Made by a program: the position numbers and the translations under genes. This document shows, in pieces, positions 1-48,891 of a stretch of DNA of 48,891 nucleotides. Position 1 is the first letter of the stretch. Each line of letters opens with the position of its first letter. The stretch is from Microscillaceae bacterium. GTDB lineage: Bacteria; Bacteroidota; Bacteroidia; Cytophagales; Microscillaceae. The notes below the pieces were generated by a model. That model did no database searches. It was not told the origin of the DNA and was given only the letters and a program-made list of their open reading frames with translations. The stretch spans positions 1-48,891 of the forward strand of contig JAABSX010000028.1 in assembly GCA_011390205.1 (NCBI GenBank). The letters are read 5' to 3'.

Positions 1-291
1 TTAGCTTCTTTTATTACGGGCTGTGGTGTAGGGGTGATTTTACCCACTACGATTACGATGGTGGTCAATCTAGTAGCACCCAACCGCCGAGGGGTGGCTA
101 ATTCTACGTTTTTCTCGGCAGTAGATATTGGTGTGGGGCTCGGCACGATTATGATTGGTACTTTGGCAGAAGCTACTTCACTTTCCTTTGCCTATTATGC
201 CTGTGCTGGAGTGGTATTGCTTCCTGCTGTTTACTTTTTTGTATTTGTGCTGAAAGATTACCAGACCAAGATGCAGCAGAATACATTTTAG
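1..291 (+). CDS. MFS transporter, C-terminal fragment
   Basis: The frame is open from the first base of the window, so only the last 96 residues are present. They contain hydrophobic stretches matching the last membrane helices of a major facilitator transporter. Between them is a short cytoplasmic loop (PNRRGVANSTF) of the kind found in drug and sugar MFS permeases, followed by a glycine-rich helix (GVGLGTIMIGTLAE). The protein ends with a short charged tail. The substrate cannot be told from this piece. It converges with the GH15 gene on the other strand. The assignment to MFS is by family resemblance; other polytopic carriers are possible but less likely. Confidence 0.7.
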   Translation, partial: LASFITGCGVGVILPTTITMVVNLVAPNRRGVANSTFFSAVDIGVGLGTIMIGTLAEATSLSFAYYACAGVVLLPAVYFFVFVLKDYQTKMQQNTF

Positions 292-313
292 AGCATTGCC
301 TTCTCAGAGAAAG

Positions 314-346
314 CCCCCAAGATTCGTAAAAATCTGGAGGTTTTTT
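314..346 (+). terminator. Possible intrinsic terminator after the MFS gene
   Basis: An imperfect stem (C-rich arm 314-324, G-rich arm 331-340, with mismatches) is followed directly by six T residues at 341-346. It lies between two convergent genes, where a terminator is expected. The mismatches keep confidence modest. Confidence 0.4.
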
Positions 347-366
347 CTAAAGTATCCAAAACCCAA

Positions 367-2172
367 TCAATGCTTGGCAAAAGAAAGAAAATTAGGTTTG
401 TCTAGCTTTCTAGAGATTCTAAAAGCAGCATTTACCAGCCCTACATGGCTGTAAGTCTGCGGAAAATTCCCCCACTGACTCCCTGTTTTTGAATTTACAT
501 CTTCACTCAGTAAGTTTAAATGATTGCCATAAGAAGCTAGATTTTCAAACTCTACAATGGCCTCGTCCAGTCTGCCCACACATGCCAATGCCTCCACATA
601 CCAAAACGCACAGATAAAGAAAGTAGATTCTGGCTCGCCAAAGTCATCTGCGTGTTTGTATCTAAAGAAAAGCCCATTGTCAGCCTTTAGCTCACTTTCT
701 AGTACTTCTAGGTGTTTTTTTGCTCTTTCTGAATGAGGGTCTAGGTAGTTCATCGTGATGAGCTGCAGAGTACTTGCGTCTAAGTTGCTCGTGCCGATAG
801 CCTGGGTATAAACGCCCCTCTCCTCATCATAGCAAGCTTCTATTTTTTCGGCAGCAAGCTGGGCAAGCCTTTCTGCTATTTCAATCATTTTATCATCTTT
901 CAAAAATTTGGCAATTCTCAATGCAGCATTGCTGCCTGCCCAATGAAATAAATAGGTATAGGAGTGATATTGTGCAAAATGCCGAAACTCCCACAGCCCT
1001 GCGTCGGGCTCTTCCATGGTTTCTTCTATCTTGCGAAGCAGTCTAAATATGAGCTTGTCAGAGTCTGTTCTTTCCTTGTAAGTGAATCTATTATCGGCGT
1101 AGAGTGGCAAAAGAGAAACCAAAATCTGACCATAGACATCATTCTGAATATGCTCATAAGCCTGATTTCCTAACCTTACAGGCTGGTTATTGTCCAAATA
1201 ACCCTTCAAATCTAGTATTTCTTCTACGATGTGGCTTTCTCCGCTAATGGTATAGAGTGGCTGCAGTCTTTCCTCATCTTTCATAGAGATATTAGCAATG
1301 TATTGGAAGTACATCTCTAGCTCTTCGAAATGCCCGATATGGTTAAAGGCATTCAGTGTATAATAAGTATCTCTCATCCAGCAGTATCTATAATCCCAAT
1401 TTCTTCCACTTTGGGGAGCTTCGGGGAGGCTCATCGTGGCAGAGGCGATGATGGCACCTGTATCCTCGTATTGGTGCATTTTAAGTGTGAGGGCAGAGCG
1501 AATGACCTGATGCTGGTAAAAATCACTGATGCTTGTACTCTTCACCCAGCGCCTCCAGTATTTAGTGGTATTGATGAGAAAGTCTTCGGCAGTCCGCTGA
1601 ATGGGTGCTTCCATAGGTGCGCCATAAGTCAAGATAAGGTATTTTGGATCATTTAGGAAGAACGATTGCTCATCTTCTAAGTGTGTCAGAGATACATTGG
1701 TGGTCAGACGCATGGTTTTTTCTAAGCCCTGAAACTCAAGGTGATTGCTGCCTCGGTGGCTTTTTGGCTTAAACGCTCCATAAGCCCCCACAGGATGGCA
1801 AGCGATTCTTACTCTGGGGTTTCCTGAGATTCGCTCCACTTTGCGGACAAGCATCAGAGGGCGATAATAGCGGTCATGCTGATAAAATCTTGGGGCAAAG
1901 TCGGTTACACGGTATGTACCCTCAGAGCAGCTAATCTCTGTGCAGAGTACGTTGGTGTTTTCTATATAATATTGATGTGTGGTGAAGCCTGTTTCTTCGT
2001 GTGGCAAGATGGTAAATTTGCCTCCCTTTTCACTGTCTAGCAAGCTCCCAAACACAAAAGTACTATCAAAACGAGGCCAGCAGAGCCATGCGATATTGGT
2101 GTCTTTGCCGATGTGTGCCAAGAATGCACAGTTTCCGATGAGTCCATAAGGGTATATGTGTTTTTCTTCCAT
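367..2172 (-). CDS. Glycoside hydrolase family 15 protein (glucoamylase/trehalase-like)
   Basis: This 601-residue protein has the bacterial GH15 layout. An N-terminal beta-sandwich domain opens with YGLIGNCAFLAHIG and WLCWPRFDSTFVFG. An (alpha/alpha)6 barrel follows, with the landmark NWDYRYCWMRD near residue 257, GLWEFR with the candidate catalytic Glu near residue 390, and a terminal helix pair near residue 511 (ESTFFICAFWYVEAL). Family members hydrolyse terminal alpha-glucosidic bonds of maltooligosaccharides or trehalose. No signal peptide is visible, so a cytoplasmic role in glycogen or trehalose turnover is likely. The length is normal and the start fits the usual N-terminus. It is the last gene of its strand run, with aroC upstream in the same direction; a 170-base gap makes co-transcription uncertain. 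The exact substrate is not determinable. Confidence 0.88.
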   Translation of the reverse strand: MEEKHIYPYGLIGNCAFLAHIGKDTNIAWLCWPRFDSTFVFGSLLDSEKGGKFTILPHEETGFTTHQYYIENTNVLCTEISCSEGTYRVTDFAPRFYQHDRYYRPLMLVRKVERISGNPRVRIACHPVGAYGAFKPKSHRGSNHLEFQGLEKTMRLTTNVSLTHLEDEQSFFLNDPKYLILTYGAPMEAPIQRTAEDFLINTTKYWRRWVKSTSISDFYQHQVIRSALTLKMHQYEDTGAIIASATMSLPEAPQSGRNWDYRYCWMRDTYYTLNAFNHIGHFEELEMYFQYIANISMKDEERLQPLYTISGESHIVEEILDLKGYLDNNQPVRLGNQAYEHIQNDVYGQILVSLLPLYADNRFTYKERTDSDKLIFRLLRKIEETMEEPDAGLWEFRHFAQYHSYTYLFHWAGSNAALRIAKFLKDDKMIEIAERLAQLAAEKIEACYDEERGVYTQAIGTSNLDASTLQLITMNYLDPHSERAKKHLEVLESELKADNGLFFRYKHADDFGEPESTFFICAFWYVEALACVGRLDEAIVEFENLASYGNHLNLLSEDVNSKTGSQWGNFPQTYSHVGLVNAAFRISRKLDKPNFLSFAKH

Positions 2173-2177
2173 GAGAG

Positions 2178-2226
2178 TTTACTGATTTAGTGATTTAGTA
2201 ATGTGTTAATTTAGTGATTTGGTGAT
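2178..2226. repeat. Short degenerate TGATTTAGT repeats
   Basis: Between the GH15 start and the aroC stop the motif TGATTTAGT recurs several times in degenerate tandem form. This looks like simple-sequence intergenic DNA. No function is apparent. Confidence 0.5.
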
Positions 2227-2318
2227 TATCAGCATGTTAAATAAAGAATAATAGCCATTTTCCATTAAATAAATTCTCCATTTACTTATGATTATTTATT
2301 GAGAAGTTACGAATAATT

Positions 2319-2352
2319 CAGCCCCTACCCTACCTCTCTTGCTTAGTAGGGG
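2319..2352. repeat. Degenerate copy of a C-rich/G-rich palindromic element over the aroC stop
   Basis: CCCCTAC at 2322-2328 pairs with GTAGGGG at 2346-2352. The segment starts CAGCCCC and aligns, with a gap, to the longer element at 8927-8963, including the CTCTC centre. It covers the last codons (Phe-Pro-Tyr-stop) of aroC. I read it as a second, eroded member of a dispersed repeat; two copies in one window are thin support. Confidence 0.5.
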
Positions 2353-3440
2353 AATATTGAATCTAGTTTACTGTTTTTATTTCTCAGATAAAAATCAGCC
2401 AGCACTAGAGCCGCCATAGCTTCTACTATAGGCACCGCACGAGGTACTACACAGGGGTCATGCCTGCCCTTGCCCGATACTTTGACGGCTTCCCCCTCTT
2501 CGTTGAGGCTGTCTTGCTCACGCATCGTAGTGGCTACAGGCTTAAAAGCCACTCTAAAATAAATATCTTCCCCATTGCTGATGCCTCCTTGGATACCGCC
2601 TGAGTGGTTACTCTTTGTATGGACTTCTTCGTTTTCTTTGATAAAAATATCATTGTGTTCTGAGCCACGCATACGCACCCCTTCAAAGCCACTTCCATAT
2701 TCAAAACCTTTTACGGCATTGATGCTCAGCATGGCTTTTCCTAGCTCTGCGTGCAGTTTATCAAAAACAGGTTCTCCCCAGCCTACAGGCACATTCTGAA
2801 TCACTGCCGAGACCACCCCACCAATGGTATCCCCTTCTTTTCGGATTTGCTTGATGTAGTCTTCCATTTCTTGGGCAAGGGCTGTATCAGGGCAACGCAC
2901 AGCATTGCTTTCGGTGAGGCTTAGGTCTAGAGATTGGTAGCTTTTCTCTAGCTTCATCTTGCCCACTTCAGATACATATGCCTGAATCTCGATATTGGCC
3001 ACTCGTTTGAGCAATAGTTTTGCGATGGCACCTGCCGCCACCCGTGCTGCAGTTTCTCTTGCGGAGCTACGCCCACCTCCACGGTAATCCCGAATGCCAT
3101 ATTTTACGGAATAAGTATAATCTGCATGAGAAGGCCTAAATTTATCTGCGATATGGCTATAATCTTTGCTTTTGGCATCTTGGTTACGAATCACGATTGC
3201 GATGGGTGTACCCGTGGATACTCCCTCAAATACGCCTGATAAAATCTCAAAAGTATCTTCTTCTTTGCGTTGTGTAACGATGCTAGACTGCCCAGGACGA
3301 CGGCGAGAAAGCTCTGACTGGATAAATACCTCATCTATCTCAAGCCCTGCAGGGCAGCCATCTATCACAACCCCTATCGCCAAGCCATGTGACTCACCAA
3401 AGGTGCTAATCTGGAATAATGTGCCGTAAGTATTGTTCAA
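2343..3440 (-). CDS. aroC: Chorismate synthase
   Basis: Converts 5-enolpyruvylshikimate-3-phosphate to chorismate, the last step of the shikimate pathway, using reduced FMN. The 365-residue length is typical. The N-terminus [19 protein letters not shown] contains the conserved GESHG signature. The central family signature [17 protein letters not shown] is intact, as is the RPGHADYTY-like segment (here RPSHADYTY). The C-terminal signature is also intact ([17 protein letters not shown]). The start is the obvious one. The gene stands alone in its direction, 170 bases upstream of the GH15 gene. The last codons overlap a palindromic repeat at 2319-2352, so the extreme C-terminus may differ slightly from relatives. 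Confidence 0.97.
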
Positions 3441-3851
3441 TTTGTATTTCTTTTAAAATCCGTATCTAATACCCAAAATTAAGAATTTATTAGGCAAAAG
3501 AATAAAATTAAGCCACTTTGAGTTCTTAGCAAGACAACACATGTAAAGTTAACACACTGTATATCAATGATTTATATTCTAAAATAATATAAATTAATTT
3601 AAGATAAATCATCCCTTTGTGCCCCAAAATCAAGTTTATCTGTGTGCTGTTTTACCATCTTAGGCTCACCCATTTGTTAAATTTGTGTAAGTCTATGTTG
3701 AATCATATAAGGCATAGCTTTGTTTAATCTATGTTCAGTACTTCATCAAAAATGAGTTAAATGAGATTACACTCAATACAAAGCACTGAAAAACAATACT
3801 TTACAATCAACACATTTTTAAAAATATATTCATACATTTAAAATAAATACA
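3441..3851. other. Gene-free AT-rich divergent intergenic region
   Basis: About 410 bases separate the divergent aroC and thioredoxin-like genes. A TAAATTTG element (3678-3685) resembles a Bacteroidota -7 box but lacks a TTG at the right distance. I see no RNA gene, no strong hairpin and no convincing short reading frame. Confidence 0.5.
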
Positions 3852-4475
3852 ATGCCTACACAAACCCAGACAGCCCTTACTCAAGCACATATTGACAAAG
3901 CCCTCAACTACAAAGCCTATCGTGGGCTCATCGATGAGCTGCTAGAGCAAAACCGTGCAACAGGTGATTATCAGCCCGAGGGGATAGACATCATTCACTA
4001 TACTAAAATGAATGTGCAAAGGATGAACCGATGGGACAAAACAACCAAAATCCTCCCCGAATTACTAAAAACCATAGAAGGCATCTCACAAAAATGGATA
4101 TGGCTAGTGCTGACAGAAGGCTGGTGCGGGGATGCTGCACAAAATATCCCTGCCCTCGTGAAAATGGCAGCACAAAATCAAAATATCCAAATAAAATTCT
4201 TATTACGTGATGAAAACCTAGAAATCATGGATACTTACCTTACTGATGGCGGACGCTCCATCCCTAAGCTTATCTGCCTCAAGCAAGAAACCTTAGAGGA
4301 AATAGGTACTTGGGGGCCAAGACCCGCAGAGGTACAACAAATGGTAAATGATTACAAAGAAAACCCCACAGGTACTTACCAAGAATTTACTGAAAAACTA
4401 CACAAATGGTATGCAAATGATAAAACACATAGCCTACAAAAAGACTTTTTAAAGCTTATAAATACTTGGACTTAG
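3852..4475 (+). CDS. Thioredoxin-like fold protein
   Basis: This 207-residue protein has a thioredoxin-fold centre: the beta strand WIWLVLTEGWCGDA, then a helix starting QNIPALVKMA, a strand IKFLLRD, and the cis-proline loop RSIPKLICL. It resembles the Bacteroidota thioredoxin_9-type family. The redox site is reduced to a single cysteine (Trp-Cys-Gly-Asp-Ala) where classical thioredoxins have two, so it cannot make the usual active-site disulphide. It may act as a one-cysteine redox or bacilliredoxin-like protein. There is no signal peptide, so it is cytoplasmic. It lies upstream of the str operon but has a 270-base gap and a separate rpsL promoter between. Confidence 0.75.
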   Translation: MPTQTQTALTQAHIDKALNYKAYRGLIDELLEQNRATGDYQPEGIDIIHYTKMNVQRMNRWDKTTKILPELLKTIEGISQKWIWLVLTEGWCGDAAQNIPALVKMAAQNQNIQIKFLLRDENLEIMDTYLTDGGRSIPKLICLKQETLEEIGTWGPRPAEVQQMVNDYKENPTGTYQEFTEKLHKWYANDKTHSLQKDFLKLINTWT

Positions 4476-4659
4476 GCCTGCCCCTAAATAAAAATATTTA
4501 CCTCTGTGTTTTGCCCTTAAGCAAGCAATGAATTTATAAAGAAAAATGACTAATAACAAAATAAAAAATAAAATGCCTTGATTTATGGCACTTTTACAAA
4601 AAAATTTCGAAAAAAATGCATAATATTCGAGAAAAAGCATAAAAATAAACCTATAGTTT

Positions 4660-4689
4660 TTGATTAAAAAAATGCTTTGCTTAAATTTG
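4660..4689 (+). promoter_or_regulatory. Predicted rpsL (str operon) promoter
   Basis: TTG at 4660-4662, a 19-base spacer, then TAAATTTG at 4682-4689. This matches the Bacteroidota sigma-A consensus TTG-N17-23-TAnnTTTG. The expected start near 4696 would give a leader of about 50 bases before rpsL. Confidence 0.65.
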
Positions 4690-4744
4690 CACTCCGAATT
4701 TCGGAAGGGTACCATGTGTTGATCTATAAAGAAAGAAAAAATAA

Positions 4745-5128
4745 ATGCCTACAATACAGCAATTAATTCGCAAGGGTAGAAAGAAATTGATCTCCAAATC
4801 AAAATCTCCTGCCTTAGAAAGCTGCCCTCAGAGAAGGGGAGTTTGTACAAGAGTATATACTACTACTCCTAAAAAGCCTAACTCCGCTATGCGAAAAGTA
4901 GCAAGAGTACGCCTTACCAACCAAAAAGAGGTAAATGCATACATCCCAGGAGAAGGACATAACCTGCAAGAGCACTCTATCGTGCTTATCAGAGGAGGAA
5001 GAGTAAAAGACTTGCCAGGTGTTCGCTATCACATTATCCGTGGTGCACTAGATACTGCTGGTGTGAAAGGACGTTTGCAAGGACGCTCTAAATATGGAGC
5101 TAAAAGACCCAAAGAGAACAAAAGTTAA
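4745..5128 (+). CDS. rpsL: Small ribosomal subunit protein uS12
   Basis: A decoding-centre protein of the 30S subunit, 127 residues. The N-terminus [14 protein letters not shown] and the loop [16 protein letters not shown] are canonical. The second conserved loop, [13 protein letters not shown], and the C-terminal [10 protein letters not shown] are also present. The lysines usually altered in streptomycin resistance (PKKPNS and GRVKDLPG) are wild type, and the aspartate after the second one, which is beta-methylthiolated in other bacteria, is kept. It is the first gene of the str operon, 19 bases before rpsG. Confidence 0.98.
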
Positions 5129-5147
5129 TATATAAATAGTTAGTTCA

Positions 5148-5615
5148 ATGAGAAAACGTAAACCGCCTAAGCGTTACCATCTGCCTGATCCTAAGTTTAA
5201 AGATGTGCTGGTAACTAAGTTTGTGAATAATTTGATGGTAGAAGGTAAGAAAAACCTTGCCTATAAGATATTCTATGATGCCCTAGACCTCGTACAAGAG
5301 AAAACCAAAGAAGATGGACTCGATACTTGGAAAAAAGCACTCAATAATGTAATGCCAGGAGTAGAAGTACGAAGCCGCCGTGTAGGAGGAGCTACTTTTC
5401 AAGTGCCCTCAGAAGTAAGACCGGATCGCAAAGTATCTCTAGGTATCAAGTGGATGATTAAGTACGCTCGTGGTCGCAATGAAAAAACCATGCAAGAACG
5501 TCTTGCAGGTGAAATCGTAGCAGCCGCCAGAAATGAAGGTGCAGCGATGAAGAAGAGAGAAGATACACACCGTATGGCTGAAGCAAACAAGGCGTTTTCT
5601 CACTTTAGATTCTAA
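5148..5615 (+). CDS. rpsG: Small ribosomal subunit protein uS7
   Basis: Binds the 3' major domain of 16S rRNA and nucleates assembly of the 30S head. The 155-residue product starts MRKRKPPKR and contains the family segments [34 protein letters not shown] and [18 protein letters not shown]. The C-terminal [15 protein letters not shown] is normal. It is the second gene of the str operon. A hairpin in the 95-base gap to fusA may modulate read-through. Confidence 0.98.
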
Positions 5616-5634
5616 GCAAAAAACCCTTATACAC

Positions 5635-5666
5635 ATCCAAAATACACCTAAAAGTGTGTTTTGGAT
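5635..5666 (+). promoter_or_regulatory. Hairpin between rpsG and fusA
   Basis: The arms 5635-5647 and 5654-5666 form a 13-bp stem with one G-U pair and a 6-base loop. A short TTTTA follows. It lies inside the operon, so partial termination, RNA processing or a protein-binding site are all possible. Only the structure is visible. Confidence 0.55.
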
Positions 5667-5710
5667 TTTATTAAATAAATTCCCAAGAAACCCCCTTAAT
5701 CTTTATAGCA

Positions 5711-7834
5711 ATGGCTGACTTAAAGAAGTTGCGAAATATAGGCATCATGGCACACATCGATGCCGGAAAGACAACAACTACTGAGCGTATCCTTTTTTAT
5801 ACTGGAATGACGCACAAAATCGGTGAGGTACATGACGGTGCTGCTACCATGGACTGGATGGAGCAAGAGCAGGAGCGTGGTATCACAATTACTTCGGCTG
5901 CTACGACTACCCTCTGGAAATATCCTACAAAGCAAGGACTCCCTACAGATAGCACTGAAGATTACCGAATCAACGTAATAGATACTCCAGGACACGTTGA
6001 TTTTACTGTAGAAGTAGAGCGCTCTCTAAGAGTACTAGACGGAGCTGTAGCACTTTTTTGCTCAGTATCTGGTGTAGAGCCTCAGTCTGAAACCGTTTGG
6101 AGACAAGCGGATAAGTACCACGTACCTCGTATTTGTTTTGTAAACAAAATGGACCGTGCAGGCGCTGATTTTTACAAGGCAGTCAATGAAATTAAGGAAA
6201 AACTTGGTGGAAACCCTGTTCCCCTCCAAATCCCAATCGGTGCTGAAGAGACCTTCAAAGGTGTAGTAGATTTGGTTAGATACAAAGGTGTTATCTGGAA
6301 TGAAGAAGACCTTGGTGCTACTTATCAGCTCATCGACATCCCCGAAGACCTAAAAGAAGAAGCTGAGAAATGGAGAGCTAACTTGATTGAAAACGTGGCT
6401 TTGTATGACGAAGAGCTTTTCATGAAGTTTGATGAAGACCCTGACTCTATCACCGAAGATGAAGTAATGGCAGCCGTGCGTGCCGCAGTAATAGATATGT
6501 CTATGCAGCCCGTACTTTGTGGCTCGGCTTTCAAAAACAAAGGTGTACAAGCCCTTCTCGATGCCGTTTGTGCTTATTTGCCTTCGCCTTTAGATATGCC
6601 TCCTATCACAGGTACTAACCCTGACACTGAAAAAGAAGAAGTACGTGAGCCTGACAATACACAACCTTTCGCAGCATTGGCATTTAAAATCGCTACTGAC
6701 CCCTTCGTAGGGCGTTTGTGCTTTATGCGTGTGTATTCAGGTACGCTTGAGTCTGGTTCTTATATCTATAACAACCGCACAGGCAAAAAAGAACGTATCT
6801 CTCGTTTGTTACAAATGCATGCCAACAAGCAAAGCCAAATAGACAAGGTAGAAGCAGGTGATATCTGTGCTGGTGTAGGATTCAAAGATATTAAAACGGG
6901 AGACACACTTACCAATGAGAAGAACCCACTCGTTTTAGAATCTATGAGTTTCCCAGAGCCTGTAATCGGATATGCGATTGAGCCTAAGAAACAAATTGAT
7001 GTAGATAAACTGAGCAATGCCATCACCAAATTGGTAGAAGAAGACCCAACCTTGACTGTATTTACAGACCAAGAAACTGGACAGACTGTGCTAAGAGGTA
7101 TGGGTGAGCTTCACCTTGAGATTATTATAGACCGTATGCGTCGTGAGTTTAAGGTGGAAATCAACCAAGGTGCACCACAAGTAGCTTACAAAGAAGCCAT
7201 CACAGGCAGCATAGAGCACAAAGAAGTCTATAAAAAACAAAGTGGTGGTAGAGGTAAATTTGCCGACATTACTTTTGAGCTTATGCCCGCTGACCCTGAG
7301 AAAACAGGTCTTGAGTTTATCAACGAAATCAAAGGTGGTGCGATTCCTAAGGAGTTCATCCCTGCCATTCAAAAAGGTTTTGAAGAAGCAATGCACAATG
7401 GCCCACTTGCTGGATACCCACTAGACGGCATGAAAGTGCGCTTGTTTGATGGCTCATTCCACGATGTGGATTCTGACTCGCTTTCTTTTGAATTGGCTGC
7501 ACGTATGGGCTTCAGGTCTGCTGCCAAACAAGCTACTCCTAGAATATTAGAGCCTATCATGGCTGTAGAAGTGCTTACTCCTGATGAGTTTACGGGCCCC
7601 GTAACTGGCGACCTCAACCGCCGCCGTGGTCTGATGAAAGGAATGGATACCAGGGCAGGTGCACAAGTAATCAAAGCTGATGTGCCTCTTTCTGAGCTAT
7701 TCGGATACGTAACTGACCTGCGCACACTTAGCTCGGGGCGTGCCTCTGCTAGTTTGACTTTCTCTCACTATGCCGAAGTACCTAATAACTTGGCAGAAGA
7801 TGTAATCTCAAAAGCAAAAGGAGCAACAGCTTAA
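5711..7834 (+). CDS. fusA: Translation elongation factor G
   Basis: The translocase GTPase of protein synthesis, 707 residues, full length. The G1 loop [13 protein letters not shown] is at residues 15-27, the G2 region [11 protein letters not shown] follows, G3 DTPGHVDFT is near residue 90 and G4 NKMDRAG near 144. Domain IV motifs, including GDLNRRRG and [12 protein letters not shown], are present at the C-terminus. The start [19 protein letters not shown] is standard. It sits third in the str operon between rpsG and rpsJ. The motifs are those of canonical fusA and nothing suggests a paralogous or resistance variant, although no tufA follows in this window. Confidence 0.98.
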
Positions 7835-7858
7835 AAGTATATTGTAATACAAAAATTT

Positions 7859-7884
7859 GAGGGCTGGACATCAAGCCAGTCCTC
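7859..7884 (+). promoter_or_regulatory. Hairpin just upstream of rpsJ
   Basis: The arms GAGGGCTGG (7859-7867) and CCAGTCCTC (7876-7884) form a 9-bp stem with one G-U pair and an 8-base loop. It ends 16 bases before the rpsJ ATG and has no T-run, so it is more likely an RNA control or processing element than a terminator. Confidence 0.55.
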
Positions 7885-7900
7885 ATCACCTAAAAAGATT

Positions 7901-8206
7901 ATGACTCAAAAAATTCGCATTAAACTAAAGTCTTATGACCACAATTTGGTAGATAAATCTGCCGAGAAAATTGTGAAAGCCGTAAAGGCTACCAAGGCTG
8001 TCGTGAATGGCCCCATTCCTCTCCCTACTAAGAGAGAAATATTCACTGTATTGCGTTCTCCACACGTCAATAAAAAGTCAAGAGAGCAGTTTCAGCTCAA
8101 CACTTACAAACGCTTGGTGGATATCTACTCAAGCAGCCCCAAAACGGTGGATGCCTTGATGAAGCTCGAGCTTCCTAGTGGTGTGGATGTAGAGATAAAA
8201 GTATAA
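7901..8206 (+). CDS. rpsJ: Small ribosomal subunit protein uS10
   Basis: A 30S head protein that also acts as the NusE transcription antitermination factor, 101 residues. It starts [20 protein letters not shown] and has the conserved [24 protein letters not shown] segment (residues 42-65), and it ends in the VDVEIKV strand. It is the last gene of this operon: a strong terminator follows 27 bases after the stop. In many Bacteroidota rpsJ leads straight into rplC of the S10 operon, so this ending is unusual. Confidence 0.98.
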
Positions 8207-8232
8207 TTGCTTTTGCCTTCTACGAGACTTAC

Positions 8233-8273
8233 AAAAAAGCACTCATTCTAGTTTTAGGATGGGTGCTTTTTTT
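8233..8273. terminator. Strong bidirectional terminator after rpsJ
   Basis: A long stem (8239-8250 with 8255-8266, two G-U pairs, 4-base loop) is flanked by six A residues on the left and seven T residues on the right, which extend the pairing to 8233-8272. It serves the str operon on the plus strand and the sugar cassette on the minus strand. Confidence 0.88.
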
Positions 8274-8285
8274 GTGTCTAAAAAC

Positions 8286-9467
8286 CTAGCACCCATAAAA
8301 CTCAAAAATAGACTCAATGACAAGATTTTGATTTTCTGCACTTAATTCATAGAAAAAAGGTACACGCAAAAGCCTATCAGCATAGGCATTGCTATTTGGA
8401 AGTTCGCCCCCACTGTGTTTGTCTTGATAGTAAGATGACTTATGTAAAGGAAGATAATGAAAGACTGCTAAAATACCTTTTAAACTCAAAAATTTGATGA
8501 GTTTTGTTCTCTCACTTTTATTGGCACAAAGCAGGTAAAAAATAGCTGCATTGTTGGTCGCATAATGAGGAATTTTAGCCAACTGTATTTTGCCTTCTCT
8601 CTCAAGTTTCTGTAATGCATCATTATACATTTGCCAGATTTCTTTTCGGCGGTTCTGGATATCATCTAAATTTTCGAGCTGTGCATAAAGGAAGGCTGCA
8701 ATGATATCAGAAGGCAAGAAAGAACTTCCAATGTCCACCCAACCATATTTATCTATCTCACCCCTAAAAAAAGCAGCGCGATTTGTACCCTTCTCACGGA
8801 TAATCTCGGCACGCTGCATAAAGTGTTTGTCATTGATGACCAGCATGCCCCCTTCCCCTGAAATGATGTTTTTGGTTTCGTGGAAAGAAAAAGTAGCAAG
8901 GTGTCCGATGCTACCTAGAGGAACTCCAGCCCCACCCCTAGCCCCCCCTCTCAAGGAAGGGGGATTAAGGCCAAAAGGATTGTAGTAGCTATCGATGGCT
9001 TGGGCAGCATCTTCTACCACGAATAAGTTATGTTTGTGGGCTATGGCCATAATTTTGTCCATATCACAAGCTATGCCCGCATAATGCACTGCAATGATGG
9101 CTTTGGTTTTAGGACTAATTAAGCTTTCTATGGTATCAGCGTCTATGTTAGGCGTATTTGCTTCGCTATCGGCAAAGATGATTTTTGCACCACGCAGCAC
9201 GAAAGCATTGACCGTGCTGACAAAGGTATAACTGGGTGCAATGACTTCATCACCTGCTCGTATATCTAGCAAAATGGCACACATCTCTAAGGCATCAGTG
9301 CAGGAGGTGGTGAGGAGGCATTTTTTAAAGCCGTACCTTTGCTCAAAAAATTGATGGCATTTTTTGGTGAATAAGCCATCGCCTGATATTTTGCCCGAAG
9401 CGACCGCCTCACGGATATATTCTGTTTCTTTGCCTGTGAGGTAGGGTTTGTTGAAGGGGATTTGCAT
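8286..9467 (-). CDS. dTDP-4-amino-4,6-dideoxygalactose transaminase (WecE/RffA-like)
   Basis: A PLP-dependent DegT/DnrJ/EryC1 sugar aminotransferase of 393 residues that puts an amino group on a dTDP-4-keto-6-deoxyhexose. The N-terminus (PFNKPYLTGKETEYI), the segment SCTDALEMCAILLDI, the strand VIAPSYTFVSTVNAF and the PLP-lysine region FSFHETKNIISGEGGM are those of WecE/RffA. About 20 residues stand between AIDSYY and PLGSIGH where relatives have about 3. The extra part, NPPSLRGGARGGAG with its flanks, is encoded by a C-rich/G-rich palindromic repeat (8927-8963). It would sit in a loop before the PLP lysine. The gene is the last of a five-gene minus-strand run with a formyltransferase and a GT2. 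Confidence 0.9.
   Translation of the reverse strand: MQIPFNKPYLTGKETEYIREAVASGKISGDGLFTKKCHQFFEQRYGFKKCLLTTSCTDALEMCAILLDIRAGDEVIAPSYTFVSTVNAFVLRGAKIIFADSEANTPNIDADTIESLISPKTKAIIAVHYAGIACDMDKIMAIAHKHNLFVVEDAAQAIDSYYNPFGLNPPSLRGGARGGAGVPLGSIGHLATFSFHETKNIISGEGGMLVINDKHFMQRAEIIREKGTNRAAFFRGEIDKYGWVDIGSSFLPSDIIAAFLYAQLENLDDIQNRRKEIWQMYNDALQKLEREGKIQLAKIPHYATNNAAIFYLLCANKSERTKLIKFLSLKGILAVFHYLPLHKSSYYQDKHSGGELPNSNAYADRLLRVPFFYELSAENQNLVIESIFEFYGC
8927..8963. repeat. Palindromic repeat inserted in frame in the aminotransferase
   Basis: CCCCCT at 8944-8949 pairs with AGGGGG at 8958-8963 around an 8-base loop. A C-rich flank (CAGCCCCACCCCTAG) precedes it. The base composition is far more GC-rich than the gene around it, and it keeps the reading frame. 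A degenerate relative lies at 2319-2352. Confidence 0.7.
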
Positions 9468-9497
9468 GTTTTTTTAGTTATGTAAGACTTAAAGAGA

Positions 9498-10652
9498 TTA
9501 GATATAACTACCCATATAAAATATCTTGAATAAGTATAGAAAACCACTGCCTACGTGTGCAGCAAATATCAGTAAGAGCACTCCATTACGCCAATCATTG
9601 TAACCTGATAGTTTAATTTTCCCGTATAAAGAGCTAATAATTACAAGAAACAAAATATAGTTTGTCATGATAACCTGCCAAAAGAGATTCCCATGAGAAA
9701 TTCTCCCACCTGATTCTGCAAGTGCAACCCCGATGAAAAGACCTGATAAGAATAGTAAAATACTGTATTGCAACGCAATATTTCTAAGCAAATCTTTGGG
9801 ATAAAATAAACAGTAAGCAATGGGCAAACTAAGGCTCACTAAGCTATCAAGCAAAATATTTTTGCTGTATATTTTCCAAAATAAAAAAGGGGCAATGATG
9901 ATTCCTCCTTTATCTCCTTTGTAAACTATATTGAAGAGCTCAAGCTGATAAATTACATAATATTCTGCCAAAATACCCAGAAATAAAATGCCAGAAATGA
10001 GCACAGCCATCCAAAATCTTTTACTGAGCCTTCTTTCTACCAAAAGCATGGTGAAAGGAAATACAGGCACAAAGGCAAATAAGAAGCTTGGTTTTATTAG
10101 AATATTAATGATGCCCAAAAATATCAGTACAAGTATCTGTTTAGTGAATATTTGTGTGCTTCTAAGCCATTTTAAAGACTCATAAAAAAGAAGAATAATG
10201 AAAGGCATTGCTAAAATGGTAGTAGAGTTATGCCATACAGTGGTGGCAAGTCTGCCCAAATACATATTATTTGTCCACACATCATAGAAAACAGGTGCGG
10301 AGAATAACAAGGCAAACACCAATATTAAACCTTCTATCTGTAGCTTTGGATTGGGTTCACTCGAGGAAAGATAGCCAAATACATCATAAGAATACTTAAA
10401 TTTATACGCTACTGCCAGACTAAGAACAGGAACTGCTGCCCAAGTTAAGTAGTAAGCATCTGCACAAAAGCCTGACACTAAGAAAATGCACAGATAATAC
10501 AGTGGAGGAATGGGAAAAGTGCCAACAGAGTAAAACTCAACTAAAATTCGGCTATGTACCTGAATGTCAGTAGGTATTTGAAACTTAATAATGGAAAAGA
10601 AAATGCTGAATCCACAGAAAAACGCAAATAAGAAAAATATAAATTTTTTCAT
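9498..10652 (-). CDS. Multi-pass membrane protein of the sugar cassette, function unknown
   Basis: I do not recognise the family. The protein has 384 residues from the start chosen here (MKKFIFFLFAFFCGF, a good signal-anchor) and about nine or ten hydrophobic segments throughout. An upstream ATG at 10724 is less likely because the added 24 residues look like leader sequence. It lies between the formyltransferase and the aminotransferase, 82 and 30 bases away. In Arn-type systems this place is held by a membrane glycosyltransferase or flippase, so transfer or export of a lipid-linked sugar is a reasonable guess from context only. Confidence 0.6.
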   Translation of the reverse strand: MKKFIFFLFAFFCGFSIFFSIIKFQIPTDIQVHSRILVEFYSVGTFPIPPLYYLCIFLVSGFCADAYYLTWAAVPVLSLAVAYKFKYSYDVFGYLSSSEPNPKLQIEGLILVFALLFSAPVFYDVWTNNMYLGRLATTVWHNSTTILAMPFIILLFYESLKWLRSTQIFTKQILVLIFLGIINILIKPSFLFAFVPVFPFTMLLVERRLSKRFWMAVLISGILFLGILAEYYVIYQLELFNIVYKGDKGGIIIAPFLFWKIYSKNILLDSLVSLSLPIAYCLFYPKDLLRNIALQYSILLFLSGLFIGVALAESGGRISHGNLFWQVIMTNYILFLVIISSLYGKIKLSGYNDWRNGVLLLIFAAHVGSGFLYLFKIFYMGSYI

Positions 10653-10734
10653 TCCTCTAAAATTTTGTGCTGAAATAATGATCCAACTAAAAAAACAAAA
10701 GCCTCCACTACAATATAAATGCAACTTGTATTCA

Positions 10735-11616
10735 TCACATTAGCCTTACTCTAAAACCCTTGAAAACATACTCATCTTTTGAATCATCTAGCATTTTAAT
10801 TATACGAAGCAATCCTCTTGCACAAACAATGACAGGTTGTTTGTCTTCCATAAAAATAACTTTCCCGATTTGTCTATTTCTATCCTCTATCCATACATCA
10901 TTAACAACTTCTACATCAAGCACTCTAATTCTATCCTTGTGGTTTACAAAGGCTGATGCTCCCAAGTAAGGAAATCCAACAGCATCTACAAACCGTTTGA
11001 TGCTTTCACTGTCTTGACTCCAATCAACCCTATAATCCTCTTCATCACGCCAGACACTGTAGGTGGCTAGTCTTTCATTTTGCTCATTTCCAAGCATAAA
11101 GTCAGCATCTTCTAAGTTTGTCATGACTGTATGTATTAGTTGGATATAGCAATCTGATATTTTTTCTATAGCTTGGCTTATTTTTATAGGATAATGGACA
11201 TTAATAGAGGCTTGGGCAAGAATATTCCCCTTGTCATACTCTGTTGAAGCTAACAGAGAAGTAACTCCGAGCACTCTATCTCCATTTATCAAAGCGGTAA
11301 CAAGCGGATTAAATCCTCTATATTTTGGTAAAAGAGAGTCATGAAAAACAATTAACTTACTTTCTGTATCTATCAGCCACCGCCAAGAAACAGCAATAGA
11401 ATAATTACTTTCAATCTTAGGAGTCTCTTTTCTATCATAAAACTCTAAGCCATTATCAACAGATAGCTTTTGAATCTCTAAAAAATAATCATTCTGAACA
11501 TTGTCATCTTTTGAGGCTACCACAAAAGCAATATAGGCTCTAAAATAACTTACCACATACTCCAGCACTTTAAGACCTTTATAGCCCATTACAAAAAAGG
11601 ATACTTGTTTTTCCAT
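10735..11616 (-). CDS. Formyltransferase-family protein (sugar N-formyltransferase-like)
   Basis: This 293-residue protein has the formyl-transferase N-terminal fold. The core segment LIVFHDSLLPKYRGFNP carries the catalytic His and the SLLPxxRG loop, and TEYDKGNILAQ carries the expected Asp. The C-terminal half resembles the FMT-like C domain (ATYSVWRDEEDYRVDW). The catalytic Asn two positions before the His (N-x-H in known enzymes) is Val here. Known relatives transfer a formyl group from N10-formyl-tetrahydrofolate to an amino sugar nucleotide or to Met-tRNA. With the aminotransferase gene nearby, a 4-amino-sugar nucleotide is the likely acceptor. It lies 6 bases after the GT2 gene, so the two are surely co-transcribed. 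Confidence 0.8.
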   Translation of the reverse strand: MEKQVSFFVMGYKGLKVLEYVVSYFRAYIAFVVASKDDNVQNDYFLEIQKLSVDNGLEFYDRKETPKIESNYSIAVSWRWLIDTESKLIVFHDSLLPKYRGFNPLVTALINGDRVLGVTSLLASTEYDKGNILAQASINVHYPIKISQAIEKISDCYIQLIHTVMTNLEDADFMLGNEQNERLATYSVWRDEEDYRVDWSQDSESIKRFVDAVGFPYLGASAFVNHKDRIRVLDVEVVNDVWIEDRNRQIGKVIFMEDKQPVIVCARGLLRIIKMLDDSKDEYVFKGFRVRLM

Positions 11617-11622
11617 AATGCA

Positions 11623-12546
11623 TCAATTATATCTATCGGTGATAATATAAATCGGTCTATTCTTAATTCCTTCAAAGGTTTTACCTACATACAATCCAAT
11701 CACGCCCAAGGTCATCATAATTAATCCAGAGAAAAACCAAATAGATACAATCAAACTGGCATATCCTGCTACTTCTATGATTCCTAATAAATAACGAACA
11801 ACAATCACTACAGCAAAAACAAAAGACAGCAAAGAGATAAAAAATCCCGCTTTGATGGTGAGGCGTATGGGCTTATCTGAATAAGCCAAGATGATGTCTA
11901 GGGCTAGGTTAAGCAAGCGTTTGAAGTTATAAGAGGTTTTACCTTCTTCTCTCTCTGCGTGTACCACGTCTATTTTGGTCTGCCGAAAGCCCACCCATCG
12001 CACCATAATCGGAAAAACCCTGATGCTCTCTCGCATTTGGCAGACTGCCTCGATGACTTTTTGGTGATAAATCCCAAAATTGGCCACGGCAGGGTCATGC
12101 TGCACCCCTGTCAAGTAAGAAAGCACTCGGTAAAATGCCCAAGAAAAAAAACGCTTCAAGAAGGTATCTTGCCGCTGATGACGGCGTGCCAAGACTACAT
12201 CATAGCCTTCTTGGGCTTTGGTGTAGAGATGAATGATTTCTTCGGGGCGGTCTTGCAAGTCGCAGTCCATTACGATTACCCATTCGCCTCGTGCCTGGTC
12301 AAGCCCTGCCGTGATGGCATAGTGCTGCCCAAAATTACGGCTAAACTGTATGCCTTTGACTCGGGTATCTTTCTGGCAGTTTTCGGTTATTTTTTGCCAA
12401 GAATCATCGGGTGAGCCGTCTTCTACCAAGATAATCTCAAAGTTTTCGGTGATTTTGCTTACTTCAGTAGTAATCCGCTCTACCAATGTATCTACTATTT
12501 TTTCTGCCCTATACACAGGGCTGACAATGGAAAATAAAGGCTTCAT
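11623..12546 (-). CDS. GT2 glycosyltransferase, ArnC/GtrB/DPM1-like
   Basis: A 307-residue membrane-bound family 2 glycosyltransferase that most likely transfers a sugar from a nucleotide donor to undecaprenyl phosphate on the inner face of the membrane. The N-terminus FSIVSPVYRAEKIVDTLVER and the EDGSPDDSW loop are typical. The metal-binding motif MDCDLQDRPEEI is near residue 92. Two membrane helices close the protein (roughly 225-250 and 262-288), ending in GLYVGKTFEGIKNRPIYII as in ArnC and GtrB. It overlaps the context of a formyltransferase and a sugar aminotransferase, which fits a formamido-sugar donor. It begins 4 bases after the SpoIIM-like gene. Confidence 0.88.
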   Translation of the reverse strand: MKPLFSIVSPVYRAEKIVDTLVERITTEVSKITENFEIILVEDGSPDDSWQKITENCQKDTRVKGIQFSRNFGQHYAITAGLDQARGEWVIVMDCDLQDRPEEIIHLYTKAQEGYDVVLARRHQRQDTFLKRFFSWAFYRVLSYLTGVQHDPAVANFGIYHQKVIEAVCQMRESIRVFPIMVRWVGFRQTKIDVVHAEREEGKTSYNFKRLLNLALDIILAYSDKPIRLTIKAGFFISLLSFVFAVVIVVRYLLGIIEVAGYASLIVSIWFFSGLIMMTLGVIGLYVGKTFEGIKNRPIYIITDRYN

Positions 12547-12550
12547 ATAT

Positions 12551-13519
12551 TTATTCCTTATCTACAGATAAGCCCTTAGATGCCAATCTAGTGGGGTATA
12601 TCCAAAAATAAAACAGCATACCTCCAGCCGAAGAAAGGATAATGAGTAGCTTCAGAAAATCAGGCATCTCTGTGAGGCGTGTTACAAAACTTTCTAAAAA
12701 ACCTGCCACGATAAACAAAGGCACAATCCCTAAGACAATCTTCAAGCCTTTGTTTGCCCCTCTTTTGAATGACTCCAAACGGCTGTAAGTGCCTGGAAAC
12801 AAGAGGCTATTGCCCATCACAAAACCTGCCGCTCCTGCTATGACTATAGAAGAAATCTCAATGGTGCCATGAATCCAAATCACAAGCATAGACTCAATCA
12901 GCACGCCTTGCTGAAAGAAAAAAAACTGAAATGAACCAAGCATCACCCCGTTTACAATCAATAGAATGGCAGTGCCCACAGAAAAAACCACTCCATAGGC
13001 AAAGGCCTTGAAGGATACAAAAATGTTATTGACCGTAATCCCCAGAAACATAGAGACCTGATGAGTGCTTTTATAGACGGCCATAGGGTCTTTTTTATCA
13101 ATATTATCCAAGGTCATGTTTACGTAGGCATCTCCCAAAATCAGACGAACAAACGCCTCATCATATGCCGTAGAGACTACTCCCACCAAAACAGCCAAAG
13201 AAAAAATTAAAAATGAATATGCCAACTCTCGCCTCACCTCCAAAAAAAGAAGGGGAAGCTCATACAACCAAAAATCTCTGAGTCGGTTTTTGCGTTCTCT
13301 TTTGTTTTTATACAAAAACTGGTGTGCCTTTGCAGTAAGCTGATTGAGATAATAAGTCGTCTTACTCTTCGGAAAGTGCGTCTGGGCATATGCCAAGTCA
13401 TCTGTCAGTTCAAGAAAAATTTTGCCTAGCTGCTCAGGAGTAAACTGGTGCATCCTGAAAATACGCTCATAATGCTGCCATTTTTCGTGGTTTTTTCTTA
13501 AAAATCGAGATTCTTTCAT
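12551..13519 (-). CDS. SpoIIM-family (DUF95) integral membrane protein
   Basis: A 322-residue polytopic protein of the stage II sporulation protein M family, which in Bacteroidota has nothing to do with sporulation and is regularly found beside an RDD-family gene, as here. The N-terminal soluble part (residues 1-95) is basic and helical. It is followed by about five membrane segments, with family features such as WIHGTIEISSIVIAGAAGF and a glycine-rich region ahead of SLLFPGTYSRLES. I chose the ATG at 13519 (MKESRFLRKN); the frame is open further upstream, but that stretch translates as leader. It heads the minus-strand run towards the sugar cassette, though its own role is probably with the divergent RDD gene. 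Confidence 0.85.
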   Translation of the reverse strand: MKESRFLRKNHEKWQHYERIFRMHQFTPEQLGKIFLELTDDLAYAQTHFPKSKTTYYLNQLTAKAHQFLYKNKRERKNRLRDFWLYELPLLFLEVRRELAYSFLIFSLAVLVGVVSTAYDEAFVRLILGDAYVNMTLDNIDKKDPMAVYKSTHQVSMFLGITVNNIFVSFKAFAYGVVFSVGTAILLIVNGVMLGSFQFFFFQQGVLIESMLVIWIHGTIEISSIVIAGAAGFVMGNSLLFPGTYSRLESFKRGANKGLKIVLGIVPLFIVAGFLESFVTRLTEMPDFLKLLIILSSAGGMLFYFWIYPTRLASKGLSVDKE

Positions 13520-13530
13520 TGTATTGGGTA

Positions 13531-13560
13531 TTGAGAATTTTAAAATTAAGAATAAATTTG
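13531..13560 (+). promoter_or_regulatory. Predicted promoter of the RDD gene
   Basis: TTG at 13531-13533, 19 bases, then TAAATTTG at 13553-13560, an exact TAnnTTTG. The expected start lies about 55 bases before the TTG start codon of the RDD gene. It lies within the short space shared with the divergent SpoIIM gene. Confidence 0.6.
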
Positions 13561-13622
13561 TGAGTTTATGAATCTTTCTAAAAATATTGTACTTTTGAGA
13601 AGACAAGCCACCACAAAACACC

Positions 13623-14360
13623 TTGAAGAATAGAAACTATATACGCATCCCCACAGCACAAAACGTCTCTCTCTACCTAGAGCCTGCTGGAGTCGGAGAC
13701 AGAATATTGGCAAATATTCTGGATTCTCTGCTTATATTTGGGCTTATCATCGCACTTATTTTCTTTGCAAGTTTTTTGAATCGCTTCGGGCTCTATGATG
13801 AGGTCTATGTAGAAACACTGTTGAGTTTGATTTTTTTTGTCCCCTACCTATTTTATCACCTTGTTTCAGAGATTTTTTTAAATGGACAAAGCATCGGCAA
13901 GCGGCAAATGAAGATACAAATCGTTCGCCTAGATGGCACAGCTCCCCGTCTGAGCAATTACTTTTTGAGGTGGCTTATCCGTCCTGTAGATATTTTTTTC
14001 TTTGGAATCGTGGCGATTGTTACCATTACCATCAACAATCAGGGGCAGCGACTAGGTGATATTGCGGCAGGCACTACAGTCATTAAGCTAAGGCCTCCCC
14101 TTGATTTAGACAAAATGCTGAGTTATGAATTTATAGATGACAAGCATTATAAGCCCGTTCACACAGAAGCACAAATGCTTCCAGAACAAGAGATTGAGCT
14201 CATCAAAAGCCTCATTAGGCAGAAACCTTCCCCCCAAAATACCCAAGAACTAGAAAAACTTGCCAAAGCCTATCGTCAAGAACTTGGCATCTCTAGCAAG
14301 GTACCTCCCTATTTATTTTTAAAGACATTGGTTAAAGATTTTATCTATCTGAGTGCCTAA
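13623..14360 (+). CDS. RDD-family membrane protein
   Basis: A 245-residue protein with the RDD domain: EPAGVGDRILANILDSLLIFG holds the Arg and Asp of the name, further helices follow, and NGQSIGKRQMKIQIVRLDG and GQRLGDIAAGTTVIK are the usual connecting motifs. The C-terminal 80 residues are soluble and helical. No ATG lies in a suitable place; the TTG at 13623 gives an N-terminus (KNRNYIRIPTAQNVSLYLEP) that fits relatives. The gene is divergent from the SpoIIM-like gene 103 bases away, a conserved pairing in Bacteroidota. The function of the pair is unknown; transport or envelope roles have been suggested for RDD proteins. Confidence 0.87.
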   Translation: MKNRNYIRIPTAQNVSLYLEPAGVGDRILANILDSLLIFGLIIALIFFASFLNRFGLYDEVYVETLLSLIFFVPYLFYHLVSEIFLNGQSIGKRQMKIQIVRLDGTAPRLSNYFLRWLIRPVDIFFFGIVAIVTITINNQGQRLGDIAAGTTVIKLRPPLDLDKMLSYEFIDDKHYKPVHTEAQMLPEQEIELIKSLIRQKPSPQNTQELEKLAKAYRQELGISSKVPPYLFLKTLVKDFIYLSA

Positions 14361-14483
14361 GTGTTTGGTATAGGAGTACAGAGGTCGCGGGATTAAAATA
14401 GAAAAGAGCAAATGAGCAATATCTTTGTTTTATTTATGACAAACAAGCATTTATAATAAATCATTACTAAAAAACAACATTCC

Positions 14484-15461
14484 ATGATGTATAAAATTCA
14501 GTTTGAAAAAGCAGGAGAGCCCTCAGAAGTACTCTCAGCAAAAGAAGTAGAAATACCTAAGCCTGCTGCAGGTGAGGTGCTTGTCCGTGTCAAGGCTTGC
14601 CCCATCAATCCTTCCGACACGATGTTTGTGCGTGGGCTATACGGCCTGAAGCCTGAGTTTCCGAATGCCTCTGTGGGTTTTGAAGGTGCTGGAGAGATTG
14701 CTGAGCTAGGCCAAGGTACAAGCATAGCACTAGGCACTAAGGTGATGTTTAGCAACAGAGGTACATGGGCAGAATACGTGGTGGTATCTGAGCGTGCTGT
14801 AGTGCCTGTGCCTGCACATTGGGATTTTGAGATTGCTTGCCAGTCATTTGTAAATCCTTTTACGGCTTGGGCATTGCTTTATGAGGCAAATCTACAGGAA
14901 GGAGATTGGCTTTTACTGACTGCAGGAGGCTCTACATTTGCCCAGCTTGTGATTCAGCTTGCACAAAGCAGGGGTATCAAAACCATCGCTACACTAAGGC
15001 GAGATGACCAAGTAGCACAGCTCAAGGCACTGGGTGTAACGGCTACCATCAATACAGAGGAGCAGAAAATACACCAAGCAGTGCATGAGCTTACAGAGGG
15101 CAAAGGGGTAAAGGCTTGTTTTGAAGCTGTGGGAGGAGAGACAGGCACACAAGCCCTGAAAGCCCTTGCAGAAGGCGGTCAGATGTGGGTCTATGGCTTA
15201 TTGAGCTTGCAGAATCCTGTGCTTGACAGTAGCTTAATGATTTTTAAATCACTCAAAGTACATGGCTTTTGGCTTACACACTGGATGGCTCAATCCTCTT
15301 CAGAGGCAAAAAAAGAAATGCGGCATGATTTGTTCGAGTTGCTCGGCAGCGAAGCACTCAAAGTAGAAGTAGAGGCAAGATACAGCCCTGCTGAGATAAA
15401 AGAAGCTGTAATGCATGCAGAGCGTCGGGGGCGTAAAGGCAAAGTACTCATCAAATTTTAA
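14484..15461 (+). CDS. Medium-chain NADPH reductase (enoyl reductase/quinone oxidoreductase-like)
   Basis: A 325-residue medium-chain dehydrogenase/reductase without the catalytic zinc ligands. The N-terminal catalytic domain contains VRVKACPINPSDTMFVRGLYG and GFEGAGEIAELG. The nucleotide-binding fold has TAGGSTFAQLVIQLAQSRG where mitochondrial-type trans-2-enoyl-CoA reductases have a similar non-classical loop. FEAVGGETG and the C-terminal RRGRKGKVLIKF are typical. It probably reduces an alpha,beta-unsaturated thioester or a quinone with NADPH. Two ATGs are adjacent at 14484 and 14487; either may serve. It stands alone. Confidence 0.85.
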   Translation: MMYKIQFEKAGEPSEVLSAKEVEIPKPAAGEVLVRVKACPINPSDTMFVRGLYGLKPEFPNASVGFEGAGEIAELGQGTSIALGTKVMFSNRGTWAEYVVVSERAVVPVPAHWDFEIACQSFVNPFTAWALLYEANLQEGDWLLLTAGGSTFAQLVIQLAQSRGIKTIATLRRDDQVAQLKALGVTATINTEEQKIHQAVHELTEGKGVKACFEAVGGETGTQALKALAEGGQMWVYGLLSLQNPVLDSSLMIFKSLKVHGFWLTHWMAQSSSEAKKEMRHDLFELLGSEALKVEVEARYSPAEIKEAVMHAERRGRKGKVLIKF

Positions 15462-15505
15462 AGAATATTTTCTTTTTCTGGCTTTTAGAAACCATGTTGC
15501 AAGTA

Positions 15506-15536
15506 TTGAGGTTTATATAAAAAATCTCTATATTTG
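15506..15536 (+). promoter_or_regulatory. Predicted merC promoter
   Basis: TTG at 15506-15508, 20 bases, then TATATTTG at 15529-15536, fitting TTG-N17-23-TAnnTTTG. The last bases of the -7 box are part of the palindrome at 15535-15549, a layout expected for repression. Confidence 0.65.
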
Positions 15537-15549
15537 CAACTTAGTTGCA
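15535..15549. promoter_or_regulatory. Operator-like palindrome at the merC promoter
   Basis: TGCAACT and AGTTGCA form perfect 7-base half-sites around one T. The site overlaps the end of the -7 box and covers the expected transcription start. Short symmetric sites of this kind suit a Fur/Zur-type metal repressor, but no such regulator lies nearby and the identity is inference. Confidence 0.6.
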
Positions 15550-15567
15550 TTAAAACATTTCGAAAGC

Positions 15568-15945
15568 ATGAAAACCTTTTCTAAGCAATCAGACAAAATC
15601 GGTATTATTAGCTCTTCCCTCTGCCTTGTTCACTGCCTTTCTATGCCCTTGTTACTTTCTATGCAGCCCCTGAGCAGTGGCTTGGATGCACATGCACATG
15701 GGCATTTGTTTGAGTTATTTTTCTTGGTATTTAGTTTTGTGGCAGTTTATTTTTCTACCAGACATACTGCGTCTGTTCCTATGAAATATGCTTTTTATGC
15801 TGTTTTGAGCCTTTTTACGTTGGGTTTTGTATTTGAAGAGTCTCTTTACTGGGTAAAATATCTGGGCTACTTGGGTTCTCTAGGTCTGATTGTGTTACAT
15901 TTGTATAATTGGAAAAGCAACAAACAGGTCTGCCGCCATGCATAG
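15568..15945 (+). CDS. MerC domain membrane protein
   Basis: A 125-residue inner-membrane protein with about four helices. The first has the MerC motif LCLVHCLSMPLLL, with paired cysteines and a histidine, and a loop HAHGH adds further metal ligands. MerC proteins carry mercuric or other soft metal ions across the membrane; chromosomal copies in Bacteroidota lack the mer operon and are more likely tied to zinc or iron homeostasis. I chose the ATG at 15568 because it follows a good promoter; the frame is open upstream into the reductase gene. It converges on the CCA-adding enzyme gene. Confidence 0.87.
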   Translation: MKTFSKQSDKIGIISSSLCLVHCLSMPLLLSMQPLSSGLDAHAHGHLFELFFLVFSFVAVYFSTRHTASVPMKYAFYAVLSLFTLGFVFEESLYWVKYLGYLGSLGLIVLHLYNWKSNKQVCRHA

Positions 15946-15974
15946 TTTTTTTAGGCTGACAAAAACAGATTGAC

Positions 15975-17420
15975 TTATTGGCTTGCCATGTTCTTCACCA
16001 CTTTTAGCCCCAGTTTCTTACCTTCTTTGAGCATAAGCGGGTAGGCTTCCGTAAACTCATTCCGAATCTCTCCTTCTAAGATTGCCTCTCTGAGATTGGT
16101 TTTGATAGTGCCTACCTCACGGCTTGGTTTGATTCCGAAGGTCTCCATGATGATTTCACCAGTGATAACAGGTTGAAAGTTGCGCATTTGGTCTTTGGCT
16201 TCCACCTCTTTGAGTTTTTCTTCTACGGTATCAAAGTTTTCCAAATATCGCTTTACCCTTGTATAATTTTTAGAAGTAACATCAGCACGGCAGAGTGTCA
16301 TGAGTGCCTCCAAATCATCTCCCGTCTCAAAGAGTAAACGCCTGAGAGCAGAGTCGGTAATATTTTCTTTGACTAGGGGAATGGGGCGGAGGTGCAAACG
16401 CACGAGCTTCTGCACAAACTTCATGTGCTCATTCATAGGGAGCTTCATCCGCCTAAAAATACTCGGGACCATTCTTGCGCCTAGGTCTTCGTGCCCATGG
16501 AAAGTCCAGCCTATTTTCTTGTGGAAGCGTTTAGTGGCAGGCTTGGCAATATCGTGCAAAATCGCAGCCCAACGCAGCCATAGGTCATCAGAGTTTTCGG
16601 AGAGGTTATCAAGTACTTGGAGGGTATGAAAGAAATTATCTTTATGCCCCTTGCCGTCTATGGTTTCTACGCCTTGCAACTCTACCAATTCTGGAAAAAT
16701 CAGGGGCAGGACTTCGGCATAGAATAGTAATTTAAAGCCATAAGAGGGCACTTTGGTCAAAATAATTTTATTGAGTTCTTCTGTGATTCGCTCTTGTGAG
16801 ATAATTTTGAGTCGGTCTTTGTTATCTATCATTGCCTGATAGGTATCAGGGTGAATATCAAAGGTAAGCTGTGCCGCAAATCGGATTCCTCTCATAATGC
16901 GTAGTGGGTCATCAGAGAAAGTGATATTGGGCTCGAGGGGGGTTCGGATAATCTTCCGTTTTAAATCTCCTAGCCCATCAAAGGGGTCTATCAATGTCCC
17001 AAAATTTTCTGAATTAAGACTAATAGCAAGGGCATTGATGGTAAAATCTCGGCGGTTTTGGTCATCTTCTAGTGTGCCATCTTCTACGGTGGGCTTGCGT
17101 GAATCTCTTCTATAAGATTCTTTGCGTGCCCCCACAAACTCCACTTCCCAGTCTTGGGTCTTTACTTGGGCAGTTCCAAAATTCTTAAAAACAGATACAT
17201 GGGGTTTATGTCCTTGCTGCTGGGCGATGGTCTCTGCAAACTTCTCTGCAAGCTGAATGCCGCTTCCTACACAGACCACGTCAATATCTTTGGAGGGGCG
17301 TGCTAAGATTAAATCTCTCACAAAGCCCCCCACTAAGTAGGTCTCCACTTGAAGGCTTTGAGCAGTTTTTGCCAAATGAGAAAATATAGGAAACTGGTCT
17401 AATTTTTCTGAGAAGTTCAT
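15975..17420 (-). CDS. cca: CCA-adding tRNA nucleotidyltransferase with HD domain
   Basis: Adds or repairs the 3' CCA end of tRNAs. The 481-residue protein has the class II nucleotidyltransferase head: YLVGGFVRDLIL (residues 28-39) and the metal-binding aspartates in SKDIDVV (45 and 47). RRDFTINALA follows near residue 120, and GIRFAAQLTFDI and the arm region come next. A C-terminal HD domain has WAAILHDIAKPATKRFH near residue 287, suggesting an additional phosphatase or phosphodiesterase activity. The ATG at 17420 gives the usual N-terminus; an upstream in-frame ATG adds 32 unlikely residues. It could also act as a poly(A) polymerase-like enzyme, which sequence alone cannot exclude. Confidence 0.92.
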   Translation of the reverse strand: MNFSEKLDQFPIFSHLAKTAQSLQVETYLVGGFVRDLILARPSKDIDVVCVGSGIQLAEKFAETIAQQQGHKPHVSVFKNFGTAQVKTQDWEVEFVGARKESYRRDSRKPTVEDGTLEDDQNRRDFTINALAISLNSENFGTLIDPFDGLGDLKRKIIRTPLEPNITFSDDPLRIMRGIRFAAQLTFDIHPDTYQAMIDNKDRLKIISQERITEELNKIILTKVPSYGFKLLFYAEVLPLIFPELVELQGVETIDGKGHKDNFFHTLQVLDNLSENSDDLWLRWAAILHDIAKPATKRFHKKIGWTFHGHEDLGARMVPSIFRRMKLPMNEHMKFVQKLVRLHLRPIPLVKENITDSALRRLLFETGDDLEALMTLCRADVTSKNYTRVKRYLENFDTVEEKLKEVEAKDQMRNFQPVITGEIIMETFGIKPSREVGTIKTNLREAILEGEIRNEFTEAYPLMLKEGKKLGLKVVKNMASQ

Positions 17421-17564
17421 TGCTTGCGTACTTTTACCTTTAACAATCAGCAAATTTAGCGTTTTTTGCACAACTCTGAAAGACTCCCCTTTGTTTAGTG
17501 AGTAATATTGTAGCAAAATAGGCTAGACATCGCCTGATATATCACTTGGAAAAATAAAACAAAC

Positions 17565-18494
17565 ATGGAATTTGGAAAAATAGCTCCTGAGATGCTTCCC
17601 AAAATTGATTTTAGCCTTCCCGAAGAGCCCCCTAGCAATCAAAGGTTTTTACTCTGCCCACAGCACAAAACAGAAAGAGCCTCACAACCTCTCATCTATC
17701 TAGGCTGCCCGATATGGGTTCATAAAAAATGGGTGGGCAGCACCTACCCTCCTGGAACTCAAGAGCAAGATTTTTTGAAGCAATACGCAAGGCAGTTTAA
17801 TTGCATAGAACTCAACACGACACACTACCAGATTCCTTCTGGGCGTATCATTGAAAAATGGTGCAAAGATGTGCCTTCTAATTTTAGATTTTCACCTAAG
17901 TTTCCGCAAGAGATTAGCCATCATTTGCTCCCAAAAGGAAATGCCAAAGACCTGACACAGGTTTTTTTAGAAGCCATCTGTGGTTTTGGGCAGCATCTGG
18001 GGCATAGTTTTTTGCAGTTGCCTGCTCACTTTTCACCCCAATATTTAGATAAGTTAAGCAAATTTTTGGACGAGTTGCCTCCTGATTTTAAGCTGGCAGT
18101 AGAGCTCAGACACGCCGATTGGTTCGGAGATTCGGTCTCGGAGCAGGTCATTGTGCTGCTAGAAAGCCATGGGGCTTCATGGGTGATTACAGATGTAGCG
18201 GGTGAGCGAGCGGTAAGCCACCGGGTGCTGAGCAGCCCAAGCACGATGATACGCTTTGTGGGCAATGGCTTGCATGAGAGTGATTATCCAAGAATGGAAT
18301 TTTGGGCAAAGCAACTCTCAAAATGGCTTCATGAAGGCATTGCTGAGATTTATTTTTTTATGCACCAGCCCAGCAATGACCTCGCCCCTGAAGCACTGAA
18401 GCATTTTATTTCTTTGCTCAATGGCTTTGCAAAGACGGACATCTGCCTTCCTAAATCTTACCAAAGACTGGTGCAAGGTTCTCTTTTTTCTTAA
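17565..18494 (+). CDS. DUF72 family protein
   Basis: This 309-residue protein is a TIM-barrel-type member of DUF72. The markers are YLGCPIWVHKKWVGSTYPPG near residue 45, FNCIELNTTHYQIPSG, the strand FRFSPKFPQEISHH, LAVELRHADWF, and the C-terminal IAEIYFFMHQPSNDLAPEAL. The biochemical function of the family is unknown. It converges with a nucleotidyltransferase gene, 6 bases apart. No signal peptide is present, so it is cytoplasmic. Confidence 0.88.
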   Translation: MEFGKIAPEMLPKIDFSLPEEPPSNQRFLLCPQHKTERASQPLIYLGCPIWVHKKWVGSTYPPGTQEQDFLKQYARQFNCIELNTTHYQIPSGRIIEKWCKDVPSNFRFSPKFPQEISHHLLPKGNAKDLTQVFLEAICGFGQHLGHSFLQLPAHFSPQYLDKLSKFLDELPPDFKLAVELRHADWFGDSVSEQVIVLLESHGASWVITDVAGERAVSHRVLSSPSTMIRFVGNGLHESDYPRMEFWAKQLSKWLHEGIAEIYFFMHQPSNDLAPEALKHFISLLNGFAKTDICLPKSYQRLVQGSLFS

Positions 18495-18500
18495 TCAAGG

Positions 18501-19256
18501 TTACATCACTACCTCCCTGAATAAATCATTGAGTGGCTCGGCATCAGGTTTGGTTTTATTGAAATCGTGGAAGGTATCTTCAAATTCGCCGAGTTTTTGT
18601 TCTATAAAATCCTGAAAAAAAGGAATAGGAGTGATTTCGTCAGTTTCGTAGCTATTCGCCTTGCGGGTGAGGAGCCCTTCTAGGTTTTCTATGAGGTCTT
18701 TGTCTTGCTGCACCACAGAGAACAGGTCTTTAAACTGAATCGGGGGGTGTGTCTGGTGCTCTAGCACCCAGATGGCACAAAAAAGAGGACGGAGTGCATA
18801 AAAATATTTTTTTATCTTGACTTTCTCACCTTGCAAGTGCCCCAAGTAAGTATGCTTGGCGATTCCGACATAATGGTGCAGTGCTGCCCTTGCCGAGAAA
18901 TAATCTTTGGCAAGCTCTCTCAGTTTTTTCATAAAAACGGGATGCTCCTTATAGATAATGGGAGATTGCATCCACTCAAAAGGGGAGGCATTGGATTTAT
19001 GAAACAAACGCAAAGCCTTGCGGACATCCCAGCCTATAAAGTCCAACTCTTCTGCCAAAAACAAATCTATGGCATCTTTTCGGTCATAGATAGAAAGGTA
19101 ACGTTTGGGAGATTGCACGTAGATAAACCTTACATCATAATCACTGTCTGGAGATGGAAAGCCCCAAGCACGGCTTCCTGATTCACAGGCATAGAGAATC
19201 TCTATGTCTTGTGTTGTTTCTAGTTTTTTGAGTTCGTCTATAATTTTTTCTTGCAT
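18501..19256 (-). CDS. Nucleotidyltransferase-fold protein (COG3541/YcgL-like)
   Basis: This 251-residue protein has a nucleotidyltransferase core with ESGSRAWGFPSPDSDYDVRF, where the GSRxxG and DxD motifs are intact, near residues 25-44. The rest is helical, with LDFIGWDVRKALRLFHKSNAS and YHYVGIAKH-like segments typical of COG3541 proteins found in bacteria and large phages. The nucleotide and acceptor are unknown. The ATG at 19256 is preferred over one 11 codons upstream, whose added residues are Lys-rich leader. The gene is alone in its direction. Confidence 0.82.
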   Translation of the reverse strand: MQEKIIDELKKLETTQDIEILYACESGSRAWGFPSPDSDYDVRFIYVQSPKRYLSIYDRKDAIDLFLAEELDFIGWDVRKALRLFHKSNASPFEWMQSPIIYKEHPVFMKKLRELAKDYFSARAALHHYVGIAKHTYLGHLQGEKVKIKKYFYALRPLFCAIWVLEHQTHPPIQFKDLFSVVQQDKDLIENLEGLLTRKANSYETDEITPIPFFQDFIEQKLGEFEDTFHDFNKTKPDAEPLNDLFREVVM

Positions 19257-19430
19257 GGTTTTTTTTTTAATTTTAGAGCTATTGAGCAAATAAAGGGTTT
19301 AAAACTGAAAATAAATTAACACCTTGATTATCAATAGCTTACATTAAAACAATGAGATACATTCATTTTGAGTGATTGCTTACAAGACCTTATCAGACAA
19401 TTATTTTGCCATGAATGGTGGTTTTCTACC

Positions 19431-20006
19431 CTAATATTCTCTTTTGCCAGCAAACTGCTCTTCAAATTTTTTTTGTATTTTTTTTGCTTCGGCGGGCAAG
19501 GACTTGGGCAGGTACGCACTCAAATCTATCTGAAGCTCTGTGATGGCATCTGTATCTTGAATTGTGTGCAAGATGTTTTCATTCTCAAAGTAGATTCTTC
19601 TAAGACTGTGGGGGTTTGAATGGTCTCTTCGGGCTTTTTCAGCGTAGAAGACGAGTTTTTTTTGGACATCAAAGATAAATTCTCTGTAAATCACAAGCCC
19701 TTCCTTTTCTTTTGTGAGCGTAACGGCACGCAGCAGGGCTGTATGCTGTTTTTCTTTTTGAGGGGCAAAGGTGTAGTAATACTTCTGGATATATTGGAAT
19801 ATTTCGGGCAGATGTTTATTGAGGTAATTGGCATTGATTTTAAATTCATTGACCAAAAACTCTTTTCGCTCGATGTTGTCTTTGACAATGGCGCATATCT
19901 GATCTATATTTTTAAGGGCTTGCAACGTATCTGTTTGGGTTTGTGCAAATCCTGTCTGAATGCATATCAAAGCAATACAAAATAGGTATGTTTTTTTTGT
20001 TTTCAT
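19431..20006 (-). CDS. Secreted protein of unknown function
   Basis: I do not recognise this 191-residue protein. It starts with a clear signal peptide (MKTKKTYLFCIALICIQTGFAQ). The mature part is mostly helical and charged, with LNKHLPEIFQYIQKYYYTF in the middle and a basic end. Neighbours give no clue: a nucleotidyltransferase gene follows on the same strand with a gap of about 170 bases. Confidence 0.65.
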   Translation of the reverse strand: MKTKKTYLFCIALICIQTGFAQTQTDTLQALKNIDQICAIVKDNIERKEFLVNEFKINANYLNKHLPEIFQYIQKYYYTFAPQKEKQHTALLRAVTLTKEKEGLVIYREFIFDVQKKLVFYAEKARRDHSNPHSLRRIYFENENILHTIQDTDAITELQIDLSAYLPKSLPAEAKKIQKKFEEQFAGKREY

Positions 20007-20609
20007 TTTGTGTTACTTGCATCTAATTTTTAGTACATTCTGGTCATACATTCAAAACGTCTTTCGCTTTCGTTTATTTCTGAGCAAAGTAAGAAGCTGT
20101 TTTTATGTCATTTTTATGGAATGATTGGTTTTTATCAGTGTATTTGTGTCAGAAACTGGTTTTCAATAATTCCATCAGACAGCTCACTATTTATTGTTTG
20201 TGGCTTATCAGACAGGGCTGTGCCATGACTCAAAATTAACTCAGATGATTAATTTGGTGTAAGTTTTCGATATTCAGGATATTAAATAATTGTTGATTGC
20301 CCATTTACTTATCATCTCATTTTATCTATATTTACACTTATCTTTGCAGGATATCCAAGAATATATGTGCAGATACATCACAATAAATTACTCCATACAA
20401 ACATCAATGACTCCTCTAAGAAAAGAAAGAAACCTTGAAGAGTGCAGGATTTATGTCTTTTTGGCAAGCATTTGGTTTTAATGTGAGATATACGATTTAT
20501 TTACTAAATTTGAAAGATAAACTATATTTTTGAGTCTTAGCGTAACTTTTTGACCTAAAATATGCTTTATCATACTTGTTAACAGTGTTTATGTGTTTTT
20601 TTTAATGGC
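20007..20609. other. Gene-free divergent intergenic region
   Basis: About 600 AT-rich bases between divergent genes. A 63-codon frame at 20290-20481 looks random and is not called. ATCAGACAG occurs twice as a direct repeat (20174-20182, 20208-20216). TAAATTTG at 20505-20512 resembles a -7 box for the downstream membrane protein but has no TTG at the right distance. No RNA gene is seen. Confidence 0.5.
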
Positions 20610-22412
20610 ATGAGAAGAAAGTTTTGGGATATTATATCATTGGGTTTGCTCAGAAGCTATGAGTCTCCCATCATTTTGCTATCAGTAGTTCTCCTTGTTT
20701 GGACAGCTGATTTTTTATTTTATCATCTGATTTTTGATAGTTTCATTAAAGGCCATATCAATAACCCTCAGGGCTTGCTCAAAGATGGCAACTGGATATC
20801 CTTTGCACCTGAGGCTTGGCTAAGCCTTTTAGGGCTGGTGCTCGGCACGCTGATTATCGTTATCTCGGTAGCCTCACAGAGTACTCCAAAGCTGATAGAC
20901 CTTTATACAGGTGACAAAACCAGCCTCTGGTACATTTGGTACATTATCGTGGGGGCAGTGCATAATTTATTGCTTCAGCTCACTACACTTAATAGTTCCG
21001 AAAAACCCAAAGTCAGCCCTCAAGAGCTCAATAATGCCCTCAGTGATGCCCTTCTGAATACCTACTTTATGCTTCCGCTGGCTCTGCTGCTTGCAGTGCC
21101 TTATGTGCTTTACATTCTGAGATATACCAAGACCAGCAACGTAATCACTAAAATCTACAAAAACAATATACAGCGTATTAACAGACTCTCTTATATGGCC
21201 TCAAAAGGGCTATTAAGCATTCAGGATGAAAACGAACAGCAGGATAAAAAGAATTACAAAAAAGTTAAACGCTATCAGAGGCTGCACCACAAGTATCAGT
21301 TTGAGATGTTTGAGACACTTAATCAGTTAGATGATTTACTGGAATATGTGTCTTTTAAAGAGCCTAAAGGAGATATTATGAATAAAATTAGCCTTTCTAT
21401 TCAGACATATATCAGTATTAAAAATGTATTGAAAGCACATTGTCCTAATTTCTTTCACATCAGTGAGCAAATCCGCCAAGATGTTTCTTTTAAAACAATG
21501 ATAGGGCAGTTTGATGAAATGCAAAAAACACGCACTTTTTATGAGCAAAAAGGGTTTAGACTGCTGGGCAATGCTTACATCAAACTGATAGAAGACGAAG
21601 AGTTTGATTTGGCATCTTTGTGTGCCTTTGAGCTTTCAGAGTGTGGGCGTGTCGCCATAGAAAACCAAGACAATGACCTTATCAATGTAGTACTTATCCG
21701 ATTTAACACCCTGATAAGGTTTGGTATCAAGCATGGGCTCAAAAACAGAGAGGCACGTAACCTCTACAATGCTATTTTTCATTACAGTGAGTTTATCCGT
21801 TACATTGTAGGTTATAAAGATACAGAGCTGATAGACCGCAGCTGTGGCTATCTTAATTTTTACATCAATGAAATATACCAACACAGCCGTAAAGAAAAAC
21901 CCTTTAGCTTCTTGGTAGATGTATTTACGTGGGAGTTTAAGCGTATTCTTGTAGAGATGAGCATACAAGGGCTAGATATTAATATTAAAAAAAAGATTCT
22001 GGGCTATTTCCTTAAGATTGATAACCTCTCTGATAGCTATGAAGAAACCTCTCTTAAAGGCAAAAAATTTAGCAATGGCATCAGGGGCTTACAAATATCA
22101 CTGGCACTTTATTATCTCAAAAATGATGAACAAGCACTTTCAGAGAGCATCATCATAGACATACTGAGTGACCATGATGTGATGAGTAAAGAAAAATTAA
22201 AGGAAGAAATAACAAACACCTGCACATATTTAAATAAGCAAGCAAAAAATTTCTTTGAAGATACTGACCGAGGCAACATGAATATTTATTATTCGGATGA
22301 TAAAGATGCTATCCCTCATTTTGAAAAGCTGTTTGAGTCTATGCTTCAAGATTTTTCTATCGTATCAAAAAATGTGCGCCCACCTGGCAGCCTTCAAAGC
22401 CCCAAAACATAA
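20610..22412 (+). CDS. Large membrane protein of unknown function (distantly DUF2254-like)
   Basis: This 600-residue protein has hydrophobic segments at about 15-45, 68-95, 105-130 and 150-175, followed by some 420 mostly helical cytoplasmic residues. The segment LGTLIIVISVASQSTPKLIDLY resembles the place in DUF2254 proteins where a helix runs into LASSQFGPRLL, so a distant relationship is possible. The soluble part (for example CAFELSECGRVAIENQDNDL) is rich in helix repeats and might be TPR-like. It converges on the ArsR-like gene, 13 bases apart. No function can be given. Confidence 0.6.
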   Translation: MRRKFWDIISLGLLRSYESPIILLSVVLLVWTADFLFYHLIFDSFIKGHINNPQGLLKDGNWISFAPEAWLSLLGLVLGTLIIVISVASQSTPKLIDLYTGDKTSLWYIWYIIVGAVHNLLLQLTTLNSSEKPKVSPQELNNALSDALLNTYFMLPLALLLAVPYVLYILRYTKTSNVITKIYKNNIQRINRLSYMASKGLLSIQDENEQQDKKNYKKVKRYQRLHHKYQFEMFETLNQLDDLLEYVSFKEPKGDIMNKISLSIQTYISIKNVLKAHCPNFFHISEQIRQDVSFKTMIGQFDEMQKTRTFYEQKGFRLLGNAYIKLIEDEEFDLASLCAFELSECGRVAIENQDNDLINVVLIRFNTLIRFGIKHGLKNREARNLYNAIFHYSEFIRYIVGYKDTELIDRSCGYLNFYINEIYQHSRKEKPFSFLVDVFTWEFKRILVEMSIQGLDINIKKKILGYFLKIDNLSDSYEETSLKGKKFSNGIRGLQISLALYYLKNDEQALSESIIIDILSDHDVMSKEKLKEEITNTCTYLNKQAKNFFEDTDRGNMNIYYSDDKDAIPHFEKLFESMLQDFSIVSKNVRPPGSLQSPKT

Positions 22413-22425
22413 AAAAGGATGTATC

Positions 22426-22734
22426 CTAAGATATAAGGTGGCACTCCTCTATGCAAGTAAATATATTGAGCAAATGCTCATCTACTAACTCATAATAGAT
22501 GTTCTTGCCGTCCCTCTCAGATTTTAGTACGCCCTTGTCTTTCATTTTAATTAAATGATTGGATAACAGTGATTGTGTGGTATCTGTGAGCTGCATCAGC
22601 TCATTTACGGTCAGCCTCTTGTGCAGGTCTAGTGCTTCTAGTATATTGAGTCTAGTAGGGTGAGCGATGGCTTTTAAGACCTCCGATACTCTTTTGATTT
22701 TACCCACTTCTGGTTTTGATTTTATTTTAGACAT
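22426..22734 (-). CDS. ArsR-family winged-helix regulator
   Basis: A 102-residue winged-helix repressor. AIAHPTRLNILEAL leads the DNA-binding region, and the recognition helix is LTDTTQSLLSNHLIKMKDKGVL, followed by the wing RDGKNIYYEL. The classical ELCVCDL metal site is absent, but the C-terminal CIEECH holds two cysteines and a histidine that could bind a metal, as in alpha-5-type sensors. The ATG at 22734 is preferred over one 12 codons upstream. The DUF2141 gene lies 62 bases upstream on the same strand and may be co-transcribed or regulated. Confidence 0.82.
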   Translation of the reverse strand: MSKIKSKPEVGKIKRVSEVLKAIAHPTRLNILEALDLHKRLTVNELMQLTDTTQSLLSNHLIKMKDKGVLKSERDGKNIYYELVDEHLLNIFTCIEECHLIS

Positions 22735-22796
22735 GATTATCTCTTGTTTATTGTTAAGTAAGAAACACAATTCAAACTTCTAAAGTTTTTTTAAAT

Positions 22797-23246
22797 TTAC
22801 CAATAGACCATATTAATCGTGATAGATTGTGTGCTTTCACTCAACTTAAAGCTACTTTTTTCAAACTTTGGAGGTCCAAAATTACCTTTGGCATCATTTG
22901 AAAACCCGTAGCCTTCTTTGGGAATACCAAAAGCATTTTTGTCTAACTTTTGGTTGGTATTTCTATCATGAAAGCACACGACTGCGTAGCTTCCAGAGGG
23001 CATATTCGGAATAGAAAGCCTGCTCACCTTGTTTCTAATGGGTATACTTTTCTTAAAGTAAGCCTTTTCTATGTCCATATATCCTTTTTCGCTGTCATAT
23101 ATTGCTATCATTACTTGCCCTTGGTCAGAGTCTATGCCTTTAATTAAAATATGTAAAGTATTCTGTGGCTCATTATTTTGTATGCCATTTGAAAGACCTA
23201 GAGCAGATAGTGTAAAGTACACGTAAATTATAAAGTGATTTGTCAT
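22797..23246 (-). CDS. DUF2141 family secreted protein
   Basis: A 149-residue protein with an N-terminal hydrophobic signal sequence. The DUF2141 pattern is clear: VMIAIYDSEKGYM, then YAVVCFHDRNTNQKLDKNAFGIPK, then GYGFSNDAKGNFGPPKF. The calcium-loop-like DRNTNQKLD fits an extracytoplasmic beta-sandwich. The family's function is unknown; members are common in Bacteroidota envelopes. It is upstream of the ArsR-like regulator gene. Confidence 0.87.
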   Translation of the reverse strand: MTNHFIIYVYFTLSALGLSNGIQNNEPQNTLHILIKGIDSDQGQVMIAIYDSEKGYMDIEKAYFKKSIPIRNKVSRLSIPNMPSGSYAVVCFHDRNTNQKLDKNAFGIPKEGYGFSNDAKGNFGPPKFEKSSFKLSESTQSITINMVYW

Positions 23247-23714
23247 TTTTATTGCTTTAGTGAATGATGAGAACGGATAACCTATTAGAATACGCTAAGA
23301 ATCATGTCAGCGTATCTTTATGGATAGAAATTATTATTATTGCAAAAGACTTTCAGATTTTTGTGTTTAAGTAAATACTTCACCACAATAAACAAAAACT
23401 TCATACACCTATTCATCATTCATGGCCTGTGCACATCCCCTGAGATGAGTTATAGACGATTATCACTCAAGCTAACATACTGATAAACAATACCTTGAAG
23501 TAAATTACCACTTCTGATTAAAAATTGATAACTTTCACCAAAATACACATGACAAGTTTGGATTTAGTAGATAATTAAACAGTAATTATGATGTTTATTT
23601 TTAAAAAAAATGCTTAAAATTGCAAAAAGCAATAACATATCAAAACAAACAAACTGCTAGAGTTTGTTTGTTTGTCTTATCAACTTTACTTAAACATTTA
23701 ATCTGCTTTCTGAT
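23247..23714. other. Gene-free region upstream of the amine oxidase
   Basis: About 470 bases of AT-rich DNA between divergent genes. The only clear structure is the perfect inverted repeat at 23643-23673, described separately. No RNA gene or promoter consensus was found. Confidence 0.5.
23643..23673. repeat. Perfect inverted repeat upstream of the amine oxidase
   Basis: Three AAAC units (23643-23654) are mirrored by three GTTT units (23662-23673). One further T-A pair gives 13 bp around the 5-base loop GCTAG. It ends 41 bases before the amine oxidase start. It could be an operator or a leader RNA hairpin. Confidence 0.7.
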
Positions 23715-25364
23715 ATGAAAGAACAACACATCCAAGAATGGCAAACAAAAGGGCTTATCTCTGATAAAGAGGTGATTTTTGATGTCAATACCTTTAACCC
23801 CAATACTTTTCCTGAAAATCCTTTTGACTATATCCCGCTCATTGCAAGCAAAGAGGGCATCGATAAGTTACACCCCATCAACCATGGCAAAGAAGTTGCC
23901 ATCATCGGGGCGGGGTGTGCAGGGCTTTGTGCAGCCTATGAGCTGATGAGAGTAGGGCTAAGACCCGTGGTCTATGAGGCCTCAGAGCGTATCGGAGGGC
24001 GTACATATACCCACCGCTTTGAGAAAGACCCAAAAGCATATACTGAAATAGGTGCCATGCGTGTGCCTACATTCCACGATACCATTCAGTGGTACATGAA
24101 TCGTTTTGGAGTGCGGAGACGCTCTTTTCCCTCTCCGCTCAAAGTACCCACAGTGATTTATTTTGACCGCAAGCGCTATGATGTGCCAGCAGGTGGTGAG
24201 CTTCCAGAAGAGATACAATCTGTAGTACAGCACTGGGATGCTCTTATTAATCCTATTATGGAATCACTCGATTCACTTAAAGATAAACCCGTAGAGTTTT
24301 CAAAAAAATGGCAAGCACTCATCAAAAAATATGAGCATAAAAGTATTTACCAAGTCTTACATGAAGCAGGCTGGTCTAAAAGTCTAATTGATAGCTTTGG
24401 CTCAATAGGTGCAGGAGGAGCAGGTTTTGGCCCATTTTATCATCAAGTTAGCTTCACTGAGCCACTCCGAATTATGGTAGCCAAATGGTGGGGAGAGGTA
24501 GAAGAAGTCATCGGAGGAATAGAGCAAATACCGCTTCAGTTCTGGGATACAGAGGTAGAAACAGACTTCTGGGGAAAGACATCAGTCAAGGCACTCAACT
24601 ATGGTCAAACCCGAAAGGGAGTCGTAGAGATAGAAACCACCGAAGAGGGCATTTACCTCACAGATGCAGAGGGAAGGCTGGATAAATACGAAACAGTCAT
24701 TGTTACTTGTACGCCTCGCAACTTAGAGATGAGCATCAAGATTAATAGACCTACTTTCTCGGAAGAAGTCTGGAATGCCATCCGAAACACTTACCTCATC
24801 CCTGGAGGGCGTATCTGTATCCGTACAAAGACTGCTTTCTGGAAAAAATACCCTGAGCTTATCTCTTGCACCGTCACAGATGAACCACTCACACACTTGT
24901 ATCTGTTTGATTTTGAAGATACTCAATCAGGTGTTATCTGCCTGAGCTACACCCTTGGAATCACTGCCATTAAATTTGATGCCTTTGATGACCACGGAAA
25001 GGTAGAAAATGTACTCCGTGAATTAGAGAAAATATACAGCCCCGAGACAGTCAAGATGATCAGAGAGCAAATGGTAGAAGAGCCCGTATGCTTCTCTTGG
25101 GAAGAAGCTCCAGGCTATAATGGCTCTTTCAAAATGCCCGTGCCTGGCTTTAATATTGATGATGTTACTTTATTTTCACAAGGCAAATTCAAATCTGATG
25201 GCTCCAAAATCTCTGACTATGACACACACCCAGATGTAGGGGTATACCTGGCAGGTGATTGTGTGGGCTGGTCTAGTGGCTGGATAGAGACCGCCCTACA
25301 TACAGGCATCAATAGCGCACTCTCAGTGATTTACAAACTCAATAGAGACCAAAAAGAAATGTAA
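23715..25364 (+). CDS. Flavin amine oxidase (tryptophan 2-monooxygenase/L-amino acid oxidase-like)
   Basis: A 549-residue FAD enzyme. The dinucleotide-binding fold VAIIGAGCAGLCAAYEL starts near residue 62, and EASERIGGRTYTHRF follows. EIGAMRVPTFHDTIQWYMNRFG and SFPSPLKVPTVIYFDRKRY match the arrangement in bacterial tryptophan monooxygenases (IaaM) and related L-amino acid oxidases. The C-terminal FAD motif GVYLAGDCVGWSSGWIETAL is near residue 510. It would oxidise an amino acid to an amide or keto acid; the substrate is not certain. No secretion signal is seen. It is preceded by a 13-bp hairpin and followed by a TonB receptor gene 258 bases on. Confidence 0.85.
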   Translation: MKEQHIQEWQTKGLISDKEVIFDVNTFNPNTFPENPFDYIPLIASKEGIDKLHPINHGKEVAIIGAGCAGLCAAYELMRVGLRPVVYEASERIGGRTYTHRFEKDPKAYTEIGAMRVPTFHDTIQWYMNRFGVRRRSFPSPLKVPTVIYFDRKRYDVPAGGELPEEIQSVVQHWDALINPIMESLDSLKDKPVEFSKKWQALIKKYEHKSIYQVLHEAGWSKSLIDSFGSIGAGGAGFGPFYHQVSFTEPLRIMVAKWWGEVEEVIGGIEQIPLQFWDTEVETDFWGKTSVKALNYGQTRKGVVEIETTEEGIYLTDAEGRLDKYETVIVTCTPRNLEMSIKINRPTFSEEVWNAIRNTYLIPGGRICIRTKTAFWKKYPELISCTVTDEPLTHLYLFDFEDTQSGVICLSYTLGITAIKFDAFDDHGKVENVLRELEKIYSPETVKMIREQMVEEPVCFSWEEAPGYNGSFKMPVPGFNIDDVTLFSQGKFKSDGSKISDYDTHPDVGVYLAGDCVGWSSGWIETALHTGINSALSVIYKLNRDQKEM

Positions 25365-25622
25365 ATTATTTTGTTAAATCTACATGATTTGCCCGAAATA
25401 TGTACTGATAATCAAAGAATTTAATAAATTTGTATGTAATACTATTTCATTACTTTGTTGAAATCAAGGTAAGGTATGGTTTTTTGGGTTACCTAGACAG
25501 TAGTAAATTTATCATTAAATTATTTTTTTGACCCAATTAAGACTCAAAAACGTAACATCAAGATGTATTCTACAGAAAAGATTTTTTGTGGAATATGTCC
25601 AAAACCAATTTTTGTCGCTAAT

Positions 25623-27659
25623 ATGAAGCATACCATACAAACTATTCTGTCATTAGGCTTTTGGATACTGGTTCTGCCTTTATCACTTACGGCACAGGAG
25701 AGCGAGCGCCTCGGAGTAGATGATATGGCGCCTGTATCATCAGAAGATTTATTAAACCAAAACGTCAGTATTGCTTCTAAAAGCTTAGAAAGTATCTATG
25801 ACGCTCCTGGTGTAATTAGTGTCATCACCTCCAAAGAAATAGAACTTTTTGGAGCCAATAACCTGCTAGAAGTACTAGAAAGGGTGGCAAGCGTGTATTC
25901 GGTAGGTTCTTATTTTGCCCCTAACAATGTGCTGAGCATCAGAGGAGATTTATCCACTCCCTACAACAACCACGTGCTGATTTTGCTCAATGGCCGCCCT
26001 ACCCGTGAAAATCTTTTTGGAGGAATAGACTACCCCATTTACTTGGCTTTGCCCTTGAAAGCCATTGAGAATATAGAGGTCATCAGAGGACCAGGATCAG
26101 TGCTATACGGCACCAATGCCTACTCAGGAGTTATCAACATCATCACAAAAGATATTCTGCAAGATGAAACCCAAGTGGACTTTGATTACGGCTCTTTTGG
26201 TACCTATAGCTTTCAGGCACTCAATACCAAAATAAAAGACAGACTCAAAGTAACCTCTTCTATGCGTTATTTTGGGCAAGAAGGATGGCAACATGAAGCA
26301 ACAGGAGAAGATGGCAGCCCCCTCAACTATGATGCTTCCCAAACCAACCTCGGCGGAATGATTAACTTAAAGTATAACGAACTGAATATCAACTCATTCG
26401 TCAATTATAGCTCACAAGCAAGCACGGGAGTCTTACCCAACAACAGCATAGGTACAGGCATCAGAAACAGGTCTATTAACACCATCAGGGCTTTTTTTGA
26501 TGTAGGATACCGTTTTAAAGTGAGTGATAAATTCGATATCTCCACCAATGCCACTTACAATGCCATGCGCACACGCTTCTCTAACCCCTCAGGTGATTTT
26601 GTGGGCAAAAGCGAAGATTTACTCTTAGAAGCTACAGGGTTTTATGCCCTACTCCCCAATCTAGATGTGGTCATAGGCTCTTCAGGATATATCCAATCAG
26701 GCAAAGCAGAGATAGGAGATGATGTAAACAGAGGAGTAGGTGAATACAATAAACTTTGGTACAATGCATACACACAGATAGACTACAGGCTACCTTTCAA
26801 AAACAAATTTAAGATGAAACTGACCGCAGGGGCACAGTTTAACAAGCCTTCTAATATCAAAGGAGATTTTGTGCCGAGGCTGGGGCTTATCACAGACTTT
26901 AATAAAAATATAGGGCTAAAACTACTCTATGGGCAGGCGTTCCGTGCAGCTTTTGAAGCCGAAAACAACCTCCAAGATGAGTCAGTATTGGTGGGAAAAC
27001 CTTTTTTGCTACCCGAAAGAGTAACTACCTTTGATATACAGGGCTTTTATACCAAAGAAAAAATACAAATATTTGTTACTTATTTTAATAGCTTACAAAG
27101 AGATTTGATATTTCAGACCGCAGCCATCAACAACCAGCCAGCCACCTACGAAAACGCAAACACGCTTGAACTACAAGGCGTGGAGCTAGAATTTAAATTT
27201 GCCCCTGAACCTCATTTCTTTATCTCAGGCTCACTAACTAGCCAAAATAATGAGCTCACCAATACTAAAGACGATTCTAAAACACAAAACTATACACTTA
27301 TGCCCGAACTCATGGCAAAGTTAGGGGCTTTCTATCACTGGAAACAAGCAGGCATCTCTCTAGGTGTCTTTAATACTTTTATGGGCAAAGGAAGAAATTT
27401 GGAAGTGGCACAAAACCTTCAAAACCCTGCGCCAGGGGCTTTTAATTTCTTGACAGCAAAGCTCAACTTAGACCTGAACAAAATATTAAAAGTAAAAGTA
27501 CCCGATGATATTTCTATGACACAAGTGAGAATGAGTATCTATGCCACCAACCTCTTAGACAAGCCTATTTACTATCCAGAGTTTGTCAGGAGGGTCGTCA
27601 ATACACTCCCTGGGCGTGCAGGAAGATCCATTTATACATCACTGACCATAAGCTTTTAA
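25623..27659 (+). CDS. TonB-dependent outer-membrane receptor
   Basis: A 678-residue receptor. It has a signal peptide (MKHTIQTILSLGFWIL and on to LSLTAQ) and a plug domain with SVITSKEIELFGANNLLEVL and the classical IRGPGSVLYGTNAYSGVINI near residue 155. A long beta-barrel follows, ending in SIYTSLTISF with the terminal aromatic residue needed for assembly. There is no N-terminal carboxypeptidase-like domain and no SusD partner, so it looks more like a siderophore, cobalamin or metal receptor than a glycan SusC. The ATG at 25623 is used because it begins the signal peptide; the upstream frame lacks one. Confidence 0.9.
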   Translation: MKHTIQTILSLGFWILVLPLSLTAQESERLGVDDMAPVSSEDLLNQNVSIASKSLESIYDAPGVISVITSKEIELFGANNLLEVLERVASVYSVGSYFAPNNVLSIRGDLSTPYNNHVLILLNGRPTRENLFGGIDYPIYLALPLKAIENIEVIRGPGSVLYGTNAYSGVINIITKDILQDETQVDFDYGSFGTYSFQALNTKIKDRLKVTSSMRYFGQEGWQHEATGEDGSPLNYDASQTNLGGMINLKYNELNINSFVNYSSQASTGVLPNNSIGTGIRNRSINTIRAFFDVGYRFKVSDKFDISTNATYNAMRTRFSNPSGDFVGKSEDLLLEATGFYALLPNLDVVIGSSGYIQSGKAEIGDDVNRGVGEYNKLWYNAYTQIDYRLPFKNKFKMKLTAGAQFNKPSNIKGDFVPRLGLITDFNKNIGLKLLYGQAFRAAFEAENNLQDESVLVGKPFLLPERVTTFDIQGFYTKEKIQIFVTYFNSLQRDLIFQTAAINNQPATYENANTLELQGVELEFKFAPEPHFFISGSLTSQNNELTNTKDDSKTQNYTLMPELMAKLGAFYHWKQAGISLGVFNTFMGKGRNLEVAQNLQNPAPGAFNFLTAKLNLDLNKILKVKVPDDISMTQVRMSIYATNLLDKPIYYPEFVRRVVNTLPGRAGRSIYTSLTISF

Positions 27660-27868
27660 ACTAAAAACAACTAACACTAAAGTAAATAGACGATGCAAAA
27701 TTGATAATTAATCGTCATTTAATATCTTGACCATCAATAAGTTACATCACAATCATAATGAAAACTAACTTTGAATAGTTACCCAAAAATATAGCAATAC
27801 CCATAAAAAAATTAAATTATAGAAAATCTATATGTTTGTGTTTATCCTATCAAAACTGATAGCCATCA

Positions 27869-30310
27869 ATGAAAATACCTAATACCTACATATTATTCCT
27901 CTTGCTGCTTATGTTTAGCCTGCAAGGCTTTGGACAAGATACCTCCAATGTGCAGGATACCTCCAAAAGTACAAGAGAACTCATCACTGAGGCTCGCATG
28001 TATCGTGTAAAAAATGATGTAGAAAACGCACTTAAAAGCTACATCAAAGCCGAAAGACAGTGGGGAAAAGAAAAAAGAAGTCTAAAGTCAGAAGAACTTT
28101 ACCTAGAAATTGCCCTCTTCTTTGATAGCCTCAGCGTAAATGACAAGGCAAGAGAATACTTCTTTGATGCCTATGCCCAAACAAAGGTAGAAGAAAAAAA
28201 ATCTGAAATCTTGGTGTATATCGCAGAGTCCTTCTTCAAAAGTGGAGATGCATACCTCAAAGAAGCTATCCAATATTATTTGCAAGCACTCCCCATCATA
28301 CAAAAAGAAAATAACAACCAAAAAGAAGTCAAAATACTCGGCGAAATAGCCAATGCCTACACTCACCCAGAAATTGGAAAACTTGATACGGCTTTTGACT
28401 ACAGAAAAAAAATACTAGAAATAGAAAACCGTCAGAAATCTCCACAAAGACTTGCCTCCGCTTGGAATAACCTCGCTTATACCAACAGACTCATCGCCAG
28501 TAGAGAAATCAAACGAAACAACCGAAACGTAGCCGCTGATACACTCAAAAGTGCACTCAAATACATAGAAAAAGCTACAATACTAGCGAAACAAGACAAA
28601 AATATAGAGGAAAATAGACTCATCACACTCCTCAACCTAGGCGTAATAGAGCAAAGCTTAGGAAACCAAGAACAAGCCCTCAAGCACCTGCAAGAAGTGC
28701 TTAACCAAAGAAAAAAACAACAGAATACACTTGAAATTGCCCGAACGCAAAACCTCATCGCAAAGCTTCACTATTACCGAAATGACTACTCCGAAGCACG
28801 AATCATAGCAAACCAAGCACTCAAAAATGCAAAAATTATCAATGCAAAACCCGAAATGCAGACCAGCTACGAAATCTTGGCAGATGTGCACGAAAAAATT
28901 GCTGACTTCAGAAAACTCTCTAGATACAAAGATTCTATCTACCTTATCCAAAGTGAACTCACCGTAGATGCTATCAAACAACAACAAAAACAAACTAAAT
29001 ACAAAGACATTGCAAGTGATGAACTAGAACAAGCTCTCACACAAGAAGCAAAGGAAGAACAAGCAAAAAGACTCAAAGCAGATGCTGAAGCCCAAAGAGC
29101 CTTGGCTCAAAAGGCTGAGTCTGATAGACAAAAAGCACAAGCAGAAGCCGCAACTGCCAGAGCCGATGCCGCCAATGCCATCATACTACAGCAAAAAGCA
29201 ATGGCAGAAAAAGCAAAAGCAGAAGCAGAAGCTGAAAAACAAAAAGCTGAAAAAGCAAAAGCAGAAGCTGAAACAGAAAAACAAAAAGCTGAAAAACAAA
29301 AAGCTGAAGCTGATAGGAAAGCTGCACAAGCCGAAAAAGCAAAAGCAGAAGCCGATAAAAGAAATGCAGAAGCAAAAGCAGAAGCCGCCGAAAAAGATGC
29401 TCAAAATGCTACACGAATCTTTGCTTTCCTTGCTGTGCTTGGATTCTTCGTACTTGTTATCATATTTATTCTGATTTTTTATTATAAAAATAGACACAAA
29501 AACAAACTCCTCACCGCACAAAATGATAAAATACAACAACAAAACACAAACCTAGAAGCACAAAAGAAAGAAATAGAAAAACAACGTGATAGCCTCATGG
29601 AAATGAACGAAGAAATCAAACAACAAAATGAGGAAATAGAAGCACAAAGAGATATTATAGAACTAGAAAAAGAAGAATCAGAAAAACTACTGCTCAATAT
29701 CCTACCCCAAACCGTAGCCTACGAACTCAAAGAAAAAGGAACTGCCACCCCAAAATCTTACGAAATGGTCTCCGTACTCTTTACCGATTTTAAAGGATTT
29801 ACCGTGGCTACCGAACACATGAACCCCACAGAAGTAATCAGAGAATTAGACAAATGCTTCGGCGCTTTTGACCAAATCTGTGAAAAATATGGGCTCGAAA
29901 AAATAAAAACCATCGGAGATGCTTATATGTGTGCAGGCGGAATCCCCATTGAAAACAACACCAACCACATAGATGCTGTCAGGGCTGGGCTAGAGATTCA
30001 GGCATTTATGCAGAACCTCAGAAAAGAACGTGAAGCCAGAGGCGAACCTTATTGGGAGCTACGCCTTGGCATCAACACAGGCCCACTCGTAGCAGGGGTG
30101 GTAGGCACAAAGAAATTTGCCTATGACATCTGGGGAGACACCGTCAATACTGCCGCCCGTATGGAAAGCTCAGGCGTGCCTAACATGGTCAATATCTCAG
30201 GAGCTACCTACAAACTGATTAAAGACCTATTCGTCTGCGAATACAGGGGCAAGCTGCCAGCCAAAAATAAAGGAGATGTAGATATGTACTTCGTAATTAG
30301 TGAAAAATAA
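27869..30310 (+). CDS. Membrane adenylate cyclase with TPR sensor
   Basis: An 813-residue class III cyclase. After a signal peptide (to about residue 22) come periplasmic TPR-like helices (about 40-390), then a long Ala-Lys-Glu coiled coil (390-510), a membrane helix near 516-540, a second coiled coil, and the cyclase domain from about 625. Metal-binding aspartates are in SVLFTDFKGFT and KTIGDAYM. The base-selecting Lys (KTIGD) and Asp (YDIWGD) fit ATP, and NTAARMES supplies the Asn and Arg. It would make cAMP in response to a periplasmic signal. The coiled coil is encoded by near-tandem GCAGAAAAAGCAAAA-type units. The gene stands alone. Confidence 0.9.
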   Translation: MKIPNTYILFLLLLMFSLQGFGQDTSNVQDTSKSTRELITEARMYRVKNDVENALKSYIKAERQWGKEKRSLKSEELYLEIALFFDSLSVNDKAREYFFDAYAQTKVEEKKSEILVYIAESFFKSGDAYLKEAIQYYLQALPIIQKENNNQKEVKILGEIANAYTHPEIGKLDTAFDYRKKILEIENRQKSPQRLASAWNNLAYTNRLIASREIKRNNRNVAADTLKSALKYIEKATILAKQDKNIEENRLITLLNLGVIEQSLGNQEQALKHLQEVLNQRKKQQNTLEIARTQNLIAKLHYYRNDYSEARIIANQALKNAKIINAKPEMQTSYEILADVHEKIADFRKLSRYKDSIYLIQSELTVDAIKQQQKQTKYKDIASDELEQALTQEAKEEQAKRLKADAEAQRALAQKAESDRQKAQAEAATARADAANAIILQQKAMAEKAKAEAEAEKQKAEKAKAEAETEKQKAEKQKAEADRKAAQAEKAKAEADKRNAEAKAEAAEKDAQNATRIFAFLAVLGFFVLVIIFILIFYYKNRHKNKLLTAQNDKIQQQNTNLEAQKKEIEKQRDSLMEMNEEIKQQNEEIEAQRDIIELEKEESEKLLLNILPQTVAYELKEKGTATPKSYEMVSVLFTDFKGFTVATEHMNPTEVIRELDKCFGAFDQICEKYGLEKIKTIGDAYMCAGGIPIENNTNHIDAVRAGLEIQAFMQNLRKEREARGEPYWELRLGINTGPLVAGVVGTKKFAYDIWGDTVNTAARMESSGVPNMVNISGATYKLIKDLFVCEYRGKLPAKNKGDVDMYFVISEK

Positions 30311-30416
30311 AGCCAAGCTCAAAATACCGTCAAGGGCTAACTTTTAAACACAATCTACACATTTCTCAATATTTTATCTTAAATTTGGTTGGTCTATTAT
30401 TCAAAAAAAATAAGAT

Positions 30417-31955
30417 ATGCTAGCTAAAACTTTCGGAAGCGCTGTCTATGGCATAGATGCCTCAGTAGTTACCATAGAAGCAAACGTCATGCAAGGCACT
30501 AAATTCTTTATGGTAGGTCTGCCAGACAATGCCGTCAAAGAAAGCCAACAACGTGTGGAATCAGCCATCAAACACCTCGGATACCGGTACCCACGCCAAA
30601 AAATAGTAGTCAATCTCGCTCCCGCTGATATCCGAAAAGAAGGAGCTGCCTATGACTTACCCATTGCCCTGGGCATCTTGTCGGCATCAGGGCAGCTTGA
30701 TAACCCCAGACTAGAAGAATACATCATCATGGGGGAGCTTTCTCTAGACGGCGTCTTACGCCCTATCAAAGGCGTATTGCCCATCGCCATAGAAGCCCGC
30801 AAAAGAGGCTTCAAAGGATTTATCTTGCCTGAAGAAAACGCCTCCGAAGCTGCCATTGTGAATAACTTAGACGTTATCGGCGTGAAAACCTTTGAAGATG
30901 CCATCTTATTCATCTCAGGTGATTTAGACATCAAACCCCTAGAAAGCAATACTAGGGAACTTTTTTTTGAAAACCTAGATAGCTACCCCTCTGACTTTGC
31001 AGATGTGCAAGGCCAAGAAAATATCAAGAGGGCCTTAGAAATCGCTGCCGCAGGGGGGCACAATGTGATTATGATAGGCCCACCAGGAGCAGGCAAGACC
31101 ATGCTCGCCAAAAGACTGCCTTCTATCTTGCCTCCTCTTACTCTCCAAGAAGCCCTCGAGACCACCAAGATTCACTCTGTAGCTGGCAAGTTAGGCTCAA
31201 ATACTTCTCTGGTCAATCTCAGGCCTTTCCGTGCACCCCACCACACCATCAGTGATGTAGCACTCGTGGGCGGGGGCGGAATTCCTCAGCCTGGCGAGAT
31301 TTCTCTGGCACACAATGGTGTATTATTTTTGGATGAGCTGCCCGAATTTAAGCGTACGGTGCTAGAAGTGATGCGTCAGCCCTTAGAAGACCGCCGTGTA
31401 ACCATCGCTCGTGCCAAGATTTCTCTTGATTTTCCTGCCAACTTTATGCTCATCACCAGCATGAACCCCTGCCCCTGCGGCTACTATAACCATCCCGAAA
31501 AAGAGTGTGTCTGCGGAGCGGGCATCGTACAGCGATACCTCAACAGAATCAGCGGCCCACTGCTAGATAGGATAGACCTGCACGTGGAGGTTACACCCGT
31601 ATCTTTTGATGAGATGACCGCCCTACGCAAAAACGAAAGCAGCCAAGAAATCAGAGAAAGAGTCATCAAAGCCCGCGAGATACAGACAGAGAGATTCAAA
31701 GAATACAGCGATATTTATTCCAATGCCATGATGCCGCCCCAGATGGTCAAGAAAATCTGTGAAATCAACACTGCAGGCAAAAACATGCTCAAAAGAGCCA
31801 TGGAGCGGTTAGGACTCTCTGCACGTGCCTATGACCGCATCCTGAAAGTGGCTCGCACCATCGCCGATTTGGCAGGAGCGAAAGATATTCTGCCCGAACA
31901 CCTCGCAGAGGCCATCCAATACAGAAGCTTAGACAGAGATAGCTGGGCAAGCTAG
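30417..31955 (+). CDS. YifB/ComM-family Mg-chelatase-like AAA+ ATPase
   Basis: A 512-residue protein. An N-terminal ChlI-like domain (MVGLPDNAVKESQQRV, PADIRKEGAAYDLPIAL) is followed by the AAA+ core. The Walker A motif GPPGAGKTMLAK is near residue 220 and the Walker B LFLDELPEF near 300. A small zinc-finger-like insertion (NPCPCGYYNHPEKECVCG) is present, and the C-terminal Mg_chelatase_C helices end with ILPEHLAEAIQYRSLDR. ComM is a hexameric branch-migration helicase in natural transformation; other YifB proteins are less well known. The length is normal. Confidence 0.92.
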   Translation: MLAKTFGSAVYGIDASVVTIEANVMQGTKFFMVGLPDNAVKESQQRVESAIKHLGYRYPRQKIVVNLAPADIRKEGAAYDLPIALGILSASGQLDNPRLEEYIIMGELSLDGVLRPIKGVLPIAIEARKRGFKGFILPEENASEAAIVNNLDVIGVKTFEDAILFISGDLDIKPLESNTRELFFENLDSYPSDFADVQGQENIKRALEIAAAGGHNVIMIGPPGAGKTMLAKRLPSILPPLTLQEALETTKIHSVAGKLGSNTSLVNLRPFRAPHHTISDVALVGGGGIPQPGEISLAHNGVLFLDELPEFKRTVLEVMRQPLEDRRVTIARAKISLDFPANFMLITSMNPCPCGYYNHPEKECVCGAGIVQRYLNRISGPLLDRIDLHVEVTPVSFDEMTALRKNESSQEIRERVIKAREIQTERFKEYSDIYSNAMMPPQMVKKICEINTAGKNMLKRAMERLGLSARAYDRILKVARTIADLAGAKDILPEHLAEAIQYRSLDRDSWAS

Positions 31956-32070
31956 GGAGTATTCAGGCAATGACTTGTCTTTGTATAGACTGAAGTGTGT
32001 AATGACTCAGTAAATGAGTTTTTAATAACAAGGCTTCGGAGTATATGAAAGGTGTGCAGCCACACATTAT

Positions 32071-32113
32071 TTTTCAAACTATGAAAAAAACCGACTTTTT
32101 CATAGTTTGAAAA
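32071..32113. repeat. 18-bp perfect inverted repeat
   Basis: The arms 32071-32088 and 32096-32113 are exact reverse complements around a 7-base loop (AACCGAC). They are AT-rich and lack a T-run on either side, so this is not a standard terminator. It lies between comM and polA. Shorter palindromes at 32135-32153 and 32151-32165 lie next to it. Confidence 0.8.
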
Positions 32114-32238
32114 GACTTCTACAAGTAGTTCGTATTTACTTTGTATAAGTAAAGCACGGTGCTTTGCTATTAGCACATTACCAAATTGGTACATTCACTT
32201 AAATAAAATCACTTTACGCTCAGAAAACACAATAAACC

Positions 32239-35103
32239 ATGAATAAATTATTTCTTTTTGACGCAATGGCTTTGATTTACAGAGCACATTTTGCCTTTAG
32301 TAAAAACCCCCGCATTAACTCCAAAGGCTTTAATACAGGCTCAGTGCTGGGCTTTACCAATACCCTGCTCAAAGTACTTCAAGAAGAAAAACCCACACAT
32401 ATAGGTGTGGCTTTTGATACGGCAGCCCCTACTTTTAGACACGTAGAATACAAAGAATACAAAGCCAATCGCCAAGAACAACCTGAGGAAATCACTTCTG
32501 CCATTCCGTATATCTACAAAATGGTAGAGGCTTTTAACATTCCTTGTCTTGTAGCCCCTGGCTATGAAGCCGATGACATCATAGGCACACTCGCCAAAAA
32601 AGCAGAAGCAGCAGAAGATTTTGAGGTCTATATGCTTACACCTGATAAAGATTATGCCCAGCTCGTGAGCGAAAAAGTATTTTTGTTTAAGCCTGATTTT
32701 ATGGGAGATGGTTATTCTGTCTGGGGGATTCCTGAAGTCTTGAAAAAATTTGAGATAGAAAGAACCGAGCAAGTCATTGATATTTTAGGGCTGCAAGGTG
32801 ACAGTGTGGACAATATCCCGGGCATCCCTGGTGTAGGTGCAAAAACCGCTGTGAAGCTTTTGGCAGAATTTGGAAGCATAGAAAATCTACTCGAAAATAC
32901 CGATAAGCTCAAAGGAAAACTCAAAGAAAGGGTAGAAGAAAACAAAGCACAAGCCTTGCTTTCTAAAAAATTAGCCCGCATCGATATCGATACCCCCATC
33001 GATTTTGACCCTGAAGCCCTCAAATACATCCCCTTTGATACTGCCAAAGTAGAGGCTATTTTTGATGAGTTGGAATTTAGAACCTTGAAAAAAAGGCTTT
33101 TTGGGGCTGCCAGTGCAGGCAATGCTGCTGCCGCACCTGCCCGAAAAGTAAAAAAAACAAACCCCAATCAAGTAGATTTATTTGCAAGTCCTACCCCTGT
33201 GGCCTCAGTAGAGGCTTTTTCTTCTGCTCCTGCCTTGCCCGAGCCTATGCTGGCAGCCCAGCCCAAAGGCACACTTGCCAACACGGTACATCATTATTAT
33301 AAAATAGACAGCCCAGCACTTCGCCAAAAACTTATCAAACACCTTGATTCCCAAAAAGAATTTTGCGTAGATACCGAAACCGATAATATTGATGCCCACC
33401 TTGCCCAACTGGTAGGTCTTGCCTTTTCTACCTGTGCCAATGAAGCTTATTATGTGCCTATCCCCGAAGACCCAAGCGAGGCAAAAGCCATCGCAGAGGA
33501 GTTCAAGCCTGTGCTAGAAAATGAAAATATCCTTAAAATAGGGCAAAACTTGAAGTATGATTTTACGGTACTCCAAAACTACGGCATCACCCTCAAAGGA
33601 AAATTCTTTGATACGATGCTCGCTCACTACCTCATAGAGCCTGATCAACGCCACGGAATGGACATCCTTGCCGAGAATTACCTCCATTATATTCCTCAAA
33701 AAATAGAAGAACTCATCGGTAAAAAAGGAGTAAAACAAGGCAACATGAGAGAGGTAGAAATAGAAGAAGTAGTGGAATATGCAGGTGAAGATGCGGATAT
33801 TACTTTGCAACTGAAGCACTATTTAGAGCCTATCTTGAAAAACATTCAATCAGATACAAAAGATGAATCTCCTCTAGAAAAAGTATTTTACGAACTAGAA
33901 ACGCCACTCATTTCTGTCTTGGCAGGGATGGAAAGCACAGGAATCGCCTTAGATACGCAGATTCTGAATGAAATCTCAGGAGAACTTGCCATAGATATAG
34001 AAGCCCTAGAAAAGAAAATCTATGAGCAAGCAGGCGAAGAGTTTAACATTGCCTCCCCCAAACAACTAGGGGAAATCTTGTTTGATAAATTAAAAATAGA
34101 AGACAAACCCAAAAAAACCAAAACGGGGCAGTATGCCACAGGAGAAGAAATCTTGGTAAGACTGGCAGACAAACACGAAATAGTAGCTCAAGTATTGGAT
34201 TTTCGTGAACTTGTCAAACTCAAAAATACCTATGTGGACCCCTTGCCCGAAATGTGTAGCCCCAAAGATGGCAGAATCCATACCAGCTACCACCAAGCCG
34301 TGGCCGCTACAGGCAGACTGAGTTCTGCCAATCCTAATTTGCAAAATATACCCATTCGTACCGAAAAAGGAAGACTTATCAGAAAAGCCTTCGTAGCCAA
34401 AGATGATGAACACGTCTTGCTTTCAGCAGATTACTCGCAGATAGAGCTACGCATCATGGCGGCTTTTAGCAAGGATGAAACGATGATAGAGGCTTTCAAA
34501 AATGGGCGAGACATTCACGCTACTACTGCCAGCAAAATTTACAAAGTGCCACTAGAAGAAGTAGATAGCACGATGCGTAGCAAAGCCAAAACTGCCAACT
34601 TCGGGATTATCTATGGCATTTCTGCCTTTGGGCTTTCGCAAAGGCTCAATATTCCTCGCTCGGAGGCAAGCGAAATCATTCAGGCTTATTTTGAAGAGTT
34701 TCCTGCAGTAAAACAATACATGGACAATGTCATCAAAGATGCACAAAAAAATGAATTTGTAGAGACGCTTTTAGGTCGCCGCCGTTACCTCCGAGGCATT
34801 AACTCTGGCAACCAAGTAGAGCGAGGAAACGCCGAACGCAATGCCATCAATGCACCCATCCAAGGCAGTGCTGCTGACATGATTAAATTGGCAATGATTA
34901 AGATTCATGAATACATCCAAAAAAATAAGCTCAAAAGCCGTATGATTTTGCAAGTACATGATGAATTGGTTTTTGAAGTGCCTAAAGAAGAACTCGCCAT
35001 CTTAAAACCTGCCGTAGAGGAGCTTATGAAAAATGCCATGCCCTTAGAAGTACCTATGGAAGTGGGGATGGGTACGGGCAAAAACTGGCTTGAGGCACAT
35101 TAA
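32239..35103 (+). CDS. polA: DNA polymerase I
   Basis: Replication and repair polymerase of 954 residues with all three domains. The 5'-3' exonuclease is at 1-290 (FLFDAMALIYRAHFAF, GVAFDTAAPTFRHVEYKEYK, GDSVDNIPGIPGVGAKTA). The 3'-5' exonuclease is around 375-540 with its aspartates (FCVDTETDNIDAHLAQLVG, LKYDF, EDADIT). The polymerase domain has motif A DYSQIELRIMAAF near 730, motif B RSKAKTANFGIIYG and motif C LQVHDELVF. An Ala/Pro-rich linker at about 290-330 joins the first two domains. It is convergent with a DEAD-box helicase gene. Confidence 0.97.
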   Translation: MNKLFLFDAMALIYRAHFAFSKNPRINSKGFNTGSVLGFTNTLLKVLQEEKPTHIGVAFDTAAPTFRHVEYKEYKANRQEQPEEITSAIPYIYKMVEAFNIPCLVAPGYEADDIIGTLAKKAEAAEDFEVYMLTPDKDYAQLVSEKVFLFKPDFMGDGYSVWGIPEVLKKFEIERTEQVIDILGLQGDSVDNIPGIPGVGAKTAVKLLAEFGSIENLLENTDKLKGKLKERVEENKAQALLSKKLARIDIDTPIDFDPEALKYIPFDTAKVEAIFDELEFRTLKKRLFGAASAGNAAAAPARKVKKTNPNQVDLFASPTPVASVEAFSSAPALPEPMLAAQPKGTLANTVHHYYKIDSPALRQKLIKHLDSQKEFCVDTETDNIDAHLAQLVGLAFSTCANEAYYVPIPEDPSEAKAIAEEFKPVLENENILKIGQNLKYDFTVLQNYGITLKGKFFDTMLAHYLIEPDQRHGMDILAENYLHYIPQKIEELIGKKGVKQGNMREVEIEEVVEYAGEDADITLQLKHYLEPILKNIQSDTKDESPLEKVFYELETPLISVLAGMESTGIALDTQILNEISGELAIDIEALEKKIYEQAGEEFNIASPKQLGEILFDKLKIEDKPKKTKTGQYATGEEILVRLADKHEIVAQVLDFRELVKLKNTYVDPLPEMCSPKDGRIHTSYHQAVAATGRLSSANPNLQNIPIRTEKGRLIRKAFVAKDDEHVLLSADYSQIELRIMAAFSKDETMIEAFKNGRDIHATTASKIYKVPLEEVDSTMRSKAKTANFGIIYGISAFGLSQRLNIPRSEASEIIQAYFEEFPAVKQYMDNVIKDAQKNEFVETLLGRRRYLRGINSGNQVERGNAERNAINAPIQGSAADMIKLAMIKIHEYIQKNKLKSRMILQVHDELVFEVPKEELAILKPAVEELMKNAMPLEVPMEVGMGTGKNWLEAH

Positions 35104-35108
35104 AACAT

Positions 35109-35144
35109 TATTCTGTGCTTCTTGAAAGCAAGAAGCACAGAATA
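35109..35144. terminator. Strong hairpin between convergent polA and helicase genes
   Basis: The arms 35109-35124 and 35129-35144 form a 16-bp perfect stem with a 4-base loop AAAG. No T-run follows on either strand. A second stem (35163-35171 with 35192-35200) lies just beyond. Position and stability suggest a terminator or RNA 3'-end protector for both genes. Confidence 0.6.
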
Positions 35145-35209
35145 GCCTTGGCACTTTTCGAAAAACAAAGGTGCTTTCCAAAAAATGAGAGCCTTTGTTT
35201 AGAGGCGTT

Positions 35210-36535
35210 TTATCTTTTCTTTTTTTTCTTAGGACTTGCTCCTGTGCCTGATTTTTGGTTTTTGTTGGGTTTTCTTTTCGGGGCTATATTGCTTGCCTTT
35301 TTTTCGTGAAAAGCCCCTTTAAAGTCAGGATTTTCTCTTCTTTTTTGGTTGTCAATCTCTCTAGCCATTGCCTGAGCCTCTTCAAAGGGAGTCTTGTGGA
35401 TTTCGACTCCATCGGGCAGGGGCTGCTCAGGAATCTCCATACTGATGAGTTTTTCTATCTTTTGTAAATGGTATTCTTCGGCTTCTGTATAAAAAGTGAT
35501 GGCAGTTCCGCTTTGCTTTGCCCTGCCTGTGCGGCCTATTCGGTGGACATACTCCTCATACAAAATAGGCACATCAAAGTTAATCACGTGGCTCACCATA
35601 GAGGCATCAATCCCTCGGGCGGCTACATCTGTAGAAACCAATATCCGAACATCCCCCGCCTTGAAGGCTTCCATGGCATTGATGCGTGTGTTTTGGTCTT
35701 TGTTGGCATGGATTACCCTGATTTCTTCTTCATTCGTTTTTCGGCAGAGATATTTATAGACATTGTTGGCGTTCTGCCTAGACCTTGTGAAGACAATGAC
35801 TCTGTAAAATTCCTCAGCATTTTGCAAAAACAATTCTAACAAGGCGATTTTGGTGCGTAAGTTAGGCAAGGCATATTTTACCTGCGTTACGGTTTCGGCA
35901 GTAGTAGATTGAGGGCTGACCTCTACCATCATCGGGTATTCGAGAAATTCTTCGGAAAGCCTCAGTACTTTTTCGGGCATTGTGGCAGAGAATAGTAGAT
36001 TTTGTCTTTTGACAGGAATGACCTCGAGTAGTTTTCGGATTTGGGGCATAAAGCCCATATCCATCATTTTATCTGCCTCATCTAGCACAAGTGTATTCAG
36101 TTCTTTAAACATCAGATGCTCATCAAGGTATAAATCCATGAGCCTGCCTGGAGTGGCAGTGATGATGTCTAAACCAGCTTCTAGGGCTTCTATTTGTGCT
36201 TTAGTGCCTACCCCTCCATAGAGTACGGTGTGGCGTAGGTCTGTAAATTTACTCAGCTCTTCTATGGCACTGTCTATCTGAATGGCAAGCTCACGTGTGG
36301 GTGCCAGAATCAAGGCACGGGGCAAAAAACCTTGGGCATACCTTAGTTTCATCAGAATAGGCAGCACAAAGGCAGCCGTTTTGCCTGTGCCTGTTTGTGC
36401 TACGCCCATCACATCATGCCCAGCAAGTGCCAGCGGGATTGCCTTCTCTTGAATGGGGCTGGGCTCTTGGTATCCAAGGGCTTCTATGGCTTGCATGAGC
36501 TGTTTGTTGAGTTTAAAATCTTCGAAGTTGGGCAT
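35210..36535 (-). CDS. DEAD-box RNA helicase (RhlE-like)
   Basis: An ATP-dependent RNA helicase of 441 residues from the start chosen here. The Q motif GYQEPSPIQEKAIP, motif I AQTGTGKTAAF (46-56), PTRELA, motif II VLDEADKMMDMG, motif III FSATMP, and the C-terminal-domain motifs STDVAARGIDA and HRIGRTGRA are all intact. The last 40 residues are Lys-rich (KKKKKR at the end), as in RhlE-type proteins that bind RNA. An ATG at 36583 would add 16 residues that look like leader; I use 36535. Likely roles are ribosome assembly or RNA turnover. Confidence 0.92.
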   Translation of the reverse strand: MPNFEDFKLNKQLMQAIEALGYQEPSPIQEKAIPLALAGHDVMGVAQTGTGKTAAFVLPILMKLRYAQGFLPRALILAPTRELAIQIDSAIEELSKFTDLRHTVLYGGVGTKAQIEALEAGLDIITATPGRLMDLYLDEHLMFKELNTLVLDEADKMMDMGFMPQIRKLLEVIPVKRQNLLFSATMPEKVLRLSEEFLEYPMMVEVSPQSTTAETVTQVKYALPNLRTKIALLELFLQNAEEFYRVIVFTRSRQNANNVYKYLCRKTNEEEIRVIHANKDQNTRINAMEAFKAGDVRILVSTDVAARGIDASMVSHVINFDVPILYEEYVHRIGRTGRAKQSGTAITFYTEAEEYHLQKIEKLISMEIPEQPLPDGVEIHKTPFEEAQAMAREIDNQKRRENPDFKGAFHEKKASNIAPKRKPNKNQKSGTGASPKKKKKR

Positions 36536-36734
36536 ATTTACGGGGAGGTAATTGTAATTTTTTAGTGCGAATCTATTTGGCATAACAGCCTGTTTTTTGG
36601 TGTGTTATGCTTGGCTAAGTATTTATATGGGAAGCCCTCATGTGGGTATCTCACTAAAAAAGCGAGGGCTTCCTTGTTTTAAGCCTTGTGTATCTGGAGG
36701 CTGAGTAAATTTTTTTAAGAGACATTTTCTGGGC

Positions 36735-38105
36735 TTATAAATGAAGCCTAAACCCAATAATGATGACATCATCAGTTTGTTTTTGGTCATCTCCCTTCCA
36801 GTTTTCAAATGTTTCTGACAAGATTTCGTGCTGCTCTTCAAAGGGTTTTTGGTGAATCTCCAAGAACAATTTTCTGAGCCTTGAGACCATAAATTTACGG
36901 TCTTCTGGCCCTCCGAACTGGTCAGGGAATCCATCCGAAAACATATAAAAAGTAGTAGGTTTATCTACTGGAATGATGTGTTTCTGAAATATACGCTGTG
37001 GCTCACGCTGCTCGCCACCTATGGGTGTGCGGTCACCTTTGATTTGTTTTACCTCATTGTCTTGTATATAGACCACATGGTTTTTAGCCCCTGCAAATTC
37101 TACTATTTTGCGGTAGGGGTCTATGGCACAGAGAGCCATATCCATGCCATCTCTGTTGAGTGTTTCGGCTTGTTTGAGAGATTGCCTGACCCTCAGGTGT
37201 AGTTTATTGAGGATGATATCGGGGCTAGTGATGGCATCTGCATTAACGATTTGGTTGAGGTGGGCATCTCCTACCAAAGACATAAAAGCTCCTGGCACGC
37301 CATGTCCTGTGCAATCAATGGCAGAGATAAACACTTTGCCATCTCTTTCTGCAAACCAATAAAAATCACCACTGACGATGTTTCGAGGTTTAAAATAAAT
37401 AAATAAATCAGGGATAAGCCTTTTGATATGCTCAAGAGGAGGCAGCATTGCCTCTTGGATTCTTTTGGCATAATTGATACTAGAGGTGATATCTTTGTTG
37501 ATTTGTTCTATAAAATCTTTTGCCTTGACTACCTCTGCGGTGCGTTCTTCTACTTTTTTCTCAAGATTTTGTCTAAAAGACTCTATCTCCATAATATCAG
37601 CATAAGAGCGCAAGCTTGTGGTGATGGTCGTGAAGAGTTTTTTGTCGGTCAGTTCTGTTTTATTTTTATAATCATTGATATCATATTTAAGTATGACCTC
37701 TTCTTCGGGTGCTTGCCCTGGCTGCCCCGTGCGCATAATAATTCTGATAAAATGATTTTGGAGTTCGTTTCTGATTTTTTGGACGGTGTGCAGCCCTGCG
37801 TCATGGGTTTCCATGACTACATCTAAAAGTATAAGTGCTACATTGTCATTTTTTTCTAGCATTTCTATGGCTTCTCTGCCCGTGTAGGCGTGCAAGAATT
37901 GCAGTTTTTTGCCTTGGTACTCATAGTCACCCAATGCAAACTGCGTTACGCTGTGTATTTCTTCTTCATCATCTACAATCATCACTTTCCAGCCTTCTTT
38001 GGCTGAGGCTGTTATAGTATCAGTTTTGTCATCACTGTCAAAGAGTATCTCATCATCTTCTTCATCTGCAAACAAGAAGTCATCGTCTTCATCTTCATTC
38101 ATCAT
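36735..38105 (-). CDS. Response regulator with SpoIIE-type PP2C phosphatase output
   Basis: A 456-residue signalling protein. After a highly acidic N-terminus (residues 1-35) comes a receiver domain: VMIVDDEEEI, the phospho-acceptor Asp in ALILLDVVME, IIMRTGQPG and YKNKTELT. A coiled coil (about 175-220) connects it to a SpoIIE phosphatase domain with its metal aspartates in VSGDFYWF, SAIDCTGHGVPGAFMS, MFSDGFPDQFGG and TDDVIIIGF. Its substrate would be a phosphorylated anti-sigma antagonist or similar protein. The histidine kinase gene lies directly upstream on the same strand (120 bases), so the kinase probably controls this phosphatase. Confidence 0.9.
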   Translation of the reverse strand: MMNEDEDDDFLFADEEDDEILFDSDDKTDTITASAKEGWKVMIVDDEEEIHSVTQFALGDYEYQGKKLQFLHAYTGREAIEMLEKNDNVALILLDVVMETHDAGLHTVQKIRNELQNHFIRIIMRTGQPGQAPEEEVILKYDINDYKNKTELTDKKLFTTITTSLRSYADIMEIESFRQNLEKKVEERTAEVVKAKDFIEQINKDITSSINYAKRIQEAMLPPLEHIKRLIPDLFIYFKPRNIVSGDFYWFAERDGKVFISAIDCTGHGVPGAFMSLVGDAHLNQIVNADAITSPDIILNKLHLRVRQSLKQAETLNRDGMDMALCAIDPYRKIVEFAGAKNHVVYIQDNEVKQIKGDRTPIGGEQREPQRIFQKHIIPVDKPTTFYMFSDGFPDQFGGPEDRKFMVSRLRKLFLEIHQKPFEEQHEILSETFENWKGDDQKQTDDVIIIGFRLHL

Positions 38106-38225
38106 GGCAATTGCGTGTTGTTTATATTCTAGTAACCTAGTTTAATGATACAAATATATGGCTTTATTTATTTTTGATATTTAGATTTTTCAATCTTATT
38201 ATGTGATTTGGTCTATTTTTAATTT

Positions 38226-40580
38226 TTAGACAGCAGGTATTTTTAGCTCAGGTAATTCTAGCGGAAACTCAAAAGTAAAGTGTACACCTTGTCCTGGCTG
38301 GCTTTTGGCAGCCATTTTTCCTCCTAGTTTTTGTGCTGTAAGGTTATAGACAATATTCATACCTAGCCCTGAGCCACCTCCATCACGGTTGGTGGTGAAG
38401 AAGGGTTCATACAATCTTTCTAACACTTCAGGGGTCATTCCATTGCCATTATCAGTATAGGTCATGAGGGCCTGTTTGTTTTGTATGCGTGTTTTGATTT
38501 TAATCACTCCGCTGTCTTTATTTTTAAAGCCATGGATGAGGGAGTTCATCACTAAGTTGGTAATAATCTGTGAGAAAGGACCAGGATAGCTTGTAATCTC
38601 TACATCTTCAGCGTCTAATTCTATTTGGAATGGTTTGTTTTTAAATTCAGGTTTGAGAGAGAGGATTGTCTCCTCAAGGTACGTTTTGAGGTTAAAGGTT
38701 CTTCTACTCTCACTGGTCTGCTCCACAGCGATGCTCTTGAAACTCTGCACCAAATCAGCGGCACGCCTGAGATTGGTCATGAGTATTTTATTTCCTTCTT
38801 TGGCAGTATCTAGGTATTCTTTGAGATCTGATTTTTTCATTTTCCCCTCTGCGAAGAGGTCTATGAATCCGTTGGTTTTGGTCTCAAGGCGTGAGGCGGC
38901 CGTTACACAAACGCCCACGGGCGTATTGATTTCATGGGCGACTCCTGCGACAAGCCCTCCGAGTGCCGCCATTTTTTCTGATTCTACGAGCTGCGCTTGT
39001 GCTGCATTGAGTATTTCGTAGGTTTCGGCATTGGTGATGGCGATGGTGGTATAAGAAGCCAAGGTTTTAATCATATCTATGTGTCTGTGGTTATAGATAT
39101 CTTCTTGTTTGTGATAGACTCCTATGGCTCCGATGACATTTTCATCTCTGAACAATGGGAAGTAAATCATTGATTTAAAAATAGGATTGATAGAGTAGGC
39201 ATCTAAGCCCTCAAACTGTTCGAAATCAGATTTTCTTCTGACAAGTATGGAGCGTCTGTGTTTAATACACCAGACTGCGGGGTTGGTGGTTTCATTGGTA
39301 GAGACCCTGATGAGTGGTTTATTTTTTTGATTTTCGTTGTTAAATTTATACTCTATTTCTTGTTTTTCGGGGTGGTATTCACATACTCTGAATCCGTCTG
39401 CGGGCATGATTTCATTGATATACCCGTAGAGTGTATCAAAAATATCTTTAAAATTAAGACTAGAAGTGATGCTTTGCCCTATTCGGCTGAGTATCGTAAT
39501 GGTTTTATAAGATTTTTGAAGTTCGTCTTTTTGTACTTCGAGTTCTTCGGCTTGTTGGCTCAGGTTATCTCTTTGTGTAAGGATTTCCTCTTGCTGCTGT
39601 TTGAGTTCTTCATTTTTTTCTCCTAGCTCTTGGTTACTCATTTCTATTTCGTGCTGCTGCAGCATGATGCTTCTGTTGAGGCGGTTCATTTCCTCATTAC
39701 TTTGTTTGAGTTTTTGGGCATCTTGTTCTATTTTTTGTTTTTGTTTTTGGATTTCATCTTTTTGTGCATTGATTTCTTTGTGTTTTTGGATAAGGTCTTG
39801 CTTTTGCTCTTCTAAGAGTCTGTTGGCTTTTCTTGTCTGTAATACTCCTCTTATAAGCAATACAGCCAGCACAGCCATCAGTAGCAATCCGCCCATCAAA
39901 AAATAAATAAACATAGCTTGGGCAGATGCCTGTGTCTCGAGGGCTGTTTTGATGATGTATGCCTTGCTAAACTTTGTGTCTGTATCTATAAATGATTTTT
40001 TGGCATAGAATAGGGCTTTGGATTCATCATTTTTTTCAAAATAAACCTCCGAAACAAACCCAGCTACCTCAGAGGCTTTGTTGTCATTTTTGATTTGTTC
40101 ATAATATTCTATGGCATTTTTATAGTAGGTCAGGGCAGAGTCTAAATAGTCATTGGATACATAGGAGGTTTCTTGAAAAAAATGTCCGTACATCTCATAG
40201 ACATTGGCGAGGTCTTCTGTTTTTTTACGGGCTCTGTAGATAGAGGCTGCTTTTCTGAAAGACTCCCTGACTTGCTCAGCATTTTGGTTTTCTTGGTAGC
40301 TTGTCAAGGCTCTGTTAATGTGTGCTTGGGCTTCTCCTAGCGGAGATTGGATTTTGACGGCATAGTTGATGGCATTGTTTGCTATTTGGAAAGCCTGTTC
40401 GTTTTTTCCAGTTTTTCGATATTCTTCTGAAAGTCTATTGAGTACATCGATCCTTGCTTGCCCACGACTTTTTGCAAGTGCTGCTTGCAAGCTGTCTATC
40501 CTGAGGCATTGGGCAGATAGCTGAATGTTTATCCCTGCCAGAATAAAAATAAATAGAGTGATGCGCTTCCTAAATGTCAT
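38226..40580 (-). CDS. TPR-GAF sensor histidine kinase
   Basis: A 784-residue kinase. It starts with a signal peptide (MTFRKRITLFIFILAG and on), then a periplasmic TPR region to about 210, a membrane helix at about 220-243, a long Gln/Glu-rich coiled coil (250-360), a GAF domain (about 375-520), the H-box AGVAHEINTPVG near 547, and an HATPase domain with NLVMNSLIHGF, DNGNGM and GGSGLGMNIVY. The layout signal peptide, TPR, helix, coiled coil, output is the same as in the cyclase at 27869. Its likely target is the receiver-SpoIIE protein encoded just downstream. Confidence 0.92.
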   Translation of the reverse strand: MTFRKRITLFIFILAGINIQLSAQCLRIDSLQAALAKSRGQARIDVLNRLSEEYRKTGKNEQAFQIANNAINYAVKIQSPLGEAQAHINRALTSYQENQNAEQVRESFRKAASIYRARKKTEDLANVYEMYGHFFQETSYVSNDYLDSALTYYKNAIEYYEQIKNDNKASEVAGFVSEVYFEKNDESKALFYAKKSFIDTDTKFSKAYIIKTALETQASAQAMFIYFLMGGLLLMAVLAVLLIRGVLQTRKANRLLEEQKQDLIQKHKEINAQKDEIQKQKQKIEQDAQKLKQSNEEMNRLNRSIMLQQHEIEMSNQELGEKNEELKQQQEEILTQRDNLSQQAEELEVQKDELQKSYKTITILSRIGQSITSSLNFKDIFDTLYGYINEIMPADGFRVCEYHPEKQEIEYKFNNENQKNKPLIRVSTNETTNPAVWCIKHRRSILVRRKSDFEQFEGLDAYSINPIFKSMIYFPLFRDENVIGAIGVYHKQEDIYNHRHIDMIKTLASYTTIAITNAETYEILNAAQAQLVESEKMAALGGLVAGVAHEINTPVGVCVTAASRLETKTNGFIDLFAEGKMKKSDLKEYLDTAKEGNKILMTNLRRAADLVQSFKSIAVEQTSESRRTFNLKTYLEETILSLKPEFKNKPFQIELDAEDVEITSYPGPFSQIITNLVMNSLIHGFKNKDSGVIKIKTRIQNKQALMTYTDNGNGMTPEVLERLYEPFFTTNRDGGGSGLGMNIVYNLTAQKLGGKMAAKSQPGQGVHFTFEFPLELPELKIPAV

Positions 40581-40970
40581 AAGTAAATGTGCTAATATGC
40601 CAATTATCAGTTTTTTTACACAAAAAATAATACAAACTAAATGTGTTTAAGCAGTTATTTTGATTAATCTTGTGGTGAGTTATCCCAACTTTCGATAAAA
40701 TAAAACAATTATCTGCGATAAAGTTGAGTAAAGTAAGTTTTTTTAGAAGAAGTGAAATAAAAAGACTTATTTCACACCCCAAGATGAACGCTTTTGGCAG
40801 CTTGTAAGTTTTTAGTATTCGTTTGTAAATGTTTGTTTATTAATGGTTTATATTAAATAGCTACATAGACTAATTTTGAGATGCTGGACAGGTCCATTGG
40901 TTTTTTGTAACAATGTCTGTAAACCAAATAGCAGCCCATGGGTTTAGGCAAAGTAATGATAGAATATTTT
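40581..40970. other. Gene-free divergent intergenic region
   Basis: About 390 AT-rich bases between the kinase and the lipoprotein genes. TAATTTTG at 40871-40878 fits a -7 box for the lipoprotein gene but no TTG lies at the right distance. No RNA gene or notable hairpin is seen. Confidence 0.5.
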
Positions 40971-41558
40971 ATGAAATTATACTCCCCTTTGTTGTACTGG
41001 TTTTTTGGTTTGTTTTTACTCAGCCTGTCAGCCTGTGGGGCTGATTCTTCGGAGGCTTTGAGTGATTCTCCCTATTTTAATCTAAAAGTTTTTTTGGAAA
41101 AACAGGCAATGTTGCTGGATTCTCTCCAGCCTATGGTCAAAAAAATAGCCTTAGATGAAGATCCTCCTATGCACAAAAAAACAAGCAAACTTGACTGGAC
41201 AAGAGAGCTAAGGCTATTCAGTGAGACGAGCCTTCACCGCTCTGTATATATCGGGCAGTATAAAATAGACTCCCTCCAAGAAGCAAAGTACAAGAAAGTA
41301 AGCTATACTGCCAAAAGTAAAACACTGCCCACACGCAAAATGGAGATTTATTATCGTCAGGCAGGGCAGCCCGATTCTATTCGGATTTTTTATCAAAAGA
41401 AAAACTGGCTCTACGCCTCTGAACGAAACGCCTTGCTTACTTTTAGACTTGACACAGCGCAGCAAGCACAGCTACAGCACTACAGGGTCAAAGGCTTTCA
41501 ATCTACCATGTTTGGTACAAGACAAGATTATGAGATAGTGGCAGAGGTCTCACAATGA
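40971..41558 (+). CDS. Lipoprotein of unknown function
   Basis: A 195-residue protein beginning with a lipoprotein signal (MKLYSPLLYWFFGLFLLSLSACG, lipobox Leu-Ser-Ala-Cys). Two further ATGs lie 33 and 15 bases upstream; the one used gives the best signal peptide. The mature part has charged helices and then beta strands (RKMEIYYRQAGQPDSIRIFY). I do not recognise a family. It is convergent with the LRR/TPR gene, 6 bases apart. Confidence 0.7.
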   Translation: MKLYSPLLYWFFGLFLLSLSACGADSSEALSDSPYFNLKVFLEKQAMLLDSLQPMVKKIALDEDPPMHKKTSKLDWTRELRLFSETSLHRSVYIGQYKIDSLQEAKYKKVSYTAKSKTLPTRKMEIYYRQAGQPDSIRIFYQKKNWLYASERNALLTFRLDTAQQAQLQHYRVKGFQSTMFGTRQDYEIVAEVSQ

Positions 41559-41564
41559 TGCCCC

Positions 41565-42869
41565 CTAGCGGATGAATATTGCTTGAAGCTCTTGCCTAAA
41601 AGGCCTAAATATTTTTTCTTGGTTGGCTTCTCTCAAAAACCTTCGGTTAAGCTGTATGGCTTTTTGTAGGCAATTCCGTACTTCTAGAGGCTCAGACTGC
41701 ATCGCAAAAGTTCTTGCTTTTTGATACCAAACTGCACCCGTATCTGGATTTTTCTTAAGGCTTTGGTCTAAGCTTTTGTGTGCCTCCTCAAATCTACCAA
41801 GCAGCGCAAATGCTTGCCCCTTGTATAAATACAAAATATCTAACCAGTTGGTATTGCTTTGTCTATGCTGGGTAAGCATCTTAATGCCCTCTTGAGCTGC
41901 TTCCACGGCTTTTTCGGCTTCCTCGATTTCTAAAAAACTTAATGTAAGGCTTGCCCATATCTGAGGGTCTTGCCCACACAAAGTGAGTGCCTTCTCAAAC
42001 CATTTGATAGACTCCTCAATACAATCTGTTTTTTGGAAAACAAGCCCCTTGGCATGAAGCGCATTGCCCGAATGAGGGTTTAGTTTGAGAGATTTATCAA
42101 TACTTTGCAATGCATCGTGGTAGTTTCGCTCATCGAGATAACTGATGGCTTTCATGTAGTATTTTTTGGCAAAGATGTGGGGAAAGTCCTGCTGAAGTTG
42201 CTTCAATGTATATCGGCTAAGGGGTGTACGGCTGAAGTACAGCATGTCTAAATTTTTAAGCTGGCAGATTTCTGTGGGAAGTTGTGTAAAATCATTTCCA
42301 CTGATATTAAGCGTATGTAGCTGCGTAAAATCTCCAATCTCTGGGGGTAGCACTTTGAGGTGTTTGTTTTCGAGTGAGAGCCATTCTGCTCCATTGATAA
42401 GCATCATCAAAACTTCTTTTGGAGGCAATATGTCCTCTTCGATGGCATATTTTACACCTAATTTTTTATGCCTTATGAGCAGTGTAGTGAGGTCTTGGAT
42501 GTTTAGGTGTGTATTTTTCTGAATATTCTCTAAAAAAACAGAAGACTCTAGCTCATCTTTGGGGATGTTTGGAGCATATGTCTCATACCAAGCCTGCACC
42601 TCTTTTGAGAGCTTGGTCTGCACAAAGTACGCTGCTTTTTCTCTAATCATTTGGCTAGGATGTAGCCACGCAAGCCCTACACAAAAGCCTGCCAAAGTTT
42701 GCCAATCAGACAGCCCTGCTAAGAGTTGAAAAGCAATTTCTAGGTTTTTTTCTTCCTCACTTTCTAAAAGCCCCTTAATCTTTGAGATAAATACATCTTC
42801 ATCCGTGGGTGCTGGCTTGTCTGTTTTGGTAGAATAGGAAGAATGTGAAACATTGGTCATGATATTCAT
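41565..42869 (-). CDS. LRR and TPR repeat protein
   Basis: A 434-residue protein. The middle has two to three leucine-rich repeats (AEWLSLENKHLKVLPPEIGD, TQLHTLNISGNDFTQLPTEI, KNLDMLYFSRTPLS). The C-terminal half is TPR-like, with helices such as YHDALQSIDKSLKLNPHSGN and WFEKALTLCGQDPQIW. An N-terminal helical region comes first. Such proteins are scaffolds in protein-protein contacts; no catalytic domain is present. ATGs at 42929, 42869 and 42860 are possible; 42869 has an A-rich upstream. The substrate or partner is unknown. Confidence 0.75.
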   Translation of the reverse strand: MNIMTNVSHSSYSTKTDKPAPTDEDVFISKIKGLLESEEEKNLEIAFQLLAGLSDWQTLAGFCVGLAWLHPSQMIREKAAYFVQTKLSKEVQAWYETYAPNIPKDELESSVFLENIQKNTHLNIQDLTTLLIRHKKLGVKYAIEEDILPPKEVLMMLINGAEWLSLENKHLKVLPPEIGDFTQLHTLNISGNDFTQLPTEICQLKNLDMLYFSRTPLSRYTLKQLQQDFPHIFAKKYYMKAISYLDERNYHDALQSIDKSLKLNPHSGNALHAKGLVFQKTDCIEESIKWFEKALTLCGQDPQIWASLTLSFLEIEEAEKAVEAAQEGIKMLTQHRQSNTNWLDILYLYKGQAFALLGRFEEAHKSLDQSLKKNPDTGAVWYQKARTFAMQSEPLEVRNCLQKAIQLNRRFLREANQEKIFRPFRQELQAIFIR

Positions 42870-43053
42870 CTTTAATAATATGTATTTAAACTGTTTTTTG
42901 GAGAAATATGCCAATAGTTCTTCCTTCAAACTAGTTTAAAACTGTATTTTTATGGTGTGTGTTTGTGTTTTGATGCACGAAAGTTTGAATATAAGCATCT
43001 TTTCCTTAAATTTAAAATCTAAACATTTCATACTTTCATAAATCTTACAAAAT

Positions 43054-43293
43054 ATGATTAGAGTTACATTTGAAGTCTCCCCCGAATACCTAGATAGCAT
43101 CACGGCAATGCTACAGGATACAGAAGGTGTTCAAAATCTTATGATAGAAGACCCTGACGACCAGCAGCTTAAGCCTTTGTCTGTTACTAATTTTTACAAA
43201 AAAATAAATGCTGCCAATCTTTGTATAGTGGAGCAGCGCATGGTATCACAGAGATATTTACAGGAGGAAGGAGTATTAAAATGGGAAATTTAA
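43054..43293 (+). CDS. Putative antitoxin of a ParE/RelE-type pair
   Basis: A 79-residue acidic protein starting MIRVTFEVSPEYLDSITAML. I do not recognise a known antitoxin family and no DNA-binding motif is evident. It is called an antitoxin because it lies directly upstream of a ParE/RelE-like toxin gene and overlaps it by 13 bases, the usual layout of such pairs. The C-terminal Trp-Glu-Ile codons overlap the toxin start. Confidence 0.65.
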   Translation: MIRVTFEVSPEYLDSITAMLQDTEGVQNLMIEDPDDQQLKPLSVTNFYKKINAANLCIVEQRMVSQRYLQEEGVLKWEI

Positions 43294-43577
43294 AAGATGT
43301 ATTCTGGACAGAGGAGGCCCAACAAGATTTAGAAAATATTTATCGCCGTATCTCTGCCAATGCTCAGGGGCAAGGCAAGCAAGTACTAGAGATGATTCTA
43401 GAGAAAACAAAGAACCTCAGCCAATCACATATCCATGGCACTGTTGAGCCATTGCTTCGGAATGAAAAAATCCCCCATTTGTTTGTAGAGTGTGGTTTTT
43501 ATAAGGTGATTTACAGCATAGAAGATATAAAGGTCATCATCAAGGCTGTCTATCATCAGCGGCAAAATCCGCAATAG
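43281..43577 (+). CDS. ParE/RelE-family toxin
   Basis: A 98-residue protein with the ParE/RelE fold: VFWTEEAQQDLENIYRRISANA, a helix pair, and the strands CGFYKVIYSIEDIKVIIKAVYH with the terminal RQNPQ. Related toxins poison DNA gyrase (ParE) or cut mRNA on the ribosome (RelE); which one applies is not determinable. The ATG at 43281 follows an AGGAGG sequence at 43262-43267, a rare Shine-Dalgarno for this genome. The start lies inside the end of the antitoxin gene, suggesting coupled translation. Confidence 0.82.
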   Translation: MGNLKDVFWTEEAQQDLENIYRRISANAQGQGKQVLEMILEKTKNLSQSHIHGTVEPLLRNEKIPHLFVECGFYKVIYSIEDIKVIIKAVYHQRQNPQ

Positions 43578-43605
43578 ATATTCTTAATAGCGGTCTATCT
43601 TCCAA

Positions 43606-43648
43606 AAAAATCCCTTTCAAAGTAGTCAAATACTTGAAAGGGATTTTT
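43606..43648. terminator. Bidirectional terminator between toxin and ompA
   Basis: The arms 43606-43624 and 43631-43648 pair over 18 bases (15+3 bp) with one bulged A and a 6-base loop. A residues stand on the left and T residues on the right, so it can stop transcription from both sides. Confidence 0.85.
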
Positions 43649-43676
43649 GATTGAAGACATCTATAAAATACAGAGA

Positions 43677-44816
43677 TTACTCCTCATTGGTAATGGCGAT
43701 TTCTACACGGCGGTTGGCTTGCTTATCAGCAGGGCTGCGCTCTACTGGCACTTTGAGCCTTTCCTCACCATAGCCTGCGGTGGCTATTTTGAGATTGATT
43801 CCTTTGCTGATGAGGTACTCCTTGACAGTCCGTGAGCGGTTGCGGGATAGCTCCAAGTTAGATTCGCTTGTGCCATCTGTGTCTGTGTGCCCTTCTAGGC
43901 TTATTTTTAGTTTGTCGTATTTTTCATTGAGTTTTAGAATAAGTGTTGCCAGCTCATCTAAAATTCCAAACGACTCTGGGCGCAGCGTGGCTTTTCCTGA
44001 GTCAAAAAGCACCTTGCTTGCTGCATCTATGATTTTCTTTTCTTCTTTAGAAACCAGTTCAGGGCATCCTTTATTTTCTTTGGGGCCAAACACATCAGGG
44101 CAAAGGTCATCTCTATCAATGGTGCCGTCGTTGTCACGGTCTCCAAGTCCTTTATCTGGGCATCCTTTGAGTTCTACAAGGCCTGGCTCATCGGGGCAGT
44201 CATCTTCGTGGTCTAGCACGGTATCTCCATCACGGTCATTACAGCCAAAGTACCTAGGTATGCCAGGGTTATCAGGGCATTTATCTACCAAATCAGGGAT
44301 TCCATCACGGTCACGGTCTGGCAGGCAGCCCCATTCATCTACACCTATCATAACTTCTATGACTTCTGTTTTTCCATTTACCTCTATTTTGCCTTCGTAG
44401 GCAAGGTTAGAAAGCAGCCCTCTTTTTTGGGTCATGAGGCTATCATTGAGCGCTTTTTGTTGTTGTTGCTCGGCAGAGAGTTTTTCAGGTTTATTATTGA
44501 CCTCTCGGAGCATTGCCCTGTTTTCTTTGTCTAAACGGCTAATCTCTACCAAAATACGGCGGCGACGTAGCTCAAAATTAGCTTTTAAATCTACGATTTT
44601 GATGGTGTACTCCTTGCCATCTACATTGACGACAAACTCCTGCCCATTGAGGTTTTTGTCTGTATCTGGGCATTGGTCTCTGACATCGGGCACGCCGTCT
44701 CCGTCTCTGTCCTCTTTGTAATAATTAGAAACAGTGATGTTTTGTGCTTGTGCATATTGCCCAATAAGGCAAATAATCAAAAAGCAAAAAATTAATTTGG
44801 TACTGTGAATGTTCAT
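43677..44816 (-). CDS. OmpA-family protein with thrombospondin type 3 repeats
   Basis: A 379-residue outer-membrane-associated protein. The signal peptide MNIHSTKLIFCFLIICLIG is followed by four calcium-binding thrombospondin type 3 repeats (DRDGDGVPDVRDQCPD, DRDRDGIPDLVDKCPD, DRDGDTVLDHEDDCPD, DRDNDGTIDRDDLCPD). A coiled segment lies between the first and second, and the peptidoglycan-binding OmpA domain closes the protein with LEGHTDTDGTSESNLELSRN and ADKQANRRVEIAI. It probably links the envelope to the wall. The ATG at 44816 begins the signal peptide. It is divergent from the retron locus. Confidence 0.92.
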   Translation of the reverse strand: MNIHSTKLIFCFLIICLIGQYAQAQNITVSNYYKEDRDGDGVPDVRDQCPDTDKNLNGQEFVVNVDGKEYTIKIVDLKANFELRRRRILVEISRLDKENRAMLREVNNKPEKLSAEQQQQKALNDSLMTQKRGLLSNLAYEGKIEVNGKTEVIEVMIGVDEWGCLPDRDRDGIPDLVDKCPDNPGIPRYFGCNDRDGDTVLDHEDDCPDEPGLVELKGCPDKGLGDRDNDGTIDRDDLCPDVFGPKENKGCPELVSKEEKKIIDAASKVLFDSGKATLRPESFGILDELATLILKLNEKYDKLKISLEGHTDTDGTSESNLELSRNRSRTVKEYLISKGINLKIATAGYGEERLKVPVERSPADKQANRRVEIAITNEE

Positions 44817-45320
44817 ATTTTTAATATTTAAAAGAAAGTCAAAATACACTCTCCGAAAAGAAATGCACAAAAATAGTTCCTTTCCCGAGATATAATGTTT
44901 TTTACTGTAATTATCGTATAATCGTTGTGGCTTATTTTCACTTAACAGCGAATTAACGATAAAAATCTGTAGATGCCCGATAATCAGTGGGTTGGATTCA
45001 GGTGTTAAGTTTGATTATTTAGCAGTGTCAACTCGTAATACCTAAGCACTTACAGTCCCGAATCTGTTCAAGCCTCGGCAAGGATTAGAGTAAATGATTT
45101 TTTATTTTGTAAGGCTGGGATACTGGATGAGTAGGTAGGTAAACACTGGGTCGTTTCTAGCCTCATCACTAAATTCACAGGCTAAACGTAGGAAGATAAT
45201 TGATATACTGATTATTAGCAATTTACGACTCAAAAGGTATAATTATATTTAATCATAACTACTTGATTATCACAAAATTACTCTGTCTAGTGCAATTAAC
45301 CCGCTAACTTCAGGCATCTA
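44817..45320. other. Gene-free region before the retron promoter
   Basis: About 500 bases of AT-rich DNA between ompA and the retron promoter. CAAAAATA at 44868-44875 is a minus-strand -7 match (TATTTTTG) for ompA without a proper -33 element. I see no reading frame over about 15 codons with support and no strong hairpin. It could hold a boundary of the retron island. Confidence 0.5.
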
Positions 45321-45352
45321 TTGCATTTATTAAAATAAAATTTTTACATTTG
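45321..45352 (+). promoter_or_regulatory. Predicted retron promoter
   Basis: TTG at 45321-45323, 21 bases, and TACATTTG at 45345-45352, an exact TAnnTTTG. A start 5 to 8 bases downstream falls at 45357-45360, at the first base of the a1 arm of the retron RNA (45358). Confidence 0.75.
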
Positions 45353-45357
45353 TGCCG

Positions 45358-45509
45358 AATGTTGGCTCAGATGTATAACTAAAACTAGGTCTGTTGTCTG
45401 CTTAGCAGAAAATCGGCACACCTTTACCTACTTACTAATAAAAAGTAGGCAACATAGTTCTAGGGTTTACCCCACACAACTACCCCCTATACAGACAAGA
45501 GCCAACATT
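45358..45509 (+). ncRNA. Candidate retron msr-msd RNA
   Basis: About 152 bases bounded by an 11-bp perfect inverted repeat, AATGTTGGCTC (45358-45368) and GAGCCAACATT (45499-45509), placed as a1 and a2 arms of a retron. Inside are the stem-loops TCTGC-TTA-GCAGA (45397-45409) and CCTACTT (45427-45433) with AAGTAGG (45443-45449), fitting the msr. The rest (about 45450-45498) fits a short msd: TAGTT (45455-45459) can pair with AACTA (45478-45482) around GGG-TTTA-CCC (45463-45472). The G residues near the end of a1 are candidates for the branching G. It lies 286 bases before an RT gene with retron motifs, in the same direction. Confidence 0.78.
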
Positions 45510-45720
45510 TCTTTATATTCTACCATCTCGCACTCTATATCACCTAAATACTTTAAACTACCTCTATGTAATACAAGCTGCTACTAAAATGTCAAGTAAC
45601 TCAATATAGTATAGCCTTTTTAAATCGATGATATTTATAAGTCACTGAGCACTCATCGGTTCTTCGAATTGGGTAGTCAAAGATGTTCTGTATATTTTTA
45701 CTTGAAATGACACAAGTTTT

Positions 45721-45773
45721 AGGTATTTTTAAGATTATTAAATACCTTTAAAAAAGTATGCTGTTTACATACT
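45721..45773 (+). promoter_or_regulatory. Two hairpins in the RT leader
   Basis: AGGTATTT (45721-45728) pairs with AAATACCT (45740-45747), 8 bp, and AGTATG (45755-45760) pairs with CATACT (45768-45773), 6 bp. They end 22 bases before the RT start codon and could control its translation or form part of a longer RNA. Confidence 0.5.
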
Positions 45774-45795
45774 ACTAAGATTAAACCTAATCAAA

Positions 45796-48700
45796 ATGTA
45801 CTCTACTTATCAATATTCAACAACACCTGTATCAAACATTTTTCTTCGCAAACTACAACAGTTAAATACAGTAGACGAGTTTAGGGAATTACTCAATGAA
45901 GTACTGCAAACATTCAAAATTCATGGCAATATTCAAACTAAGCATTTTGAGCACATTGCCTCACCTGAGTATATCCGAGATGCCTATTATTTTTTTACAA
46001 TACAACAAAAAAAAACAAAATTCCGCCTTATACAATCTCCGAGTCCAGAACTAAAGGTTATTCAAAAAGCAATCAGCTTATTATTACAATCAGTTTACTC
46101 GCCTAACCCCGCCGCACAAGGTTTTGTCTGGGGGAAATCTATCATAGATAATGCAACAATACACACTCAACAAGCATTTGTGTATAATCTTGACCTCAAA
46201 GACTTTTTTAGTGAAATCAATGCTAGTAAAGCAATGCAGGCATTGAAACAAGAACCAATCTCACTACAAGAAGATAAACAATGGATTAAAGAACTCTTCT
46301 GCTCACTTTGCTTCGTGCCTTACACTAGCACAAATCTAGCGGACACGATTCCACCATTAGAATTTTGGGTCTTACCGCAAGGTGCACCTTCCTCACCAGT
46401 ATTTAGTAATATAGTTAGCCAACAAATGGACGAAAAAATGACAATACTCGCTGATAAGTTTGATGCCAAATACAGCAGGTATGTAGATGATATCACATTT
46501 TCGGCAAACAAGCCTCTATTTAAAAGTAAAACCCTTTTTAGAAAGGAGCTCACACAAATCTTAGAACAGGAAGGTTTTGATATCAACTGGAGTAAACACT
46601 CCATCAGAGTACAAACCCAACAACAGCAAGTAACGGGCTTAGTAGTCAATCAGAAAGTTAATATAAGAAGAAAATATAAAAAAGATATTAGGAAGTGGCT
46701 CTATCTATGGGAGCAATATGGCTATGAAAAAGCGCAAAGTATCTTCCTAAAAAATTACCGAGAAACCCAAGCTTACCTTCCACCAAAATACCCCGAACTT
46801 AGCCAAATACTGAAGGGGAAAATTAATTTTGTCAAAACAGTAAAAGGACGAGACAATCAGACATATTGCTTACTCAACAATAGATTAGAAGTACTCCTTC
46901 AGGCAAACTGTACTAAGGAGGAACATAATCAAGCAACTACTAAGGAAAGAAAAAATAAACGAAGCCCATACCGCCAACTTTTAGCAGCCAGCAATACCTC
47001 AGATAATATAGTTGAACAAGTAGGTAAACCTGATGAAACTAAAAATGAAGTCGATTTAGTTTATTATGATTACCAATATACATTCAAAGAAAATGAAGTC
47101 GTATATAGTTTTCCTATGGCAAGTACAATTCCGGGAGAATATATTGAAGTTAGTGTAACAGAAAGTAGTACAAATAGAATGGTAGGATGGCGTAAGTTAT
47201 CACAGGCTGAAATTGATGCAATCGATGGTCAAATATTAAATCAACTACCCCAAGCTAGTGATTTTAAAAGTACAAACCAAAATGTAAGACTTGCTCAAAA
47301 ATTAGCACTTAGCAATGGTACAATGCTTAAACGTACAGTAGTTCGGGCAGATAAACAGCGTAGAATATTTTGGAATAACAAAAAGACCACAACTATATCT
47401 GACACGATTAACAAAATACGTCAAGCACAACCATCTCGTGAAAATACAATTGTACTTACACGGGTGGAAGTGATTACGTCCGGCAAGTTTAAAGGTAGAA
47501 CTGCATTACGATTGCACACTAAATCTATTATGAGTTTAGTTGCGTCCGGTAATCCAGAACGTACATTAGCTTTACGGGATTTCATTGAAGAGTATTTATC
47601 TTATAATAAGACCGAAGCAATGTTGGTCAGTGCGTTTAGAGATATGCTTAGAGCAAAGGTTGAAGAATTAAACAATGATAAATCGTACAAAGGAGCTAAA
47701 ATAAAACTAAAATCTGATACACAGTTAGATAAATTTGCTACCAATTTACTTAGAATTAATTGGTCTAAATCAACTTGGATTCAAATAAACGCTCCTAAAT
47801 TAAACCCTGTCAATTCTAATGTAAGTACGATTAGCTCTATAAACAATAAATTAAATAAAATAAAATACCCTCAAATTGATGGGTTTTCATATGGTATGTT
47901 TGGAGATTTATCAGTGTCTCAAACTTTACAGTATTTAGATGAAGATGGTGTAATCGGTGTGGTATCTTACACTGGGCATAGATTGTTTAATGATGCGCTG
48001 AATTACTTAAATAAAAATAAAACCCATACAGCAACTCACAAAAAAATTAAAGATGGTACACATAAAACTTTAAAACCTGAAAGTCAAAAAACAGGCAATG
48101 ATATTGTAACTATAATCGAACAACTTGCCGAGCAATTAGAAGCGCAGGGTTTGCATAAATTATTAACTGATACGACAAATGTAGGAGAAAGTGTAGCTAC
48201 CAGTGGTGATATAAAAGAAGTACCGAACCGAGTTATAATTAGTGGTGGAAAAGGTACTCGTAAATTAGTAGATACTAAGGAGTATGATTCATTATTTGCT
48301 GGAATGTTATCTGACCCCGCAAGCAGTGCTGAATTTGAGCGTTTAATTGGAGATGGTTGGCAAGTAGTCCGTATCGGTGAAGGAGTGAGTGAACAAAGAG
48401 GATTCTATCAATTACGTAAAACTTATCAAGTACCAATATCAGGAGATTCCGAAGGTCAAGTTGAAGTTTTATTAACGAAAGTTTTCCATGCGGATAAGGG
48501 ATTTTACGAATCGAGCACTCCATTTACAGTTAAAATATTTAAACTTAATAATCCCAATGAAGCCCGTAATTACGGTACTCCAATTAAAGGTGGGAAGTTT
48601 AAAACAGGTAATATTATATATAATCAATTTGGGCAACCAGAAGTGATGAACTCTATCGATTTTGATTTACCAACTGGTAATGAAGGGTCACTTGAAGATT

Positions 48701-48891
48701 ATGTAGTAGAACAATTAATAGGTTTAGTAAACGCAGGGGAGCTAAAATCAATTAAAGTTAGAGGGCAATTGGATGAAGCTTTATATCAGTTTTCACGTAA
48801 AAATCAAAAAGTTAAAACTAGACACACTATGCCAGATGGGAGTCCTATTTTTACAGGATTACGTCAAACTCCAGATGGACGAGCGTTTAGT
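45796..48891 (+). CDS. Retron-type reverse transcriptase with very long C-terminal extension, incomplete at the window end
   Basis: The frame is open for exactly 1032 codons to the edge with no stop. Residues 1-370 form a retron reverse transcriptase: AAQGFVWGKS, the NAxxH motif NATIH (119-123), DLKDFF (133-138), QGAPSSPVFSN (195-205), the catalytic RYVDDITFS with YVDD at 229-232, and the VTG motif VTGLVVN (279-285). A Lys-rich stretch follows (372-392), where retron RTs normally end. From about residue 400 the protein is unrecognised: mixed helical and beta, no clear motif, and no membrane segment. Codon use also changes there (0 of 16 Arg codons are CGT before, 13 of about 30 after). The RT would make msDNA from the RNA at 45358-45509; the extension could be a fused effector or a join to foreign DNA. 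Confidence 0.85.
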   Translation, partial: MYSTYQYSTTPVSNIFLRKLQQLNTVDEFRELLNEVLQTFKIHGNIQTKHFEHIASPEYIRDAYYFFTIQQKKTKFRLIQSPSPELKVIQKAISLLLQSVYSPNPAAQGFVWGKSIIDNATIHTQQAFVYNLDLKDFFSEINASKAMQALKQEPISLQEDKQWIKELFCSLCFVPYTSTNLADTIPPLEFWVLPQGAPSSPVFSNIVSQQMDEKMTILADKFDAKYSRYVDDITFSANKPLFKSKTLFRKELTQILEQEGFDINWSKHSIRVQTQQQQVTGLVVNQKVNIRRKYKKDIRKWLYLWEQYGYEKAQSIFLKNYRETQAYLPPKYPELSQILKGKINFVKTVKGRDNQTYCLLNNRLEVLLQANCTKEEHNQATTKERKNKRSPYRQLLAASNTSDNIVEQVGKPDETKNEVDLVYYDYQYTFKENEVVYSFPMASTIPGEYIEVSVTESSTNRMVGWRKLSQAEIDAIDGQILNQLPQASDFKSTNQNVRLAQKLALSNGTMLKRTVVRADKQRRIFWNNKKTTTISDTINKIRQAQPSRENTIVLTRVEVITSGKFKGRTALRLHTKSIMSLVASGNPERTLALRDFIEEYLSYNKTEAMLVSAFRDMLRAKVEELNNDKSYKGAKIKLKSDTQLDKFATNLLRINWSKSTWIQINAPKLNPVNSNVSTISSINNKLNKIKYPQIDGFSYGMFGDLSVSQTLQYLDEDGVIGVVSYTGHRLFNDALNYLNKNKTHTATHKKIKDGTHKTLKPESQKTGNDIVTIIEQLAEQLEAQGLHKLLTDTTNVGESVATSGDIKEVPNRVIISGGKGTRKLVDTKEYDSLFAGMLSDPASSAEFERLIGDGWQVVRIGEGVSEQRGFYQLRKTYQVPISGDSEGQVEVLLTKVFHADKGFYESSTPFTVKIFKLNNPNEARNYGTPIKGGKFKTGNIIYNQFGQPEVMNSIDFDLPTGNEGSLEDYVVEQLIGLVNAGELKSIKVRGQLDEALYQFSRKNQKVKTRHTMPDGSPIFTGLRQTPDGRAFS
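46990..48891 (+). other. Codon-use and composition break, C-terminal part of the RT frame
   Basis: From about 46990-47060 onward leucine is mostly TTA, arginine mostly CGT or AGA, and single 60-base lines counted by hand drop from about 38-40% G+C in the RT part to about 23-33%. The protein has no family I can name. The run is coding, since a 1.9-kb open frame does not arise by chance. It may be phage-like, a large effector, or a mis-joined contig. Confidence 0.6.

Follow-up and report, generated by a model that had tools for sequence, protein, structure and literature searches.

How does the gene for a conserved sugar aminotransferase come to carry, in frame and at a single turn of its product, some twenty codons of C/G-rich palindromic DNA? 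The question arises from a contig of a Microscillaceae bacterium, a stretch of 48,891 nucleotides termed here the window, in which a sequence-only reading had proposed the insertion of such a palindrome. The insert is very probably a copy of a C/G-rich, REP/MITE-like hairpin family residing in an AT-rich genome, with other dialects in several relatives, and the family is presumed to be non-autonomous mobile DNA. Three features of the window are central to the question:

8286–9467, minus strand: WecE-type sugar aminotransferase gene (dTDP-4-amino-4,6-dideoxygalactose transaminase), 393 aa, open frame (PF01041, E 3.6e-86).
8922–8981, minus strand: 20 codons encoding NPFGLNPPSLRGGARGGAGV, residues 163–182, delimited by DNA comparison with relatives.
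8923–8966, minus strand: hairpin repeat of the "internal" type, with a C-rich arm, TTGAG loop, G-rich arm and tail CTAGGGGTGGGG (44 bases, matched by model R2, described below).

The product of the gene scores above the curated NCBIfam cut-offs of NF008687 (553.7 bits, cut-off 375) and TIGR02379 (515.3 bits, cut-off 434.85), and also matches the structures 6blg (Klebsiella) and 4piw and 4zah (E. coli WecE); on these profile matches it is assigned to the WecE / dTDP-4-amino-4,6-dideoxygalactose transaminase family. The open reading frame runs without a stop through AIDSYY-NPFGLNPPSLRGGARGGAGV-PLGSIGH, confirming the in-frame insert proposed between these two flanks at 20 codons, and the sequences of structures 4piw and 6blg display a 17-residue gap opposite it. 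The claim of a C/G-rich composition unlike the surroundings was likewise borne out, the GC content of the 60-base insert being 0.58 as against 0.41 for the remainder of the gene and 0.40 for the window. The palindrome itself proved to be a hairpin with imperfect pairing, a T standing opposite a G in the predicted stem, and the element does lie at 8927–8963 as first given, although the model match extends slightly beyond both ends.

Alignment with WecE relatives, a check proposed at the outset, was performed on a homologue set of 104 rows (96 distinct sequences) and revealed a short turn in 93 of the 96, leaving clear long inserts in the window gene and in L110, a homologue from a Paludibacter metagenome-assembled genome (MAG), and a modest one in L085, from another Paludibacter MAG. 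The insert is absent from relatives 72–77% identical to the window gene. Its site is a WecE turn of naturally variable length, with 7, 11, 12 or 17 residues between fixed points in homologues other than the window gene and L110; among nine homologues compared as DNA, the codons at the site numbered 3 (n = 4), 7 (n = 3) or 8 (n = 1), L110 being the long case. An AlphaFold2 model built with 39 sequences attained a mean pLDDT of 85.5 and fell below 50 at residues 168–179, such that the suggested loop modelling does return the insert as a low-confidence stretch; since pLDDT also drops below 50 at residues 197–204, 228–240, and 242–247, low confidence is not peculiar to it. D153 and K199 are among the positions conserved without exception across the 39 aligned sequences, which include that of the window, and the enzyme apart from the insert looks intact.

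Strict searches initially portrayed the insert as unique. In its own genome (a draft of 124 contigs), only the window copy was retrieved by the whole insert stretch, by a 34-base pattern with 3 mismatches and by a 14-base core with 1 mismatch, and a 21-base core occurred once in the window at up to 3 mismatches (shuffle mean 0.00). A 20-base core matched one of 15 genomes of the family, namely the window's genome, and none of the 14 others; a gapped pattern drawn from the window copy matched one of 390 genomes of the order, in the window only, and four of 395 genomes across the phylum, the other three matches being hairpins of other kinds that bear a TTAGGGG or TTTAGGGG tail. One pattern run on viral contigs and one plasmid search each found nothing. 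The single-copy reading derived from the strict DNA and pattern searches was overturned by a relaxed hairpin-plus-tail pattern, which yielded 78 matches in the same genome (52 forward and 26 reverse, many of them nested) as against four for the reversed-pattern control (3 forward and 1 reverse). The 78 matches were merged into 46 clusters, of which C28:46914, C31:67795, C39:12833, and C62:31226 were judged by eye to be plain coding sequence and removed; the remaining 42 stem from one pattern, and further copies exist.

The family thus brought to light consists of small dispersed hairpins with a tail YTAGGGG or GGGGTGGGG, occurring singly, paired or compounded. A terminal unit, with the consensus ATTCCCCCTTCGGGGGTTAGGGGGCTG, can be told from an internal unit, approximately TCCCCCTCCCCTGAGGGGAGGGTTGGGGTGGGGTCT, the modelled units being 27 and 42 positions long. 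Both types adjoin at C50, C82, C35, and C58, and in C50 and C82, compound copies of 96 and 92 bases, inverted terminal units flank an internal one. It is the internal unit that the window copy resembles, as a lone and divergent copy rather than a compound element. Two models were prepared: R1 from 26 units judged distinct by eye among 57 (the first differs from the genome at its first base), and R2, a covariance model of nine internal units of our choosing, with the window copy excluded. Seven of the nine R2 rows came from the pattern reading (the window copy and one reverse reading being omitted) and two were others; all nine match the genome letter for letter. R2 matched the genome at 20 places (E ≤ 0.1) and R1 at 63 (E ≤ 0.01), training copies counted in. 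The genome-wide search for more copies that had been called for was therefore rewarded by the relaxed pattern and by both models; as to the thought that a lack of further copies would tell against a mobile palindrome, a related family was found, but no near-identical copy.

R2 recovers the window copy at full length, scoring 28.7 bits (E 3.5e-7) when the window is searched and 28.8 bits (E 3.2e-5) when the whole genome is, and R1 scores it at 21.3 bits (E 0.0018). Its mean alignment score of 18.1 was reached by none of 2000 arm-preserving shuffles (mean 11.0, maximum 17.3). By this sequence kinship, the window copy qualifies as a member of its own genome's hairpin family. These results bear directly on the proposal that the 20 residues merely represent a loop lengthened in this lineage in the ordinary way, C/G-rich by chance and unrelated to the repeats. 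The spread of turn lengths among homologues given above and the failure of strict searches to find a second copy would both suit such an extension, but a model trained on other copies does find it, the shuffles do not reproduce its score, and clear in-frame repeat copies exist in other genes of the genome; an ordinary extension is accordingly judged quite improbable. The next-best R2 place in the window is as follows:

2316–2355, minus strand: weak second unit at the 3′ terminus of the gene for chorismate synthase (2343–3440, minus strand; PF01264, E 1.4e-145), with 13.4 bits, E 0.026 by R2 and 14.4 bits, E 0.11 by R1.

This unit is possibly a decayed one. The chorismate synthase frame ends with DSIFPY and its stop inside the match, where a repeat would contribute the final residues along with the stop codon. 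Elsewhere in the window, positions 29061–29683 hold a long run of short, imperfect repeats in which AAAGCTGAA and AAAGCAGAA abound.

Eight of the 42 own-genome clusters lie inside open reading frames, within or between Pfam matches. The search for copies inside genes, also advised in the sequence-only reading, thereby yielded seven Pfam-matched genes with in-frame copies:

The window gene.
A Type ISP enzyme (two sites).
An MmeI-like enzyme.
An HTTM/gamma-carboxylase-like protein.
An Eco57I-type enzyme.
A formylglycine-generating-enzyme-like protein.
An RND pump.

The pump contains a whole compound element in frame, and the HTTM/gamma-carboxylase-like protein has two HTTM stretches, the one displayed lying after the site. 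Comparison with known structures revealed 11 extra residues in the MmeI-like enzyme (against 5hr4) and, in the Type ISP enzyme (against 7lo5), 5 at one site and none at the other; structure alignment of the RND pump disclosed no net length gain, its site falling in a poorly aligned region. At the second Type ISP site and in the pump, the case for insertion is consequently made by the repeat sequence. Other copies in open reading frames are uncertain, being near the likely start (C41, C58, C61, C64, C84, and C91), near the end of the frame (C5) or within a transposase fragment at the edge of a contig (C103). Three of the seven genes (L128, L132, and L143; C31, C32, and C38) match restriction-modification families.

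Four relatives were found to hold hairpin families as well, and the copies read display species dialects. Among the best candidates scored (150 in many genomes, for which the counts are lower bounds), R2 at E ≤ 0.1 matched at least 32 places in G002, 25 in G014, 125 in G006, and 96 in G007; at least 2 in G013, 3 in G005, 2 in G034, and 1 in G770, from which L110 comes; and none in G010 and G015. R1 at E ≤ 0.01 matched at least 114 places in G002, 151 in G007, and 18 in G770, and none among the candidates scored in the other six genomes searched. Host genes in the relatives, named by NCBIfam or Pfam, include a MurF-alanine racemase (G002), the fused isobutyryl-CoA mutase IcmF (G007), and an asparagine synthase-like protein (G006), and leucyl-tRNA synthetase hosts in-frame copies in both G006 and G014. 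In the IcmF gene (L251, 4684–4891, minus strand), two in-frame hairpin units lie approximately 50 residues apart. G006 and G007 are Cytophagales MAGs from which the WecE homologues L039 and L042 derive; in stretches of them chosen for their hits, as opposed to whole genomes, clusters inside open reading frames of 150 aa or more, flanked on each side by 30 residues or more, numbered 4 of 23 (three genes) and 4 of 44, respectively. All 63 R1 rows entered this count, as did 46 of the 51 R2 rows, five short overlapping ones being omitted.

That most sampled clusters fall outside long frames, and that paired copies resemble REP dimers, could be taken to mean that the repeats serve as functional signals at the RNA or DNA level, such as terminators or mRNA stabilisers, whose presence in a few genes is accidental. 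Several copies lie within conserved domains with the frame unbroken, though, and as RNA the window copy has a fold energy about equal to that of same-composition shuffles (z of 0.22, −0.70, and 0.36 for three cuts). A signal function is hence considered unlikely as the general account, and the evidence for the window copy is sequence kinship, with no sign of selected RNA structure.

The WecE turn has apparently been hit more than once. L110, 63% identical to the window gene, carries 34–39 extra residues at the same turn, with inverted hairpins at either end of the insert, both of which are detected by R1 (E 0.00035 and 0.0014 over two loci). L085 has 5–10 extra residues there, and its DNA resembles by eye one decayed unit, for which R1 made no report. 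The same insertion in distant homologues with unrelated DNA had been named beforehand as evidence against a mobile palindrome, and L110 answers to this in part; the hairpins that R1 finds at both ends of its insert, however, make L110 favour a permissive site struck on more than one occasion. As closer relatives of the window gene lack the insert, a tolerant turn struck independently in different bacteria would be the simplest reading. The lengthening of the turn in two other homologues, one by model-found hairpins and the other by hairpin-like DNA seen by eye, might instead be ascribed to recruitment of the insert for enzyme function, for instance through a new contact at the turn. That the three lengthened sequences differ, that the structural model assigns low confidence to the insert and that 93 of the 96 distinct sequences manage without one render recruitment the least credible of the alternatives, with very little to commend it.

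Under the favoured account of a hairpin copy, the repeat would have reached the WecE-type gene by its own family's movement. It would have been retained because its net length is a multiple of three, because three or four of the six frames of a single unit are free of stops (as found in the single units tested), and because the enzyme should suffer little from a Pro/Gly/Arg-rich loop in this position. The copy is presumed to have a neutral or mildly deleterious effect and to confer no new function.

Kindred systems provide a frame for these findings. The yeast mitochondrial genome, itself AT-rich, harbours C/G-rich palindromes known as GC clusters, some of them within var1. The hairpins described here are alike in being C/G-rich palindromes in an AT-rich genome and differ in that the yeast clusters are organellar, a likeness drawn from description. 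In-frame palindromes are best known from Rickettsia, whose palindromic elements (RPEs) are described as a family with copies both intergenic and in frame within conserved proteins (PMC2229807, PMC10969869), and a similar process in other prokaryotes is considered conceivable in the RPE review (PMC10969869). The likening of the window insert to RPEs, made in the sequence-only reading, is supported insofar as a palindromic family occurs here too in frame inside conserved protein genes, and falls short in that near-identical copies were not found. RPEs are given as 105–146 bp long (PMC2229807), unlike the 44-base window match and the compounds of 92 and 96 bases, and the present units are C/G-rich and from Bacteroidota, the comparison being one of descriptions and not of sequences. 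The element appears to behave like a Rickettsia palindromic element, by analogy, but is not filed as one.

REP sequences of the GTAG and CGTC types are likewise reported within open reading frames as single, paired or clustered copies, with dimers and groups encoding 20–30 residues, and in one case two species were hit at about the same site (PMC3733652). The present repeats share with intragenic REPs the short hairpins, the single, paired or clustered arrangement and the location of some copies within frames (PMC3733652), but neither unit consensus bears a GTAG or CGTC tag: GTAG, on one strand or the other, is present in 2 of the 26 rows of R1 and 1 of the 9 of R2, and CGTC in none. ERIC and Correia MITEs are also described as small repeats with in-frame fusions, and resemble the present family in their small size and in such fusions (PMC2229807). 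Inverted ends, seen by eye in the compound or paired copies C50, C82, and C38 and not in the window copy, would be a third point of likeness. In-frame REP and MITE insertions being already known, the new addition is a Bacteroidota hairpin family with its own dialects. Literature searches, mostly short of full texts, found no description of Bacteroidota hairpin elements, and one with the insert peptide found nothing. What these several relatives contribute, each with its own dialect and with copies in conserved genes, together with one protein turn apparently hit repeatedly in different bacteria, is a natural series for asking which protein sites tolerate insertions of some 10–40 residues.

Two candidates for the mobiliser were considered. 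RAYT-like genes (PF01797) were located at 48 places in 14 of 18 genomes, and no R1 or R2 match at E ≤ 0.1 was found at 13 of the 48 loci, both own-genome places included, although models of the own-genome dialect could miss other dialects. The RAYT link was dropped, the hairpins not flanking the 13 loci examined; in this respect the repeats differ from GTAG REPs, and CGTC repeats are described as likewise not flanking RAYT genes (PMC3733652). The second candidate is DUF559 (PF04480), which in the leucyl-tRNA synthetases of G006 and G014 lies in frame between inverted R2 hairpins, in one open frame:

L187, 1501–1542, minus strand, and 1937–2062, plus strand: hairpins in a leucyl-tRNA synthetase (R2).
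L189, 1501–1546, minus strand, and 1959–2003, plus strand: hairpins in a leucyl-tRNA synthetase (R2).

In L189, residues 303–464, approximately 160, are extra compared with the Thermus enzyme (1h3n). An Eco57I-type enzyme of G005 (L182, 2148–2694) also contains DUF559 in frame with repeats around it, one side having weak matches only. G006 and G014 share a genus label, so that the DUF559 cases may amount to two independent events in all. From such cases one could argue for a mobile element inserted in frame, with the hairpins as its ends, comprising a hairpin, the DUF559 nuclease-like domain and an inverted hairpin, read as host protein; the element would then be homing-endonuclease-like without splicing, and bare hairpins such as that in WecE would be its non-autonomous relatives. 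This reading is unlikely, and is not the favoured one. As a general hairpin partner DUF559 was rejected, the domain being absent near most hairpins: a profile of three sequences found it, among the loci examined, only in L187, in L189, and in one G005 gene (L175, L182, and L190), and once in 852,330 further bases (224,088 of G006 and 228,242 of G007, two samples selected for their hairpins, plus 400,000 from the own genome), again in the G006 leucyl-tRNA synthetase. No description of hairpin-flanked DUF559 was found in the literature, searched mostly short of full texts. The leucyl-tRNA synthetase with its hairpin-flanked nuclease-like domain nevertheless offers a testable lead to what moves the repeats. 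Near the DUF559 of L182, repeated hairpin-encoded peptides, SPLSRGAGGV and similar, were also observed.
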